This document shows, one piece after another, positions 1 to 64,000 of a stretch of 64,000 bases of DNA. The stretch comes from Falsirhodobacter deserti. Its GTDB lineage: Bacteria; Pseudomonadota; Alphaproteobacteria; Rhodobacterales; Rhodobacteraceae. The DNA lies in the NCBI RefSeq assembly GCF_004015795.1, contig NZ_ML137218.1, positions 359,548 to 423,547 of the forward strand, written 5' to 3'. Within the stretch, counting starts at the first letter, position 1, and each line of letters opens with the position of its first letter. The notes beneath the pieces were generated by a model. That model did not search any database, was not told the origin of the DNA, and saw nothing but the letters and a program-made list of their open reading frames with translations. The position numbers and the translations under genes are program-made.

Positions 1-2480
1 CGCGCCCTGCGGCCGAGGGGGAGGGCCCGCTTCTGATCGTGATGGATGCCACATGGGGGGATGCGCGTGACTGGCCCCGCCGCGTGGCGCGCGCCGAACA
101 GGCGGTTGACGAAGCGGCCCGCGCCGGGCGGCCCGTCGCCCTGATCCGCGCAACCGAACCCCCGCAGCAGGTGGCTTTCACCGCTGCCGAAACCCTTGCC
201 CCCCGCCTTCGCGGAATGCAGCCCAATCCGTGGCTGCCGCAATACGGGGGATGGGCGGACACATTGCCGGAAGCAGCGTTCCGCACGCTGTGGCTTTCCG
301 ACGGACTGGACCATCCGGGCCGCGCCCAGTTGCTGGAGGCGCTGGAGGATCATGGCGAGGTGCGGGTGATCGAAACGCCAAACCCCACCATTGCCCTGCG
401 GCCGACCACGTTCGAAGGGGCGGCGATCCGCCTTGCCGCCGCCCGCCTGCCGGTGATGGAACGGACGGAGGCCGTGGTTCAGGCGATGGGAACCGACCCC
501 TCGGGCGCGGATGCCGAACTTGGCCGCGCCACGCTGACCTTTGCCGCCGACGCAACGGAAGCCACGGCGGATCTCTCGCTTCCGCCCGAACTTCGCGACC
601 GCGTCACGCGCTTTCGGGTCGAAGATGGACGCAGCGCAGCCTCGGTCAGCCTTGCCGATGACAGCCTGCGCCGGCGCGAGGTGGCGCTGATTGGTGCCGA
701 AGCGCAGGCCGAGGAGGCGCAGCTTCTGTCGCAGCTTTTCTATCTGCGGCAGGCGCTGGTGCCCTCGGCCGATCTGGTTGACGGGGCGCTGGCGGAAATC
801 CTGCCGGCCAATCCAGATGTGATCGTGCTGGCCGATGTGGCGCGCCTGTCGCCGCAGGAAACGTCCGATCTGGCCGCATGGGTCGAACGCGGCGGCCTTC
901 TGCTGCGCTTTGCAGGTCCGCGTCTTGCTGCCAGCCAGGTTTCCCTGATGGATCAGGATCCGCTTCTTCCCGTGCGTCTGCGCGAAGGCGGACGCGCCCT
1001 TGGCGGCGCGATGAGCTGGAGCGAACCCCGACATTTGGCCCCGTTCCCCGAAACATCGCCTTTCCACGGCCTTCCCGTCACAACCGAGGTGGAGGTGAGG
1101 GAGCAGGTGCTGGCCCAGCCCGAACCCGATCTTGGCGCACGCACCATCGCCGTGCTGGAAGATGGAACGCCGCTGGTCACACGCAGGATAATGGGGCAGG
1201 GGCAGATCGTGCTGTTCCATGTGACCGCCAACGCCGATTGGTCCAGCCTGCCGCTTTCGGGCCTGTTCGTGCAGATGCTGGAGCGTCTGGCCGTTTCCGC
1301 CCCCGCCGGCGATGCGATGCCTGCCGATGTCGCGGGCCGCACCTGGACGGCCGAAAGGGTGCTGGATGCCTTCGGCACGCTGAACACGGCCAAAGGTACG
1401 CGTGGCGTGGCGGGCGAAAAGCTGGCCGAAGGCGTGCCTTCCGCTTCCCTTCCGCCGGGGCTTTATGCTGACGGCGATCGCCGCATCGCGCTGAACGTGA
1501 TGGGGCCAGACACCCCCTTCAACGCCGCCGTCTGGCCCGATGGGCAATTGGTGGAGGCGATGGAGACCGCCCCCGAACACAGCCTTCAGGGCCCGCTGCT
1601 GCTGCTGGCACTGGCCGCGCTTCTGGTGGATATCCTTGCCGCGCTGGCGGTATCCGGGCGGCTTCGGCGCGGGCTGGCGGGGGCGGTTCTGGTGGCAATG
1701 ATGCTTCCCGCCCCGCAGGCGCACGCGCAGGATGCCGCCGCGATTACTGCGACCGAGGTGCTGCGCCTTGCATGGGTTCGTTCGGGCGATGCGCAGGTGG
1801 ACCAGATTGCCAAGCAGGGGCTGAGCGGGCTTTCCCGCCAGCTTGCCGCCCGCACCACGATCGAACCGGGCGATCCTGCCGGTGTCGATCCCGACCAGGA
1901 CGAGCTTGCCTTCTATCCCTTCCTTTACTGGCCGATAACGCCGGAAGCGCGCGTCCCCTCGGCCGAAGGGTTTGCACGGCTGAACGCCTTCTTGCGGACC
2001 GGCGGGATGATCCTGTTCGACACGCGCGATGCCGATGTGGCCGGCAGCACCGAAACGCCGGAACGTCAGGCCCTGCGCCGTATTGCCGAAGGGCTGGACA
2101 TTCCCCCGCTGGAACAGGTGCCGCATGACCACGTGCTGACACGCACCTTCTTCCTGCTTCAGGACTTCCCCGGTCGCTTCAACGGCCCGATCTGGGTGGA
2201 GGCTGCCCCCGCCGGTACCGATCAGGCCGAGGGGCAGCCGTTCCGCAACCTCAATGACGGGGTGACGCCGGTGGTGATCGGCGGGAACGACTGGGCCTCG
2301 GCCTGGGCGGTGGGCAGGGATGGAACGCCCCTTCTGCCGGTCGGGCGCGGCTTTGTCGGTGAACGGCAGCGAGAGATCGCGTGGCGCTTCGGCATCAACC
2401 TTGTGATGCATGTGCTGACCGGAAACTACAAAAGCGATCAGGTCCATGTGCCGGCGCTGCTGGAAAGGCTGGGAAATTGA
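1..2480 (+). CDS. DUF4159 / BatA-like membrane protein, 5' end outside window
   Basis: The frame is open from the left edge (base 3), so about 825 residues of a longer protein are visible. The visible N-terminal half resembles the region after a BatA/aerotolerance-type membrane domain, with a Rossmann-like segment around LLIVMDATWGDARDW. One or two hydrophobic segments lie near residues 525-575 (LLLLALAALLVDILAALAV, then a signal-like stretch ending PAPQAHAQ). The last 240 residues match the DUF4159 type (TEVLRLAWVRSGD, ELAFYPFLYWPI, GGMILFDTRDAD). In alphaproteobacteria such genes follow moxR and DUF58 genes, and the biochemical role is unknown. The stop overlaps the TTG start of the next gene, so the two are probably translated together. 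Confidence 0.85.
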   Translation, partial: RPAAEGEGPLLIVMDATWGDARDWPRRVARAEQAVDEAARAGRPVALIRATEPPQQVAFTAAETLAPRLRGMQPNPWLPQYGGWADTLPEAAFRTLWLSDGLDHPGRAQLLEALEDHGEVRVIETPNPTIALRPTTFEGAAIRLAAARLPVMERTEAVVQAMGTDPSGADAELGRATLTFAADATEATADLSLPPELRDRVTRFRVEDGRSAASVSLADDSLRRREVALIGAEAQAEEAQLLSQLFYLRQALVPSADLVDGALAEILPANPDVIVLADVARLSPQETSDLAAWVERGGLLLRFAGPRLAASQVSLMDQDPLLPVRLREGGRALGGAMSWSEPRHLAPFPETSPFHGLPVTTEVEVREQVLAQPEPDLGARTIAVLEDGTPLVTRRIMGQGQIVLFHVTANADWSSLPLSGLFVQMLERLAVSAPAGDAMPADVAGRTWTAERVLDAFGTLNTAKGTRGVAGEKLAEGVPSASLPPGLYADGDRRIALNVMGPDTPFNAAVWPDGQLVEAMETAPEHSLQGPLLLLALAALLVDILAALAVSGRLRRGLAGAVLVAMMLPAPQAHAQDAAAITATEVLRLAWVRSGDAQVDQIAKQGLSGLSRQLAARTTIEPGDPAGVDPDQDELAFYPFLYWPITPEARVPSAEGFARLNAFLRTGGMILFDTRDADVAGSTETPERQALRRIAEGLDIPPLEQVPHDHVLTRTFFLLQDFPGRFNGPIWVEAAPAGTDQAEGQPFRNLNDGVTPVVIGGNDWASAWAVGRDGTPLLPVGRGFVGERQREIAWRFGINLVMHVLTGNYKSDQVHVPALLERLGN

Positions 2481-4543
2481 ACGCCTCGGTGATCTTCGAT
2501 CCGCTGGTGCCGTGGTGGGCGCTCTGGGTGGCACTTGGCTTCGCGGTCGCGCTGACGGGCCTTGCGGCGTGGCGCGGCTTGCGGGGCTGGTGGCTGCGCG
2601 GGCTGTCGCTGGTGGTGGTTCTGGCCGCGCTGGCCGGCCCTTCGGCGCAGCGCGAGGATCGCGTCCCCTTGCCCGACATCGTGATCGCCGTGGTGGATGA
2701 CAGCGCCAGCCAGCGGCTGTCCGACCGGCCCGCGCAGACGCAGGCCGCGCTGGATCGCCTTCGCTCGCAGGTAGCGACGATGGGCGGAACCCAGCTGCGC
2801 GTTGTGCATCTGGCCGATGCACCCGATAACGGCGGCACGCAGGCCATGGCCGCACTGGCGCAGGCAATGGCGGATGAACCGCGGGACCGGATCGCGGGGG
2901 CGGTCCTGATTTCGGACGGGCAGGTGCATGACATGCAGGCGGCGCCCGACCTTCCGGCGCCGCTGCATCTGCTTCAGACCGGCCATGCATCCGACTGGGA
3001 CCGGCGGCTGGTTGTCAGCGATGCGCCGGCCTTCGCCATTATCGGCGAAGAAGCGCGCCTGACCCTGCGCGTCGAAGATCAGGGTCAGGTGCCAGCCAAT
3101 GCCGGAACCAGTGCGAGGCTGACGCTGACACTGGGCGCCGAGGAACCCGTCAGCTTCGATGTTCCCGTGGGGCAGGATCTGGAGCTTCCGATCCGCCTGC
3201 CGCATGGCGGCATGAACGTGCTGCAACTGGCCGTCGAGGGCGCAGAGGGTGAGATTACGGATCGCAACAACGCCCGCATCGTCCAGATAAACGGGGTGCG
3301 CGACCGGCTGCGCGTGCTGCTGGTTTCGGGCGAACCCCATGCGGGGGAAAGGGTGTGGCGCAACCTTCTGAAATCCGATCCCTCGGTCGATCTGGTGCAT
3401 TTCACGATCCTGCGGCCGCCGGAAAAGCAGGATGGCACGCCCGTGTCGGAACTCTCTCTCGTGGCGTTCCCGACGAGGGAGCTTTTCATGGAAAAGATCC
3501 GGGATTTCGACCTGATCATCTTCGACCGCTATCGCCTGCGGGGCATCCTGCCCGGCCTTTATCTGCAGAACGTGCGCGATTACGTGGTGAATGGCGGCAC
3601 GGTCCTGGTGGCGGCGGGGCCGGAATTTGCTGGCGTGGAAAGCCTTGCCCGCTCCCCCTTGGGGGAAATCATGCCCGTCCGCGCCACGGGCCGCGTGCTG
3701 GAGGAAGGCTTCCGCCCCGTCCTGTCCGCCCTTGGCCAGCGCCATCCCGTGACCGAGGGGCTGGAGCAGCCCGAAAACTGGGGCCGCTGGTTCCGACAGA
3801 TCGAACTGGAGCAGACAGGTGGCGAAGAGTTGATGCAGGGGATCGGTGGCCGACCCCTTCTGGTGCTGGACCGGGTGGGGCAGGGGCGGATCGCTGTTCT
3901 CGGCTCTGACCAGCTTTGGCTTTGGGGGCGTGGCTTCGAAGGCGGCGGTCCGCAGCTGGAACTGACGCGGCGGCTGGCCCACTGGATGCTGAAAGAGCCG
4001 GAGCTGGAAGAGGAAGCCCTGACCGCCACCGTTTCCGGCGAGGAGGTGACGATCCACCGGCGCACCGTTGCCGATGAAGCGCCGCCACCCGTCACGATCA
4101 CCGGCCCCGATGGCACCGAAACCGCCCTGCCCTTGGTGGAGGAGGGGCCGGGACGCTTCGCCGCCACATGGCAGGCGCCGCAGCTGGGTCTTTACCGGAT
4201 GCGGCAGGACGATCTGGCCGCCGTTTTCGCTGTTGGTCCTGCAGCCCCGCGCGAATTTGACGAAACCATCGCCTCTGCCGACCGCCTGATGCCGGTGATG
4301 CAACCGCTGGGTGGCGGGCCGCTGCGGCTGGAAGATCATGCAAACTTTACGCTTCGGCAGGTGGGCGAGGGACGGGTCGCAGTGGGCCGCGGCTGGATCG
4401 GAGTTACCCCGCGCGGCGCCTATGACGCCCGGGACGTGACAGTGGCACCGCTGCTGCCCGCATGGCTGTGGCTGGTGGCCGCGGCGGCCCTGATGCTGGG
4501 CGCGTGGCTGCGCGAGGGGCGGTTCACGCGTCGCGTTTCATGA
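2477..4543 (+). CDS. Membrane protein with glutamine-amidotransferase-like fold
   Basis: I place the start at a TTG inside TTGA, overlapping the previous stop by four bases, giving 688 residues; starts further upstream would run deep into the DUF4159 gene. Two N-terminal hydrophobic segments (about residues 10-25 and 35-52) are followed by a vWA-like stretch (DIVIAVVDDSAS), a beta-rich part, and a GATase1-like segment (RVLLVSGEPHAGERVWRNLL ... LIIFDRYRLRG ... VVNGGTVLVAAGPEF). A final transmembrane helix sits near the C-terminus (LLPAWLWLVAAAALMLGAWL). I see no convincing Cys-His-Glu catalytic triad, so amidotransferase activity is not implied. It is the regular partner of DUF4159 proteins; the function is unknown. 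Its 3' end overlaps the convergent DUF599 gene by 20 bases. Confidence 0.85.
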   Translation: MNASVIFDPLVPWWALWVALGFAVALTGLAAWRGLRGWWLRGLSLVVVLAALAGPSAQREDRVPLPDIVIAVVDDSASQRLSDRPAQTQAALDRLRSQVATMGGTQLRVVHLADAPDNGGTQAMAALAQAMADEPRDRIAGAVLISDGQVHDMQAAPDLPAPLHLLQTGHASDWDRRLVVSDAPAFAIIGEEARLTLRVEDQGQVPANAGTSARLTLTLGAEEPVSFDVPVGQDLELPIRLPHGGMNVLQLAVEGAEGEITDRNNARIVQINGVRDRLRVLLVSGEPHAGERVWRNLLKSDPSVDLVHFTILRPPEKQDGTPVSELSLVAFPTRELFMEKIRDFDLIIFDRYRLRGILPGLYLQNVRDYVVNGGTVLVAAGPEFAGVESLARSPLGEIMPVRATGRVLEEGFRPVLSALGQRHPVTEGLEQPENWGRWFRQIELEQTGGEELMQGIGGRPLLVLDRVGQGRIAVLGSDQLWLWGRGFEGGGPQLELTRRLAHWMLKEPELEEEALTATVSGEEVTIHRRTVADEAPPPVTITGPDGTETALPLVEEGPGRFAATWQAPQLGLYRMRQDDLAAVFAVGPAAPREFDETIASADRLMPVMQPLGGGPLRLEDHANFTLRQVGEGRVAVGRGWIGVTPRGAYDARDVTVAPLLPAWLWLVAAAALMLGAWLREGRFTRRVS

Positions 4544-5216
4544 CGATGTCGCGCGACTGCGAAATGAATTCGCGCCGCAGCAGCGTGGCCGAGGTGGCCA
4601 GCGTCGTCAGGAACAGCGACCACGGCCCCAGAAGCCAGCCAAGCGCCGCCAGCGCGAAATAGATCGACCGCAGCCCGCGGTTATAGCTGCGGGCGGCGGT
4701 CACGTTCACCTCGGCCGCTTGCGCGGCACGGTGGAACGCCAGCGGATCGTCGGTGTTCGGCATCGATCCCATCAGCACCGCACAATAGCCGAACAGCCGG
4801 TGCGACCAGATGAACTTCAGAAAGGCGTTGGCAAGGAACAGCAGCACGAAGATCACCTTGATCTCGATCACGGTGGCCTGCTGGTCCAGCGTCAGGTCCT
4901 GCGCCAGAATCATGACACGTTCGGGGTTGCCGATCAGGGCGATCCCGCCCCCGATCGCGATCATCGTGCCCGAGATGAAAAAGGACGTTGCCTGCCGCAG
5001 GCTGGTGATCACCGTGGCATCGAAGATCTTCTGCTGGCGCGTGACGAAGTGGCGCATCCAGTCGCGGCGGTAATCGGCCATCAGGATCGACATGGATGGT
5101 CGTCCCGCTGGCGGGTGTTCAACCAGCCAGCCGATGCCCAGAAACAGCGCGACCTGCAAGGTCACGGCGGCGGCGTCCACCCACCCGAGGGACGAGAGTC
5201 GAAACAGCAGATCCAT
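4524..5216 (-). CDS. DUF599 domain-containing membrane protein
   Basis: 230 residues from an ATG preceded by AGGAGA; the frame extends further upstream but without a Shine-Dalgarno sequence. The protein has about four hydrophobic segments (start, ~80-100, ~120-140, ~180-205) and DUF599 hallmarks such as YRRDWMRHFVTRQQKIFDA, FFISGTMIAIGGGIAL and KFIWSHRLFGYCAVLMGS. The family is conserved in proteobacteria and has no assigned function. It is convergent with the upstream gene and divergent from hsp20. Confidence 0.88.
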   Translation of the reverse strand: MDLLFRLSSLGWVDAAAVTLQVALFLGIGWLVEHPPAGRPSMSILMADYRRDWMRHFVTRQQKIFDATVITSLRQATSFFISGTMIAIGGGIALIGNPERVMILAQDLTLDQQATVIEIKVIFVLLFLANAFLKFIWSHRLFGYCAVLMGSMPNTDDPLAFHRAAQAAEVNVTAARSYNRGLRSIYFALAALGWLLGPWSLFLTTLATSATLLRREFISQSRDIVMKRDA

Positions 5217-5264
5217 GCCTTCTCCTAGCATATCTGTGCGCCATGCAAGAGGCAGATCGCATCC

Positions 5265-5293
5265 CTTGACAGGGGGCAGGCCGCTTCCCAGAT
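5265..5293 (+). promoter_or_regulatory. Candidate RpoH (sigma-32)-type promoter of hsp20
   Basis: CTTGACA (5265-5271), a 15-base gap and CCCAGAT (5287-5293) resemble the sigma-32 pattern CTTGAAA / CCCATnT. It would give a 5' leader of roughly 85 bases before the Hsp20 start. A heat-shock promoter fits the gene it precedes, and this window also encodes an RpoH factor. The assignment rests on motif similarity only. Confidence 0.4.
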
Positions 5294-5386
5294 CATGCCT
5301 GCGCCGGTGCCACAACGGGCTGGCGCAGTCCATATCCGCCCCGCCTGTGAAGGGGGGTATTCGAACATCGCTCTAGGAGGATGAAC

Positions 5387-5848
5387 ATGCGTGGTTATGA
5401 TTTCGCACCGCTTTACCGTGCCACCGTCGGCTTCGACCGTATCGCCGACCTGATGGACCGTGTGCTGACAACCGATGTCGCACAGCCCAGCTATCCGCCC
5501 TACAACATCGAAAAGACCGCCGAGAATGCGTATCGCATTTCCATCGCCGTTGCCGGTTTCACGCCCGAAGAACTGACCGTCGAGGTGCGTGACAACGCGC
5601 TCCACATCGCGGCCCGCAAGGCTGCCGAGGAAGAGGACCGCCACTTCCTGCATCGCGGCATCGCAACCCGTGCCTTTGATCGCCGCTTCGCGCTGGCCGA
5701 TCATGTCCGCGTCGATGGGGCCACCCATGAACATGGCATGCTGCATATCGACCTGGTGCGCGAAACGCCCGAAGCGTTGAAGCCCCGCCGGATCGAGATC
5801 GCAACGTCGCCGCGTCCCGCCGCAATCGAGGCCGAGAAGGCCGAGTGA
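5387..5848 (+). CDS. Hsp20 / alpha-crystallin family small heat-shock protein
   Basis: 153 residues, an ATP-independent holdase of the IbpA class in the cytoplasm. An AGGAGG at 5375-5380 directly abuts an ATG at 5381, so the ATG at 5387, six bases away, is the better start. The alpha-crystallin domain runs from about residue 35 to 130 (YNIEKTAENAYRISIAVAGF, EELTVEVRDNALHI, FDRRFALADHVRV, and an MLHIDLVRE segment close to the usual GVL-type motif). It is monocistronic: a strong terminator follows and the next gene is on the other strand. Confidence 0.93.
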   Translation: MRGYDFAPLYRATVGFDRIADLMDRVLTTDVAQPSYPPYNIEKTAENAYRISIAVAGFTPEELTVEVRDNALHIAARKAAEEEDRHFLHRGIATRAFDRRFALADHVRVDGATHEHGMLHIDLVRETPEALKPRRIEIATSPRPAAIEAEKAE

Positions 5849-5854
5849 TCCTTG

Positions 5855-5882
5855 AAGGGCGCGCCACCGGCGCGCCCTTTTT
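5855..5882 (+). terminator. Rho-independent terminator after hsp20
   Basis: A perfect 9-bp stem GGGCGCGCC/GGCGCGCCC with loop ACC is followed by five T residues. It sits seven bases after the hsp20 stop, and its T tract touches the stop codon of the convergent CNNM/CorC gene. Confidence 0.9.
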
Positions 5883-7159
5883 CATTCACTGTCCAGCTTC
5901 TGCACAAGGATCTTGTCGATCCGCCTGTCATCAAGGTCGATCACCTCGAACCGGAACCCTTCGCGGGTGAAGCTGTCGCCCTGAACCGGCATCCGGCGCA
6001 GCTGGTTCAGAACAAGGCCCGCCACCGTTTCGTAATCGCCGGCCAGTTCCTCGGGCACGCGCAGCATTTCGCAGAACTCGTCCACCGGCATCCAGCCCGC
6101 CACCAGCCACGAGCCATCTTCGCGCGTTTGGATGGCGGGTTCGTCGGCCAGCGTTTCGCGGAAAGCGCCGGTAATGGCCTCCAGGATATCACCGGTGGTG
6201 ATGATGCCCTCGAAGCTGCCATATTCGTCATAAACCAGCGCCATGTGGTTGGGCGAGCCACGCAGGATCTCGATCACGTTCAGCGCATCTGCCGCATCCG
6301 ACACCACAGGCACCTCGCGCATCAGGGCCGCAACATCCAGCGCTTCCCCCCGCGACAGGGCGGCAAAGGCATCGGTCACGTAAAGCACGCCGACATAATC
6401 ATCCGTGTCGCGCCGCCGCACGGGAAACCGCGCCCGGCCCGACATGCGGATGACGTCCAGCACCTCCTCGGGCGAGGCTTCGAGTTCCACGGAAACCACG
6501 TCGCGGCGCTGGGTCATCAATTGGCTGGCCTGCCGGTCGGCAAGGCGCATCACCCCGGTCAGCATGTGCTGTTCGCCGGTTTCGATCACCCCTTCCACAT
6601 GCGCTTCGGCAAGGATGGTGCGCACCTCTTCCTCGGTCACGCGGTTCTTTTCTTCGTTCTGCACGCGCAGCAGCTTCAGAACGCCGCGCCCCGAGATGTC
6701 CAGAACCCAAACGATCGGCGCTGCAATTCTGGACAGGAGCAGCATGAAGGGGGCCACGGTGGATGCCACGGCTTCGGGGTTCTTCAGGGCAATCTGCTTT
6801 GGAACAAGCTCCCCCACAATCAGCGAGGCATAGGTGATGGCCACCACCACCACGCCAACCCCCAGCGTATCGGCCGCCGGAACACCGTTCTGGGCCAGAA
6901 ACACAGCAAAGCGCCCGCCCAGCGTCGCACCGGAAAACGCGCCCGACAAAACCCCGACAAGCGTGATGCCGATCTGCACCGTGGACAGGAAGCGCCCCGG
7001 ATCGGCAGCCAGACGCATCGCTGTCTGCGCGCCGCTGCTTCCCCCTTCCGCCATGGACCGAAGCCTTGCGGGACGGGCGGACACGACCGCCAGTTCTGAC
7101 ATGGCCAAGGCGCCGTTGATCACGATCAGAACGACGACAATCAGGATCTCGAGGTACAC
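5882..7159 (-). CDS. CNNM/CorC (HlyC/CorC) family membrane protein
   Basis: 425 residues starting at a GTG preceded by AGGAAAG. The N-terminal half is a CNNM (DUF21) membrane domain beginning MYLEILIVVVLIVINGALAMSE with further helices to about residue 150. A CBS pair follows (VMRLADRQASQLMTQRRDV ... VPVVSDAADALNVIEIL ... GSFEGIITTGDILEAITG) and then the CorC_HlyC C-terminal domain (GDYETVAGLVLNQLRRMP). Family members are implicated in magnesium or cobalt efflux and were historically called hemolysins. Transport activity is inferred from the family. Confidence 0.92.
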   Translation of the reverse strand: MYLEILIVVVLIVINGALAMSELAVVSARPARLRSMAEGGSSGAQTAMRLAADPGRFLSTVQIGITLVGVLSGAFSGATLGGRFAVFLAQNGVPAADTLGVGVVVVAITYASLIVGELVPKQIALKNPEAVASTVAPFMLLLSRIAAPIVWVLDISGRGVLKLLRVQNEEKNRVTEEEVRTILAEAHVEGVIETGEQHMLTGVMRLADRQASQLMTQRRDVVSVELEASPEEVLDVIRMSGRARFPVRRRDTDDYVGVLYVTDAFAALSRGEALDVAALMREVPVVSDAADALNVIEILRGSPNHMALVYDEYGSFEGIITTGDILEAITGAFRETLADEPAIQTREDGSWLVAGWMPVDEFCEMLRVPEELAGDYETVAGLVLNQLRRMPVQGDSFTREGFRFEVIDLDDRRIDKILVQKLDSE

Positions 7160-7249
7160 TGTCTTTCCTATGAATGACGATCAGCGGGATACATGATCCC
7201 GCAGCCCGCCAAAGGTAGGAAGGATGTTCTCCCGCGTCGAGATGTATTG

Positions 7250-7573
7250 TCAGCCGCGCAGACGCTCGATCTCGGCCTGCATTTCGTCCAGCTCCACCCG
7301 TGCCTGTCCAAGGCTTTCCATGACGGCGCGCAGTTCGGCATCGGTCTGCGCCAGCTGGCCCATCAGTTCGCGCTCGCGCTCCTCGCCATAGATGATGGCG
7401 GCGTCGCGGATCTCCTCGGCCTCGTGAAGGGCTTGGGCCAGGCGGTCCACCTCGTCGATATTGCCGCTTTCGATCGGCGAAAGGCGGGTGGTCAGCCAGC
7501 GGGCAAACCAGCCCAGCACGAAGGCCACGAAAAGAACAAGGGTCGTGGCGGCGATAAGCGTGCTGCGGTCCAA
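7250..7573 (-). CDS. Small membrane-anchored coiled-coil protein
   Basis: 107 residues from a TTG start with AAGAGG six bases upstream; no ATG is available. One N-terminal transmembrane helix (LIAATTLVLFVAFVLGWFAR) is followed by an almost continuous charged coiled coil to the C-terminus (EVDRLAQALHEAEEIRDAA ... ELDEMQAEIERLRG). The gene begins 10 bases after the OmpA/BON gene, so the two are probably one operon and may act together at the envelope. I do not recognise a named family. A weak 7-bp hairpin without a T tract (7184-7202) lies downstream. Confidence 0.8.
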   Translation of the reverse strand: MDRSTLIAATTLVLFVAFVLGWFARWLTTRLSPIESGNIDEVDRLAQALHEAEEIRDAAIIYGEERERELMGQLAQTDAELRAVMESLGQARVELDEMQAEIERLRG

Positions 7574-7583
7574 GGAAAGCCTC

Positions 7584-9620
7584 TTACAGATCGTCAGGGC
7601 GGGCTTCGGCGCGCCCGGTCATCTCTGTTGGCGCGAAACTGGGTTCGCCGTCAACCTCTTCGCCTTCGTCGGTATCATCGCCCGATCCGTCCACCATGTC
7701 GGCCGGGATGCTGTCATACCAGTCGCCCTGCGGCAGCAGGAAGGCATCGATGCGCGCAATGGCCAGCATCGCCTGGCGGGCATTGGCTCCTTGTGCGGGG
7801 GGCGGCGCATTGGGATCGGGGGCCACATGCGTCAGCTTGAATTCGATCCGCCGGTTGGATTCGCGGCCTTCCTCGGTCGTGTTGTCGGCAATGGGATCGG
7901 CTTCGCCATAGCCGACGGCAGTCAGGCGATCGGCGCTGATGCGGCGGCCCTGCAGGGCAACCATGACAGCCTCGGCCCGGGCCTGGCTCAGTGCCTGATT
8001 GCCGGCGTCGCTGCCCTGACTGTCAGTATATCCCTGGATTTCGAAGGACAGGTTGGCGCAATCGGTCAGGATCTCGGTCAGCCCGTCCAGCGTGGCACGG
8101 GCCGATCCCTCGATCTCGGCCGAACCGGGGGCGAAGCTGATCTTCTGCTGCGCCATCACGTTGCGGATATTCGCCATGCACTCCTCAGGGGCGGGCAGGG
8201 CGGCATAGGGATCCAGATCCTCGTCATAGGTGGCGGTGACCGTGAAGGCGCTGTTGCCCAGTTTCTCGGTCAGGAGCTGCGTGATCTGCGCCTGTGCGGC
8301 CTTCGATCCGGTAACGCCGCTGACGGTCACCTCCTTGGGGGTGACACGAAGCGAGCCGCTTGCAAGCTGATCCAGCGCCTCCAGCCCCGTCATCACGCGG
8401 GTGGTCCAGCCGGTGGGGGCGCTTTCATCCAGAACAGGCGTTCCGGTCACGGCATTGGCCCCGAAACGAGCCCGCGCATAGGATGTGACCGCTTCCTGGC
8501 CCAAGGCATCGCGCACCCGGCCTGCAATAGTCGCCTCGCCGTCCGGTGTCAGTTCGGCGGTAAACTCCAGCGGGCCTTCGGCTTCCTCGGCCGGTGCCGG
8601 GGGCAGAACGGTCTGCAGCGAAAAACCTGCGGGCAGCGAGGTGTCAAGCGATCCGGCAACCCGGTCGAAATCAGCCCGCGGCGTGCCGGCGCGGGCGGCC
8701 AGCACGATATCGGCATCCGACATGGTCAGGCTGCCGGCAGGCAGCGCGGCAAGGGCTTCGATCCCGGCCTCGGCGGCGGCGGTCCATTCGGCCGAAGGGG
8801 CGCCCAGCCCGACCGCGCAGGTGATCGCGTCAGCCGCACCGGCCTTTTGGGCGGCGGCGACGATCCGTTCGGCCTGATCCTCATCAGGGGCCGAGCAGCT
8901 TTCGAACCGTGTGCCATCCTCGTTCCGGATCAGGCGCAGGGCATAAGGGGTGATGACAGGGCGCGGCGCGGTGATATCCACGTTCGCCTTCACCCCTGCG
9001 GGGGTGATCTGCGCCAGTTGCGACCGCAGGCGCTGCTGTTCAGGCACGTCATTGGCGATGGCAGTGATCGTCACCACGCCCGGCGCGACCGATATCTTGG
9101 CGCGGGGCAACAGCTTCAGCGCGTCGATCCCGAAAGCCATAGCGCCATTCCAGCCATCGGGCGCAGGATGATCCGCCGTTTCCAGCATGTCCGAAACCTG
9201 AAGATCGGGCACCAGCGCCGCCGTGTCCGCCATCATCGCCTGCGAGGTGCGGGGGATCAGGCCGATCAGCGAAACTCCGTCATCATTGCGCAGCAGCTCC
9301 ATCTCGAACTGGGGGGCCTCGACGGCGCGGGTGGGCAGAACCGTCATGTCATCGCGCAGGCGCGACGGGTCGACCACGCTGCCCGCAAGGTTGATGGCGC
9401 GAAAGCGCGTCGCCTCGTCCGGGGCGGTGCCGGAAAGGTGCACGTTCAGCCCGTCAGCCTCGACCGTGGCAAAGGTGATGCCATCCTGTGCCAGCCGCGC
9501 GGCCACGGCGGATTCGGATCGTTCCTCGATCACGCCCGAGGCGACGGTGGCCCCGCCGGCGGCAACAGCGGCAGCACCGATGAACATGGCTGGAACGATG
9601 ATCTTGCGGGACAGGCGCAT
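7584..9620 (-). CDS. OmpA-family protein with BON-like repeats
   Basis: 678 residues. An N-terminal signal/anchor (IIVPAMFIGAAAVAAGG) leads into a long periplasmic region with several BON-like units (VNVHLSGTAPDEATRFRA-type, ALKLLPRAKISVAPGVVTITAIA, GSLRVTPKEVTVSGVTGS). The C-terminus is an OmpA peptidoglycan-binding domain at about 510-620 (ISFAPGSAEIEGSA, YTDSQGSDAGNQALSQARA, RLTAVGYGEADPI, ESNRRIEFKL), followed by a short acidic tail. It probably links the membrane to the cell wall. It heads a two-gene operon with the small coiled-coil protein. Confidence 0.9.
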   Translation of the reverse strand: MRLSRKIIVPAMFIGAAAVAAGGATVASGVIEERSESAVAARLAQDGITFATVEADGLNVHLSGTAPDEATRFRAINLAGSVVDPSRLRDDMTVLPTRAVEAPQFEMELLRNDDGVSLIGLIPRTSQAMMADTAALVPDLQVSDMLETADHPAPDGWNGAMAFGIDALKLLPRAKISVAPGVVTITAIANDVPEQQRLRSQLAQITPAGVKANVDITAPRPVITPYALRLIRNEDGTRFESCSAPDEDQAERIVAAAQKAGAADAITCAVGLGAPSAEWTAAAEAGIEALAALPAGSLTMSDADIVLAARAGTPRADFDRVAGSLDTSLPAGFSLQTVLPPAPAEEAEGPLEFTAELTPDGEATIAGRVRDALGQEAVTSYARARFGANAVTGTPVLDESAPTGWTTRVMTGLEALDQLASGSLRVTPKEVTVSGVTGSKAAQAQITQLLTEKLGNSAFTVTATYDEDLDPYAALPAPEECMANIRNVMAQQKISFAPGSAEIEGSARATLDGLTEILTDCANLSFEIQGYTDSQGSDAGNQALSQARAEAVMVALQGRRISADRLTAVGYGEADPIADNTTEEGRESNRRIEFKLTHVAPDPNAPPPAQGANARQAMLAIARIDAFLLPQGDWYDSIPADMVDGSGDDTDEGEEVDGEPSFAPTEMTGRAEARPDDL

Positions 9621-9679
9621 CGGGAGGTATCCTTCGAGAACGTGGCGAAGGGCATACGCCCCCCCGCCGCCTGCATCAA

Positions 9680-10609
9680 TTACACCAGCGCGGCACCGGC
9701 AAGAAACAGCGCAGCCAGCAATCCTGCATCACGATTTGATCGGAAAAGCGTGAGGCAGGTATCGGGGCTGTCGATGTTCAGCCGGTTCATCTGCCACAGC
9801 ATGTGCCCCGCGAAAGCCGCGCATCCCAGCAGCGCCAGCAGCAGCGACAGGCCCGACGTGCTGATCGCCGCCGCCACGGCCATCAGGCCGGCCGCAAGGA
9901 TCAGAAAAGCCGTCAGCCACAGATGCGTATCCTTGCCGAACAGGCGGGCGGTGGATTTGACCCCGATCAGTGCGTCATCCTCCTTGTCCTGATGGGCATA
10001 GATCGTGTCGTAGAACAGCGTCCAGGCGATGCCCGCAAGGAACAGCACCAGCGTCGCCCATGTGACAGGTGCGCCATGCGCGGCCCACGCCACCCAGACG
10101 CCCCAGTTGAAGGCGATGCCAAGAAACACCTGCGGCCACCATGTGAAGCGCTTGGCGAAGGGATAAACCGCCACCGGCAGCAGCGACAGGATGCCAAAAC
10201 CGATCGCCACCCAACCCAGCGTGAACAGGATCAGCGCGGAAATGGCGACCTGCACGGCCATCCACCACATCGCCTGCCGCACCGAGACCTGCCCCGACGG
10301 GATGGGCCGCGACCGGGTGCGCGCCACGCTGCCGTCGAAATCGCGATCGGTGATGTCGTTCCATGTGCAGCCCGCACCCCGCATCAGGATGGCCCCGATG
10401 GTGCAGCCGATCACGATCCACAGATCGAACCAGCGCGGCGCGGTGGCGGCTGCCGCCATGGCCACGCCCCACCAGCAGGGGATCAGCAGCAGCCATGTTC
10501 CGATGGGCCGGTCCGCCCGCGAAAGGCGCAGGTAAGGGCGCCACGCCTCGGGCGCCAGATGATCGACCCAGTTGCCCGAAACGGCATCGGCGACTTGTCC
10601 TGTGTTCAT
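9680..10609 (-). CDS. ubiA: 4-hydroxybenzoate polyprenyltransferase
   Basis: 309 residues from an ATG with AGGGGGTG upstream. UbiA attaches the polyprenyl tail to 4-hydroxybenzoate in ubiquinone synthesis. It is an integral membrane enzyme of eight to nine helices. The two aspartate-rich prenyl-diphosphate motifs are visible: NDITDRDFD near residue 80 and DTIYAHQDKEDD near residue 200. RPIGTWLLLIPCWWG near the start is typical of UbiA. It is divergent from rsmE. Confidence 0.95.
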   Translation of the reverse strand: MNTGQVADAVSGNWVDHLAPEAWRPYLRLSRADRPIGTWLLLIPCWWGVAMAAAATAPRWFDLWIVIGCTIGAILMRGAGCTWNDITDRDFDGSVARTRSRPIPSGQVSVRQAMWWMAVQVAISALILFTLGWVAIGFGILSLLPVAVYPFAKRFTWWPQVFLGIAFNWGVWVAWAAHGAPVTWATLVLFLAGIAWTLFYDTIYAHQDKEDDALIGVKSTARLFGKDTHLWLTAFLILAAGLMAVAAAISTSGLSLLLALLGCAAFAGHMLWQMNRLNIDSPDTCLTLFRSNRDAGLLAALFLAGAALV

Positions 10610-10675
10610 GCAGCACCCCCTTTTGTGCGGTTCTAGGCTATGGCGCGCATGGGGCCAAGGCGCTAGACCATCGGT

Positions 10676-11398
10676 ATGAGCGAGATCCGACTGTTCGTAG
10701 ATGCCCCGCTTCAGGTGGGAACCGATGTGGCACTGACCGAGGCGCAGGCGCATTACCTGTTCGGGGTGATGCGTCAGGGCATGGGTGCGCCCGTCACCCT
10801 GTTCAACGGCCGCGACGGCGCGTGGCGGGCCGAGGTGACGCGCGCGGCAAAACGCGGCGGCACCCTGACCTGCGTGCAGCAAACCGCGCCGTTGCGCCTG
10901 CCGCCGGACCTGTGGCTTTTGTTCGCGCCGATCAAGAAGGCGCGCACCGATTTCATCGTGGAAAAAGCGGCCGAGATGGGGGCCTCACGCATCATCCCGG
11001 TGAACACCCGCTTCACCAATTCCGAACGCATCCGGCAGGACCGCCTTCAGGCCCATGCCGTGGAAGCGGCCGAACAATGCGGCGGCACCTTCGTGCCCGA
11101 GGTGACGGATATCCAACAGCTGGACCGGCTTCTGGCGGACTGGCCCGTGGACCGGCGCATCATGTGGTGCGACGAGTCGCTGACAGGCGCGCGCGCGGGA
11201 TTGCAGGCAGCAGGGCATGGGCCATGGGCCATCCTGATCGGCCCCGAGGGCGGTTTCGCCGAGGCGGAACAGGCGCGTCTGCGGGCAATGGCGCAGGTGA
11301 TTCCGGTCAGCCTTGGCCCGCGCATTTTGCGCGCCGACACTGCGGCCGTGGCGGCGATGGCGCTGTGGCAGGCCACCTTGGGCGACTGGACCACTTGA
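10676..11398 (+). CDS. rsmE: 16S rRNA (uracil-1498-N3)-methyltransferase
   Basis: 240 residues, the normal length. RsmE methylates U1498 of 16S rRNA. The N-terminal PUA-like part (HYLFGVMRQGMGAPVTLFNGRDGAW) precedes a SPOUT/trefoil-knot domain with KKARTDFIVEKAAEMGASRI, AEQCGGTFVPEV, ILIGPEGGFAEAE and LGPRILRADTAAVAAMA. No clear Shine-Dalgarno precedes the ATG. gshA follows after about 55 bases on the same strand, so co-transcription is likely. Confidence 0.95.
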   Translation: MSEIRLFVDAPLQVGTDVALTEAQAHYLFGVMRQGMGAPVTLFNGRDGAWRAEVTRAAKRGGTLTCVQQTAPLRLPPDLWLLFAPIKKARTDFIVEKAAEMGASRIIPVNTRFTNSERIRQDRLQAHAVEAAEQCGGTFVPEVTDIQQLDRLLADWPVDRRIMWCDESLTGARAGLQAAGHGPWAILIGPEGGFAEAEQARLRAMAQVIPVSLGPRILRADTAAVAAMALWQATLGDWTT

Positions 11399-11453
11399 CT
11401 TAGCGCCATCGAAGGGACAGGTCTGCCATTCCAAGTGCTTGATCGAGGCCAGA

Positions 11454-12782
11454 ATGTCCATTCCCCAGCAGGGCGGCGGCCCGATCGAAGACTTCTCGCA
11501 GCTTGCCACCTATATGGAAGCCGGTTGCAAACCTGCCGATCAGTGGCGCATCGGGACCGAGCACGAGAAGTTCGGCTTCACGCCCGGCCACCGTCCGCTG
11601 GATTACAAGGCGATCCACGACCTGATGGAAGGGTTCACCCGTTTCGGCTGGACCCGCGTGGAAGAGGCCGGAAAGCTGATCGGCCTTTCGCGCGACGGGG
11701 CCAGCATCTCGCTTGAACCGGGCGGGCAGTTCGAACTTTCCGGTGCGCCTGTGGAAACGATCCACCAGACGAAGGCCGAGATCGACACCCATTTCGCAGA
11801 GATCGCGGAACTGGGCGGGCCGCGTTTCATGGGAATCGGGGCTGCGCCGGAATGGACACATCAGGACATGCCGGTCATGCCCAAGGGCCGCTATCGGCTG
11901 ATGACCGATTACATGGGTCGCGTCGGCACCCATGGCACGCAGATGATGTACCGCACCTCCACGGTGCAGGTGAATCTGGATTTCGCGTCCGAAGCGGACA
12001 TGGTGCGGAAGATGCGGGTGGCGCTGGCGCTTCAGCCGGTGGCGACCGCGCTTTTTGCCTCCTCTCCCTTTTTCGAGGGCAAGCTGAACGGGCATAAAAG
12101 CTGGCGCTCGCGCATCTGGCGGGGGCTTGATGACAGCCGCACCGGCATGCTGCCCTTCGTGTTCGAAGACGGGATGGGGTTCGAGCGGTATGTGGACTGG
12201 GTTCTCGATGTGCCGATGTATTTCGTTTACCGCGACGGCAAGTATATCGACGCGCTGGGCCAGTCCTTCCGTGATTTCCTGAAGGGCGAACTGCCCGCGC
12301 TGCCCGGTGAAAAGCCCACCCTGTCGGACTGGGCCGACCACATGACCACCGTCTTCCCCGAGGCGCGGGTGAAACGGTATATCGAGATGCGTGGCGCCGA
12401 TTGCGGCCCCCGCGGGCATCTTCTGGCGCTTCCGGCCTTTTGGGTCGGCCTCATGTATGATGGTGGCGCATTGGATGCGGCATGGGATCTGGTGAAACAC
12501 CTGGATACGGCGACGCGCGAAGGCTTGCGCGTGGCTTCATCCGTGGATGCCCTTCAGGGCGAGGCGGGCGGCGTGAAGCTGCACGATCTGGCACGTGAGG
12601 CGCTGCGCCTGTCGCGGGGCGGTCTGGCCGCGCGGGGGCAGGGGGAGGAAGCTTTCCTTGATGTGCTGGAGGACAGCATCGCAACTGGCCGCGTTCCGGC
12701 TGATGATCTGATCGCTGCCTATCAGGGCGAATGGGCGGGCGACCTGTCGCGCGTCTATGATGCGATGACACTGAACGGCTGA
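11454..12782 (+). CDS. gshA: Glutamate-cysteine ligase
   Basis: 442 residues beginning MSIPQQGGGPIEDF, with GAGG five bases upstream; the longer frame overlaps rsmE and is unlikely. The enzyme makes gamma-glutamylcysteine, the first step of glutathione synthesis. It belongs to the alphaproteobacterial/plant-type GCS2 class: WRIGTEHEKFGF, ISLEPGGQFELSGAP, TCTVQ-region equivalent YRTSTVQVNLDFASE, SPFFEGKLNGHKSWRSRIW and YIEMRGADCGPRGHLLALPAFW. Its stop lies two bases from the stop of the convergent plsY. Confidence 0.95.
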   Translation: MSIPQQGGGPIEDFSQLATYMEAGCKPADQWRIGTEHEKFGFTPGHRPLDYKAIHDLMEGFTRFGWTRVEEAGKLIGLSRDGASISLEPGGQFELSGAPVETIHQTKAEIDTHFAEIAELGGPRFMGIGAAPEWTHQDMPVMPKGRYRLMTDYMGRVGTHGTQMMYRTSTVQVNLDFASEADMVRKMRVALALQPVATALFASSPFFEGKLNGHKSWRSRIWRGLDDSRTGMLPFVFEDGMGFERYVDWVLDVPMYFVYRDGKYIDALGQSFRDFLKGELPALPGEKPTLSDWADHMTTVFPEARVKRYIEMRGADCGPRGHLLALPAFWVGLMYDGGALDAAWDLVKHLDTATREGLRVASSVDALQGEAGGVKLHDLAREALRLSRGGLAARGQGEEAFLDVLEDSIATGRVPADDLIAAYQGEWAGDLSRVYDAMTLNG

Positions 12783-12784
12783 TC

Positions 12785-13390
12785 TTACTTCTTGCCGATC
12801 TTCGGCTCGGTCCCTGCAACAAGGCGGCGGATGTTCGCGTCGTGCCGGATCAGGACCAGCAGGGCCATGGCGGCGGTGCAAACGGCGACATCGCCGTGCC
12901 CCACCAGCATTGCCCAGACGGGCGCCGCCACGGCCGCCACCAGTGCCGCCAGCGACGAGATGCGGAAGATCAGAGCTGTCACCAGCCAAGTTGCGCAGGC
13001 CAACAGGCCCACCGGCCATGCCAGCGCCAGCAGCGTGCCAAGGAAGGTGGCCACGCCCTTGCCGCCCCTGAACCCCAGCCAGACGGGAAACAGGTGCCCC
13101 AGAAAGGCGAACACCCCCGCTACCTGCGCCGCATCCTCGCCCAGAAGGGCGCGCGCGATCAGAACGGCAATCCCGCCCTTGCCGGCATCAAGGATCAGGG
13201 TCGCAAGCGCGGCAGGCTTGTTTCCCGTCCGCAGCACGTTGGTCGCACCGATATTGCCCGAACCGATCTGGCGCAGATCCCCCAGGCCCATGGCGCGGGT
13301 GATCACGATGCCGAACGGGACAGAGCCGAGCAGGTAGCCAAGCCCCGCCGCAAGCGCCAGCAGCAGGGGCGCAGTTTCAAAGGCCGGCAT
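12785..13390 (-). CDS. plsY: Glycerol-3-phosphate acyltransferase (acyl-phosphate dependent)
   Basis: 201 residues, integral membrane, transferring the acyl group from acyl-phosphate to glycerol-3-phosphate in phospholipid synthesis. Signature loops are present: YLLGSVPFG near the N-terminus, GSGNIGATNVLRT (phosphate-binding loop) near residue 44, and WLGFRGGKGVATFLGTLLAL near residue 105. It overlaps the 3' end of pyrC by 14 bases and is the last gene of the pyrB-rmuC-pyrC-plsY operon. Confidence 0.96.
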   Translation of the reverse strand: MPAFETAPLLLALAAGLGYLLGSVPFGIVITRAMGLGDLRQIGSGNIGATNVLRTGNKPAALATLILDAGKGGIAVLIARALLGEDAAQVAGVFAFLGHLFPVWLGFRGGKGVATFLGTLLALAWPVGLLACATWLVTALIFRISSLAALVAAVAAPVWAMLVGHGDVAVCTAAMALLVLIRHDANIRRLVAGTEPKIGKK

Positions 13391-14648
13391 CGAACACCCT
13401 CATCCCAGCAACAAAGGTGGCCAGAACGCGCCCCTCCATTCTTTGCCCGTCAAAGGGCGTGTTCTTGGATTTCGACCGCAGCGCGAAACGGTCCAGCACA
13501 AAGGGCGCGTCCGGATCAAACAGCACAAGGTCGGCAGGCGCACCCTCGGCAAGGCGCCCCTGCGGCAGGCCCAGCCGTTTTGCCGGGTTCAGCGACATGG
13601 CGCGGAACAGCTGCGGCAGGGTCAGCCCGCCAGCGTGGTATAGGCGCATCGCCGCCGGCAGCAGCGTTTCCAGCCCAACGGCGCCGGAAGCGGCGTCCTC
13701 GAAGGGAAGGCGCTTGGATTCCTCGTCCTGGGGGGTGTGCATGGAACAGATGATGTCGATCGTGCCAGCCGCCACGGCGTCGATCATCGCTACCCGGTCA
13801 TCTTCCGATCGCAAGGGGGGCGTCACCTTGAAGAAGGTGCGATAGTCGCCCACGTCCATTTCGTTCAAGGTCAAGTGGTGGATGGAGATGCCTGCCGTCA
13901 CGTCCAGCCCGTTGGCCTTGGCGCGTTCCAGTGCGGGCAGGGTGCGCGCGCAGGTGATCTGGTCGGCGTGATAGCGCACGCCCGTCATCTCTACCAAGGC
14001 CATGTCGCGGTCGAAGCCCATCCGCTCTGCCATGGGATGCACATCGGGCAGGCCGCGCAGAGAGGCGAACTTGCCCTTGGTGACGGCGGCACCCTTCGAC
14101 AGCCCCGGTTCCTGCGGATGGCCGATGACCAGCGCGCCAAGACTGCGGGCATAGGTGAAGGCGCGGTTCAGCACCTTGGTGTGGGTGCAGACATGGTCGC
14201 CATCGGTGAAGGCCACAGCGCCGGCATCCAGAAGGAAACCGATCTCCGTCATCTCGCGCCCTTCGCGGCCCTTGGTCAGGGCGGCCATATGGCGGATGCG
14301 GACGGGCGAGGCGTCCCGTGCGCGGCGGGTGACGAATTCCAGCATCTCGGGCGTGTCGAGCGCGGGGTCGGTGTCGGGGCGCGCGATGATCGTGGTCACG
14401 CCGCCGGCGGCGGCTGCAAGGCCCGCGCTGCGCACGCTTTCCTTGTGGCGCGCGCCCGGCTCGCCCACCTGAACGCCCAGATCCACGATGCCGGGGGCAA
14501 GATACTTGCCGCCGCAGTCGATCACCTCGGCCCCCTCGGGCGCGTCACCATCGATGGCCGCGATCACGCCGCCGTCGATCAGGATGGAGCCGTGGGTTTC
14601 GGTCAGCGCCTCGGGATCGATAAGGCGGGCATTCGTCAGGTAGATCAT
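13377..14648 (-). CDS. pyrC: Dihydroorotase (multifunctional-type amidohydrolase)
   Basis: 423 residues from an ATG (MIYLTNARLIDPEAL) with GGAG just upstream and one base after the rmuC stop; another ATG six codons upstream is possible. It catalyses ring closure of carbamoyl-aspartate in pyrimidine synthesis. The usual first metal-site HxH reads VDLGVQVGEPGARHKES, with the two histidines replaced by G and Q. Later landmarks are GHPQEPG, ISIHHLTLNE and ICSMHTPQDEE. Loss of the metal-binding HxH marks PyrX-type inactive homologues, so this copy may be non-catalytic and structural for PyrB, or its annotation as active enzyme may be wrong. Confidence 0.85.
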   Translation of the reverse strand: MIYLTNARLIDPEALTETHGSILIDGGVIAAIDGDAPEGAEVIDCGGKYLAPGIVDLGVQVGEPGARHKESVRSAGLAAAAGGVTTIIARPDTDPALDTPEMLEFVTRRARDASPVRIRHMAALTKGREGREMTEIGFLLDAGAVAFTDGDHVCTHTKVLNRAFTYARSLGALVIGHPQEPGLSKGAAVTKGKFASLRGLPDVHPMAERMGFDRDMALVEMTGVRYHADQITCARTLPALERAKANGLDVTAGISIHHLTLNEMDVGDYRTFFKVTPPLRSEDDRVAMIDAVAAGTIDIICSMHTPQDEESKRLPFEDAASGAVGLETLLPAAMRLYHAGGLTLPQLFRAMSLNPAKRLGLPQGRLAEGAPADLVLFDPDAPFVLDRFALRSKSKNTPFDGQRMEGRVLATFVAGMRVFDAGL

Positions 14649-14649
14649 G

Positions 14650-16110
14650 TCACTCCGCCGCGTCATGGGTCAGGCGCAGATCCTCCGGCGCGGGAAGATC
14701 ATGGTCGAATTCGGTCTTGAACGTCTTGGAGGTCTTGGCCCCCAGAACCTTCATCGTTTCCAGCTGCGACAGGACATTGCCGCGGCCGGTGGACAGCTTG
14801 CCCATCGCATCGCCGTAGGCGGACTGCGCCGCGCCAAGGTTGCGCCCCACCTTTTCCATATCATCCACGAAACCTGCGACCTTTTCATAAAGGCGTCCGG
14901 CGCGGTCTGCGATGGCCTCGGCGTTCTGGTTGCGCCGTTCGATCGTCCAGACGTTCGAAATCGTGCGCAGCGCCATCATTAGCGTGGTGGGCGTGGCGAT
15001 GGTCACGGATTTCTCGAACGCCATCGTGGTCAGATCGCCCATCTCGCGCAGCGCCTCGGACAGCGCCCCCTCGATCGGGATGAACATGACCACGTAATCA
15101 ACCGAGCCGTCTTCCATCGTGTGATAGGCCTTGTCGTGCAGCGTCTGGATGTGGTTCTTCAGCGCGCGGACGTGGCGGATGCGGGCAAGGTTGCCCTCCT
15201 CCTCGGATTCGCAGTTCACGCAGGTTTCGTAATCCACCAGCGATACCTTGCTGTCGATCACCAGCCGCTTGCCATCGGGCATGTTCACGATCACGTCCGG
15301 GCGGAAGCGGGCCCCGTCCTCGTTCACCCGATGCTCCTGCACCAGGTATTCCTCGCCCTTGCGCAGGCCCGACCGTTCCAGCAGCGATTCGAGGATCATC
15401 TCCCCCCACGCGCCCTGCTTCTGCTTGTCGCCCTTCAGGGCGCGGGTCAGGTTGACGGCCTCGCGGCTCACCTCCTCGGACCGGCGGGTCAGGGCCTCGA
15501 TCTCGGCCTTCAGGGTTGCCCGGTCCTGCAGCGCGCCTTGGTGAACGTTGCGCAGTTCGGTCTGGAAATGTTCGACATGCTGTTTCAGCGGGGCAAGGGC
15601 CGCTTCCAGCCGCTTGCCGCTTTCCTCGCCGTTCAGGCGCAGGCTGTCGATGGCAAGCTGCTTGAAGCGGTGTTCCATGTCGGCGCGCACCTGCGACAGA
15701 AGCTCGATCTTCTCCACGCTGGCCACGCGTTCCTTTTCCATAACGGTGTTCAGGCGCGAAAGCTCCACCTCGGCGGTGTTGGCGCGGTCACGGGCATCTT
15801 CCAAGGCCTCCAGCGTGGCACGGTGGCGAAGATCAAGATCGCTGGCGCGGCGGTCGGCGGCCTTCACCTCGGCCTCCAGCGTGGCGATCTGGCGCGACAT
15901 GTGGCTGGCCTCTTCGCGCATGGCGCCGACGAAGCCGCGTTCCTTGGTCAGCTGCGCGGCCAGATCATCGCGGGCGCGCGAAAGGTTGTCGTGATCGGCC
16001 TGAAGGCGGGCAAGTGCCTGCACCGGGCGTGGATCGGGGCGGCGCAGCAGCCAGCCCAGCAGAAAGCCGATAACAGCCGCGGCAACGGCGTAAAGAACCG
16101 CCTCGGTCAT
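14650..16110 (-). CDS. rmuC: DNA recombination protein RmuC
   Basis: 486 residues. An N-terminal membrane helix ([20 protein letters not shown]) is followed by a coiled coil over about residues 30-230 and the RmuC nuclease-like domain ([67 protein letters not shown]). RmuC limits recombination at inverted repeats and is thought to act as an exonuclease. It overlaps pyrB by ATGA and sits inside the pyrimidine operon, an uncommon position. Confidence 0.95.
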
Positions 16111-17069
16111 TCCATCACCTCCGACGCTTTCGCCCCGCGTTCGGCGCGCAGGTTGCGCGCCAGAAGATCCATGCAGGCCATCCGGACCGCGACGCCCATC
16201 TCCACCTGCTCCTGGATGACCGAGCGGTTGATGTCGTCGGCGATGGTGCCGTCAATTTCCACGCCGCGGTTCATCGGGCCGGGATGCATGACGATGGCAT
16301 CCTCCTTGGCATGGGACAGCTTTTCGGCATCAAGGCCATAGCGGTGAAAATACTCCCGCTCCGACGGGATGAAGCCGCCATCCATGCGTTCCTTCTGAAG
16401 GCGCAGCATCATCACGACATCGGCGCCCTGAAGGCCGGCCTTCATGTCGTCGAACACCTCGCACCCGAACTCTGCCACGCCCGAAGGCATGAGCGTGGGC
16501 GGACCGATCAGCCGCACGCGGTTTTCCATCTTGCCCAGAAGCAGCAGGTTCGACCGTGCCACGCGGCTGTGCTGGATGTCGCCGCAGATCGCAACCGTCA
16601 GCCGCTGGATGCGGCCCTTGGCGCGGCGGATGGTCAGCGCGTCCAGCAGCGCCTGCGTGGGGTGTTCGTGCCGCCCGTCGCCCGCGTTCAACACGGCGCA
16701 GTTCACTTTTTCCGCCAGCAGGTTCACGGCGCCCGACGCGCCGTGCCGCACCACCAGCAGGTCTGGATGCATCGCGTTCAGCGTCAGGGCCGTGTCGATC
16801 AGCGTTTCGCCCTTCTTCACCGAAGACTGGGCCATCGCCATGTTCATCACATCCGCCCCCAGCCGCTTGCCCGCCAGTTCGAAGCTGGCCTGCGTGCGGG
16901 TGGAGTTTTCGAAGAACATGTTGATCTGCGTCATCCCCGCCAGCGCGTCGGACTGCTTCACGGTGCGGCGGTTGAAATCCACATACCGTTCGGCCAGATC
17001 CAGGATCTCGGTGATGGCGTCTGGGGCGAGATGTTCGATCCCAAGAAGGTGGCGGGCGCGAAAACTCAT
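16107..17069 (-). CDS. pyrB: Aspartate carbamoyltransferase catalytic subunit
   Basis: 320 residues. The enzyme condenses carbamoyl-phosphate with aspartate to start pyrimidine synthesis. Carbamoyl-phosphate loop [20 protein letters not shown] lies at about residue 53, [11 protein letters not shown] near 84, RHGASGAV near 108, [16 protein letters not shown] near 130 and the aspartate-binding [10 protein letters not shown] near 222. GGAG-type ribosome site (CAGGAGCC) is eight bases upstream. It is the first gene of the leftward operon. Confidence 0.96.
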
Positions 17070-17101
17070 CGGCGGCTCCTGTTCCGAGGGTCGTTGCCGC
17101 G

Positions 17102-17130
17102 CTTATAGAAACCCCTCTGCCGTCCGACAA
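17102..17130 (-). promoter_or_regulatory. Candidate sigma-70 promoter of the pyrB operon
   Basis: On the minus strand TTGTCG (17125-17130), a 17-base spacer and TATAAG (17102-17107) make a good housekeeping promoter, placing the start of transcription about 25 bases before pyrB. No leader peptide or pyrimidine attenuator is visible in so short a leader. Confidence 0.5.
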
Positions 17131-17171
17131 CCCGCCTTGTTCCCGCGGGGCCACCCGCATACCTTGCACGC

Positions 17172-17954
17172 ATGACTCGGGATGCCTGCGATCTGGATTG
17201 GGAAACGGCTGCGGCAATGCTTGCCTGGCAGTTCGATCTGGGCGTGACCGAAGGGATCGGGGACGCCCCCCTGAACCGGTACGAGCTGGAGGCGGCGGTT
17301 CCCAAACCGGCGCCGGTGCCCGACACTGCGGCGGCCAGCACCCCCGCAGCCGAAAGTGATCCGGTGGCCGAAGCCCGGGCCATGGCGCAGGCCGCCCCCG
17401 ATCTTGACGCATTGGCCGAGGCCGTGGCCGCTTTCCCGCATTGCGAATTGCGGCGCGGCGCGCGCAACACGGTGTTCAGCGACGGGCGGGCAAATGCCCG
17501 CGTCATGATCATCGGCGAGGCGCCGGGCCGCGAGGAAGACCAGGCGGGTCGCCCCTTCGTCGGCCGCGCCGGGCAACTTCTGGACCGGATGCTGGCGGCA
17601 ATCGGTTTGGCGCGCGATACGCCCGATCCGCAGCGGGCTGTTTACATCACCAACGTGATCCCGTGGCGCCCGCCGCAGAACCGCGATCCCCGCCCCGACG
17701 AGGTGGCGATGATGCTGCCCTTCCTTGAACGGCACGTGGAACTGGCCGCCCCCGACCTGGTGGTGGTGGTGGGCAACATCGCGGCAAAGGCGGTGCTGGG
17801 GCAGACAGGCATCACGCGGCTGCGCGGCACATGGGGGCAGGGACTGGGGCTTCCGGTCATGCCGATGTGCCACCCGGCCTATCTTTTGCGAAACCCGATC
17901 GCCAAGCGCGAGGCTTGGGCCGATCTTCTGGAAATACAGGCGAGGTTGAGATGA
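17172..17954 (+). CDS. Uracil-DNA glycosylase, family 4-like, lacking the usual Fe-S cysteines
   Basis: 260 residues; removes uracil from DNA. An N-terminal extension of about 90 residues (Ala/Pro-rich linker at 40-75) precedes the catalytic domain, with IIGEAPGREEDQAGRPFVGRAGQLL as the active-site loop (a short portion quoted: GEAPGREED), ITNVIPWRPPQNRDP, and the late MCHPAYLLRNP motif. Classical family 4 enzymes bind a 4Fe-4S cluster with four cysteines. Here the positions corresponding to VKC and the later cysteine read IPW and MML, and only one cysteine (FPHCELR) remains upstream. It overlaps moaB by ATGA. Confidence 0.88.
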   Translation: MTRDACDLDWETAAAMLAWQFDLGVTEGIGDAPLNRYELEAAVPKPAPVPDTAAASTPAAESDPVAEARAMAQAAPDLDALAEAVAAFPHCELRRGARNTVFSDGRANARVMIIGEAPGREEDQAGRPFVGRAGQLLDRMLAAIGLARDTPDPQRAVYITNVIPWRPPQNRDPRPDEVAMMLPFLERHVELAAPDLVVVVGNIAAKAVLGQTGITRLRGTWGQGLGLPVMPMCHPAYLLRNPIAKREAWADLLEIQARLR

Positions 17955-18463
17955 GCGATTTCAAGCCGGTGCGGATCGCGGTGCTGAGCGTGTCCGACAC
18001 CCGCACGCTGGAAACGGACAAATCCGGCAACGTGCTGGCCGAACGGATCGAGGGGGCGGGCCATGTCGTTGCCGCGCGCGCGATGGTGCGCGACGACCGC
18101 GCCGCCATCGTGGATCATCTGCGCCGCTGGTCCGCCGATCCCCAGATCGACGTGATCCTTTCCACCGGCGGGACCGGCCTGACGGGCCGCGATGTCACGG
18201 TGGAAGCACATCGCGAGGTTTACGAAAAAGAGATCGAGGCTTTCGCATCCGTTTTCGCGATGGTGTCGATGCGGACGGTCGGCACCTCGGCCATTCAAAG
18301 CCGCGCAACGGGCGGTGTGGCCAACGGCACCTATATCTTCGCGCTGCCCGGCAGCTCGGGTGCGTGCAAGGACGCATGGGACGAGATCCTGCGCCACCAG
18401 CTTGATTCCACGAACGGGCCCTGCAACCTGGTGGAAATCATGCCCCGCCTGACAGAGCGTTAG
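17951..18463 (+). CDS. moaB: Molybdenum cofactor biosynthesis protein B
   Basis: 170 residues; the start overlaps the UDG stop as ATGA. It belongs to the MoaB/Mog family that adenylates molybdopterin. The conserved TGGTG loop is in DVILSTGGTGLTGRDVTVEA and the family-typical GTYIFALPGSSGACKDAWD is near residue 130. Its TAG stop overlaps the TAA stop of the convergent gene through the shared tetranucleotide TTAG. Confidence 0.94.
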   Translation: MSDFKPVRIAVLSVSDTRTLETDKSGNVLAERIEGAGHVVAARAMVRDDRAAIVDHLRRWSADPQIDVILSTGGTGLTGRDVTVEAHREVYEKEIEAFASVFAMVSMRTVGTSAIQSRATGGVANGTYIFALPGSSGACKDAWDEILRHQLDSTNGPCNLVEIMPRLTER

Positions 18464-19266
18464 GCCGCAGGGCAGCCCAGCACCTCTGCCGCGCGACCCG
18501 CCCCCAGAACGGTCAGCCGCATCGCGGACCGGTCCAGCGCGAACGGCCTGCCGTCAGAGGCAACAAGCTCGCTGGTGGCGATAAGCGTGTCGCCCTGGCG
18601 GCTGACTTCGGCGGGAGAGGACCAGATGTCGTCATCCCCTGCCTCGATCACCACGACCTCGTCCTTGCCCTGCGGGGGAAGGATCATGCGGGCCGTCACG
18701 CGCAGGCCGTCCTTGATCGGTGCAATCGAACAGGACACGCTGTGGGCGGTGCCCCGGCGCGGCTGATCGGCCAGCGCCGCCTCGATCATCGCATCATGGG
18801 CGCCGCGGCCTGTAAGATCGGCCGCAACCTCGATCGTGGCAGGCACGCATACGTCGCGGCATACGCCCAGATCCACCTCGGCGTGAAGGGAAACAGGACG
18901 GGAAGGATCGGCGGGAACAAGCTCTATCGGCAGGACCAGTTCGCGGTGATAGCCGATGCTTTCCAAGCCGTTGGTGTGGAACACCTCGGGGCGGGGCCAG
19001 TGCAGCCGCACGCCGGCAAGATTCGATGATCCCGACCAGTTGAACTCGGGTGGAATGCCCGCATCGCCCGGGCTGCGCCAATAGGTTTTCCACCCTTCAT
19101 GCAGGCGCAGGCGCAGCGCGACCATGCGCGTTCCGTCAGGCGTCTGCCAGCCGGGCAGAATCCGCGCCGCAACAAGATCCGAAGGCAGGTCCTGCGCGGC
19201 CGCAGGCTGCATCATGGCGGGCAGGGCCAGAAGGGCGATCATCATTTTCAACATGCAGGTGAACAT
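18460..19266 (-). CDS. Secreted DsbD N-terminal-domain-like protein
   Basis: 268 residues. A signal peptide (MMIALLALPAMMQPAAAQ) is followed by a DsbD-alpha-type immunoglobulin-like fold: LRLHEGWKTYWRSPGDAGIPPEF, ESIGYHRELVLPIEL, and VDLGVCRDVCVPA carrying a CxxxC cysteine pair near residue 135. Unlike full DsbD it has no membrane domain or thioredoxin domain. It probably takes part in periplasmic thiol-disulfide exchange; the partner is not in this window. No strong ribosome site marks the start, and an ATG four codons in is possible. Confidence 0.85.
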   Translation of the reverse strand: MFTCMLKMMIALLALPAMMQPAAAQDLPSDLVAARILPGWQTPDGTRMVALRLRLHEGWKTYWRSPGDAGIPPEFNWSGSSNLAGVRLHWPRPEVFHTNGLESIGYHRELVLPIELVPADPSRPVSLHAEVDLGVCRDVCVPATIEVAADLTGRGAHDAMIEAALADQPRRGTAHSVSCSIAPIKDGLRVTARMILPPQGKDEVVVIEAGDDDIWSSPAEVSRQGDTLIATSELVASDGRPFALDRSAMRLTVLGAGRAAEVLGCPAA

Positions 19267-19358
19267 AAGCAGCCCGCGCGGATTGGGAAATCACATTCCG
19301 GTCACGCACGGGTTGAGCGGGCCGCCTGCCGCGCCATATCTGGATAATGGAGCAAGAG

Positions 19359-19916
19359 ATGAACCTGTCAGGCGCCGTCCTGATCGCGATGCCCGGGATG
19401 GGGGATGAACGGTTCGACCACTCGGTCGTGCTGATCTGCGCCCACTCCGATGATGGAAGCATGGGGCTGATCGTCAACAAGCCCATGGACGATCTGCACT
19501 TCTCCGCCCTGCTGGAGCAGTTGGAGATCCCCGAACGGCCCGAAGGGCGCGACATCCGCGTCCACCTGGGCGGTCCGGTGGAACGGGGCCGGGGCTTTGT
19601 GCTTCACAGCACGGATTATGATTCGCAGGGCGCCACGATGCTGATCGAAGGCGGGCTGTGCATGACGGCCACGCTGGATATCCTTCAGGCTTTCGCGCGG
19701 GGCGAAGGCCCCAGCCGCGCGATTCTTGCCCTTGGCTATTCCGGCTGGGGTCCGGGCCAGCTGGAGGACGAGATCGCGCGCAACGAATGGCTGATGCTGC
19801 CACAGGCACAGGCAGACCTGATCTTCGCCGAGGATGCCGGCGCCAAGTGGTCGAGCCACCTGCGCGCCATCGGCGTCGATCCCGTTTCGCTTTCGGCCAC
19901 GGCCGGGCGCGCCTAG
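19359..19916 (+). CDS. YqgE/AlgH family protein
   Basis: 185 residues. GGAG sits six bases before the ATG at 19359, and the family normally starts with this [16 protein letters not shown], so I prefer it to the ATG four codons earlier. Hallmarks: [58 protein letters not shown]. The function is unknown despite wide conservation. Its TAG stop is shared with the convergent ade gene through the palindrome CTAG. Confidence 0.94.
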
Positions 19917-21601
19917 ATCAGGGCGAAGCGGTCCACGTCCACAAGGCCCATGTCGGTGATCTTCAGATGCGGGATCACCGGCAGGGCAAGAAAGGCCAGT
20001 TGCAGGAACGGCTCTTCCAGCGTGACGCCAAGGGATTTGGCGGCGCTGCGCAGGGCGATCAGGCGGTCGCGCACATCCTCGAAGGGATCAAGGCTCATCA
20101 GGCCGGCAACGGGCAGCGACAGTTCGGCCAGAACCTCCCCATCCGCCACCACCACAAAGCCGCCCTCGATCTGGCCAAGGCGGGTCACGGCTGCGGCCAT
20201 GTCGGCATAATCGGCCCCGACCACGGCGATGTTGTGATGGTCATGGCAAACGGTAGAGGCGATGGCCCCGCGCTGCAGCCCGAAGCCTTTCACGATGCCG
20301 GTGGCGATGTTGCCGTTCTTTCCGTGCCGTTCCACCACCGCGATGCGGATCAGGTCGCGGCCCGTATCCGGCAACAGGTCGCCATCCTGCGCTTGCAGGG
20401 TTTCGGTCAGATGTTCGGTGATGATCTTGCCCGGCAGGATGCCGATCACGGGCGCATCGCCATTGCGGACATAGCGGAACGCCTCTGCCGTCACCGCGGG
20501 TGCCTTGACCGAGGCGCGGGCCACTGGCGTGACTGTTTCGCGCACGGCAAAGGCCGCATCATCCGCCACGACCCCGCCCGACAGCACCAGCGAGGTGCGG
20601 CAGCTTTCCAGCGTATCGATCACCGCGATATCCGCCCGCAGGCCCGGGGCGATCAGGCCGCGATCCTTCAGGCCGAACGCTTCGGCCGCGGAAAGGCTGG
20701 CGGCGCGGTAAACCGCAAGCGGGGGGCAGCCGCGGGCGATCAGCGTGCGGATCATGTAGTCCAGATGGCCATGCTCTTCGATGTCCAGCGGGTTGCGGTC
20801 ATCGGTGCAGAGGCACAGATAGGGGGAGGTGCGTTCGGTCAGGATCGGGGCCAGCGCCTCCATGTCCTTGGAAACCGATCCTTCACGGATCAGCACGCGC
20901 ATGCCCTTGCGCAGCTTCTCTATCGCCTCTTCCGCCGTTGTCGCCTCATGCTCGGTCCGGATGCCGGCCGCGATATAGGCGTCCAGATCCCGTCCGCGCA
21001 GCAGTGGCGCGTGCCCGTCGATGTGGCGCCCCTGAAACGCCTCCAGCTTCGCCATGCAGCCGGGGTCCTTCATCAGGACGCCGGGGAAGTTCATGAATTC
21101 GGCCAGCCCGATGACCTGCGGATGATCCATCAGCGGCGTCAGATCGCCTGCATCCAGTGCCGCGCCCGCGGTTTCCATATGCGTGGATGGCACGCAGGAG
21201 GAAAGGTTCACGCGAATATCCATGACCGTCCGGGTGGAGGCATCGAGGAAATAGCGGATCCCCTCCAGCCCGCAGACATTCGCGATTTCATGCGGATCGC
21301 AGATGGCGGTGGTCACGCCGCGCGGGGTGACGCAACGGTCAAATTCGAACGGTGTCACAAGCGAGGATTCGATGTGCAGATGCGTGTCGATGAAGCCGGG
21401 CACAAGGATGCGGCCCGTGCAGTCGATCTCGCGCGTGCCTTCGAACCGGCCGAAGGTGCCGACGATGCGGTCACCGCAGATGGCGATGTCCGTTTCCACC
21501 AGATCACCCGTGATCAGGTCGAACATGCGGCCGCCCTTCAGCACGATATCGGCGGGCATCAGTCCGCGACCCTGATCGATTCGGCGGGCAAGGTCGGTCA
21601 T
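19913..21601 (-). CDS. ade: Adenine deaminase
   Basis: 562 residues; deaminates adenine to hypoxanthine for purine salvage. It is a metal-dependent amidohydrolase of the Ade type: [16 protein letters not shown] with the metal HxH near residue 90, [37 protein letters not shown], and [10 protein letters not shown] carrying the conserved aspartate. AGGAG lies six to seven bases before the ATG. It is convergent with yqgE. Confidence 0.95.
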
Positions 21602-21673
21602 CGTCGTCTCCTTTGGCTTGCATGTCCTTAGAATCAGTGCTGACTTGGGTCGTCAACCCCGGAAGGCCGTCCA

Positions 21674-22609
21674 ATGCACGCCCCCACATCCCGCCCTTTG
21701 CGCGGCATTGCGCTGAAGCTCTGCTCGGTCCTGATCTTCATTGTCATGTCATCGCTGATCAAGGCGGCTTCGGACAGGGTTCCGGCTGGGGAATCGGTGT
21801 TCTTCCGGTCCTTCTTCGCCATTCCCGTGATCCTGACATGGCTGGCGCTGCGGCGGGAATTGCGGACGGGCCTGCAGGTGAACAACATGCTGGGCCATGT
21901 CTGGCGCGGGATCGCCGGCACGATGGCGATGGGGTTGGGGTTCGCTGCGCTGGCATACCTGCCATTGCCCGAGGTGACGGCCCTGAACTATGCCGCGCCG
22001 CTGATGACGGTCATCCTCGCCTCGATGTTCCTGGGCGAGGAAGTGCGGCTTTTCCGGCTGAGCGCGGTTGCGATCGGGCTGGTCGGAGTGATGATCGTCC
22101 TGTGGCCGCGCCTGACGATTCTTGAGGGAGAGGGCGGCGACGCGGCCGCGCTGGGCGCGATGCTGGCGCTGAGCGGGGCGCTGTGCGCGGCCTTGGCGGG
22201 GGTGTTCATCCGCAAGATGGTCGCATTCGAGAAAACCTCGGCCATCGTGTTCTGGTTCAGCGTCACCTCCACCGTACTGTCGCTGGCAACCATCCCCTTC
22301 GGCTGGGTCATGCCCACCCCGACCGAGGCGGTGCTTCTGGTGCTGGCGGGCCTTCTGGGCGGAACGGCGCAGATCTTCATGACCCAGGCCTTCCGCGAGG
22401 CGGACGCCTCTGTCATCGCGCCGTTCGACTATGCCTCGATGCTGTTCGCGCTGGCCATCGGATATGTCTTTTTCGACGAGGTGCCGACCGGAACGATGCT
22501 GGTGGGGGCGGCGATCATCGTTTCGGCCGGCTGCCTGATCATCTGGCGCGAACGTGCGCTGGGGCTGGAACGGACGCGCCAGCGCAAGGCGATGTCGCCG
22601 CAGGGATAG
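21674..22609 (+). CDS. DMT/EamA family transporter
   Basis: 311 residues with ten predicted membrane helices in two EamA repeats (first starts LKLCSVLIFIVMSSLIKAA; the second near LGAMLALSGALCAALAGVF). FRSFFAIPVIL and ALNYAAPLMTVILASMFLGEEV are typical of drug/metabolite exporters related to RhaT/YdcZ groups. The substrate cannot be told. GGAAGG precedes the ATG. It ends two bases from the convergent MYG1 gene. Confidence 0.9.
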   Translation: MHAPTSRPLRGIALKLCSVLIFIVMSSLIKAASDRVPAGESVFFRSFFAIPVILTWLALRRELRTGLQVNNMLGHVWRGIAGTMAMGLGFAALAYLPLPEVTALNYAAPLMTVILASMFLGEEVRLFRLSAVAIGLVGVMIVLWPRLTILEGEGGDAAALGAMLALSGALCAALAGVFIRKMVAFEKTSAIVFWFSVTSTVLSLATIPFGWVMPTPTEAVLLVLAGLLGGTAQIFMTQAFREADASVIAPFDYASMLFALAIGYVFFDEVPTGTMLVGAAIIVSAGCLIIWRERALGLERTRQRKAMSPQG

Positions 22610-22611
22610 GG

Positions 22612-23526
22612 TTACGCCTGCGCTTCGGCCACGGCGAGGCGGGCCATCTCCAGCGCGGCCTCCCGCGTGCGGGCGGCGGCGATGAACCGGCCCTTGTGGC
22701 AGAAGGTGGCGCCTTTCACGCCCGAGGCTTCCTCAAGCGCCTCGTTCGTCAGGCCGGCCCATGCGGCGGGCAGATCGGCGCGCACCTCGAACCCCTCATC
22801 GTGCAGGCGGATGGTGCCAAGGGTCCAGTCGTCGCCGCGCGGGGCCACCACGAACAGCAGGTGATCCGCACCCGCCTTGATGACCGCAGGGCGGAAGGGC
22901 ATTCCCATCGGCAGTTCAAGGATCGCGCTGTCACCTGCGGCGCGGATGGCATCCTGCACCATCACCTCGGCCCGGCGCTTGGCGGCGCTGCGCGCGATGC
23001 GTGCTTCCACGAAGCTGCGGGCGATGGAAAGGGCGGCGTGGAAAGCGCGGTCCTCGGCATCCGGAGCGGTTTCATCGAAGACCGGCTTCAGCGTTTCCAG
23101 CAGCGCGGGCAGGGCCATCGGTGCCAGCGGGCCGGACATGTTCGCCGCGCCGTTGTCCATCAGGTCCACCGGCAGAACGAACCCTGTGTCGAAGGATGCG
23201 TGGATTTCCTCCGCATGCGCTTCGGGGACATTGCAGGCGGCAAGATAGTCGCGCCCGTAATGCTTCCAGACCAGCCCGAAGGAGCTGTAGGGCTGGCCGT
23301 CTTCGCGCAGGGGGGCACCCCGCTGGTGGTGGTCGAAGATCCGCGTTTCGCCATCGTAGGCGCCGCCAACGTCATAGATGATCCGGTCGGCAGCAGGGGT
23401 GATCCAATTCGCCGCGCGGCTGCGCACGACCTGCGCCTGCGGGAACAGGCGGGTCAGGATGACGGTGGAAAACAACTCGTCGGCATGAAAACCGCCCGAA
23501 TGCGTCACAAGATAAGTGGGCGTCAT
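22612..23526 (-). CDS. MYG1-family DHH-like phosphoesterase
   Basis: 304 residues from the ATG of MTPTYLVTHSGGFHADE, with AAGGA eight bases upstream. MYG1 proteins are DHH-superfamily 3'-5' exonucleases acting on RNA in eukaryotes; the bacterial role is unstudied. Metal-binding motifs visible are THSGGFHADE (residues 7-16), IIYDVGG and RIFDHHQRG (~70). It sits downstream of tRNA-Ala and its terminator. Confidence 0.9.
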   Translation of the reverse strand: MTPTYLVTHSGGFHADELFSTVILTRLFPQAQVVRSRAANWITPAADRIIYDVGGAYDGETRIFDHHQRGAPLREDGQPYSSFGLVWKHYGRDYLAACNVPEAHAEEIHASFDTGFVLPVDLMDNGAANMSGPLAPMALPALLETLKPVFDETAPDAEDRAFHAALSIARSFVEARIARSAAKRRAEVMVQDAIRAAGDSAILELPMGMPFRPAVIKAGADHLLFVVAPRGDDWTLGTIRLHDEGFEVRADLPAAWAGLTNEALEEASGVKGATFCHKGRFIAAARTREAALEMARLAVAEAQA

Positions 23527-23542
23527 GCCGGAAATCCTTCGG

Positions 23543-23572
23543 AAAAAAACAAAAGCCGCCCCGAAGGGCGGC
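23543..23572 (-). terminator. Terminator after tRNA-Ala
   Basis: Reading leftward, a 7-bp stem GCCGCCC/GGGCGGC closed by a TTCG tetraloop is followed by a long T-rich tail (TTTTGTTTTTTT). It begins 13 bases after the 3' end of tRNA-Ala. Confidence 0.92.
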
Positions 23573-23584
23573 CTTGGTTTATTT

Positions 23585-23660
<76 letters not shown>

Positions 23661-23763
23661 ACCGGGTGTGCCAGCCGTTTCCGGCGTGCTTGGGCCTTCT
23701 AGGGGAGGTCGCGGCGGGGCGCAAGAGAAAAATTTGCGCCCCGTCCCGAAACCTTACCGAGGA

Positions 23764-24090
23764 TCAGCTTTCGTCCTCGTCGCCGGCAACATCGGCCAGA
23801 TCGTCCAGCGAGACGTTGTCGTCGCTGTCATCTTCCAGCAGATCGTCATCGGTTTCGCTGGTGGAATCGTCTTCCAGCAGATCGTCGCCGTCCAGATCCT
23901 CGACCAGGCTGTCATCGGCCTTGTCCTCGGTCGCGCGCGAAATGACGGCCGAGGCAGCCTTCTTGCGTGCGTTCTCGATGTCGACGATCTCGCCCGTATA
24001 GGGGCTTACGATCGGCGAGCGGTTAAGGTCGTAGAAGCGTTTGCCGGTCGTGGGGCAAAGCCGCTTCGTGCCCCATTCCTCTTTGGGCAT
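23764..24090 (-). CDS. TIGR02300 (FYDLN acid) family protein
   Basis: 108 residues. The N-terminus has the family signature KRLCPTTGKRFYDLNRSP and SPYTGEIVD; the remainder is extremely acidic, with repeats of LLEDD and DDD over residues 60-108. Related proteins in other alphaproteobacteria have a CPxCG pair where this one reads SPYTG, so metal binding is doubtful here. The function is unknown. tRNA-Ala lies about 100 bases downstream. Confidence 0.9.
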   Translation of the reverse strand: MPKEEWGTKRLCPTTGKRFYDLNRSPIVSPYTGEIVDIENARKKAASAVISRATEDKADDSLVEDLDGDDLLEDDSTSETDDDLLEDDSDDNVSLDDLADVAGDEDES

Positions 24091-24237
24091 GTCCGGTTCC
24101 TTCAAAGGGGTGGTGATGCAGTCGCGCCGTCGCTTGCCACAGGCGCGTCCGGCTGTCAAAGGCTTTCGAGGATGCGAAGATGGGGGTTAAGCCGCATGAA
24201 TGCAAGGCTGGCCTTTGCCACGACGATGGAGGATGCG

Positions 24238-24912
24238 ATGCCTGTCCTGCCCGATTTGCCGGGGGTCGATCTGGTGCTGCGCCGTTCGGCACGGGCGCGG
24301 CGCTTCTCGCTGCGCGTGTCACGGATGGACGGGCGGGTGACGCTGTCGCTGCCCGCCCGCGCACGAGAGGCCGAGGCGCTGGACTTCGCCCGCAGCCACA
24401 CCGACTGGTTGCGCAAGGTCATGACGGACCTGCCTGCGGGCCGGATCGTGGCGCATGGCACGCACCTGCCGGTGGAAGGGCGCTTGCTGACGCTGGTGCC
24501 TGCCAAGGCCCGCATCAGGGTGGACGGGGATACGATTGCCGTTCCCGATCCCGCAGGCCCGCGCGTCGCGGCCTTTTTGCGCGTTCTGGCACGCGAACGG
24601 CTGGCGGCTGCCTGCGATCTTCATGCCGCCGCGATCGGGCGCAGCTATACCCGTCTGACCCTGCGCGATACGCGCAGCCGCTGGGGCAGCTGCACCTCGG
24701 ACGGGGCGCTCATGTTCAGCTGGCGGCTTGTCATGGCCCCTCCGGCCATTCTGGATTACGTTGCCGCACATGAGGTTGCGCATCTGGAAGAAATGAATCA
24801 CTCCCCTGCCTTCTGGGCCATCGTGGCGCGGCTTTGCCCCGATTATGCGGTCCGCCGGGCATGGCTGCGGGGGCCGGAGGGGCAGGACCTTCTGGGCTGG
24901 CGCTTCGCATGA
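24238..24912 (+). CDS. YgjP/SprT-like M48-family metallopeptidase
   Basis: 224 residues. GGAGG at 24228-24232 is five bases before this ATG; two earlier in-frame ATGs lack a ribosome site. Zinc-protease motif HEVAHLEEMNH near residue 180, preceded by the YgjP signature SRWGSC (TRSRWGSCTSDGAL). N-terminal RRSARARRFSLRVSR and ARSHTDWL are typical. Substrates are unknown. It overlaps the GntR gene as ATGA, suggesting one transcript. Confidence 0.92.
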   Translation: MPVLPDLPGVDLVLRRSARARRFSLRVSRMDGRVTLSLPARAREAEALDFARSHTDWLRKVMTDLPAGRIVAHGTHLPVEGRLLTLVPAKARIRVDGDTIAVPDPAGPRVAAFLRVLARERLAAACDLHAAAIGRSYTRLTLRDTRSRWGSCTSDGALMFSWRLVMAPPAILDYVAAHEVAHLEEMNHSPAFWAIVARLCPDYAVRRAWLRGPEGQDLLGWRFA

Positions 24913-25568
24913 TCACGCCCCGCATCGATACCACGGTCGCCCATGACCGCGTTTATCGCGCCCTGCGCACGCTGGTCATGCATGGAGAGATCGCCCCCGG
25001 CCAGGCGCTGACCCTGCGCGGTATCGGCCGCGATTTCGGCGTGTCCATGACCCCCGCCCGTGAGGCCGTGCGGCGGCTTGTGGCCGAAGGCGCGCTGACG
25101 CTTTCATCTTCGGGCCGCGTGGCGACGCCCGAACTGACCGCCGACCGGATCGAGGAACTGGCGGCCATCCGCGCCCTGCTGGAGCCGGAGCTGGCCTCGC
25201 GTGCGCTGCCCCGTGCCCATTTCGCGCTGATCGACCGCCTGACCGCGATCAACACCACCAATGCCGAAGCCGTCGCGAAAAGCGATGCCGTCGGCTATAT
25301 CCGCACCAACCTTGAATTCCACCGCACGCTTTACCTGCGCGCACAGGCACCTGCGATGCTGGCACTGCTGGAAACAGTCTGGTTGCAGCTTGGTCCCACC
25401 ATGCGGGCGCTTTACGGGCGGCTGCGGCGGAACGAACCGCCCGCCCATCACCGCCACATCCTTGCCGCGCTGCGTGCCGGGGATGAGCCGGGCCTGCGGC
25501 TGGCCGTGCGCACCGACGTGACGCAAGGCTTGCGCCATCTGGCAGGGTGGGAACGGACATCGCCTTGA
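24909..25568 (+). CDS. GntR-family transcriptional regulator (FCD/FadR-type)
   Basis: 219 residues. A winged-helix domain occupies residues 10-75 (VYRALRTLVMHGEIAPGQ, GRDFGVSMTPAREAVRRLVAEGAL) and an FCD effector domain follows with metal-ligand histidines (NLEFHRTLY, PPAHHRHILAALRAGD). The ligand is unknown. The aldo/keto reductase starts 50 bases downstream on the same strand and is a plausible target. Confidence 0.93.
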   Translation: MITPRIDTTVAHDRVYRALRTLVMHGEIAPGQALTLRGIGRDFGVSMTPAREAVRRLVAEGALTLSSSGRVATPELTADRIEELAAIRALLEPELASRALPRAHFALIDRLTAINTTNAEAVAKSDAVGYIRTNLEFHRTLYLRAQAPAMLALLETVWLQLGPTMRALYGRLRRNEPPAHHRHILAALRAGDEPGLRLAVRTDVTQGLRHLAGWERTSP

Positions 25569-25618
25569 CCGATCCGATTCGCGGCGGTTCACTGCCGCAT
25601 CTTCGGAAAGGACAGGCG

Positions 25619-26581
25619 ATGAAACAAAGGCAGCTTGGCACCGCGCAGGTGGGCGAGATCGGCTTGGGCGCAATGAGCTTTGGCGGCATGTTCGGCGCCA
25701 CGGACGAGGCGACATCGCTTCGCGCGCTGGATGCGGCCCATGATGCGGGGATCACGCTGATCGACACCGCAAACATCTACGGGCTTGGCATCTCGGAAAA
25801 GGTGATCGGCAAGTGGGGCCGCAAGGATATCGTGCTGGCCACCAAATGCGGGATTGTCAGCGGGCCGCCCCGCAGCGTGGATAATTCCGAACCCTATATC
25901 CGCGCCTGCCTTGAGGAGTCGCTTCGCCGGCTGCAGCGCGATCATGTGGATCTTTATTACATCCATCGGCGCGATCCGGGCGTGCCGATCGACGAACTCG
26001 CCGGCACGATGTCGCGCCTGATCGAGGAAGGGCGCATCGGCGGCTGGGGCCTGTCAGAGGTTTCGCCCGCCACCGTACGTCAGGCCCACGCCCTTTGCCC
26101 GCTGACGGCAGTGCAGAACGAATATTCGCTTTGGACCCGCCTGCCGGAACTGGGCCTGCTGCGCACCTGCAACGAGTTGGGGATCGCCTTTGTCGCCTTT
26201 TCGCCGCTGGGGCGCGGGATGTTCGGCAACCGACCGATACGGCGCGAGGATTTCCGGTCGGGGGACGATTTCCGCCACACCAACCCGCGCTTTGTGGAAC
26301 CCAACCTGTCGGCCAATCTTGCAGCGGTGGCGCCGTTCCGCGACTTCTGCCGCCAGCGCGGCTGGAACGTGGCCGCCACGGCGCTGGCTTGGGTGCTGGC
26401 GCAGGGCGATCACATCATCCCGATCCCCGGCACGCGAACGGCCGAACATCTGGGCGAATGGACGGGGGTGGAATTGACGCCGGAGGATCTGGCCGAAATC
26501 GACCGCATTCTGCCTTCCGGCTTCGCATGGGGCGACCGGTATGGCGATCACCAGCTTGCCTTCGTGGAGCGTTACTGCTGA
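25619..26581 (+). CDS. Aldo/keto reductase
   Basis: 320 residues; NADPH-dependent reductase with a TIM-barrel. AAGGA is six bases before the ATG. Catalytic residues fall in TLIDTANIYG (Asp and Tyr), LATKCG (Lys) and LYYIHRRDP (His). LGAMSFGGMFG and IPIPGTRTAEHLGEW are typical of the AKR13/YakC-like group. It probably forms an operon with the GntR regulator. It overlaps the convergent small gene by ten bases. Confidence 0.94.
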   Translation: MKQRQLGTAQVGEIGLGAMSFGGMFGATDEATSLRALDAAHDAGITLIDTANIYGLGISEKVIGKWGRKDIVLATKCGIVSGPPRSVDNSEPYIRACLEESLRRLQRDHVDLYYIHRRDPGVPIDELAGTMSRLIEEGRIGGWGLSEVSPATVRQAHALCPLTAVQNEYSLWTRLPELGLLRTCNELGIAFVAFSPLGRGMFGNRPIRREDFRSGDDFRHTNPRFVEPNLSANLAAVAPFRDFCRQRGWNVAATALAWVLAQGDHIIPIPGTRTAEHLGEWTGVELTPEDLAEIDRILPSGFAWGDRYGDHQLAFVERYC

Positions 26582-26781
26582 CGAAGGCAGTGCTTGGGCT
26601 GTTTGCCCCGTGGCAGGTCCGTTTCCGCTCCGCAGCTTGCGCAGCGGAAAAAGGACCGGCCCTCGGGTGCGCGGCTGCGATCCTCTCGCCAGCGGCAGTC
26701 GCGCGTCAACGTGCGGCTGCGGTGCCACAGCCAGGACAGCACGAAGAACGCGATCAGGCCAAGGATCAGCAGCACCGGCAT
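26572..26781 (-). CDS. Small membrane protein with zinc-ribbon-like tail
   Basis: 69 residues. One N-terminal transmembrane helix (VLLILGLIAFFVLSWLWH) is followed by a basic cytoplasmic tail with FFRCASCGAET and PKHCL, giving a CxxC pair plus a later cysteine that could bind metal with another ligand. The ATG overlaps the stop of the 44-residue gene upstream as TGATG, so translation is probably coupled. No family name recognised. Confidence 0.65.
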   Translation of the reverse strand: MPVLLILGLIAFFVLSWLWHRSRTLTRDCRWREDRSRAPEGRSFFRCASCGAETDLPRGKQPKHCLRQQ

Positions 26782-26915
26782 CAGGCTGCGTAATACCCGA
26801 ACATCTGGTCCAGATCAGAGGGTGCGGGCGTTTTGGCGGTTTTTTCGGCTTCGCGGCGGTAATAGTCCAGTGCGGCGGTGCCGGCGTCGGGCTTGGCGGG
26901 CGTGGTGGCTGTCAT
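26781..26915 (-). CDS. Small soluble protein, 44 residues
   Basis: A short gene starting MTATTPAKPDAG and ending SDLDQMFGYYAA. It has an excellent ribosome site (GAAGGAGA, seven bases before the ATG), a coherent sequence with LDYYRREAEKTA in the middle, and its TGA overlaps the ATG of the next small gene. The strong start signal and the coupling argue that it is real. It has no membrane segment or known domain. Confidence 0.7.
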   Translation of the reverse strand: MTATTPAKPDAGTAALDYYRREAEKTAKTPAPSDLDQMFGYYAA

Positions 26916-27044
26916 GGTGATCTCTCCTTCACGGTTGACAGATAGTGTCTGCACCCTTCCGCCACCACGCCCCTTTGTGCATGTGCGTCATGCGGAAGAT
27001 GCAAGGCGGATGGCGAAGCGGGGCGTGCGCCCTATTTCAAGGGG

Positions 27045-27551
27045 ATGGAACACGGATATTCACGCATCGTCCTGATGGGCGTCCCGGGCACGGGAAAAAC
27101 CACGATTGGCCGCGCCCTGTCGCGTGCAACCGGCCTGCGGTATCTGGACGGCGACGCAATGCATACGGGCCGGGCGCTGCAGCGCATGGCGGAAGGCGTC
27201 CCTCTTGGGGATGAGGATTGCTGGCCTTGGCTGGTGCGCGTGGGCAACGCGCTTTCCAATCCGCCGCTGATTGCCGGGTGTTCGACCCTCAAACGCAGCT
27301 ATCGCGATCTGCTGCGCAGTATTGCCGGACCCATCGCCTTTGTTCACCTGACGGGCGCGCCTGCCGTTATCGCGCGCCGGATGCACGGACGACCGAGCCC
27401 GTCCATGCCAGCGGATCTGGCCAGACAGTTTGCCGATCTTCAGCCGCCCGAACCAGACGAACAGTCTCTGACAATCGACATCGACCAGCCGCTGGAAGTG
27501 ATCGTGGCGAATATTCAGGCTGCCATGGGCTTTGCACCCGCAAGCCGGTAG
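27045..27551 (+). CDS. Gluconokinase-like P-loop kinase
   Basis: 168 residues. Fold and motifs follow the gluconate/shikimate kinase family: P-loop MGVPGTGKTTIG at residue 11, YLDGDAMHTG, RMAEGVPLGDEDCWPWL and TLKRSYRDLLR. Gluconokinases usually read GVSGSGKST and DGDxLHPxxN, so both the P-loop and the substrate motif are altered and the true substrate is uncertain. The ATG follows an AAGGGG with almost no spacing. Its 3' end overlaps comM by 37 bases. Confidence 0.75.
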   Translation: MEHGYSRIVLMGVPGTGKTTIGRALSRATGLRYLDGDAMHTGRALQRMAEGVPLGDEDCWPWLVRVGNALSNPPLIAGCSTLKRSYRDLLRSIAGPIAFVHLTGAPAVIARRMHGRPSPSMPADLARQFADLQPPEPDEQSLTIDIDQPLEVIVANIQAAMGFAPASR

Positions 27552-29029
27552 CCCACCGCCTCGGCCACATGGGGCTGCCGGACGGTTTCGCTTCCATCCA
27601 GATCGGCAATCGTACGGGCAACACGCAGAATGCGGTGATATCCGCGCGCCGACAGGCCGAAACGTTCGGCAACCCGTCCCAGCAAGGCGCGACCCTGATC
27701 GTCGGGTGTTGCAACCTCGTCCAGCAGTGCGCCTTCGGCTTCGGCATTGGTGCGTATGCCGTGGCTGGCGAAGCGCTGCGCCTGCACGTGCCGCGCGCTT
27801 GCCACCCGCTGCGCGATGGTGGCCGAGCTTTCGCCCGTGGCCGGGCCGTCCAGGTCGCTCCACCCGACGGCGGGAACATCCAGCCGGATGTCGAACCGGT
27901 CCATCAGCGGGCCAGAGATGCGGCCCAGATAATCTTCCCCGCAAACCGGCACGCGAGCGCAGGCACGCGCCGGATCGGACATGTATCCGCAGCGGCACGG
28001 GTTGGCCGCAGCAACCAGCAGGAACCGGCAGGGATAGCGGATATGCGCGCTGGCGCGGGAGACCATGATTTCCCCCGTCTCGATCGGCTGGCGCAGGGTT
28101 TCCAGAACCTGACGCGGAAATTCGGGGAATTCGTCAAGAAACAGCACACCGTTATGGGCAAGGCTCAACTCTCCCGGTTTTGCCGCGCGCCCACCCCCCG
28201 TGATGGCGGTGGCCGAGGCAGTGTGGTGCGGCGCGCGGAACGGGCGTTCGCGCCGGATGCCGCCTTCCAGCAGGCCGGCAACCGAATGGATGGTAGAGGT
28301 TTCAAGCGCCTCGACCGCCGAAAGGGGCGGCAGGATGCCGGGCAAACGCGCGGCAAGCATGGACTTGCCGGAACCGGGCGTGCCCACCATCAGCATGTGG
28401 TGCCGCCCTGCCGCCGCAATTTCCAGTGCGCGCTTGGCCCGTTCCTGCCCCTTCACGTCGCGGAAGTCGCGCCGGGTTTCGGGTGCAGGGGCTTCCCCCG
28501 CTTCCACAGGACGGAGGTGGGATTTTCCGGTGAAATGATGCACCACGTCCAGAAGCGAGGATGCCGCCAGAACCTCGGTCGCGCCCACCCATGCCGCTTC
28601 CGGCCCGCAGGCGCGCGGGCAGACCAGCGCGCGATCCGCCTCGGCCGCCGCCATCGCGGCCGGCAGCGCCCCAACCACCGGCATCAGCCGCCCGTCCAGC
28701 GACAATTCGCCCAGCGATACCGTGCCCTCCACCTCGTCCTTCGGCAGGATATCCATGGCGGCCAGCAGGGCCAGCGCGATGGGCAGATCGAAATGCGATC
28801 CTTCCTTGGGCAGATCGGCAGGGGCAAGGTTGATGGCGATCCGCCGCGAAGGCAGGGCGATGGACATGGCATCCAGTGCCGCCCGGATCCTTTCCTTCGC
28901 CTCGCTGACAGCCTTGTCGGGCAGGCCGACGATGGCAAAGGCCGGAAGGCCGGGGGATACGGCGCACTGCACTTCCACCAACCGGGCCTCCACCCCTTCG
29001 AATGCGACGGTATAGGCCCGTGTGACCAT
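27515..29029 (-). CDS. comM: YifB-family Mg-chelatase-like AAA ATPase (ComM)
   Basis: 504 residues. The N-terminal Lon-protease-like fold (MVTRAYTVAFEGVEARLVEV, GLPAFAIVGLPDKAVSEAKERIRAAL) is followed by the AAA domain with Walker A MVGTPGSGKSMLA near residue 220, Walker B VLFLDEFPEF and a C-terminal chelatase-type segment (CRCGYMSDPARAC). ComM is a hexameric branch-migration helicase used in natural transformation. In Rhodobacter capsulatus it is needed to integrate gene-transfer-agent DNA. AAGGGGG precedes the ATG and a CtrA-like site lies directly upstream. Confidence 0.95.
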   Translation of the reverse strand: MVTRAYTVAFEGVEARLVEVQCAVSPGLPAFAIVGLPDKAVSEAKERIRAALDAMSIALPSRRIAINLAPADLPKEGSHFDLPIALALLAAMDILPKDEVEGTVSLGELSLDGRLMPVVGALPAAMAAAEADRALVCPRACGPEAAWVGATEVLAASSLLDVVHHFTGKSHLRPVEAGEAPAPETRRDFRDVKGQERAKRALEIAAAGRHHMLMVGTPGSGKSMLAARLPGILPPLSAVEALETSTIHSVAGLLEGGIRRERPFRAPHHTASATAITGGGRAAKPGELSLAHNGVLFLDEFPEFPRQVLETLRQPIETGEIMVSRASAHIRYPCRFLLVAAANPCRCGYMSDPARACARVPVCGEDYLGRISGPLMDRFDIRLDVPAVGWSDLDGPATGESSATIAQRVASARHVQAQRFASHGIRTNAEAEGALLDEVATPDDQGRALLGRVAERFGLSARGYHRILRVARTIADLDGSETVRQPHVAEAVGYRLAGAKPMAA

Positions 29030-29042
29030 GCTGCCCCCTTGG

Positions 29043-29057
29043 TTAAGGAAGCGTTAG
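29043..29057 (-). promoter_or_regulatory. CtrA-like site upstream of comM
   Basis: Plus strand reads TTAA-GGAAGCG-TTAG; on the gene's strand CTAA-N7-TTAACC. This matches the CtrA consensus TTAA-N7-TTAAC except for one base in one half. It lies 14 bases before the comM start codon. Together with the perfect site at dprA it suggests common control. Confidence 0.45.
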
Positions 29058-29143
29058 CCTTGGCCGGTTGATGAAAGGTTAATCCGGCAGGCCATCAGCA
29101 ATATGTCGCGGATGTAAAAAATCGCCTTGAAGCAACTTTTTCC

Positions 29144-29169
29144 GGAACTAGTGCGCAGGCTTCGCCGTT
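29144..29169 (+). promoter_or_regulatory. Candidate stress-sigma promoter (GGAAC-N17-CGTT) before rpoH
   Basis: GGAAC at 29144-29148 and CGTT at 29166-29169 with exactly 17 bases between fit the consensus recognised by EcfG-type general-stress sigma factors of alphaproteobacteria. It would start transcription about 85-90 bases before rpoH. Rhodobacterales often lack EcfG, so a different ECF factor or a chance match is possible. Confidence 0.35.
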
Positions 29170-29263
29170 GCACATCCGAACACAGGTGCCGCGCCACGAT
29201 GGAAAGTGGGGCGGAAATGCCTCGGGTCAAGGGACCCACGGACAGTAAGAGGGAGCCTTCCAC

Positions 29264-30139
29264 ATGCCGCTTGACGCCTTCAGCGACCAGACCATGTCCC
29301 GCCGTGCAATGAAAGCCGAGTTGCTGGACGCGGAAACCGAATTGCGCCTTGCCTATGCGTGGCGCGACCAGCGGGATGAACAAGCCCTTCACCGCCTGAT
29401 CACCGCCTATATGCGTTTGGCGATTTCGATGGCGGCCAAGTTCCGCCGCTATGGCGCGCCGATGAACGACCTGATTCAGGAGGCAAGCCTCGGCCTGATG
29501 AAGGCTGCCGACAAGTTCGATCCCGATCGCGGCGTGCGCTTTTCCACCTATGCCGTGTGGTGGATCAAGGCGTCGATCCAGGATTACGTGATGCGCAACT
29601 GGTCGATGGTGCGCACCGGTTCCACCTCCAGCCAGAAGGCGCTGTTCTTCAACATGCGGCGCGTTCAGGCAAAGCTGGAGCGGGAGGCAGAGGCACGGGG
29701 CGAAACCCTTGACGGGCACCAGCTGCGCCACATGATCGCGACTGAGGTCGGTGTTCCGCTGGCGGATGTGGAGATGATGGAAGGCCGCCTATCGGGCACG
29801 GATTTTTCGCTGAACGCCACCCAATCCTCGGACGAGGAAGGCCGTGAGTGGATCGATGCGTTGGAAGATGAAGCCGCTCAGGCGGCCGAGCAGGTGGAAG
29901 GCGCCCACGACGCCGAATGCCTTCGCGGCTGGCTGATCAGTGCGATCCAGGGGCTCAACCCGCGCGAGCGCTTCATCGTGACCGAGCGGAAGCTGCGCGA
30001 TGCCCCCCGCACGCTGGAGTCGCTGGGCGAGGAGCTGGGCCTTTCCAAGGAGCGTGTTCGCCAGCTGGAAGCTGCCGCCTTCACCAAGATGCGTCGCAGC
30101 CTCGAGACGCAAAGCCGCGAGGTTCACCACTTCCTTTGA
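29264..30139 (+). CDS. rpoH: RNA polymerase sigma factor RpoH (sigma-32 type, probably RpoHII)
   Basis: 291 residues. Sigma region 2 (NDLIQEASLGLMKAADKFD, RFSTYAVWWIKASIQDYVMRNW; quoted in part) lies at about 65-115, directly followed by the RpoH box QKALFFNMR that separates sigma-32 from other sigma factors. Region 4 with helix-turn-helix ESLGEELGLSKERVRQLE is at 245-275. The Rhodobacter group has two RpoH factors; the N-terminus and the neighbouring coaBC/dut genes suggest the second, oxidative-stress one, but that is inference. The 234-base gap to comM carries a GGAAC-N17-CGTT motif. Confidence 0.9.
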   Translation: MPLDAFSDQTMSRRAMKAELLDAETELRLAYAWRDQRDEQALHRLITAYMRLAISMAAKFRRYGAPMNDLIQEASLGLMKAADKFDPDRGVRFSTYAVWWIKASIQDYVMRNWSMVRTGSTSSQKALFFNMRRVQAKLEREAEARGETLDGHQLRHMIATEVGVPLADVEMMEGRLSGTDFSLNATQSSDEEGREWIDALEDEAAQAAEQVEGAHDAECLRGWLISAIQGLNPRERFIVTERKLRDAPRTLESLGEELGLSKERVRQLEAAAFTKMRRSLETQSREVHHFL

Positions 30140-30190
30140 CGTTGAGTTGCCCTTGCCCCCCGCCTATGTCTGGCGGGAACGGAGGGCGAC

Positions 30191-31405
30191 ATGCTTCAGG
30201 GAAAACGCATTCTTCTGGTGATCGGCGGCGGTATCGCCGCTTACAAGGCGCTGGACCTGATCCGGCGCCTTCGCGAACGCGGCGCGGCGGTCACCCCCGT
30301 TCTTACAGCCTCGGGCAGTCAGTTCGTCACGCCGCTGGCTGTTTCCGCATTGGCAGGTTCCAAGGTCTATCGTGACCTGTTCGACCTGACGGACGAGGCG
30401 GAGATGGGCCATATCCAGCTTTCCCGTTCTGCCGACCTGATCGTGGTTGCACCTGCGACGGCGGATCTGATGGCGCGCATGGCGGCAGGGCGGGCGGATG
30501 ATCTTGCCTCTACGTTGCTGCTGGCCACCGATACGCCCGTGCTGGTTGCCCCGGCGATGAACGTGCGGATGTGGGACCATCCGGCCACCCGCCGCAACAT
30601 CGCCACCCTTCGCGGCGACGGCATTGCCTTCGTGGGCCCGAATGACGGGTCGATGGCCTGCGGCGAATACGGTCCGGGCCGCATGTCCGAACCGCTGGAA
30701 ATCGTCGCCGCGGTGGAGGCGCATTTCCGTGCCGGGCCGCTGGCCGGAAAGCATATCCTCGTAACCTCCGGCCCGACGCATGAACCTATCGATCCGGTGC
30801 GCTATATCGCGAACCGCTCCTCGGGCGCGCAGGGAACGGCCATTGCCCGTGCACTGATCGCCCTTGGGGCCCGTATCACCTTCGTGACCGGCCCGGCGGA
30901 GGTTCCGCCCCCCGAAGGCGCAGATGTGGTGCGCGTGCAAACGGCGCGGGACATGCTGGCGGCGGTTCAGGCCGCGCTTCCTGCGGATGCAGCCATCTTC
31001 GCAGCGGCCGTGGCCGATTGGCACGTCGCCAATGCCGGCGCATCCAAGCTGAAGAAAACCAAAGGCGGCATGGCGCTGGAATTCGCCGAGAACCCTGACA
31101 TCCTTGCCATGGTTTCGCATCTGCCGGATCGCCCTGCGCTGGTGGTGGGCTTCGCCGCCGAAACCGATGACGTGATCACCAATGCCACCGCCAAGCGCCT
31201 GCGCAAGGGGTGCGACTGGATCGTTGCCAACGATGTCTCGCCTGCAACGGGCATTATGGGGGGGACGGAAAACGCGGTCACCATCATCCGGCAGGATGGG
31301 GCGGAAACATGGCCGCGCATGGCCAAGGATCAGGTGGCGCGCCGTCTTGCCGTTGCCGTGGCCGAGGCGTTGGGGAACCCCTCCGCCCCCGCCACCGTTT
31401 CCTGA
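30191..31405 (+). CDS. coaBC: Bifunctional phosphopantothenoylcysteine decarboxylase / phosphopantothenate-cysteine ligase
   Basis: 404 residues, making 4'-phosphopantetheine for coenzyme A. The FMN-dependent CoaC half (1-185) shows GGIAAYKALDLIRRL, APAMNVRMWDHP (PAMNxxMW) and the substrate clamp MACGEYGPGRM with the catalytic cysteine. The CoaB half shows TSGPTHEPIDPVRYIANRSSG, AAVADW and KLKKTKGG. GGAGGG precedes the ATG. It probably shares a transcript with the downstream small secreted protein and dut. Confidence 0.96.
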   Translation: MLQGKRILLVIGGGIAAYKALDLIRRLRERGAAVTPVLTASGSQFVTPLAVSALAGSKVYRDLFDLTDEAEMGHIQLSRSADLIVVAPATADLMARMAAGRADDLASTLLLATDTPVLVAPAMNVRMWDHPATRRNIATLRGDGIAFVGPNDGSMACGEYGPGRMSEPLEIVAAVEAHFRAGPLAGKHILVTSGPTHEPIDPVRYIANRSSGAQGTAIARALIALGARITFVTGPAEVPPPEGADVVRVQTARDMLAAVQAALPADAAIFAAAVADWHVANAGASKLKKTKGGMALEFAENPDILAMVSHLPDRPALVVGFAAETDDVITNATAKRLRKGCDWIVANDVSPATGIMGGTENAVTIIRQDGAETWPRMAKDQVARRLAVAVAEALGNPSAPATVS

Positions 31406-31420
31406 AAACAGGAGATGATC

Positions 31421-31813
31421 ATGCTGCGCCTTGCCCTTGCCTTTGCCCTTCTTCCTTTTGCTGCCCTTGCGCAGGACCGGATCGCCTTGCCCGATGGCGC
31501 AACGACCACCCAAGTCGCCGGACAGGCCGGTGACGGCGCCGAGATGCGTTACCTTCTGAACGCGCAGGAAGGCCAGACGCTGAGCCTGACGCTGGATGCG
31601 CCGGACCAGTCCACTGCCTTCGCCATCTTCCCGCCGGGGGAGCAGGCGGCTTCGTTCATCGGCGGGCGTGTGGGAACCGCGTTTTCCGCTGTGCTGCCGA
31701 AAAGCGGGGATTACGCCATCGTTGTCACCCGTTCGGGCAGCGCCGCGGATTTTGCGCTTGATGTGGCCGTCACGAACGAAATGGCAACCGGCGCGCCCGT
31801 TCTGCCGCAATAG
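31421..31813 (+). CDS. Secreted protein resembling inhibitor of g-type lysozyme (PliG-like)
   Basis: 130 residues. AGGAG lies six bases before the ATG at 31421, so this rather than the ATG two codons earlier is the start. A signal peptide (MLRLALAFALLPFAALAQ) is followed by one beta-sandwich domain: RYLLNAQEGQTLSLTLD, FAIFPPGEQAASFIGG, FSAVLPKSGDYAIVVTRSG. The order Y-x-L-x-A-x-x-GQ, FPPG, G-x-F and LPxSGDY-I resembles PliG periplasmic lysozyme inhibitors and pre-peptidase C-like domains. The inhibitor role is a guess from similarity. Confidence 0.7.
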   Translation: MLRLALAFALLPFAALAQDRIALPDGATTTQVAGQAGDGAEMRYLLNAQEGQTLSLTLDAPDQSTAFAIFPPGEQAASFIGGRVGTAFSAVLPKSGDYAIVVTRSGSAADFALDVAVTNEMATGAPVLPQ

Positions 31814-31867
31814 GTTGTTCTTGGCTTTCGCTGCCCCTATCACCCTGCCATGAACAGGAAAGGGACG

Positions 31868-32332
31868 ATGATGACGCCGATGGTCGAGGTGAAGGTGCTG
31901 GATGCGCGGGTGCATGACTGGGGTCTGCCCGCCTATCAAACGGAAGGCGCGGCGGCCGTCGATCTTTTCGCCTGCCTTGATGCCCCCCTGCGGATCGAGG
32001 CTGGCGCACCGGCGGTTCTGGTTCCTGCCGGCATCGCATTGTTCATGGACACGGACCGGATCGCGGCACTGGTGCTGCCCCGTTCGGGTGCGGGCCACAA
32101 GCGCGGCCTGGTTCTGGGCAACCTCGTGGGTCTGATCGATTCCGATTACACGGGCGGCATCATGATCAGCCTGTGGAACCGCAACCCGCAGGGAGAGCCG
32201 ATCGTGGTCGAGCCCGGCGAGCGCGTGGCGCAACTGATGTTCGTTCCCGTCATCCGCCCCGAATTGCGGATCGTGGACGAACATTCGGGCAGCACCGCAC
32301 GCGGCGCCGGAGGGTTCGGATCCACCGGATGA
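31868..32332 (+). CDS. dut: dUTP diphosphatase
   Basis: About 154 residues; hydrolyses dUTP to dUMP, keeping uracil out of DNA. All five trimeric dUTPase motifs are visible: EGAAAVDLFA, PRSGAGHKRG, GLIDSDYTGGIMISLWN, GERVAQLMFVPV and the C-terminal STARGAGGFGSTG. AGGAAAGGGA precedes tandem ATGs at 31868 and 31871, and either could be used. The stop overlaps the next start as ATGA. Confidence 0.96.
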   Translation: MMTPMVEVKVLDARVHDWGLPAYQTEGAAAVDLFACLDAPLRIEAGAPAVLVPAGIALFMDTDRIAALVLPRSGAGHKRGLVLGNLVGLIDSDYTGGIMISLWNRNPQGEPIVVEPGERVAQLMFVPVIRPELRIVDEHSGSTARGAGGFGSTG

Positions 32333-33084
32333 CCCCGGACGAGCTTCACCGCTACAGCCGGCACATCCTGCTGCGGGAAATCGGCGGCACCGGCCAGCGG
32401 AAGCTTGCACAAGCGCGGGTGCTGATGATCGGGGCAGGCGGTCTTGGCGCGCCGGCGCTGATGTATCTGGCGGCTGCGGGGGTCGGGCAGATCACCGTCA
32501 TGGATGGCGACGTGGTGGATCTGACGAACCTTCAGCGTCAGATCGTCCACGATACCCAAAGCGTTGGCGCGAACAAGGCAACCTCTGCCGCGCAAAGGAT
32601 GCGGGCGCTGAACCCCCATGTCGTTGCAACCGCGGTGGAGCGGCACCTGACCGACGCCGACGCGGATCTTGTGGCCGCGCATGATCTTGTTCTGGATGGC
32701 AGCGACAGTTTTGCCACCCGCTATGCAGTGAACCGTCTGGCCGTGCGCGCAGGGGTTCCGCTGGTTTCTGCGGCGCTGACGCAGTGGGAAGGGCAGATCG
32801 GCCTTTTTGGTGATGGCGCTGCCTGTTATGCCTGCGTTTTTCCGGCGGCCCCTGCGCCCCACCTTGTCCCGACTTGCGCCGAGGCGGGGGTGGCCGGCCC
32901 GCTGCCCGGCATCCTTGGCGCGATGATGGCGGCAGAGGCGGTGAAGCATCTGACGGGGGCGGGCCAGACACTTCGCAACCGCCTCATGATCCATGATGCG
33001 CTGTTTGCCGATAATCGCACCATCGCCACGCGCCGCCGCGCGGACTGCCCCGTTTGTGGAACCGGTGCGCACCTTCCCGGTTGA
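32329..33084 (+). CDS. MoeB/ThiF/HesA-family adenylyltransferase
   Basis: 251 residues starting MTPDELHRYSRHILLREIG. E1-like enzyme that adenylates the C-terminus of a ubiquitin-like sulfur carrier (MoaD or ThiS). Nucleotide loop LMIGAGGLGAPALMYLAAAGVG (quoted in part: GAGGLGAPAL), DGDVVDLTNLQRQ, LDGSDSFATRYAVNR, the cysteine loop PTCAEAGVAG, and zinc CxxC pairs CYAC and CPVC. It lacks a rhodanese domain. A MoaD/ThiS partner is not in the window; moaB is 14 kb away. Confidence 0.93.
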   Translation: MTPDELHRYSRHILLREIGGTGQRKLAQARVLMIGAGGLGAPALMYLAAAGVGQITVMDGDVVDLTNLQRQIVHDTQSVGANKATSAAQRMRALNPHVVATAVERHLTDADADLVAAHDLVLDGSDSFATRYAVNRLAVRAGVPLVSAALTQWEGQIGLFGDGAACYACVFPAAPAPHLVPTCAEAGVAGPLPGILGAMMAAEAVKHLTGAGQTLRNRLMIHDALFADNRTIATRRRADCPVCGTGAHLPG

Positions 33085-33107
33085 TCCCCGCGTGAAGGAG
33101 CCTGCCC

Positions 33108-34109
33108 ATGCTGAACGATCTCTCGCTCCCCACGGGGCTGGTCTATGTCGAAGATTCCATGCCTGGAATCCGGCGGCGAAAGGTGGGCAAAGGGTTCTGC
33201 TTCATCGGCCCCGATGGCACGAAGCTTTCGGGGGATGAGCGGAGCCGCTGCCTGAAACTTGCCGTTCCGCCAGCCTATCGCGATGTGTGGATCTGCCCCT
33301 TGCCAAACGGGCATCTGCAGGCCACCGGGATCGACGCGCGGGGCCGCAAGCAATACCGTTACCATCTGAACTGGGCCGAATGGCGGGCCGAACAGAAATA
33401 CGGCAACCTTCCCGCCTTCGGCGCCGCGCTGGGCCGGTTGCGCCGCCGGCTGGATCGTGACCTGAAGGGGGAGGCCGGCGATCTGTCCTTCAGCCTTGCC
33501 GCGATGGTCATGCTGATCGACCGCGCCTATATCCGTGCAGGCACGCCCGCCTATATGCTGGAAAACCGCACCTTCGGGGCCACCACGCTGCTGACGCGGC
33601 ACCTCAGCCTGTCGGAAGGCACCGTCAGGCTGAAGTTCCAGGCGAAGGGCGGCAAGCGCGTGAACCGCGTTCTGCGCGACAAGCGGCTGCACCGCATCAT
33701 GCACCAGATCGGCGATCTGCCGGGGCGGCACCTGTTCACGTGGATCGATGATGAAGGGAAGGTGCATCCCGTCTCCTCGCACCACCTGAACGATTACATC
33801 GCAGATGCTTCTGGCGTCGTGGGCGCCTCGGCCAAGACCTTCCGCACATGGGGCGGATCGCTTGCGGCCTTCACCACAGCGCGTGCCGAAGGGGGCAAGC
33901 TGACCGTGAAGATGATGGCCGAAGCCGCATCGGAGGCGCTGACGAACACGCCCACCATTGCGCGCAAATCCTATATCCACCCGAAGGTCCTTGGCCTTGC
34001 CGACATGCCTGTGGCCGAAAGGCTGGAGTTGATGGAGGCGCTGCCGGATACCGGCGACAGCGCCCTTCGTTCAGATGAACGGCGCCTGCTGGCGCTGCTG
34101 GAGGATTAG
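33108..34109 (+). CDS. DNA topoisomerase IB (poxvirus-type)
   Basis: 333 residues. Type IB enzymes relax supercoils through a 3'-phosphotyrosine. The catalytic set appears as Arg in TTLLTRHLSL, Lys in KFQAKGGKRV, Arg/His in SAKTFRTWGGSLAA and the Tyr nucleophile in IARKSYIHPKV. The N-terminal substrate clamp includes DVWICPLPNGHLQATGIDARGRKQYRYH in part. Many alphaproteobacteria carry this enzyme. Its TAG overlaps the TAA of DUF3008 through TTAG. Confidence 0.95.
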   Translation: MLNDLSLPTGLVYVEDSMPGIRRRKVGKGFCFIGPDGTKLSGDERSRCLKLAVPPAYRDVWICPLPNGHLQATGIDARGRKQYRYHLNWAEWRAEQKYGNLPAFGAALGRLRRRLDRDLKGEAGDLSFSLAAMVMLIDRAYIRAGTPAYMLENRTFGATTLLTRHLSLSEGTVRLKFQAKGGKRVNRVLRDKRLHRIMHQIGDLPGRHLFTWIDDEGKVHPVSSHHLNDYIADASGVVGASAKTFRTWGGSLAAFTTARAEGGKLTVKMMAEAASEALTNTPTIARKSYIHPKVLGLADMPVAERLELMEALPDTGDSALRSDERRLLALLED

Positions 34110-34294
34110 GACTTGCCCGCGTGTTCGGGTTTTCCCTTGCGTTTCGTGTGGGCCAGATCCTCCAGCTGATCCTTGGTCATGGACTTCTCCATGCTGCGGG
34201 ATGCGCCCTTCAGGTCGGATTTCGCAGTCTCTCCCCGCTTGGCGGAAAGGGCAGCGCCCGCAGCTTTCTGCTGGGCTTGCGATTTTGCAGGCAT
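34106..34294 (-). CDS. DUF3008 family small protein
   Basis: 62 residues, very basic and Ala/Lys/Ser-rich, with MPAKSQAQQKAAGAALSAKR, LKGASRSMEKSMTKDQLED and a HTKRKGKPEH tail that define DUF3008. GGAGG is five bases before the ATG. Function unknown; the composition suggests nucleic-acid association or a stress-related role. It follows the Pro-rich gene by 11 bases. Confidence 0.88.
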   Translation of the reverse strand: MPAKSQAQQKAAGAALSAKRGETAKSDLKGASRSMEKSMTKDQLEDLAHTKRKGKPEHAGKS

Positions 34295-34305
34295 TGGCGC
34301 CTCCG

Positions 34306-34488
34306 TCAGCCGTGGATGGGCGGAGTGATCTCGCCGGGGTTGGGCAGGTCCGGATCTTCTGCAGGCGGGATCAGTGGCGGATCGGGCATGGGATCGGGAT
34401 AATGGTCGGGGCCCGGTGTGGGCGGCGGTTCCATGGGGGGCGTATCGCCGGGAACGGGAACGCCAACGGCTTGAAGCTGGTCGGTCAT
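34306..34488 (-). CDS. Proline-rich small protein
   Basis: 60 residues, about one third proline (GDTPPMEPPPTPGPDHYPD, PPLIPPAEDPDLPNPGE), acidic and without a membrane segment. AGGAGG is six bases before the ATG, which supports it being expressed. It lies between AAG and DUF3008 on the same strand. No known domain; likely disordered. Confidence 0.75.
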   Translation of the reverse strand: MTDQLQAVGVPVPGDTPPMEPPPTPGPDHYPDPMPDPPLIPPAEDPDLPNPGEITPPIHG

Positions 34489-34524
34489 GATGTCCTCCTA
34501 TCCTGAACAAACCGGTCAACCCCG

Positions 34525-35070
34525 TCAGGGTTCCCCAAACGGCCGGCTGAGAAAGCGCGAACCCTTGGCGCCGAACCGCCACGGCACATCGATCCCGCGG
34601 GTGATGCCGATGCGCGGGCCAGTTGCGATCTCAACAGCGGGGCCGCGCAGGATGTGCAGCAGGTCAGTGCCGTCATCCTGCGGGCCAAGCGCCAGCGCCT
34701 GCCCGATGCAGCCGGGCCCGCTGCAGAACCGGCGCGGATCATCGGTGCCGCGCCGCGCCGCCATCTCATCCAGTCCCCAAAGCGGCTCCAGCGCGCGGAT
34801 CAGCACAGCGCTTCCGGGCTGGCATACGACGTTCAGGCACCAGTGGATCCCGTAGGAGCGATAAACGTAAGCCAGCCCCGCCGGCCCGAACATCGAAGCG
34901 TTTCGCTGGGTTGGACCGCGAAAGCTGTGCGAGGCGGGATCGTCGGCCGTATAGGCTTCGGTTTCGGTGATAAGGCCGCCGATGCCGCGCACCAAAAGCC
35001 TCGCGCCGATCAGGTCGCGGGCAACTTCGGGGGCAGGGCGGGCGAACCATTCATGCGGCAGTCGTTCCAT
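34525..35070 (-). CDS. DNA-3-methyladenine glycosylase (AAG/MPG family)
   Basis: 181 residues from [20 protein letters not shown]; further ATGs nine or more codons upstream are possible, and no candidate has a clear ribosome site. It excises alkylated and deaminated purines. Catalytic Glu is in [17 protein letters not shown], the intercalating Tyr region in [16 protein letters not shown], and [15 protein letters not shown] closes the active site. It is divergent from the BON gene. Confidence 0.93.
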
Positions 35071-35143
35071 CCGGTAAAACCTAGGGCGGAACATCGGCCT
35101 GTCCCGCATGTTGACCCGCTGAACGGATGAAAGGAGGACTTCC

Positions 35144-35743
35144 ATGTCTGACGATCGTTATCGCGACCGCAATCCCTTCAGTGAAGAGGAGCGCGAGGAC
35201 CGACGCGCCCGCTCCGACAACTGGGTCGGGGAGGGGCGGATGGCCGGTTTCGGGCGCCTTGCCTATGACACGCCTTATCGCGGGGAACGTCCCAGCGACG
35301 ATTTCAGCAACCGCAACGCGCGACGGGATTACGATCCCTATGCCGCAGGTGACCGTTACGAGCGCCACGGGTCATCCGGCTATCGCAGGGATGATCACGA
35401 GCGCGGGTTCTTCGACCGCGCCTCGGACCAGGTGGCGTCATGGCTGGGCGACGATGATGCACAGGCCCGACGCGACGAGGATCACCGTGGCAAGGGCCCT
35501 CGCGGTTACGTCCGCTCTGACGCGCGCATACTTGACGATGTCAGCGACCGGCTGGCCGATGACCGTTGGGTGGACGCTTCGGATATCGAGGTGAAGGTAA
35601 CGGATGCCGAGGTGACGCTGACCGGCACCGTCCGTTCACGTGAACAGAAGCGCCGTGCAGAGGATTGCGCCGAGATGGTATCAGGCGTGCAGCATGTTCA
35701 GAACAACCTGCGCGTTGCAAGGCGCGACACCGAGGTGCTTTGA
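35144..35743 (+). CDS. BON-domain protein
   Basis: 199 residues. The first ~120 are hydrophilic and rich in Arg, Asp and Tyr ([37 protein letters not shown]) and look disordered. A single BON domain fills 125-195 ([49 protein letters not shown]). There is no signal peptide. AGGAGG precedes the ATG. Role unknown; BON proteins usually act in envelope or osmotic stress. Confidence 0.9.
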
Positions 35744-35751
35744 CCTGCCGA

Positions 35752-35771
35752 GGTGCCCCTTCGGGGGCACC
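35752..35771. terminator. Hairpin between convergent genes
   Basis: Perfect 8-bp stem GGTGCCCC/GGGGCACC with TTCG tetraloop between the stop codons of the BON gene and the convergent membrane protein. No real T tract follows on either side (GCTTATT to the right), so it may be a weak terminator or an mRNA-end stabiliser. Confidence 0.55.
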
Positions 35772-35773
35772 GC

Positions 35774-36436
35774 TTATTCCGCGGGAACGGCAGCCAGACC
35801 AGCCTCGTGCCGGACCGACGGTACTACCAGACGTGCGATTGCCAGCACGATCAGCCAATAGCAGACGCCCTCCAGAACCTCCTCCAACCGGCCCGAGAGC
35901 ATGTCATAGAAGGCGGGCAGGTGGACGTCGAAATCCAGCAGCTTGCGGCCCAGCCCGTCCAGCGTTTTGGCCAGAACCCCGCAAACCATCGCAATGGCCA
36001 GCATCCATGCATCCGGCGCACCCTGACGCAGGCGCGACCACCAAAGCGGCAGGTTGCGCCGCAGGATACGCAGGCCGACCCAAAGCGTGAACAGGATCGC
36101 AAGGCCCCCGAACACCTTGGTTTCAAGCGTGCCGTCGCGGGTATAGGTGGTCAGCTTCAGCAGGCCGCTATCGGTGAACTGCTTGTCGAAATCCAGTTCC
36201 CGCGCCAGCATCAGCGCAAGGGCTGCGGGCAACTGCCATTCGCGCCAGCGATATTCGCCCGCCAGCCAGAACCACAGGATGATCGCCCCCACCAGCAGGC
36301 CGACCGAAGCTTGCTCGACCCCGTGGCCTTCGTGGAAGAACAGGTCCAGATCATGCACGAGTGCCGCCGAGGCGACCAGATAACCCAGCGTCAGCAGGGT
36401 TGCGGTTCGGGCAATGGCGGCGAAGGTGGGATGCAT
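35774..36436 (-). CDS. Uncharacterised polytopic membrane protein
   Basis: 220 residues with about five hydrophobic segments (10-28, 44-62, 107-126, 142-160, 190-208). Conserved-looking polar stretches between them include HDLDLFFHEGHGVEQ, LARELDFDKQFTDSGL and KLLDFDVHLPAFYDMLSGRLEEVLE. The acidic residues near membrane ends might bind a cation. I do not recognise the family. Upstream, 36437-36590 is 154 bases including an AT-rich stretch near 36500-36525. Confidence 0.8.
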   Translation of the reverse strand: MHPTFAAIARTATLLTLGYLVASAALVHDLDLFFHEGHGVEQASVGLLVGAIILWFWLAGEYRWREWQLPAALALMLARELDFDKQFTDSGLLKLTTYTRDGTLETKVFGGLAILFTLWVGLRILRRNLPLWWSRLRQGAPDAWMLAIAMVCGVLAKTLDGLGRKLLDFDVHLPAFYDMLSGRLEEVLEGVCYWLIVLAIARLVVPSVRHEAGLAAVPAE

Positions 36437-36590
36437 CGTAATCTCCTGTCGAAGAATGGTACCTAACCTTCCGTCATCAAAGTTACACGTTTCGTTCGCA
36501 AATCCGTTAAAAAAATCGTAACGTCAATCGCGGCCTGTTGCCGCAATGGCACATCTGGATCAGCGGAAAACTCTGCGGCATGGTGGGGCC

Positions 36591-37247
36591 ATGAAACATG
36601 CCGTCATCGTCGCCCATGGCCAACCCTCTGATCCCGAACCCGCCGCGCGGGAAATCGCGGCCCTTGCCGCGAAGGTGCAACTGCATCTGCCGGGTTGGAC
36701 CATCCGTTCCGCCACGCTGGCCGAGCCGGAGGCCCTGGCGCAGGCTGTTTGCGAAGGGGTGGGGGTAATCTATCCGCTGTTCATGGCGGAAGGGTGGTTC
36801 ACGCGCACCCACCTGCCCAAGCGGCTGGCCGATGCCGGGGGCGAGGGTTGGCGCATCCTTCCGCCCTTTGGCACCGATCCTGCCATCGCCGCGCTGACGG
36901 TGCATCTGGCGCGGGCGGTTGGGCGGCCCGTGCTGCTCGCGGCGCATGGATCATTCCGCAGCACGGCCCCGTCGCAGATCGCCCATGACATGGCCGCGCG
37001 GATCACGTCGGAAACGGGGCTTCCCGCGAAAGCGGCCTTCATCGACCAATCCCCCCAGATCGCCGAGGTGGCGGCGACGATGCCCGATGCAGCCTGCCTG
37101 CCTTTCTTTGCCGCGCGTGGAGGGCATGTGATCGAGGATCTTCCCACAGCACTGGACGAGGCGGGCTTCACCGGCCCGCGGCTGGATCCCGTGGGCCTTG
37201 ATGCACGCGTGCCCGCGATCATCGCGGCGGCGATCAGTGCGGGTTAA
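36591..37247 (+). CDS. CbiX/SirB-like chelatase-family protein
   Basis: 218 residues from MKHAVIVAHGQP. The paired alpha/beta repeats of the CbiX/SirB type are recognisable: AVIVAHGQPSDPEPAAREI, VIYPLFMAEGWFT, LLAAHGSFRSTAPSQI and CLPFFAARGGHVIEDLP. Class II chelatases of this family insert cobalt or iron into sirohydrochlorin, but no cobalamin or siroheme gene is near, so the metal and substrate are unknown. Its TAA overlaps the stop of the convergent transporter through TTAA. Confidence 0.82.
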   Translation: MKHAVIVAHGQPSDPEPAAREIAALAAKVQLHLPGWTIRSATLAEPEALAQAVCEGVGVIYPLFMAEGWFTRTHLPKRLADAGGEGWRILPPFGTDPAIAALTVHLARAVGRPVLLAAHGSFRSTAPSQIAHDMAARITSETGLPAKAAFIDQSPQIAEVAATMPDAACLPFFAARGGHVIEDLPTALDEAGFTGPRLDPVGLDARVPAIIAAAISAG

Positions 37248-38116
37248 TCAGCCACGTCCTTGTGGATGATCACCTCTGCCTGCGGATAGGCGAGGGTGAT
37301 GGTTCGCTTCAGGCCGGCGCCGATATCGTGCGCCTCGCGCAGGGGCAGGTCGCCATCCAGTTCGATATGCAGGTTGATGAAGACGCGGCTGCCGGCGGTG
37401 CGGGATTTCAGGTCGTGAAAACCGCGCACGCCGGGCCAGTGGCGGGCAAGGGTGGCAATGCCGTCCAGCAGCGCCGGATCGGCCTGACGGTCCATCAGCG
37501 CATCGAATGCTGCCCGCCCGATTCCGACTGCGCCAAGCGCCATCATCACCGCCGCCGCCAGCGCCACCACGCTGTCGATCTGCGGCAGCCCCAGCGGCCC
37601 CGCCGCCAGAAGCGAGATGATGGCCCCGATGGCAGGGATCAGATCGCCCATGTAATGCAGCCGGTCGGCGGCGATCACGCGATTGCCCGTTGCCCGCGCC
37701 ACGCGCCCCTGCCACCAGACCAGCCCCAGCGTCAGCACGATGGAGATGACCATGACCGCGACGCCCTGCGTTTCCTGATGCAGCTGCGCGGTATCATGGG
37801 CCAGCAGGCGCATCACGGCGGCCACGGCAATGACACCGGCCGAAATGAGGATGAACACGGCCTGCCCAAGCGCGACGATATCCTCGACCGAGGAATGGCC
37901 GAAAGGGTGATCCTCGTCGGCGGGGCGCTGAGCATAAAGGATGGCCGTCATCGCAGCAATGGAGATCATCAGATCCATCGCGCTGTCGGCCAGCGAGGCC
38001 GCAACCGACAGTGCCCCCGTCGCGGCAACTGCCCACAGCTTCAAGGCAACCAGCGTCCCCGCCACCCCGATCGAGGCGAAGCCGGCGCGCATCGTCATCC
38101 GCTTGGCGTCGGTCAT
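37244..38116 (-). CDS. Cation diffusion facilitator transporter (FieF-like)
   Basis: 290 residues, six membrane helices and a cytoplasmic C-terminal domain (PGVRGFHDLKSRTAGSRVFINLHIELD in part). Metal-site motifs are SLADSAMDLMISIAA (DxxxD, helix 2), HPFGHSSVEDI and DRLHYMGDLIPAIGA (HxxxD, helix 5), as in FieF/YiiP zinc-iron exporters. It starts 13 bases after the SH3 gene and is probably on the rodA transcript. Confidence 0.93.
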   Translation of the reverse strand: MTDAKRMTMRAGFASIGVAGTLVALKLWAVAATGALSVAASLADSAMDLMISIAAMTAILYAQRPADEDHPFGHSSVEDIVALGQAVFILISAGVIAVAAVMRLLAHDTAQLHQETQGVAVMVISIVLTLGLVWWQGRVARATGNRVIAADRLHYMGDLIPAIGAIISLLAAGPLGLPQIDSVVALAAAVMMALGAVGIGRAAFDALMDRQADPALLDGIATLARHWPGVRGFHDLKSRTAGSRVFINLHIELDGDLPLREAHDIGAGLKRTITLAYPQAEVIIHKDVAD

Positions 38117-38129
38117 CGCCTTGCCTTTC

Positions 38130-38642
38130 CTAATTCAGGACCTCGTCCGTCCCGACACCCCAGATATCGGCCTTGCGGACCCAGCCCTCATCCCCTTGGA
38201 TGCGCAGGTCGCACCAATGCATCGTGCAGGCCAGCAGGCTTCCGATCACGTCCTTTTCGGCCTTCAGCACCACGGGCGCATCTTCTGACGGATCGGCATG
38301 AAGATCGGCCATGTCGGCGGTGACAAGGGCGCTGCGCGAACCGGAAAGCAGCGCGTAATGCACCCAGCCGCCCGCGCCCTCGGAATCCTCGACCCGCCGC
38401 CAGTGGCCATGTTCGGCAGTGATCATAAGCGGCATGCCGTCGCGCTTGAACACCCAGTCGATCCGGTGCGTCAGGCCGGGGCCGCGGCGGGCATTCCCTT
38501 CTTCGGTTTTCAGCGTGACAAAGCGCGGCAAGGGCAGGTTCGTCACCGCCCCCACGTTTACAACGTCCGCATCCTGCGCCGCAACCGGCGAGGCCGCCAC
38601 CACAAGGGCCGCGACCAGCACCCGAAACAGTTCCTTCATCAT
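38130..38642 (-). CDS. Secreted SH3-domain protein
   Basis: 170 residues (or 169; tandem ATGs follow AAGGGGG and the second has better spacing). A signal peptide (VLVAALVVAASPVAAQ) precedes two bacterial SH3-like units: VTLKTEEGNARRGPGLTHRIDWVF in part with HWRRVEDSEGAGGWVHYALL, then ADLHADPSEDAPVVLKAE with WCDLRIQGDEGWVRKADIWGV. Such proteins bind cell-wall material in the periplasm. It lies 31 bases after rodA. Confidence 0.88.
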   Translation of the reverse strand: MMKELFRVLVAALVVAASPVAAQDADVVNVGAVTNLPLPRFVTLKTEEGNARRGPGLTHRIDWVFKRDGMPLMITAEHGHWRRVEDSEGAGGWVHYALLSGSRSALVTADMADLHADPSEDAPVVLKAEKDVIGSLLACTMHWCDLRIQGDEGWVRKADIWGVGTDEVLN

Positions 38643-38673
38643 GTCCCCCTTGCCTTTTGGGTTCTTGATATCA

Positions 38674-39813
38674 TCAGCGGGCGCGGTGAACATGGGCGCT
38701 TTGCACGATGCCGAAGGCCGTCAGCAACACCATCATGGCCGACCCGCCATAGCTGACCAGCGGCAGCGGCACGCCCACGACCGGCGCCAGCCCCATCACC
38801 ATCAGCATGTTCACTGCGAACAGGAAAAAGAACGAGGCCGCAATACCCAGAGTGACCAGCGCCGAGAAGCGGTCCCTCATCTGGATGGCCGACGAAATGC
38901 AGAAGGCGATGATAAGGACGTAAAGCACCAGAAGCGAACAGGCGCCAACAAAGCCGAATTCCTCGGCAAGTGAGGTGAAGATGAAGTCGGTGTGCTTTTC
39001 CGGCAGGAAGTTCAGCCGGCTCTGCGTGCCCTGCATGAAGCCGCGCCCTGTCCATCCGCCAGAACCGAGGGCGATCTTGGCCTGCGTGATGTGATAGCCC
39101 GCGCCAAGTGGGTCGGATGCCGGATCAAGGAAGATGTCGATCCGCCTGAACTGGTAATCGCGCAAAAGCTGCCAAGGGGTGCCCCGCGACATCAGGACCA
39201 GCGTGACCAGCCCCGTGCCCGCGCCGATGACGACGGCGAAATAGATCCAGCTGACCCCCGCGCAGAACATCACCACTGCGCCACCGCCCATCAACAGGAT
39301 GCCGGTGCCGAGATCGGGCTGCACCATCACCAGCGCCACCGGCACAAGGATCAGGATGACCGGGATCAGCACCCATATGGGGCGCGAGACCTTTCGCGGG
39401 TCCAGCCAGTCGTAATAGGCGGCCAGCATCATCACCAGCGCGATCTTCATCAACTCGGACGGTTGCAGCATGATGAAGCCGAGGTTCAGCCAGCGCTGCG
39501 CCCCCATGCCCACATGGCCCATGATATCCACTGCCACCAGAAGCCCGATGGACAGCAGATACGCCACGCCCGAAATGTTGCGCCAGAACCAGATGGGGAT
39601 CATCGCCACGATCAGCATTACCGTCAGGCCGACGGCGAACCGCTTCATCTGCGGTTCTGCCCATGTGGACAGGGTGCCCCCCGCGACGGAGTAAAGCATC
39701 AGCCAGCCGACGGCGCAAACCGTTGTCAGCAGCAGCACCAGCGGCCAGTTCAGATACAGGATCTTCCGCAGACCCGAGGGAACGGCCTGAATGCGGTATT
39801 CCAGAAAGCTCAT
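38674..39813 (-). CDS. rodA: Rod-shape-determining protein RodA (SEDS glycosyltransferase)
   Basis: 379 residues, about ten membrane helices. SEDS peptidoglycan polymerase of the elongasome working with PBP2. Motifs: RWLNLGFIMLQPSELMKIALVM, VQPDLGTGILLMGGG, KIALGSGGWTGRGFMQGTQS in part, FLPEKHTDFIFTSLAEEFG and VPLPLVSYGGSAM. The ATG overlaps the mrdA stop as ATGA. Confidence 0.96.
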   Translation of the reverse strand: MSFLEYRIQAVPSGLRKILYLNWPLVLLLTTVCAVGWLMLYSVAGGTLSTWAEPQMKRFAVGLTVMLIVAMIPIWFWRNISGVAYLLSIGLLVAVDIMGHVGMGAQRWLNLGFIMLQPSELMKIALVMMLAAYYDWLDPRKVSRPIWVLIPVILILVPVALVMVQPDLGTGILLMGGGAVVMFCAGVSWIYFAVVIGAGTGLVTLVLMSRGTPWQLLRDYQFRRIDIFLDPASDPLGAGYHITQAKIALGSGGWTGRGFMQGTQSRLNFLPEKHTDFIFTSLAEEFGFVGACSLLVLYVLIIAFCISSAIQMRDRFSALVTLGIAASFFFLFAVNMLMVMGLAPVVGVPLPLVSYGGSAMMVLLTAFGIVQSAHVHRAR

Positions 39814-41765
39814 GCCCGTCCCCTGGTGCCGGTGGCGCTGGCCAAGGTGTCGAACTGGCGCAAAGGCAGCTCCGACAAGGCGGTTTCGATGCGGGCGCGC
39901 TGGCTGGCGGGATAGGCGGACAAGGGCGGCGTGCCCCCCGTCAGGATGCGCAGCAGCACGTCTCGCAGAATCGGGGCGGCCACGGTCGATCCGCCGCCGC
40001 CATGTTCCACCACGCAGGAAACGGCCACGCGGGGATTATCATAGGGGGCAAAGCCCACGAACAGGGCATGGTCGCGCCGGTTCCACGGCAGCTGGTCGTT
40101 GCTGATCACGCCACGTGCACGTTCGGCCGCAGTGATGTTGCGCACCTGCGAGGTGCCGGACTTGCCGGCCATTGTCAGCGCCGGGTCAACGATGCGATTG
40201 GAATAACCCGTCATCCCGAAAGTGTTCGACACGGTATGCATGCCTTGGCGGACCTGCCGCAGGAGGCGCGGATCGACATCCAGAGGCGGAGCCTCAGTCT
40301 CGGGCACGTCCTGCCCGCCGATGGCCTTCACCAGCCGCGGCGCCACCGCGCGCCCCGAGGCCAGCCGCGCCGTCATCACCGCAAGCTGAAGCGGCGAGGT
40401 CAGAACATATCCCTGCCCGATAGAGGCGTTGATCGTGTCGCCCACGCGCCATTCCTGTCCATAGCTTGCCGCTTTCCATGCCTTGTCGGGCATCACGCCT
40501 TCCACAATGGCCGACATCGGCAGGTCGTGACGCTGGCCCAGCCCAAGGCGGCGGCCCATGTCGGCGATCTTGTCGATCCCCACGCGCTGCGACACGTCAT
40601 AGAAATAGACGTCGCAGCTGCGGCCAAGCGCCTCGTCCAGCGCGAGGTGGCCGTGGCCGCCCCGCGACCAGCAGTGAAAGCGCCGGCCCGCAACCTCGTA
40701 ATAGCCGGGGCAGTAAACGCGGGTTTCGGCATCGATCACCCCCGCCTCCAGCGCGGCAAGGGCAGTGACCATCTTGAACGTCGATCCGGGCGGATAAGCC
40801 CCCGACACGGTCTTGTTGGCCAGCGGGCGGTGGTCGTTCCCCGTCAGCGCGGCATAATCGCCATAGGAGATGCCGCGCACGAAAAGGTTCGGATCAAAGG
40901 ACGGGGTAGAGGAAATGGCCAGCAGATCGCCATTCGTGACATCCATCGCCACGACCGCCGCGCTTTCGGAGCCCAGACGCGCCTGCACGAAATTCTGCAC
41001 CTCGGCATCGATTGTCAGGGTCAGGTCGGCGCCCGGCTGGCCTTCCACGCGGCCCAGCTCACGCATGACGCGGCCTACGGCGTTCACCTCGATCCGCTTG
41101 GTGCCTGCCTCGCCGCGAAGGGTGTCCTCCATCCACGTTTCCAGCCCGACCTTTCCGATCTGGAACTGCGGAATCTGAAGCAGCGGGTCCGGTGTTTCCT
41201 GTTTTGCCAGATCGCGTTCGGACACGGGACCGACATAGCCGACGACATGTGCAAAATCGGCATCGAATGGATAGATGCGCGACTGGCCCACCTCGGGCGT
41301 GACGCCGGGCAGCGAGGGCGCGTTCACTGCCACGCGCGACATGTCATCCCAGCTGATACGGTCTGCCACGACAAGGGGAACGAAGGCGCTGCGCTTCTTC
41401 GCCTCATCCTCCACCCGGGCGATATCGGCATCGGTCAGGGGAATCACCCGCTGCAGCCGATGCAGCACGTCGGAGACATCGCCCGCATCCTCGCGCGTGA
41501 TGGTGATGCGGTAATTCTGTTCGTTACCCGCGATCAGCCGGCCGTTGCGATCGAAGATCTGGCCGCGATGCGGCGGAATCAGACGGATGGAGACACGGTT
41601 TTCCTCGGCCAGCATGCGGTACTGGTCGGCTTCGTCCACCTGCATGTATCGCATGCGCGCCCCAAGCACCGCCGCCACGGCGGACATTGCCCCGCCAAGG
41701 ATCAGCGCGCGCCGGGTGGTGCGGCGGGTGGTGTCGTCACTGTCGCGGTGGGCGATGCGTTTCAC
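39810..41765 (-). CDS. mrdA: Penicillin-binding protein 2 (elongation transpeptidase)
   Basis: 651 residues from a GTG that overlaps the mreD stop as GTGA; the frame runs further up into mreD without a plausible start. A short cytoplasmic tail and one membrane helix (ALILGGAMSAVAAVLGARM) lead into the pedestal (PPHRGQIFDRNGRLIAGN) and the transpeptidase domain: SxxK in YPPGSTFKM, SxN-type RSCDVYFYD, and KSGT instead of the commoner KTGT. It crosslinks sidewall peptidoglycan with RodA. Confidence 0.95.
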   Translation of the reverse strand: MKRIAHRDSDDTTRRTTRRALILGGAMSAVAAVLGARMRYMQVDEADQYRMLAEENRVSIRLIPPHRGQIFDRNGRLIAGNEQNYRITITREDAGDVSDVLHRLQRVIPLTDADIARVEDEAKKRSAFVPLVVADRISWDDMSRVAVNAPSLPGVTPEVGQSRIYPFDADFAHVVGYVGPVSERDLAKQETPDPLLQIPQFQIGKVGLETWMEDTLRGEAGTKRIEVNAVGRVMRELGRVEGQPGADLTLTIDAEVQNFVQARLGSESAAVVAMDVTNGDLLAISSTPSFDPNLFVRGISYGDYAALTGNDHRPLANKTVSGAYPPGSTFKMVTALAALEAGVIDAETRVYCPGYYEVAGRRFHCWSRGGHGHLALDEALGRSCDVYFYDVSQRVGIDKIADMGRRLGLGQRHDLPMSAIVEGVMPDKAWKAASYGQEWRVGDTINASIGQGYVLTSPLQLAVMTARLASGRAVAPRLVKAIGGQDVPETEAPPLDVDPRLLRQVRQGMHTVSNTFGMTGYSNRIVDPALTMAGKSGTSQVRNITAAERARGVISNDQLPWNRRDHALFVGFAPYDNPRVAVSCVVEHGGGGSTVAAPILRDVLLRILTGGTPPLSAYPASQRARIETALSELPLRQFDTLASATGTRGRA

Positions 41766-42301
41766 ATCCGTCTCCCCAATGCGTCGATTTCGCCGGTTGC
41801 GGGCTTGTGCAGGCCAAAGACCACGGTCGTCACCAGAACAACCAGCGGATAGGACGCGATCGTGGCCGCCACGCCCATCATCGCATACCCCAAGGTGACC
41901 TGCGGAAGAAAGGCCATCGCGAACACGAAACGGTAGGCCAGTTCCATCCCGAATATCAGCCCCGCGGCCACCAGCCATTCGCTAAGGAAGTTGGATTCGC
42001 GCGCAAAGGCGACGCGGCGGCGCAGGAATTCCGTCGCCAGCACCGAGATTGCGGCCCAAAGCCCCGGCGGGCGCATCAGAAGCACATCCTCTGCCAGTAC
42101 CACGATGGCAATCAGCCATGCCCGCATCGTGTCAGGGCGCCGAAGCGTCCATGCCAGCGTCACGCAAAGCAGCAGGTCCGGCCCCGGCCAGCTGTCCGCC
42201 TCCCTGCCCAGCGGCATCAGGCGCACGAGGATCAGCACCAGCGCGATCAGGACAAAGGCAAGCCGGTGGATCCAGCGCCCCGTCCGGCCCGACCCGGTCA
42301 T
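41762..42301 (-). CDS. mreD: Rod-shape-determining protein MreD
   Basis: 179 residues with five or six membrane helices (LAFVLIALVLILVRLMPLG; LLLCVTLAWTLRRPD; WLIAIVVLAEDVLLMRPPGLWA). The RPPGLWA region after an acidic helix is typical of alphaproteobacterial MreD. It overlaps mreC and mrdA by four bases on either side. Confidence 0.9.
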   Translation of the reverse strand: MTGSGRTGRWIHRLAFVLIALVLILVRLMPLGREADSWPGPDLLLCVTLAWTLRRPDTMRAWLIAIVVLAEDVLLMRPPGLWAAISVLATEFLRRRVAFARESNFLSEWLVAAGLIFGMELAYRFVFAMAFLPQVTLGYAMMGVAATIASYPLVVLVTTVVFGLHKPATGEIDALGRRM

Positions 42302-43203
42302 GGTGCGGCCTGCGAAACAAGGGGCGGAAGTTCGGGCGTGACGGGAAGCGGCGGGGTGATCAACTCTCCCGGATCGGTGGGGACGGGGCGTTCGCCCATC
42401 CGCAGCACGCGCAGGAATTCCAGCCTTGCATAATCGGCGGCAAGGCGCACGCGCAGGCGGCGGTCGGGCCGCTGGGCAACCTCGCCCACCAGAAGATCCG
42501 AAGGAAACACCGATCCGTCACCCGAAGTGACAACACGATCGCCCGGCCGCACCAGATCGGGCTTTTCCAGAAACTCCAGCACCGGGGTGCCGGTGTTGTC
42601 GCCCGAAAGAATGGCCCGTTGCCCCGAAGGCTGGACCATCACCGGAATGCGGCTGCTGGAATCGGTCAGCAGGATCACGCGGCTGGTCTGGTTTCCCACG
42701 CCCGAGATGCGGCCCACAAGGCCGACCCCGTCCATCGTGGCCCAGCCGTCGCGGATTCCGTCGCGGCTGCCCACGTTCAGCAGCACCGACTGGCGGAAGG
42801 GAGATCCGCTGTCGGCCAGAACCTTGCCCGTCACATGCGTCAGTTCGGGATCCAGCCGCACCTGGTTCAGATCCAGCAGCTTGGCGTTCTGTTGTTCCAG
42901 CTGAAGCGCGGCTTCCTTCCAGGCGCGCATCTGCTGCAACTCGCGCCGCAGTTCCTGGTTCTGTTCATAGATGCGGACATAGGATTGCGCATCATCGACC
43001 ATGTTGGCGATCTTCGTCACAGGCGTCATCGCCCAGTCGAAACTGGGCACGAAACGATCGACCAGCGCGGCGCGAAGCTGTTCGACGCGCACGCTGTCGA
43101 TCCGCCAGAACATGAAGATCGTCAGCAAAAGCAGGACCAGCCCGCCGACAAGGATGCGTCGCAGGGGGCGGGTGAACTGGTCATGTCCGGTATCCCTTGC
43201 CAC
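42298..43203 (-). CDS. mreC: Rod-shape-determining protein MreC
   Basis: 301 residues. A membrane helix near residue 20 (ILVGGLVLLLLTIFMFWRI) is followed by a coiled coil (65-110, YEQNQELRRELQQMRAWKEA) and the periplasmic beta-barrel domain (GLVGRISGVGNQTSRVILLTD, GDRVVTSGDGSVFPSDLLVGEV in part). The C-terminus is Pro-rich. It connects MreB to the PBP2/RodA complex. Confidence 0.95.
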   Translation of the reverse strand: MARDTGHDQFTRPLRRILVGGLVLLLLTIFMFWRIDSVRVEQLRAALVDRFVPSFDWAMTPVTKIANMVDDAQSYVRIYEQNQELRRELQQMRAWKEAALQLEQQNAKLLDLNQVRLDPELTHVTGKVLADSGSPFRQSVLLNVGSRDGIRDGWATMDGVGLVGRISGVGNQTSRVILLTDSSSRIPVMVQPSGQRAILSGDNTGTPVLEFLEKPDLVRPGDRVVTSGDGSVFPSDLLVGEVAQRPDRRLRVRLAADYARLEFLRVLRMGERPVPTDPGELITPPLPVTPELPPLVSQAAP

Positions 43204-43221
43204 GGTATCCTCGGTTCAGGC

Positions 43222-44316
<1,095 letters not shown>

Positions 44317-44320
44317 TTAT

Positions 44321-44360
44321 AAAAAGCCAAAGGGCAAAGCGAAAGGCTCCGCTTTGCCCC
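44321..44360 (-). terminator. Terminator after leuA
   Basis: Reading leftward, a 10-bp stem GGGCAAAGCG/CGCTTTGCCC with an 8-base loop is followed by TTTGGCTTTTT. It ends leuA transcription before mreB, showing that mreB has its own promoter in 44257-44330. Confidence 0.88.
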
Positions 44361-44382
44361 TTCACGTAATAATCAGCGGGGA

Positions 44383-45954
44383 TCAGCCGGCGTCGCGGTA
44401 GCTTACGGCCTTCGTGTCGTGCCCCGGCGCCGTTTTCTGGCGGCGCAGGATCAGCCGGTTCAGCGCGTTCACATAAGCGCGGGCCGAAGCGACGACGGTA
44501 TCGGTGTCGGCAGCATGGCCGGTCGCGATCTTTCCGTCCTCCTCCAGCCGGACGGTGACGGTGGCCTGCGCATCGGTGCCTTCGGTGATCGCCTGCACCT
44601 GATACAGCGCCAGCGTGGCGGTGTGATCCACCAGCATGTTCACCGCGTTGAAGGCCGCATCCACCGGGCCGTCGCCCGTGGCTTCCGCGGTCTTGTCCTC
44701 GCCATCGACGGTCAGCGTCAGCTGCGCCTCCTGCGGGCCCTCGGTGCCGCAAACCACGCGCAGGCGCTTGATCTGCAGCCCGTCATAGGCGGCCTGCGTG
44801 CCGGCTTCCTGCACCAGCGCCAGCAGATCCTCGTCGTAGATCTCTTTCTTGCGGTCGGCCAGCGCCTTGAAACGTACGAAGATATCGGCCAGCTGGTTGT
44901 CGGCAACCTCGTATCCCAGATCCTTCAGCTTGGACCGCAGCGCCGCGCGGCCCGAATGCTTTCCCATCACGAGCGAGGTTTCCGTCAGGCCCACATCGGC
45001 GGGGCGCATGATCTCGAACGTTTCGGCGTTCTTCAGCATGCCGTCCTGATGGATGCCGGATTCATGGGCAAACGCGTTCTTGCCAACGATGGCCTTGTTG
45101 AACTGGACGGGGAATCCGGAAACCGTGGCAACCTTGCGGCTGATCGCGGTCAGCCGTGTCGAATCCACGCCGGTGCGATAGGGCATGATGTCATTGCGCA
45201 CCTTCAGCGCCATCACGACCTCTTCCAGCGCGGTGTTGCCCGCACGCTCACCCAGGCCATTGATGGTGCATTCGATCTGGCGCGCCCCCGCTTCGACAGC
45301 GGCAAGAGAGTTGGCCGTCGCCATGCCCAGATCGTTGTGGCAGTGGGTGGCGAAGATAATCTCGTCCGCACCCGGCACGCGTTCCAGCAGCATGCGGATC
45401 AGGTCTGCCGATTCTCGCGGCGCGGTATAGCCGACGGTATCAGGGATGTTGATCGTGGTGGCCCCGGCCTTGATCGCGATCTCTACCACGCGGCAGAGAT
45501 AGTCGTGTTCCGTGCGCGTTGCATCCATGGGTGACCATTGCACGTTGTCGCACAGGTTGCGGGCATGGGTCACGGTATCGTGGATCCTCTCTGCCATCTG
45601 GTCCTTGTCCAGGTTGGGAATGGCGCGGTGCAGCGGAGAGGTGCCGATGAAGGTGTGGATGCGCGGACGGGCCGCATGCTTCACAGCTTCCCAGCAGCGG
45701 TCGATATCCTTGAAGTTCGCGCGCGACAGGCCGCAGATGACCGAGTTCTTCGATTGCTTGGCAATGGCCGAAACCGCCTCGAAGTCGCCTTCCGAGGCGA
45801 TGGGGAAACCGGCCTCGATGATGTCCACGCCCATCTCGTCCAGCATGGCGGCGATGTCCAGCTTTTCGGCATGGGTCATCGTGGCGCCGGGCGATTGTTC
45901 GCCATCGCGCAGGGTGGTGTCGAAAATGAAAACGCGGTCCTGGGTATTCGTCAT
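44383..45954 (-). CDS. leuA: 2-isopropylmalate synthase
   Basis: 523 residues; first committed step of leucine synthesis, condensing acetyl-CoA with 2-oxoisovalerate. Catalytic TIM barrel (RVFIFDTTLRDGEQSPGAT; metal HxH in FATHCHNDLGMATANS; GNTALEEVVMAL) and a C-terminal leucine-binding allosteric domain from about residue 390 to 510 (RLRVVCGTEGPQEAQLTL). Ribosome site GAAGGAAG. Transcribed alone, with a leader peptide gene and alternative hairpins upstream. Confidence 0.97.
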   Translation of the reverse strand: MTNTQDRVFIFDTTLRDGEQSPGATMTHAEKLDIAAMLDEMGVDIIEAGFPIASEGDFEAVSAIAKQSKNSVICGLSRANFKDIDRCWEAVKHAARPRIHTFIGTSPLHRAIPNLDKDQMAERIHDTVTHARNLCDNVQWSPMDATRTEHDYLCRVVEIAIKAGATTINIPDTVGYTAPRESADLIRMLLERVPGADEIIFATHCHNDLGMATANSLAAVEAGARQIECTINGLGERAGNTALEEVVMALKVRNDIMPYRTGVDSTRLTAISRKVATVSGFPVQFNKAIVGKNAFAHESGIHQDGMLKNAETFEIMRPADVGLTETSLVMGKHSGRAALRSKLKDLGYEVADNQLADIFVRFKALADRKKEIYDEDLLALVQEAGTQAAYDGLQIKRLRVVCGTEGPQEAQLTLTVDGEDKTAEATGDGPVDAAFNAVNMLVDHTATLALYQVQAITEGTDAQATVTVRLEEDGKIATGHAADTDTVVASARAYVNALNRLILRRQKTAPGHDTKAVSYRDAG

Positions 45955-45970
45955 GTGCTTCTTCCTTCTT

Positions 45971-46029
45971 GAGCGTTGGGCGGGCGCTGGTCACCTCTGA
46001 GCGGTCGCGCCCAAGGGCACGCTCAGAGG
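45971..46029 (-). promoter_or_regulatory. leuA attenuator: two mutually exclusive hairpins
   Basis: Hairpin A pairs CCTCTGAGCG (46029-46020) with CGCTCAGAGG (46003-45994), ten perfect base pairs, and its 5' arm contains the leader-peptide stop codon. Alternative B pairs GAGCG (46024-46020) with a second CGCTC (45975-45971) and TTGGGCG (46014-46008) with CGCCCAA (45982-45976). B takes the 5' arm of A and ends directly before the leuA ribosome site. No T tract follows either hairpin, so control may be at translation or Rho-dependent. Confidence 0.75.
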
Positions 46030-46103
46030 CGCGTAAGAAGAAGAAGGCTGCGGGTGCAGCAGGGGGCGACGCCCCGAAGGATGATATGTTGGTCCCGTAC
46101 CAT
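46023..46103 (-). CDS. leuL: leuA leader peptide with leucine codon run
   Basis: 26 codons, beginning ATG GTA CGG and ending with CTRSLLLLTRL. The four adjacent leucines are all CTT, with a fifth leucine (CTC) just before the stop. There is no Shine-Dalgarno sequence; the promoter -10 box ends seven bases before the ATG, so the message probably starts at or next to the AUG. Ribosome stalling at the CTT run when charged tRNA-Leu is scarce would change hairpin choice. The CTT run is also complementary over seven bases to the leuA ribosome-site region. Confidence 0.8.
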   Translation of the reverse strand: MVRDQHIILRGVAPCCTRSLLLLTRL

Positions 46104-46110
46104 GAACCGA

Positions 46111-46138
46111 ACTATAAACGCCGCGGATTGCATGGCAA
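46111..46138 (-). promoter_or_regulatory. leuL-leuA promoter
   Basis: On the minus strand TTGCCA (46133-46138), 16 bases, TATAGT (46111-46116), each matching the sigma-70 consensus at five of six positions. Predicted transcription start is at or one base before the leuL ATG. Confidence 0.7.
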
Positions 46139-46165
46139 CCGCAAATAAAGGGCAGGAAATCTGTC

Positions 46166-47173
46166 CTAAAGCCACTTCCGGCGGCGGAACCACCACCATG
46201 GCAGCAGCGCCGAAAGCACCATGGCCCCCAGTGCCAGCGGATAGCCGTATTGCCAGCCAAGTTCGGGCATGTTGTCGAAGTTCATGCCATAAACTGTGCC
46301 GACCAGCGTTGGCGGCAGGAACAGGGCGGTGGCCACGGACAGCACCTTGATGATCTGGTTCTGCTCCACCCCGATCAGGCCGATGGTGGCCGAATGCAGG
46401 AATGTCAGCTCCTGCTCGATCTGGGTTTCATAGGCGGAAAGGGATCGCAGGTCGCGCTCGATCGCCTTCAGCCGCATCGCGCCCTTGGCCGAAAGGCGGG
46501 CAAGCTGGGGCATATCGTCGTCCTGCATCTTGGCAGTCTTGCCTCCGGTTGCCACGCGCATGAACGGCAAAAGACGGTCGAAGGACAGCAGGCTTTCACG
46601 CAGGATCGACAGGGTGCGGTTCTTGCGGCCCAGCTGGCGCAGAAGTTTGCGCAGGTCCTGTTCCAGCGGCTCGTCGCTGTCCTCGAAGAACACGGTGTCG
46701 GAAATGGCGTTCAGATCTGCCGAAACCTGTTCCAGTACATCGGCGATGCGTTCGACGAAGGCTTCCAGAATGGTGGCCATCAGGCGGGGCGCATTATCCG
46801 ATTCGCCCGGATGCCGCTGCACGCGCGCGGCAATGGTGCGCAGGGGCAGGGGGTTGGCATAGCGAACGGTGATCAGCAAATCGGGCAGCAGCACGAAGGT
46901 GACCTGCGTGCGGCGGGGACGGCCATCCACCACGCCTTCGATCACGGCGATGGTCATGACCATCGCCTTGCCGTCGATGTAAAGGCGCGAGCTGTCCTCG
47001 ATCTCCGTCATCTCGGCACGGGTGGGAACGGCAACGCCGGCCAGTTCCTCGATCAGGCGCTCTTCCCAGCGGGTCGGGTTGCACATGTCGATCCAGAGCA
47101 CGCCCTGAATCGACTGCGGTACCCCTTCGATGCAGCACAGCGCGCCATTGGACAGGATATGGTGTTCGATCAT
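46166..47173 (-). CDS. CorA-family magnesium transporter
   Basis: 335 residues from MIEHHILSNGALCCIEG; an in-frame ATG 12 codons upstream looks like read-in. A large cytoplasmic funnel domain precedes two C-terminal helices with the selectivity motif YGMNFDNMPELGW between them and a basic end (WWWFRRRKWL). Members move Mg2+, Co2+ or, in the ZntB branch, Zn2+. No neighbour indicates the ion. Confidence 0.93.
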   Translation of the reverse strand: MIEHHILSNGALCCIEGVPQSIQGVLWIDMCNPTRWEERLIEELAGVAVPTRAEMTEIEDSSRLYIDGKAMVMTIAVIEGVVDGRPRRTQVTFVLLPDLLITVRYANPLPLRTIAARVQRHPGESDNAPRLMATILEAFVERIADVLEQVSADLNAISDTVFFEDSDEPLEQDLRKLLRQLGRKNRTLSILRESLLSFDRLLPFMRVATGGKTAKMQDDDMPQLARLSAKGAMRLKAIERDLRSLSAYETQIEQELTFLHSATIGLIGVEQNQIIKVLSVATALFLPPTLVGTVYGMNFDNMPELGWQYGYPLALGAMVLSALLPWWWFRRRKWL

Positions 47174-47217
47174 GCGGTCAGGCTTGCCCGCTGCCGGGAC
47201 GGCGGGCAAGCGATTCG

Positions 47218-48426
47218 TCAGGCCCCGGGCGTCAGGCGCAGGATCGAGGAGTCGCCGCCGCCCCGCTGTTCGGTCACGGCATAGATGGCGCCGTCCGGCC
47301 CCACACGCACATCGCGGATGCGCGCTTGCAGCGGAATACGCTCCTCATGCGTGACGGCGTCGCCGTCCATGTGCAGGACCACGACGCCCTGCGTGACCAG
47401 CCCGCCCGCAAGGATCGCGCCCTGAAGGTCGGGGAACATCTCTCCGTCATAGAAGGCCATGCCGGAAGGGGCGATCACCGGATCCCAGTAATAAAGCGGT
47501 TGCTGCGTCTGGGCCGATTGGGTGATGCCGTCCCCCACCGGATCGCCGGAATATTCGATGCCATAGGTCACCTCGGGCCAGCCATAGTTGAGGCCCGCTT
47601 CGGGGCGGTTCAGCTCGTCCCCGCCCTTGGGGCCATGCTCGATCATCCAGAACTGCCCGTCCGGGCCAAGCGCGGCCGACTGGGTGTTGCGGTGGCCGAT
47701 GCTCCAGATCTCGGGCATAGCGCCTTCCACGTCGATGAAGGGATTGCCTTCGGCGGGATTTCCTTCGGTATCGATGCGGATGACCTTGCCGAAATGGCTG
47801 GACGGATCCTGCGCCTGCACGCGCGGCTCGCGGTCCGAGCGTTCGCCCACCGTCAGCCAGATCACGTCATCGGGCGCGATGGAGATGCGGGAGCCGAAAT
47901 GCTTGTCCCCGTCATAGGTCGGCTGCTGGCTGAAGATGACGCGGACATCCTCCAGCCGCGGGGTGTCGCCGTCCTCGACCAGCCGCGCGCGCGCCAGCGC
48001 GGTGCCGTTGCCCCCGTCGCGGGGTTCCGAGAACGAGAAGAAGATCGTGCCGTTGGTTTCGAAATCGTTGCCCAGCGCCACATCGAGAAGGCCGCCCTGG
48101 CCGTCGCTGTCCACCTCGGGCACGCCCGAGATTGCGGGGCCGGCTTTGCCATCCGTCAGGATATGCATGTCGCCTTCCTTGGCGGTGACAAGCATCCGCC
48201 CATCGGGCAGGAATTCCATCGCCCAAAGGTGCGGCAGGCCTTCCGCCACGGTTTCAATGGAAACCTGAACGGGGTTTTCGGGTTGCGGTGCCCGCGTCTG
48301 CCCTTCGAAGGCAGGGGTCTGGCTTGGCGCATTGGGCGGGGCGGTTTCAGCGGGCTGGCGGGATTCCTGGGCAAAGGCGGGCAAGGCAAGGATGGTGGCA
48401 AGCGCGGTCAGAAACGTGCGGTCCAT
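47218..48426 (-). CDS. PQQ-dependent aldose sugar dehydrogenase (YliI/Asd-like), secreted
   Basis: 402 residues with GGAGGAAG before the ATG and a signal peptide (FLTALATILALPAFAQ), then a Pro-rich linker and a six-bladed propeller of the soluble glucose dehydrogenase family: LWAMEFLPDGRMLVTAKEG, KHFGSRISIAPDDVIWLTVGE in part, WSIGHRNTQSAALGPDGQFW in part, EHGPKGGDELNRPEAGLNYGWP in part. It oxidises sugars in the periplasm, if PQQ is available; no pqq genes are here. Confidence 0.92.
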   Translation of the reverse strand: MDRTFLTALATILALPAFAQESRQPAETAPPNAPSQTPAFEGQTRAPQPENPVQVSIETVAEGLPHLWAMEFLPDGRMLVTAKEGDMHILTDGKAGPAISGVPEVDSDGQGGLLDVALGNDFETNGTIFFSFSEPRDGGNGTALARARLVEDGDTPRLEDVRVIFSQQPTYDGDKHFGSRISIAPDDVIWLTVGERSDREPRVQAQDPSSHFGKVIRIDTEGNPAEGNPFIDVEGAMPEIWSIGHRNTQSAALGPDGQFWMIEHGPKGGDELNRPEAGLNYGWPEVTYGIEYSGDPVGDGITQSAQTQQPLYYWDPVIAPSGMAFYDGEMFPDLQGAILAGGLVTQGVVVLHMDGDAVTHEERIPLQARIRDVRVGPDGAIYAVTEQRGGGDSSILRLTPGA

Positions 48427-48500
48427 GATCTTCCTCCGGTGGCGTCGCGGCGGGAACGCCGCAACGCCGGAACCGGTTTCCGGCACCAAATGTCGCAGGG

Positions 48501-49883
48501 TTACTGCGCCAGCGTACCGTTTTCCCACGTGCCGCTGACCGTCTGGCCCGAGCTGTAGGTCATCGTGCCTTCACCCGAAGGCAGGTTGTTTGCGAACCCG
48601 CCTTCATACCGGTCGCCCGTGGCATAGGTGAGGGTGCCTTGCCCGTCGAACTGCCCTGCCTTCCATCCGCCGGTATAATGGTATCCGTCGGGCCGCGTCA
48701 GTTCCCCCTGACCTTCGCGCTGGCCGTTCGCGAAGCTGCCGACATAGGTGGTGCCATCGGCATACGTCGCCGTTCCGGTGCCGTTACGCTCCCCCTCGGA
48801 CCATTCGCCTTCATAGCGGTATCCGTCGGGGCGGGTCAGGGTGCCGGTGCCGTGATACCGGCCTTCGGAGAAGCTGCCTTCATACGCGGTCCCGTCGGCC
48901 TGAACCATGCGGCCCCGACCTTCCATCACGCCGCCGGCCCATTCGCCTTCATAGCTTCCGCCATCGGCATAGGTCAGCGTGCCGCGCCCTTGCGGTTGCC
49001 CGCCGACGAAGCTGCCCGCATAAACCGATCCGTCGGGATAGGTCACGGTGCCTTCACCTTCCATCCGGCCCCCGTGCCAGTCACCTTCATAGCGGTATCC
49101 GTCGGGGCGCGTCAGGGTGCCCTTGCCTTCCCGCAGGTCCTGCACGAAGAGGCCGTCATAGACATCGCCGTTGGCATAGGTGGCAAGGCCCTGACCTTGA
49201 CGCATTCCGTCAACGAAGCTGCCTTCATAGGTGTCGCCGCCGGGCTGGGTCAGCTTGCCTTCACCTTCGATCCGCCCTTCGGTCCACGTACCTTCAAACG
49301 TCATGCCTTCGGGGGTGGTGAGGGTGCCGGTGCCGGACGGAACGCCCGCCGCAAGGGTGCCGCGATAGATGCTGCCGCCGGGATAGGTGATCTCTCCCTC
49401 TCCGGATTTCTGGCCCGCTTCCCAGTTGCCGTCATAGACGTAACCATCGGGCGATTCGATGCGGCCGGGGCCGTCGGGCTGCCCGTTGGTGACACTGCCG
49501 ACATAGACCGTGCCTTCGGCATAGGTCGCGGTACCTTGTCCCGTCCGCTCCCCCGCCTGCCATTCGCCTTCATAGGTCGAACCGTCGGCGAAGGTGATCT
49601 TCCCCTGGCCCTGCGGCCGCCCGTCCACGAACGGCCCGACATAGACCGAGCCGTTGGGATAGCGGGCCGTGCCGTCGCCCTGGATGCGGCCCTGTTCCCA
49701 CTGGCCGGAATATTCGAATCCGCTGGGCATGCGATAGGTGCCCTGGCCCTGCTGCATCCCGTTGACGAACGTCCCTTCATAGACCGAGCCGTCATCGTAT
49801 TGCTTCGTCTGGATGTCCTGCGCGAACGCGGGCGCAGCGAGTGCCAGCGCCAGTGTCGCACCAAGCCAGTGATGTTTTGCCAT
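48501..49883 (-). CDS. Secreted MORN-repeat protein (19 repeats)
   Basis: 460 residues: a signal peptide (WLGATLALALAAPAFAQ) and then nineteen consecutive 23-residue MORN units with almost no other sequence. The consensus is Y-x-G-x-W/F-x-x-G-x-x-x-G-x-G-x-x-T-Y-x-x-G. The last unit is cut short at SGTWENGTLAQ. MORN arrays make a long curved beta-sheet that binds lipids or proteins. The signal peptide puts this one in the periplasm or outside. Function unknown; neighbours give no hint. Confidence 0.92.
   Translation of the reverse strand: MAKHHWLGATLALALAAPAFAQDIQTKQYDDGSVYEGTFVNGMQQGQGTYRMPSGFEYSGQWEQGRIQGDGTARYPNGSVYVGPFVDGRPQGQGKITFADGSTYEGEWQAGERTGQGTATYAEGTVYVGSVTNGQPDGPGRIESPDGYVYDGNWEAGQKSGEGEITYPGGSIYRGTLAAGVPSGTGTLTTPEGMTFEGTWTEGRIEGEGKLTQPGGDTYEGSFVDGMRQGQGLATYANGDVYDGLFVQDLREGKGTLTRPDGYRYEGDWHGGRMEGEGTVTYPDGSVYAGSFVGGQPQGRGTLTYADGGSYEGEWAGGVMEGRGRMVQADGTAYEGSFSEGRYHGTGTLTRPDGYRYEGEWSEGERNGTGTATYADGTTYVGSFANGQREGQGELTRPDGYHYTGGWKAGQFDGQGTLTYATGDRYEGGFANNLPSGEGTMTYSSGQTVSGTWENGTLAQ
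48504..49796 (-). repeat. Tandem array of ~69-bp MORN-coding units
   Basis: Nineteen in-frame units of 23 codons. Some are near-identical, such as the two YRYEG units around 48800-48840 and 49080-49120, whose DNA shares runs like TCATAGCGGTATCCGTCGGG, while others are diverged. This suggests both old duplication and recent exchange between units. Confidence 0.85.
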
Positions 49884-50047
49884 CCGTCCGTTCCGCTACA
49901 GCCTTCGCATCAAACCTTAGGGTTTTGATCATCTTGCCGCAAGCGGCGGGCAGTGCGTGCATAGATGCACAGAAATAGCTTGTATTGGCGGTATCGCGCG
50001 CGGGGGATGATGGCTACACTTCGCCCGAACAACAAAGGAGCGGTCCG

Positions 50048-50635
50048 ATGACCAAACTTGCCGTCATCTACTATTCCACCTATGGCACCAACCACCAGAT
50101 GGCCGAGATCGCCGTTGAGGCAGCCCGCGCTGCCGGCGCCGAGGTGCGCCTGCTGAAGGCGGCCGAAACGGCGCCCGAGGCTGTGGTGAACAGCCAGGAT
50201 GCATGGAAGGCGCAGGCTGAAAAGACTGCACACATCCCCGTCGCGACGCCCGACGACATGGAATGGGCGGATGCCTATCTCTTTTCCACCCCCACGCGGT
50301 TCGGCTCGGCGTCCAGCCAGATGCGCGCCTTCATCGACACGCTGGGCGGGCTGTGGTTCCAGGGCAAGCTGGCCAAACCCGCAAGCGTGATGACCTCGGC
50401 GCAGTCCACCCATGGCGGGCAAGAGGCGACATCGCTGGGCCTGTACACCACGCTGATGCACTTTGGCGCGGTTATCGTTCCCCCGGGCTTCACCGATGAA
50501 TCCATCCAGAAATCGGGCGGCAACCCATACGGCTATTCCCACACGCAGGGAGCGCCGTTCACCGACGACGTGAAGGCCGCGATCGGCCACCAGACGCGCC
50601 GCTTGCTGGACGTGACGGCGAAGCTGCTGGCATGA
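50048..50635 (+). CDS. wrbA: NAD(P)H:quinone oxidoreductase, WrbA type
   Basis: 195 residues from [20 protein letters not shown], with AGGAG eight bases upstream. Flavodoxin-like FMN enzyme reducing quinones by two electrons, protecting against semiquinone formation. FMN phosphate loop STYGTNHQM (residues 10-18), [17 protein letters not shown] near 80 and [11 protein letters not shown] near 115 are WrbA hallmarks. Confidence 0.95.
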
Positions 50636-50641
50636 CGCCTT

Positions 50642-50669
50642 GCGGGATGCGGCACCGTCCGCATCCCGC
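50642..50669 (+). terminator. Strong hairpin after wrbA
   Basis: Perfect 11-bp stem GCGGGATGCGG/CCGCATCCCGC with loop CACCGT, seven bases after the wrbA stop. There is no T tract (ATTCAGC follows), so termination would be weak or Rho-assisted. Confidence 0.5.
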
Positions 50670-50682
50670 ATTCAGCAAGCAC

Positions 50683-50710
50683 TGGACCGTGGCGGCGGCG
50701 CTGCATATAA
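50683..50710 (+). promoter_or_regulatory. Candidate ileS promoter
   Basis: TGGACC (50683-50688), 16 bases, TATAAC (50705-50710). The -10 is good, the -35 moderate. Start of transcription is expected at about 50717, giving a 120-base leader before ileS. Confidence 0.4.
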
Positions 50711-50717
50711 CCGCGCC

Positions 50718-50784
50718 ATGACATATTGCCCTCCTCCTCGTCGAATTACCGGCCCGGCGCGCTGACCGCCAGCGGCCCGCCGGG
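50718..50784 (+). promoter_or_regulatory. Possible regulatory leader of ileS: 15-residue ORF plus hairpin
   Basis: An ATG at 50718, at the predicted transcript start, opens a 16-codon ORF (MTYCPPPRRITGPAR) with three adjacent CCT proline codons. Its TGA (50763-50765) falls in the 5' side of a strong hairpin: CCCGGCG (50753-50759) and CGCTG (50760-50764) pair with CAGCG (50770-50774) and CGCCGGG (50778-50784), with a three-base bulge. The arrangement resembles that of leuL, but isoleucine codons are not enriched, so the role is speculative. Confidence 0.3.
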
Positions 50785-50838
50785 ATGACCCTGCACGGCA
50801 CCTTCCTTCCTGCCATTGACGACATGAGGCCACGCTCC

Positions 50839-53757
50839 ATGAGCGACACGACCCCCGACTACCGCGACACCGTCTTCCTGCCCGAAACCGATTTTCCCAT
50901 GCGCGGCGGCCTGCCGCAGCGGGAACCGGACTGGCTGGCCCACTGGGAAAAGATCGGCATCTATGACAGGTTGCGCGAAAAGACGGGCCGCAAGCCCTTC
51001 ACGCTGCATGATGGCCCCCCCTATGCCAACGGGCACCTGCATATTGGCCACGCGCTGAACAAGACGATCAAGGACATGATCGTCCGGTCGCACCAGATGA
51101 TGGGCTTTGATGCACGCTATGTTCCGGGCTGGGACTGCCACGGCCTGCCCATCGAATGGAAGATCGAGGAGCAGTACCGCGCCAAGGGCCTGAACAAGGA
51201 TGACGTGGACATCGTCGCCTTCCGGCAGGAATGCCGCGCTTTCGCCAAGGGCTGGGTCGATATCCAGCGCGAGGAGTTCAAGCGCCTTGGCATCACCGGC
51301 AACTGGGCTGATCCTTACCTGACGATGGACTTCCATGCCGAGGCGGTGATCGCCGAAGAGTTCATGAAGTTCCTGATGAACGGCACCCTTTATCAGGGGT
51401 CCAAACCCGTGATGTGGTCGCCGGTCGAAAAGACCGCGCTGGCCGAGGCGGAGGTGGAGTATCACGACCACACCAGCCACACGATCTGGGTGCGCTTCCC
51501 TGTCCTGACGGCCACGAACCTGCCCGAACTGGACGGCTGCATGGACACGCAGCTTCTGCAGGCCTCGGTCGTGATCTGGACCACGACGCCGTGGACCATT
51601 CCGCAGAACCGCGCGGTCGCGTTCAACCCCGCCATCGCCTATGGCCTTTATCGCGTGCTTGATGTGGCTGAAAATGCCACGGCCCGTAGGGGGGAACTTC
51701 TGGTTCTGGCCGACGCGCTGGCTGAAGGCGTGATGAAGCAGGCAAAGGTCGAAACGTTCGAACGTGTGCGCGACGTGGCCGGCACCGAGTTCGAGGGCGT
51801 CATCCTTGCACACCCCTATCGCGGCATCGAAAACGGCGGCGGTGAATGGGACTATGACGTGCCGATGCTGGCGGGCGATCATGTCACGGACGAGGCGGGG
51901 ACGGGCTTTGTGCACACCGCGCCGTCGCATGGCGATGACGACTATCAGCTGGGCCTGAAGCATGGCCTGAAAATGACCTACAACGTCGAGGCGGACGGGT
52001 CCTATCGCGTGGATCTGCCGATCTTCGGCGGCCAGCACATCATCCTGCCCGACGGCAAGGAAGGCCCCGCCAACGTGGCCAACATCAAGGCACTGGCCGG
52101 GGCGAAGGCGCTGCTGGCCAAGGGCAAGGTCAAGCACTCCTATCCGCATTCGTGGCGGTCCAAGGCGCCGCTGATCTTCCGCAACACCGCGCAATGGTTC
52201 GCGGGGATCGACCGGCCGCTGGATGACGGCATGGGCGAATATGGCGACACGATCCGCAAACGCGCGCTCGCCTCGATCGAGCGGTTGGTGAAGTTCACGC
52301 CGGTGTCGGGCCAGAACCGCCTGCGGTCGATGATGGAGGCGCGGCCCGACTGGGTCCTGTCGCGCCAGCGCGCCTGGGGCGTGCCGCTGACCTGCTTCGT
52401 GAAGAAGGGTGCCAAGCCCGAGGACGCGGACTTCCTGCTGCGCGACGCCGACGTGAATGCGAAGATCGTCGCTGCGTTCGAGGCCGAGGGCGCGGATGTC
52501 TGGTACCGCGACGGCTTCAAGGCCGAGATCCTGGGCGATCGTGCCGACGAGTATGAGCAGATCTTCGACGTTCTGGATGTATGGTTCGATTCCGGATCGA
52601 CACATGCCTTCGTGCTGCGCGACCGCGCGGACGGAACGGCGGACGGAATTGCCGATGTGTATCTGGAAGGCACCGACCAGCATCGGGGATGGTTCCATTC
52701 CTCGATGCTTCAGGCCTGCGGCACCAAGGGGCGCGCCCCTTACCGCAACGTCGTGACCCACGGCTTCACGCTGGACGAAAAGGGCATGAAGATGTCCAAA
52801 TCGCTTGGCAACACCGTCGTTCCCGCCGAGGTGATCGAGCAATACGGCGCGGACATCCTGCGCCTGTGGGTTGCCCAGGCCGACTAGACCGCCGACCAGC
52901 GCATCGGGAAGGAGATCCTGACAGGGACCGCCGACAGCTATCGCCGCCTGCGCAACACGCTGCGCTTCCTGCTTGGCGCGCTGAAGGGCTTCGATACGCC
53001 CGAGCGTGTGGAGCAGGCCGACATGCCGGAACTGGAACGCTGGGTTCTGCACCGTCTGGCCGAACTGGATGCCGAGGTGCGCGCAGGTTACGCCGCCTTC
53101 GACTTCCAGGGCGTGTTCCAGAAGCTGTTCACCTTCTGCACCACCGACCTGTCGGCGGTGTATTTCGACATCCGCAAGGACGTCCTTTACTGCGATCCGG
53201 AAAGCAGCCTGCGCCGCCGCGCCTCGCGAACGGTGCTGGATCTGGTCTTCCACCGCCTTGTGACATGGCTGGCACCGATCCTGCCTTTCACGACGGAAGA
53301 TGTCTGGCTGTCGCGCTTCCCGGGGGCCTCATCCTCGGTTCACCTGCAGGACATGCCGGACACGCCTGCGGCATGGCTGGATGAAGCGCTGGCCACCAAG
53401 TGGCAGGCGATCCGTTCCGCCCGCCGCGTCGTCACCGCCGCGCTGGAGGTGCAGCGCACGGCCAAGGTCATCGGCGCAAGCCTGGAGGCGGCCCCCGCCG
53501 TGCATGTTGCCGATGCGGCGCTGCTGGAGGCGCTTCGTTCTGTCGATTTCGCCGAGGTTTGCATCACGTCGGACCTGACGCTGACGGGGGATGCGGCGCC
53601 GGAAGGGGCCTTCACGCTGGCCGATGTTGCCGGTGTTGCCGTGGTCTTCCACGAGGCGGAGGGCGAGAAATGCGCCCGCTGCTGGCGCATCCTGCCGGAT
53701 GTGGGCACCCATGCCCATCCCGAAACCTGCGAGCGTTGCGACGCTGCGCTGGACTGA
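50839..53757 (+). CDS. ileS: Isoleucine-tRNA ligase, interrupted by an in-frame TAG
   Basis: 972 residues if the internal stop is ignored, the usual length. Class I synthetase: HIGH motif as HLHIGHALN near residue 72, editing domain with WTTTPWTIPQNRAV, KMSKS motif in KGMKMSKSLGN near 655, anticodon-binding domain, and C-terminal zinc finger CARCW...CERCDAAL. At codon 683 (52885-52887) the frame has TAG where the family reads Tyr (AQAD-Y-TADQRIG). The same frame continues intact to 53757. The start is the ATG of MSDTTPDYRDTVFLPE; ATGs upstream are less likely. Confidence 0.93.
52885..52887 (+). other. ileS: In-frame amber codon within ileS
   Basis: GCC GAC TAG ACC GCC GAC. A single C-to-G (or T-to-G) change from a Tyr codon explains it. 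Without suppression the product ends at 682 residues, keeping the catalytic core but losing the anticodon-binding and zinc domains. TAG is an ordinary stop elsewhere in this window (moaB, yqgE, topA, topoisomerase IB). Confidence 0.95.
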
Positions 53758-53765
53758 CGCAAAAG

Positions 53766-53793
53766 AAAAGGCGCCCGGATCGGGCGCCTTTTT
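53766..53793. terminator. Bidirectional terminator between ileS and pcs
   Basis: Stem GGCGCCCG/CGGGCGCC with loop GAT, flanked by AAAA and TTTTT, so it works in both directions for the convergent genes. Confidence 0.93.
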
Positions 53794-53804
53794 ACTTCGT
53801 CCTG

Positions 53805-54500
53805 TTACCGTTTCCGTTCGGGAATAATCTGCTGTGCGATCCCTGCCAGCAGCAGATAGACGGATGTCACGATCAGCCCCCAATGCGCCCAGCTTTGCGG
53901 ATCAAAGGAAACCCACGCCGCCCATCCGGCAAAGGCTGTCCACGCGATCGCGATCGGAAGCGAAACTATGCGCCAGCGGTTCGTGCGCACCGGGTGGATG
54001 AACTTCAGGTTTGTGAACATTGCCACCGTCAGCAGAAGCGAGACGATCAGGATCACGGTTTCATCGGGCCGGATGGCGAACAGCACCAGCACGACCATGT
54101 TCCAGCATCCCGGAAAGCCCGCGAAGGAATAATCCTTCGTCTTCATCCGCGTGTCGGCGAAATAGATGACCGAGCCATAGACGATCACGATGATCGTCAG
54201 CCACCCCTCCCACCCGTTCAGAAGGCCCGACTTGAACAACGCATAGGCGGGAATGAACACATAGGTCAGATAGTCGATGATAAGGTCCATCAGGACCCCG
54301 TCATAGGCCGGCCAGTGCTTTTGCACCTGATAGCGCCGGGCCAGCGGCCCGTCGATCCCATCCACCGCAAGCGCCACCACCAGCCAGAGGAACATGAGCG
54401 ACCACTGTTCCTCCACCGCTGCAAGCATGGACAGCATGGAAAGAACAGCGCCAGTGGCGGTCAGCAGGTGAACGGAGAGGGCTTTGAAACGATGATCCAT
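53805..54500 (-). CDS. pcs: Phosphatidylcholine synthase
   Basis: 231 residues, the usual Pcs length. The enzyme joins CDP-diacylglycerol and choline in the inner membrane. The CDP-alcohol phosphotransferase motif is DGIDGPLARRYQVQKHWPAYDG followed by LMD (quoted partly: DGIDGPLARRY). About seven hydrophobic helices; FADTRMKTKDYSFAGFPGCWN and KFIHPVRTNRWR are Pcs-specific. Phosphatidylcholine and exogenous choline uptake fit the betaine/choline-type ABC gene at the window end. Confidence 0.94.
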   Translation of the reverse strand: MDHRFKALSVHLLTATGAVLSMLSMLAAVEEQWSLMFLWLVVALAVDGIDGPLARRYQVQKHWPAYDGVLMDLIIDYLTYVFIPAYALFKSGLLNGWEGWLTIIVIVYGSVIYFADTRMKTKDYSFAGFPGCWNMVVLVLFAIRPDETVILIVSLLLTVAMFTNLKFIHPVRTNRWRIVSLPIAIAWTAFAGWAAWVSFDPQSWAHWGLIVTSVYLLLAGIAQQIIPERKR

Positions 54501-54543
54501 GGGCGCAATAGTGGTGCCTGACGCGCGCGAAGGCAAGCCGCGC

Positions 54544-55461
54544 TCAGGCACGGGGATGGGCGCGCGAATAGATGTCCATCAGGCGGGCGGCATCCACACC
54601 CGTATAGGTTTGGGTGGTTGACAGCGAGGCGTGGCCCAGCAGCGTCTGGATCGTGCGCAGATCGCCCCCTCTTGCCAGCAGATGCGTGGCGAAGGAATGG
54701 CGGAAAGCGTGCGGTGTGGCCGTGGCGGGAAGACCAAGCCGCATACGGGCCTTTTCGACCGCAGATGCGATCGTGCGCGGGTTCAGCCGCCCGCCCTTGA
54801 CGCCGCGGAACAGCGGCCCCTGCGTCAGATCGAAGGGGCAAAGCCGGACGTAATTTGCAACCGCCTCTTTTGCGACCGGCAGGGTTGGCACCAGCCTCTG
54901 CTTGTTTCCCTTGCCGATGATGCGAAGGGTGTCGGGCAGGGGAAGGACGTCGCAATCCAGCCCGATCGCTTCGGATATCCGCAGCCCGCAGCCGTAAAGC
55001 AGCGTGACAACGGCTTGATCGCGTGCGGCCACCCATGCCTCGGGGTGGATGGCGACCTCGGTCATCATCTCGCGGGCGGCGTCCTCGGGCAAGGGGCGGG
55101 GCAGGGTGCGGCGATAACGGGGGCTGCGGGCCGACAGCACGGCCGTGGCATCGCCCCCCTCGCGTTCCGAAAGCCAGCCGGTGAAGGTTTTCACCGCCGA
55201 CAGCTTCCGCGCCAGAGAGCGGGAGCCGACGCCGGCCGCACGCTCGAACGCCATCCAGCTGCGCAGATCGACCTGCTGCGCCCCGATCAGCGCCCCCAGC
55301 CCATACCCCTCGCCCTTGTGATGCGCAAAGAAATCCAGCCAGCGAACCACATCCGCGCCATAGGCGGTCACGGTGGCGGGGGAGCGCCCTTCGATGCTGG
55401 CCAGATGCGACAGCCAGCGTTCAAGGGCATCGCGGGCCGCAGGGGGGATGAGAAGGCTCAT
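54544..55461 (-). CDS. xerC: Tyrosine recombinase XerC
   Basis: 305 residues; its ATG overlaps the DUF484 stop as ATGA. It resolves chromosome dimers at dif with XerD. N-terminal SAM-like domain (LERWLSHLASIEGRSPATVTAYG in part) and catalytic domain with Arg in YGCGLRISEA, Lys in GKGNKQRLVP, HAFRHSFATHLL, LGHASLSTTQTYTGV with the Tyr nucleophile. The neighbourhood (DUF484) marks it as the housekeeping XerC, not a phage integrase. Confidence 0.94.
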   Translation of the reverse strand: MSLLIPPAARDALERWLSHLASIEGRSPATVTAYGADVVRWLDFFAHHKGEGYGLGALIGAQQVDLRSWMAFERAAGVGSRSLARKLSAVKTFTGWLSEREGGDATAVLSARSPRYRRTLPRPLPEDAAREMMTEVAIHPEAWVAARDQAVVTLLYGCGLRISEAIGLDCDVLPLPDTLRIIGKGNKQRLVPTLPVAKEAVANYVRLCPFDLTQGPLFRGVKGGRLNPRTIASAVEKARMRLGLPATATPHAFRHSFATHLLARGGDLRTIQTLLGHASLSTTQTYTGVDAARLMDIYSRAHPRA

Positions 55462-56159
55462 GTAAGCCAGCGGCGCATCACCCGCTCGGCCACGCCGGTG
55501 AAGAAGGTCAGAAGGTCCGTGCCCTGTGCGGGCTGGAACTGCGCCGCGTCGGTCCCGCCAAGGGCAAGCATGCCCGGCAGGTGGTCCGGACCAAGATCCA
55601 GCAGCATCAGCGCTTCGGACCCGATCCAGCGGGTGCGGTCGCCCCAGATGGTTTCGGCGCCTTGCGTGCGGCGCAGGATCACGGGTCCGCCCCGCCCGGC
55701 ATAAGCGGCGATGAAGCCTGCCGGGACGGTGCAAAGAACATTTTCGAACCGTTCCAGTTCGGGATCGAGGTCATCCTCACCGGTTTCAAGCACAAGGCGC
55801 AGGCTGTCCACGCGCAGCGTCTGGCGCACTGGTCCGTCCAGCGCCTCCAGCAGGGCGGGGAAGCTGGGCGGTTCCAGCAGGGCAAGGATCGCCCGGTGGA
55901 TCTGCGCCGTGCCCGCCACGTTTTCATAGGCGGCGGCAATGACGTTGCGATGCGTATCTTCCAGCGCGCCCAGCTTCGATTCCAGCCGCTCTATCGTGGC
56001 GCCGCGCAGGTCGATGACGTTGGATCCGCGCTGCGCATCCCCTGCGCGGATCAGTGCGCGCATGATGTCCTGATCCTCAAGTACCAGTTCAGGTTGCGAC
56101 AGGATCCTGGCGCGCCAGTCGGTCGGCTTCTCGGTGGCTTGCATCCCGCTCTCGTCCAT
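55458..56159 (-). CDS. DUF484 family protein
   Basis: 233 residues, GAF-like fold. The N-terminus ILSQPELVLEDQDIMRALI with a short coiled coil (RLESKLGALEDTHRNVIAAA) is typical of DUF484; the GAF-like core includes LRLVLETGEDDLDPEL and ALMLLDLGPDHLPGMLALG. Function unknown, but it is often translationally coupled to xerC, as here. No clear ribosome site; an ATG five codons in is possible. Confidence 0.9.
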   Translation of the reverse strand: MDESGMQATEKPTDWRARILSQPELVLEDQDIMRALIRAGDAQRGSNVIDLRGATIERLESKLGALEDTHRNVIAAAYENVAGTAQIHRAILALLEPPSFPALLEALDGPVRQTLRVDSLRLVLETGEDDLDPELERFENVLCTVPAGFIAAYAGRGGPVILRRTQGAETIWGDRTRWIGSEALMLLDLGPDHLPGMLALGGTDAAQFQPAQGTDLLTFFTGVAERVMRRWLT

Positions 56160-56272
56160 CTGTTTCGCGGCAGTATATCGGGGCGTGGCGGGCGGGCAAC
56201 GGGGGCGGGCGCGATATGGACAAGGCGCGGCTTTCATGAAACAGGTCAGCCGTCCGAGCCGGAGAGATTTTC

Positions 56273-57598
56273 ATGACCGTCGTCACCCGCTTCGCCCCTT
56301 CGCCCACCGGCTTCATCCACGTGGGAAACCTGCGCACCGCGCTGATGAACTGGATGATCGCACGCAAGGCGGGCGGCACCTTCATCCTGCGGCTGGACGA
56401 TACCGACCAGGAACGTTCCAAGCAGGAATATGTCGACGCGCTAAAAGAAGACCTTGAATGGCTGGGCCTGACATGGGACCGCGAGGAGCGTCAGTCCGCC
56501 CGTCTGGACCGCTATGCCGAAGCCGCGCAGCAACTGCGCGAAGCCGGCAAGTTCTATGAATGCTTCGAATCGCCGACCGAACTGGATCTGAAGCGCAAGA
56601 AGCAGCTGAACATGGGAAAGCCGCCGGTCTATGACCGTGCCGCGCTGAAACTTTCGGCCGAGGAAAAGGACCGCCTGCGCGCCGAGCGTGGCGGCTACTG
56701 GCGGTTCGAGCTTGATCACGAGCGGATCGAGTGGACGGACGGCATCCTTGGCGACATCTCGATCGATGCGGCGTCGGTATCCGATCCCGTACTGATCCGT
56801 CAGGACGGGCAGGTGCTTTATACCTTCGCATCCTCGGTCGATGATATCGACATGGGGGTCAGCTTCATCGTGCGCGGGGCGGATCACGTCACCAACACTG
56901 CCACGCAGATCCAGATCATGAAGGCGATGGGCGGCACGCCCCCCAGCTTTGCCCACCATTCGCTGCTGACCGGCCCGCAGGGCGAGGCGCTGTCGAAGCG
57001 CCTTGGTGTTCTGTCGCTCCGCGATCTGCGGGCGCAGGGTGTGCAGCCGCTGGCGCTGTTGTCGCTGATGGCGCGTCTGGGCTCCTCCAAACCGGTGGAG
57101 CTTGCGCAAAGCCACGAGGAACTGATCGCAGGTTTCGACATCGGCAGCTTCGGTGCCGCGCCGACGAAGTTCGATGCCGCCGACCTGTTCCCGCTGACCA
57201 AGCAGTGGGTGCAGGGCCTTCCGTTCGCGAAGGTGGCGGACCGCATCGCCGAACTGGGTGTTCCCGCCGATCTGGCCGAAACCTTCTGGCGCGTGGCCAA
57301 GGACAACATCACCGTTCTGGCCGATCTTGCCGCGTGGTGGGAGCTGTTCCGCGATGGCGCGGAGCCGCAGATCGACCCCGAGGACGAGGCGTTCGTGCGC
57401 GAGGCGCTGGCCCTGCTGCCCGACGGCCCCTACACCGCAACCACATGGGGTGAATGGACCGCGAAGGTTAAAGAGGCGACGGGACGGAAGGGCAAGGGGC
57501 TGTTCATGCCCCTGCGCAAGGCCCTGACAGGGCAGGCGCATGGACCGGACATGGCCGATGTGATGCCGCTTCTGCAGCGGGTTCGCGCGAAGGAATAA
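56273..57598 (+). CDS. gltX: Glutamate-tRNA ligase
   Basis: 441 residues with GGAGAG before the ATG. Class I synthetase: FAPSPTGFIHVGNLRTALMNW (HIGH variant HVGN), LDDTDQERS, and the KMSKS variant ALSKRLGVLSLRD. The C-terminal anticodon-binding domain is all-helical. Alphaproteobacteria often have two GltX copies, one glutamylating tRNA-Gln for GatCAB; which this is cannot be told. Confidence 0.95.
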   Translation: MTVVTRFAPSPTGFIHVGNLRTALMNWMIARKAGGTFILRLDDTDQERSKQEYVDALKEDLEWLGLTWDREERQSARLDRYAEAAQQLREAGKFYECFESPTELDLKRKKQLNMGKPPVYDRAALKLSAEEKDRLRAERGGYWRFELDHERIEWTDGILGDISIDAASVSDPVLIRQDGQVLYTFASSVDDIDMGVSFIVRGADHVTNTATQIQIMKAMGGTPPSFAHHSLLTGPQGEALSKRLGVLSLRDLRAQGVQPLALLSLMARLGSSKPVELAQSHEELIAGFDIGSFGAAPTKFDAADLFPLTKQWVQGLPFAKVADRIAELGVPADLAETFWRVAKDNITVLADLAAWWELFRDGAEPQIDPEDEAFVREALALLPDGPYTATTWGEWTAKVKEATGRKGKGLFMPLRKALTGQAHGPDMADVMPLLQRVRAKE

Positions 57599-57624
57599 GA
57601 AAAGGCGCCCGAGGGCGCCTTTTT
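57599..57624. terminator. Bidirectional terminator between gltX and bioY
   Basis: Stem AAAGGCGCC/GGCGCCTTT with loop CGAG, T tract to the right and A tract to the left. Nearly the same core as the terminator after ileS. Confidence 0.92.
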
Positions 57625-58172
57625 CATTGCCGTGACAGCAGCGATTGCGGCCGCGCCCGCGCAAGGCTTTGGGTGATCAGCGCTGCAAGGCCGGCCTTTA
57701 CCAGATCGCCGGGCAGGAAGATGGCCATGCTGGCGGCGATGGTCGGCACTGCCGTCGTTCCGGGTGCATGAAGCCACAGCCCAAAGATCCCGAAGATGTA
57801 AAGCAAGCCGACGCAGCCGGCCATGCTGGCCACCAGCGCCACCGGCCCGACCGAGGCGCGCCAGTGCTGCACGATCCAGCCCGTAACGAAGGCGGCCACG
57901 GGATAGCCCCAAAGAAAGCCGGCAGAGGGGCCGACAAACGGCGCAAGCCCGCCGCGGCCGCCGGCAAGAATCGGCAGGCCCATAGCGGCCACGGCCAGAT
58001 AAAGCGCCACGGCCAGCGCCCCGCGGCGCGCACCAAGAACGGTGCCGCACAGCATGACGCCCAGCGACTGGGCCGTGATCGGCACACCAAGCGGCAGGTG
58101 GATCTGCGGCACGGTGCTTAGCACCGCGATCAGCGCAGCGAAAAGAGCGATCAGGGCGATGTTGCGTTCCAT
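57624..58172 (-). CDS. bioY: Biotin transporter substrate-binding component BioY
   Basis: 182 residues, six membrane helices. Biotin-binding S component of an ECF transporter. IHLPLGVPITAQSLGVMLCGTVLGARRGALAV in part and FVGPSAGFLWGYPVAAFVTGW (part) are the BioY signature. GAGG is six bases before this ATG. Last gene of bioMNY. Confidence 0.95.
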   Translation of the reverse strand: MERNIALIALFAALIAVLSTVPQIHLPLGVPITAQSLGVMLCGTVLGARRGALAVALYLAVAAMGLPILAGGRGGLAPFVGPSAGFLWGYPVAAFVTGWIVQHWRASVGPVALVASMAGCVGLLYIFGIFGLWLHAPGTTAVPTIAASMAIFLPGDLVKAGLAALITQSLARARPQSLLSRQ

Positions 58173-58199
58173 GTGGTTCCTCACGCGGGGTTCACGCGG

Positions 58200-58796
58200 T
58201 TATGACATGCCGCCACGTGCGCGCAAGGCCTCGGCCACGCGATCGGCATCCTCAAGCGCCCCAAGAAGCACCGGGGGCACAACCCGCCATCCGGGCTTTT
58301 TTGCAGAACGGGCGCGCCACGCCTCGCGCAGGGCCATGTGGCGGCCCGACATCACGGGAATGAAGCGGATCATCAGCGCGATTGCCATGGCCAGCGCCTT
58401 TGGCGGCAGGAGGGGCGACAGAGGGCGCGCGATGCGGGTGACCAGCGCGATCATCGCATCCAGCCTTGTTGTCATCGTGACCAGGTTCGCGGCGGCCATG
58501 GCGGCGGCGATGCGCAGCACCATCACGGCCCCCGCCTCCGGTTCGCGCAGGATCAGGTGCCAGCCGATCAGCACAAGGATCAACGGTAACAGCGGGCGCA
58601 TGACGCCCAGCCCGTGCCGCACGAAGCGCACCCCGCCTGCGGCATAGGCCAGACCCACCAGCACCAGAAGCGCGGCCAGCGGCACGGGCCGGTCCAGCAT
58701 CATCGCAATGGCACTGATCACCACCAGCGCGGCCAGCTTCGCCCCTGCGGGAACCGGATGCCAGATCGTGCGGATGGGCGATGTGAGCGCGATCAA
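58200..58796 (-). CDS. bioN: Biotin ECF transporter transmembrane protein BioN
   Basis: 198 residues from a TTG that overlaps the bioM stop (TTGA); no ATG lies nearby. EcfT-type coupling protein with helices such as LAALVVISAIAMMLDRPVPLAALLVLVGLAYA (part) and the coupling motif REAWRARSAKKPGWRVV with LEDADRVAEALRARG near the C-terminus that engage the ATPase. Confidence 0.92.
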   Translation of the reverse strand: MIALTSPIRTIWHPVPAGAKLAALVVISAIAMMLDRPVPLAALLVLVGLAYAAGGVRFVRHGLGVMRPLLPLILVLIGWHLILREPEAGAVMVLRIAAAMAAANLVTMTTRLDAMIALVTRIARPLSPLLPPKALAMAIALMIRFIPVMSGRHMALREAWRARSAKKPGWRVVPPVLLGALEDADRVAEALRARGGMS

Positions 58797-59482
58797 GGCT
58801 CTGCCCCCAGCCGTTCCATCTCGGACATGAAGGGGGGCAGGACGGCTTCCGGCGTTCCATTCGCCACGATGCGTCCGCCATCCAGCCACAGCACACGGTC
58901 GCATCCCGCCACAGAGGCGGGATCATGGGTGATCGTGATCAGGCGCTGCGGCAATGCGTCAAGCCGTCGGCGCAGGCGCAGGCGGGTCGGCAGGTCCAGT
59001 GCGGCGAAGGGTTCATCCAGCAGGATCGTCTTGGGCTGCATCAGCAGAACGGCCAGCAGGCACAGAAACTGCTTCTGCCCTTGCGACAGGGTGGAAACCG
59101 GGCGATCCGCCCAGTCGGCCCGTCCTTCGGCGGCCAGTGCGGCGCGGGCAGCCTCCAGCGCGTCCTTGCGGCCCATCTGCCGCAGGCCGAAGGCAAGCTC
59201 CTCCTCCACGGTGGGGAAGATGATCTGGTGATCGGGGTTCTGGAACAGGATGCCGATGGCCGAAAGCATGGCACGGCGGTCTGACGGATCGGCCCCTTCG
59301 ATGGTGACGCGCCCCGATGTGGCCGGTTGCAGGCCTGCCAGAAGGCGCAGCAGCGTCGTCTTTCCCGCGCCGTTGCGGCCCAGCAAAGCGATCCGCCGTT
59401 CGGTCAGATGCACGTTGATCGGATGCAGGATGACACTGCCTGACAGGGTGACGCCTGCGTCTTGAAGGTGAATGCCGCTCAT
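58793..59482 (-). CDS. bioM: Biotin ECF transporter ATP-binding protein BioM
   Basis: 229 residues. ABC ATPase: Walker A LLGRNGAGKTTLLRLLAG, Q-loop LFQNPDHQIIFPTVEEELAFG (part), signature TLSQGQKQFLCLLAVLL with LSQGQ, Walker B TILLDEPFAALD, switch His in ITHDPAS. First gene of the operon; it is divergent from dprA. Confidence 0.94.
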   Translation of the reverse strand: MSGIHLQDAGVTLSGSVILHPINVHLTERRIALLGRNGAGKTTLLRLLAGLQPATSGRVTIEGADPSDRRAMLSAIGILFQNPDHQIIFPTVEEELAFGLRQMGRKDALEAARAALAAEGRADWADRPVSTLSQGQKQFLCLLAVLLMQPKTILLDEPFAALDLPTRLRLRRRLDALPQRLITITHDPASVAGCDRVLWLDGGRIVANGTPEAVLPPFMSEMERLGAEP

Positions 59483-59517
59483 GCCGCGTGATGGCCTGTT
59501 TTCTGCTGCGGATCAAG

Positions 59518-59532
59518 TTAAGCGCCCATTAA
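59518..59532 (+). promoter_or_regulatory. Perfect CtrA-type site upstream of dprA
   Basis: TTAA-GCGCCCA-TTAA followed by C fits the CtrA consensus TTAA-N7-TTAAC exactly. It ends 22 bases before the dprA start and also lies between divergent bioM and dprA. Confidence 0.6.
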
Positions 59533-59554
59533 CCCTTCTGCGGGAAGGAAGGCC

Positions 59555-60646
59555 ATGGACAAGACAGTGGACATCCTGCGCCTGATCCGCTCGCGCCGTG
59601 TGGGGGCGGTCACGTTTCTCCGGCTGCTGGCCGAACATGGCAGCGCCCGCGCCGCGCTTGCCGCGCTGCCGGACATCGCCCGCGCCTCGGGGGTCGACCG
59701 ATACGAGGTTTGCCCAGAAGGCGTGGCCATCGCCGAGTTGCGCAAGGGGCAGGCAGCGGGCGCGCGGCTGGTCTGCTGGGGCGATGCAGACTATCCGCCG
59801 GCGCTTGCGCAGATTGCGGATGCGCCGCCGGTGCTTTGGGCCAAGGGCGATACCGGGCTTCTGGCGCGGCCCATGGTGGCGCTGGTGGGGGCGCGCAACG
59901 CGTCCAGCCTTGGGTTGCGGATGGCGCGGAAGCTTGCCTTCGGGCTGGCCGAGGCAGGGCAGGTCGTGGTGTCCGGCCTTGCCCGCGGCATCGACGCCGA
60001 GGCGCATGAGGCGGCGCTGGATCGCGGCACGGTGGCCGTGATGGCGGGGGGAATCGACGTCATCTATCCGGCCGAAAATGCCGCCCTGGCCGCGCGAATG
60101 GCCGAACAGGGCTGCCTTCTGACCGAACAGCCGCCGGGAACGGAACCGCAGGCGCGGCACTTTCCGCTGCGCAACCGCATCGTGTCCGGCCTTGCCCATT
60201 CGGTTGTGGTGGTGGAGGCGGCAGCGCGATCCGGCAGCCTGATAACCGCCCGCGATGCGCTGGATCAGGGGCGCGAGGTGTTTGCCGTGCCGGGCCATCC
60301 GTTCGATGCGCGCGCGGCAGGCTGCAACCAGTTGATCCGCGAAGGCGCGACCCTTCTGACACAGGTGAGCGATCTGCTGGATGCCACCGGCCAAAGCGCG
60401 ATGAACTTCGGCGCGCCCGTTCGCCGCCGTGCCCCGCCCGCGCCCAGACCCGCCCCGCCGCCTTCGGCCGAAGGGCTGGCGCAGCGCATTCTGGACCGGC
60501 TTGGCCCGTCCCCCCTGGCCGAGGATCAGCTGATCCGCGATCTGGGTCTGACGCCGGCGCAACTGGCCCCCGAACTGCTTGCGCTGGAGCTTGAGGGCGT
60601 GGTCGAACGGCAGGCCGGAGGGATGCTGGTCCGCACGCCTCATTGA
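59555..60646 (+). CDS. dprA: DNA-processing protein DprA
   Basis: 363 residues; GGAAGGAAGG precedes the ATG. DprA binds incoming single-stranded DNA and loads RecA. SAM-like N-terminus (LLAEHGSARAALAALPDIA), Rossmann core (ALVGARNASSLGLRMARKLA, VVSGLARGIDAEAHEAAL, NRIVSGLAHSVVVVEAAARSGSLITA in part) and a C-terminal winged helix (LSPLAEDQLIRDLGLTPAQLAPELL-like). In Rhodobacter it is required for receiving gene-transfer-agent DNA. Confidence 0.95.
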   Translation: MDKTVDILRLIRSRRVGAVTFLRLLAEHGSARAALAALPDIARASGVDRYEVCPEGVAIAELRKGQAAGARLVCWGDADYPPALAQIADAPPVLWAKGDTGLLARPMVALVGARNASSLGLRMARKLAFGLAEAGQVVVSGLARGIDAEAHEAALDRGTVAVMAGGIDVIYPAENAALAARMAEQGCLLTEQPPGTEPQARHFPLRNRIVSGLAHSVVVVEAAARSGSLITARDALDQGREVFAVPGHPFDARAAGCNQLIREGATLLTQVSDLLDATGQSAMNFGAPVRRRAPPAPRPAPPPSAEGLAQRILDRLGPSPLAEDQLIRDLGLTPAQLAPELLALELEGVVERQAGGMLVRTPH

Positions 60647-60696
60647 CAAAGATGAGGGATCGCCCACATCTAGGCCCGCTGTCGAAGGGAATATGC

Positions 60697-63267
60697 ATGG
60701 CTGTCGTCGTCGTCGAATCACCTGCCAAGGCCAAGACGATCAACAAGTATCTGGGATCCGATTATACGGTCCTGGCCTCCTATGGCCATGTGCGGGACCT
60801 GCCGCCGAAGGATGGTTCGGTCGATACGGATCATGAATTCGCAATGAAATGGGAGGTGGCGGCCGACAGCAAGAAGCATGTCCGTGCCATCGCCGAAGCG
60901 CTGAAGACCGACGACACGCTGATCCTTGCCACCGACCCCGATCGCGAGGGGGAGGCGATTTCGTGGCACCTGCAGGAGGCGCTGGCCTCTTCGCTGAAAA
61001 AGGGCAAGACGGTTCGCCGCGTGACCTTCAACGCGATCACCAAGGCCGCCGTGCAAGAAGCGATGGCCAACCCCCGCGACATCGACGCCCCGCTGGTGGA
61101 GGCCTATCTGGCCCGCCGGGCGCTGGATTACCTTGTCGGTTTCAACCTGTCGCCCGTTTTGTGGCGCAAACTGCCGGGCGCGAAATCCGCCGGCCGCGTC
61201 CAGTCCGTCTGCCTGCGCCTGATCGTGGAGCGGGAGATGGAGATCGAGGCCTTCCGCGCCCGCGAATACTGGAGCGTGAAGGCCCAGCTTCAAACGCCGC
61301 GCGGTGCGGAGTTCGAGACGCGGCTGACCGTTCTGGGCGGCAAGAAGCTGGACCGCTATGACATCCCGACCGCCGAGGCGGCGGAGCTTGCGGTGCAGGC
61401 CGTCACCTCGCGCGATCTGACCGTGCAGTCGGTGGAGGCCAAGCCCGCTTCGCGCAACCCGTCGGCGCCGTTCATGACCTCAACCCTGCAGCAGGAAGCC
61501 AGCCGCAAGTTCGGCATGGGGGCCAAGGCCTGCATGTCGGCCGCGCAACGGCTCTATGAGGCGGGGCACATCACCTATATGCGGACCGACGGCATCGACA
61601 TGGCGCCCGAGGCCGTGATGGCCGCACGCGACGAGATCAAGCGCCGCTTCGGCGAGGATTACGTGCCGCCCTCGCCCCGCATGTACAAGAACAAGGCCAA
61701 GAACGCGCAGGAGGCACACGAGTGCATCCGCCCGACCGACATGGCCGCATCCCCCGAAAAGCTTCGGCTGGAGGCGGATCAGCGCAAGCTTTACGACCTG
61801 ATCTGGAAGCGGACGCTGGCCAGCCAGATGGCCGCGGCCCGGCTGGAACGCACCACGGTCGATGTGGGCAGCGACGACGGGCAGGTGGTGATGCGTGCCA
61901 CGGGGCAGGTCGTGATGTTCGACGGCTTTCTTGCCATATATGAAGAAGGCCGCGACGATGACGGCGAGGATGACGGCCGTCTGCCCCAGATCATGCAGGG
62001 CGAACCCGCGAAGAAGCAGGGCGTGACGCCCGAACAGCATTTCACGCAGCCCCCGCCGCGTTACACCGAAGCCACGCTGGTCAAGCGGATGGAGGAGCTG
62101 GGGATCGGGCGTCCGTCCACCTATGCCTCCGTGCTGACGACGATCCAGGACCGCGAATATGTCCGCAAGGACAAGAACCGCCTGTTCCCCGAGGACAAGG
62201 GCCGGCTGGTGACGGCGTTCCTGACCAACTATTTCAAGCGCTATGTCGAATACGACTTCACCGCCGATCTGGAAGCCGAACTGGATGACGTGTCTGCCGG
62301 CGACCGGAACTACAAGGAGGTTCTGGCGCGGTTCTGGCGGGACTTCTCAGCGGCCATCGCGGAAACCGCCGATCTGCGCATCGGCGAGGTGCTGACGACC
62401 ATCGACGATTTCCTTGCGCCGCATCTTTATCCGGCCCGCGCCGACGGGTCCGATCCGCGCGTTTGCCCGGTTTGCCATGCGGGGCGCCTGCACCTTAAAA
62501 CTTCGCGCGGGGGCGGGGCGTTCATCGGCTGCGGCAACTATCCCGAATGCCGTTACACGCGCCCCATCTCGGTCGCGGGGGATGAGGAAGCGACGGGCGA
62601 ACGTGTGCTGGGCGAAGATCCGGACGGTTTGCCGGTCTGGCTGAAGACGGGCCGGTTCGGGCCCTATGTTCAGCGCGGCGATGCGACGGAGGAGGTGCCG
62701 AAGCCCCCTCGCGCCAGCCTGCCGAAGGGCTGGTCGCCGGCCGGTATGGATCTGGAAAAGGCGCTGCGCCTGCTGGACCTGCCGCGCGCCATCGGCCCGC
62801 ATCCCGATGACGGGGAGCTGATCGAGGCGGGGATCGGCCGCTTCGGCCCTTACGTGAAGCATGGCAGCAAGTATGCCAACCTTCCCGAAGTGGACGAGGT
62901 TTTCGAGATCGGCATGAACCGCGCGGTTGAGGTTCTAGCCCAGAAGGTGACGCGCGGGCGCGCCGCACCGGCCGAACCGCTGCGCGTGCTGGGCGATCAC
63001 CCCGATGGCGGGCAGATCAGCGTGATGGCGGGTCGCTATGGCCCCTATGTGAAGTGGGAAAAGGTGAACGCCACCCTCCCGAAAGAGCTGGAGCCGGAAG
63101 CCATCAGCTTGGACGAGGCGATCACTCTGGTGAACGACAAGGCGTCCAAAGGCGGCAAGAAGAAAGCCGCCCCGAAGAAGGCGGCGGCCAAAAAGCCGGC
63201 TGCAAAGAAACCGGCCGCGAAAAAGCCTGCCGCCAAGAAGGCACCTGCAAAGAAAGCGGCTGAATAG
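60697..63267 (+). CDS. topA: DNA topoisomerase I
   Basis: 856 residues from MAVVVVESPAKAKTINKYLG, AAGGGA seven bases upstream. Type IA relaxing enzyme. Toprim acidic motif ILATDPDREGEAISWHL near residue 86; nucleophile Tyr in HITYMRTDGIDM near 305; a C4 zinc finger CPVCHAGRL...GCGNYPEC near 590; three C-terminal topoisomerase repeats (KTGRFGPYVQRG, GIGRFGPYVKHG, MAGRYGPYVKWE); and a Lys/Ala/Pro tail of about 40 residues. It follows dprA by 50 bases. Confidence 0.97.
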   Translation: MAVVVVESPAKAKTINKYLGSDYTVLASYGHVRDLPPKDGSVDTDHEFAMKWEVAADSKKHVRAIAEALKTDDTLILATDPDREGEAISWHLQEALASSLKKGKTVRRVTFNAITKAAVQEAMANPRDIDAPLVEAYLARRALDYLVGFNLSPVLWRKLPGAKSAGRVQSVCLRLIVEREMEIEAFRAREYWSVKAQLQTPRGAEFETRLTVLGGKKLDRYDIPTAEAAELAVQAVTSRDLTVQSVEAKPASRNPSAPFMTSTLQQEASRKFGMGAKACMSAAQRLYEAGHITYMRTDGIDMAPEAVMAARDEIKRRFGEDYVPPSPRMYKNKAKNAQEAHECIRPTDMAASPEKLRLEADQRKLYDLIWKRTLASQMAAARLERTTVDVGSDDGQVVMRATGQVVMFDGFLAIYEEGRDDDGEDDGRLPQIMQGEPAKKQGVTPEQHFTQPPPRYTEATLVKRMEELGIGRPSTYASVLTTIQDREYVRKDKNRLFPEDKGRLVTAFLTNYFKRYVEYDFTADLEAELDDVSAGDRNYKEVLARFWRDFSAAIAETADLRIGEVLTTIDDFLAPHLYPARADGSDPRVCPVCHAGRLHLKTSRGGGAFIGCGNYPECRYTRPISVAGDEEATGERVLGEDPDGLPVWLKTGRFGPYVQRGDATEEVPKPPRASLPKGWSPAGMDLEKALRLLDLPRAIGPHPDDGELIEAGIGRFGPYVKHGSKYANLPEVDEVFEIGMNRAVEVLAQKVTRGRAAPAEPLRVLGDHPDGGQISVMAGRYGPYVKWEKVNATLPKELEPEAISLDEAITLVNDKASKGGKKKAAPKKAAAKKPAAKKPAAKKPAAKKAPAKKAAE

Positions 63268-63282
63268 GGGGCGAAAGCCCCC
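63267..63282. terminator. Small GNRA hairpin after topA
   Basis: GGGGGC-GAAA-GCCCCC directly overlapping the end of the topA stop, between convergent genes. No T tract, so a weak terminator at best. Confidence 0.35.
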
Positions 63283-63285
63283 GCA

Positions 63286-64000
63286 TCAGGCGCGCGGATC
63301 CAGCAGCTTTGCCATCACGGTATCCGCGCGGATTACCCCGACCGGCACACCCTGATCGGTCACCTGCAGATCCGGCGCGCCGCCCTTCAGCATCTCCATC
63401 ACCTTGGTCACGGGCATATCGGCTTCCACTGCGGGGGCGGCCGATGTGCCTGCGGTCATCACGTCGCGCGCCTTCAGAACCGACAGCGGGTTCATGTGCG
63501 CCACAAAATCGGCCACGTAATCCGAGGCGGGATTCGCGATGATTTCGCGTGCGGTGCCGCATTGCACGATCCGCCCGCCATCCATCAGCGCGATGCGGTT
63601 GCCGATCTTGAACGCTTCGTCCAGATCATGGCTGACGAAGATGATGGTGCGCTTCAGCTTTGCCTGCAGGTCCAGCAGTTCATCCTGAAGCCTGCTGCGG
63701 ATCAGCGGATCAAGGGCCGAGAAGGGTTCGTCCATCAGCAGGATCGGCGCTTCGGTCACAAGGGCGCGGGCAAGGCCGACACGCTGCTGCATCCCGCCCG
63801 AAAGCTCTGCCACCTTGCGGTCGGCCCATTGGGACAGGTTCACCAATTCAAGTTGTGCGTCCACCTTGGCGCGTCGTTCCGATGCGGAAATGCCTGCCAG
63901 TTCAAGGCCAAGGCCCACATTCTCGCGCACGGTGCGCCATGGCAGCAGGCCGAAGGCCTGGAACACCATGGCGATGCGCGACAGGCGCAGGCGGCGCATT
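63286..64000 (-). CDS. Glycine betaine/choline-type ABC transporter ATP-binding protein, 5' end outside window
   Basis: At least 238 residues; the frame is open at the right edge, so the Walker A region is missing. Visible are the Q-loop VFQAFGLLPWRTVREN, signature AELSGGMQQRVGLARAL, Walker B ILLMDEPFSALDPL, switch FVSHDLDEAFKIGNRIAL and a C-terminal CBS-like segment (SVLKARDVMTAG, VTDQGVPVGVIRAD). This is the ProV/OpuA/ChoV branch that imports compatible solutes or choline. With pcs nearby, choline supply is a reasonable guess. Confidence 0.9.
   Translation of the reverse strand, partial: MRRLRLSRIAMVFQAFGLLPWRTVRENVGLGLELAGISASERRAKVDAQLELVNLSQWADRKVAELSGGMQQRVGLARALVTEAPILLMDEPFSALDPLIRSRLQDELLDLQAKLKRTIIFVSHDLDEAFKIGNRIALMDGGRIVQCGTAREIIANPASDYVADFVAHMNPLSVLKARDVMTAGTSAAPAVEADMPVTKVMEMLKGGAPDLQVTDQGVPVGVIRADTVMAKLLDPRA

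Follow-up and report, generated by a model that had tools for sequence, protein, structure and literature searches.

A probable leucine-responsive attenuator of translation upstream of leuA in Falsirhodobacter deserti and other Rhodobacteraceae

Described leader systems and the leuA leader of F. deserti

In translational attenuators of the ermC and cat type, a ribosome stalled in a leader open reading frame (ORF) frees a sequestered ribosome site, the signal being an antibiotic. For leucine biosynthesis, the closest described system is the LEU element upstream of actinobacterial leuA, for which a leader peptide with a run of leucine codons, a base stem between leucine codons and the Shine-Dalgarno (SD) sequence, and a pseudoknot have been described (Seliverstov et al., 2005; PMC1262725). 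In its passages on this element, the same paper favours a protein ligand, cites from others mutations of the Streptomyces coelicolor leuA leader some of whose effect was not consistent with classical attenuation, and concludes that regulation is not influenced by mutations of the leucine codons. The leuA leader LeuL1 of Streptomyces lividans, according to the part of PMC8079986 that deals with it, belongs to a leaderless transcript, contains a leucine run (MRFGLLLLSCRGEGL*) and is not followed by a typical Rho-independent terminator. In Sinorhizobium meliloti, trpL (rnTrpL) encodes a leaderless leader peptide and serves as a tryptophan attenuator and as a dual-function sRNA, as summarized in PMC10117765.

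The leuA leader of F. deserti and its counterparts in the Rhodobacteraceae (hereafter the family) share features with all of these systems. Like the LEU element as outlined in PMC1262725, they have a leucine-run leader peptide, a base stem of leucine codons and the leuA SD region, and a pseudoknot, and covariance models cross-detect the two; unlike it, they occur in Alphaproteobacteria, go with another LeuA type and can precede a cupin gene. With S. lividans LeuL1, which belongs to a different phylum, they share the leaderless start (predicted here), the leucine run and the missing typical terminator, in so far as these are described in PMC8079986. The leaderless leader peptide (again a prediction here) in an alphaproteobacterium is a likeness to trpL of S. 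meliloti, whose tryptophan codons, unlike the leucine codons of the family element, are not described as an anti-SD strand in the relevant part of PMC10117765. As in the ermC and cat type, a stalled leader ribosome would free a sequestered site, but here the amino-acid sensing codons themselves form the sequestering strand. Searches of open-access literature listed no report of the element in Alphaproteobacteria; subscription papers may contain an earlier prediction. From sequence comparison, the alphaproteobacterial element is classed here as a variant form of the LEU element, a kind that is known but experimentally unsettled.

The locus (Table 1) lies on the minus strand of the window, i.e., the whole stretch of 64,000 nucleotides that was analysed. 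The promoter proposed by a sequence-only reading was confirmed on that strand, with its predicted start on the leader ATG and 7 nt between the end of the −10 hexamer and this ATG. The 26-codon ORF with its four CTT codons and a final sense codon CTC held up equally, as did the location of the leader stop TGA within the 5' arm of a perfect 10-bp stem (P1; CCTCTGAGCG/CGCTCAGAGG). The reading had also claimed a complementarity of seven bases between the leucine run and the leuA start region. The complementarity stands, but not its length: in the unconstrained minimum free energy (MFE) fold of the predicted transcript, a helix of 12 pairs with one bulge (P2) joins precisely the four CTT codons to AAGAAGGAAGAAG. 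The window thus contains a base stem joining the leucine run and the leuA SD region, with P1 nested inside it. The second CGCTC copy and the CGCCCAA element invoked for a competing hairpin are present in the window as well, but in relatives it is GCGCCC that recurs and co-varies as the partner of the GGGCGC loop.

Table 1. Features of the leuA leader region (positions in the window)
Feature	Position	Strand	Remarks
sigma70-type promoter	46111..46138	-	TTGCCA (46138-46133), 16 nt, TATAGT (46116-46111); predicted start on leader ATG
Leader ORF, 26 codons, MVRDQHIILRGVAPCCTRSLLLLTRL*, predicted leaderless	46023..46103	-	ATG at 46103
Four CTT leucine codons (46046-46035), P2 5' arm	46035..46046	-	Unconstrained MFE fold, codon pattern in relatives, co-variation
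P1 5' arm, CCTCTGAGCG, contains leader stop TGA	46020..46029	-	Structural comparison
P1 3' arm, CGCTCAGAGG	45994..46003	-	Structural comparison
P3 5' strand GGGCGC, in P1 loop	46007..46012	-	Overlaps inner P1b pairing with TGCC
P3 3' strand GCGCCC (45987-45982)	45982..45987	-	Pseudoknot topology together with P1; swap test z −9.4 (family set)
P2 3' arm, AAGAAGGAAGAAG, purine-rich leuA ribosome-site region	45958..45970	-	End 3 nt before leuA ATG
leuA, 2-isopropylmalate synthase	44383..45954	-	HMGL-like, HCS_D2 and LeuA_dimer domains

Near the 5' end of the leader, the sequence CATATC (His-Ile codons) was observed at leader nucleotides 16-21 (window 46088-46083, minus strand), and CATA begins at nucleotide 16 in 72 of 123 family leaders. 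No clear pairing partner for CATATC was found: the leuA site and the end of the leucine run each gave z −1.9, and the spacer gave z −1.3. Energies computed for the middle of the leader were meaningless, and this comparison was excluded. A mid-leader hairpin was also considered and rejected as weak (mean z −0.69 over 108). In searches of the whole window and twelve relatives, no Rfam family reached its cut-off in the leader, and with relaxed thresholds only CRISPR-DR12 was obtained there (18.6 bits vs. a cut-off of 37).

Distribution of the element and selection on the leader reading frame

A search of 150 family genomes yielded leuA in 149; two loci with a leuA match incomplete at its start (G012 and G141) were left out, and 147 upstream regions entered the analysis. 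The pattern searched for comprised a leader with at least three leucines among its last nine codons and P1 at the stop with at least 8 of 10 pairs. It was parsed in 131 of 146 upstream regions, 122 of which had 10 of 10 P1 pairs; one region (L145) failed the first start motif and 15 more failed the pattern. The covariance model R1, built from 67 of 71 non-redundant family cores (L014, L055, L071, and L143 were dropped), recovered 14 of the remaining 16 (L040 and L134 cut at the 5' end) but not L138 and L146, which places the element in 145 of 147 family leuA upstream regions (131 by pattern and 14 by covariance model). A further 61 genomes of the same family, overlapping the earlier draw, contained exactly one match in 59 cases and none in two. 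Phaeobacter inhibens carries the element (L152, 71.1 bits), and the match in Paracoccus denitrificans is weaker (L151, 23.6 bits).

Beyond the family, R1 matched 18 of 289 genomes in a class-wide draw; 13 of the 18 were out-of-family, and a LeuA motif lay beside the match in 11 of these 13 loci. The class set comprised 98 leuA places, eight of which were left out (G271, G260, G247, G251:C2, G205, G239, G291, and G189); of the 87 class loci outside the family, eight lacked a start motif and 79 were scored. A leader with its stop in a hairpin was present in 49 of these 79 upstream regions from other alphaproteobacterial families, at a score reached by 0.25% of shuffles and with a cut-off chosen after the score table had been seen. 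Since codon −5 is Arg in 26 of the 49 leaders (and Leu in 20), Leu-Arg-Leu is common in other alphaproteobacterial leaders; in many of the loci L183-L269, from other Alphaproteobacteria, this triplet (CTN CGA CTT) takes the place of a leucine run ahead of the stop. A search of 299 Pseudomonadota genomes with the model R2 gave 59 matches, of which 20 came from the family, 38 from the rest of the class and one from beyond the class.

The sequence-only reading had proposed to compare orthologous leaders, and in these the leucine run is kept, codon −4 being Leu in all 131 family leaders. Codon positions 1 and 2 of the run hardly change, whereas position 3 varies freely; codon −6, for example, has entropies of 0.34, 0.29, and 1.75 bits at its first, second and third positions (131 family leaders). 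Leader leucine codons are CTT in 41.5% and CTA in 18.2% of cases, compared with 7.6 and 0.4%, respectively, in 30 of the group's leuA genes. That the leader reading frame is under selection as leucine codons is supported by these comparisons. An in-frame ATG is located 5-9 nt after a TATAAT-like hexamer (at least 5 of 6) in 98 of 131 family leaders, compared with 0 of 129 ATGs in other frames, and the gap between the −10 hexamer and the in-frame ATG peaks at 7-8 nt; the promoter spacing seen in the window therefore recurs in relatives, and it favours a leaderless transcript that would start on the ATG. In the other alphaproteobacterial set, this spacing was found in 0 of 49 leaders.

These observations bear on the view favoured in 2005 for the actinobacterial LEU element, which would make the element the target of a protein and the ORF incidental. 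The P1 sequence is highly conserved, as a protein ligand might demand, and the authors of PMC1262725 held this opinion in their discussion of the element; however, the codon-position pattern and the kept leucine codons indicate a selected frame, and the promoter spacing in the family fits translation of the ORF. For the family, this explanation is thus regarded as very unlikely.

Pairings in the leader and the question of termination

For P1 together with its inner pairs (P1b), 98.9% of the cells in an alignment of 67 sequences were paired, whereas slid controls reached 35-60%. Changes on both sides were present in 8 of 14 pairs, so the covariation that was to be looked for in the hairpin arms does exist as compensatory changes.

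P2 was assessed by exchanging spacers between leaders, in a test that, like the one applied to P3, ignores relatedness and hence retains shared ancestry. The duplexes of family leaders with their own spacers had a mean energy of −12.90 kcal/mol, compared with −10.05 kcal/mol for swapped spacers (z −13.4; 0 of 2000 swaps as good), and in 113 of 131 cases the own pair surpassed the average for partners whose leader clearly differed; a control segment further upstream gave z −1.3. Examples of compensatory changes are provided by L023, L012, and L016. The 49 other alphaproteobacterial leaders gave z −4.5 (own pair better in 35), and 72 loci from the best 80 actinobacterial leuA matches (75 parsed; L274, L305, and L328 dropped) gave z −5.4 (own pair better in 51), but support is weaker in these two sets because the controls there were at z −2.0, not zero. 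Folding with the real spacer produced P2 in 109 of 123 leaders, vs. P2-like pairs in 77 of 123 with a shuffled spacer (one shuffle each). Only 23 of 131 family leaders had a best contiguous P2 helix ending at most 12 nt from the ATG (median over the set 19 nt), so that in most relatives P2 adjoins the SD sequence instead of covering it.

Eight loci (L026, L041, L048, L102, L104, L123, L155, and L158) have a small cupin-domain gene between the element and leuA, an assignment based on PF07883 in L155, the one tested, and on similar N-termini in the other seven. This gene would be co-controlled with leuA. In 8 of 8 loci the leucine run forms a more stable duplex at the start of the cupin gene than at that of leuA, with mean duplex energies of −12.5 kcal/mol for the cupin site, −8.6 kcal/mol for the leuA site and −10.1 kcal/mol for swapped cupin sites; some of the eight leaders resemble one another, and the margins are small in L048 (−12.4 vs. 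−12.2) and L026 (−13.5 vs. −12.5). Judged from these sequences, P2 is a pairing that tracks whichever gene comes first after the element.

P2 might conversely be a mere by-product, CT-rich leucine codons matching purine-rich ribosome sites while only the leader peptide, with an unspecified action, is selected. The considerable energy retained by swapped pairs and the P2-like pairs formed with shuffled spacers would be expected in that case, but not that own pairs surpass all 2000 swaps, that P2 is so frequent with the real spacer, or that the matches follow changed codons, and the by-product explanation is accordingly judged extremely improbable. P3 connects the P1 loop with a downstream GCGCC. 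It is supported by the swap tests for the family (Table 1) and for the 72 loci from the best 80 actinobacterial matches (z −6.5), and unsupported in the 49 other alphaproteobacterial leaders (z −0.9). In topology, P1 and P3 make up a pseudoknot inside the base stem P2.

The T tract that was reported missing after P1 in the window is also missing there in the family: in the 10 nt that follow P1, 0 of 131 leaders have a run of at least four T. Anywhere from P1 to leuA, such a run is present in 8 of 131. A classical terminator was rejected for the family on account of this hairpin without T tract. Within 10 nt of P1, runs of four or five T were found in 4 of 49 wider-class leaders and runs of at least four T in 1 of the 72 loci from the best 80 actinobacterial matches. 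Upstream of leuA in the distant locus L268 (G280), a similar hairpin is followed by eight T, and because of these this relative may use intrinsic termination instead. Classical attenuation in the family would require P1 to act as an intrinsic terminator without the canonical U tract. P1 is strong, GC-rich and positioned at the leader stop, and L268 and the four wider-class leaders show that T runs do occur, but their absence after P1 in the family leaders and near absence in the actinobacterial loci make such a role most improbable.

Termination through Rho would fit the lack of an intrinsic terminator after P1. An untranslated or released leader would then let Rho act before leuA, a ribosome stalled on the leucine codons would block it, and exposure of the Rho site would be set by the pairings; Rho was considered for cys leaders in the pertinent section of PMC1262725. 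Rho-dependent attenuation gives no reason, however, why changes in the leucine codons should be matched by changes at the landing site of the first gene, whichever gene this is, and it appears unlikely, if less so than the other alternatives.

The preferred reading is that the leuA mRNA leader is probably a leucine-responsive translational attenuator in which the sensing leucine codons are at the same time the sequestering strand. That the CTT run might control translation by pairing with the ribosome site of leuA had been guessed from the window, and the co-variation, the cupin-first operons and the absent T tracts lend support to that guess. Transcription would start on the ATG of the leaderless leader, as suggested by the promoter spacing. 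By default, the leucine run would be paired, as P2, with the region where ribosomes land on the first gene downstream, enclosing the hairpin P1 with the leader stop and the pseudoknot-like P3, all of them pairings with comparative support. If leucine is ample, the ribosome would traverse the run, terminate at the TGA and depart, P2 would re-form, and leuA initiation would be low. If leucine is scarce, a ribosome stalled on the run would mask the 5' arm of P2, freeing the landing site, and LeuA would be made. Because the leucine run is complementary to the leuA ribosome site, a ribosome stalled for want of leucine should expose this site. In model folds of the window, the unpaired probability of the SD stretch rose from 0.10 to 0.34-0.40 when the run was blocked by a ribosome, i.e., opening was partial. 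A ribosome at the leader stop opened the stretch equally (0.40), so that, according to the model, the switch would have to depend on ribosome dwell time.

Leucine codons as a possible sensor and lock in two phyla

The part order of the family element was also seen in actinobacterial leuA loci among the best 80 matches. R1, although built from the family only, scored up to 28.0 bits (E 3.3e-4) on the leuA leaders of these 80 matches, where 10 of its 21 hits fell into the expected upstream interval, which makes up 2.4% of the searched bases; background hits scored as high as 23.7 bits, and the hits are not independent by ancestry. Conversely, a search with the model R3 of a subset of 63 alphaproteobacterial loci had its best 21 of 56 rows all at the element (best E 0.0028; two of the 21 from one genome), the rows below these being mixed. 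Eleven 13-nt strings, e.g., CTCCTTAGCCGCC, are common to the alphaproteobacterial elements and those of the best 80 actinobacterial matches. Cross-detection and shared strings may reflect descent, transfer or convergence, and shared constraints could give rise to the last. Differences were noted by eye among the best 80 actinobacterial matches: leaders are roughly 12-15 codons long there, compared with a median of 28 codons in the family, and in most loci the stop is found in the P1 loop instead of in the P1 arm.

Leucine codons such as CUC CUU spell the anti-SD sequence of the 16S rRNA end, and a leucine run could therefore be sensor and lock at once. A tentative generalization, put forward here at somewhat less than even confidence, is that the leucine run combines both roles, that two phyla whose LeuA enzymes differ share one element with its parts in the same order, whether through descent, transfer or convergence, and that the lock follows the first gene.

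The LEU element was left unexplained in 2005 and attributed to a protein, as far as the passages on it in PMC1262725 go. Synonymous codon changes that go along with changes at the landing site of the following gene point to a translational lock read by the ribosome, which is directly testable in easily grown Rhodobacterales. The sensor and lock design suggests why leucine codons in particular would suit it, and with this element the Alphaproteobacteria would gain a widespread leucine control.
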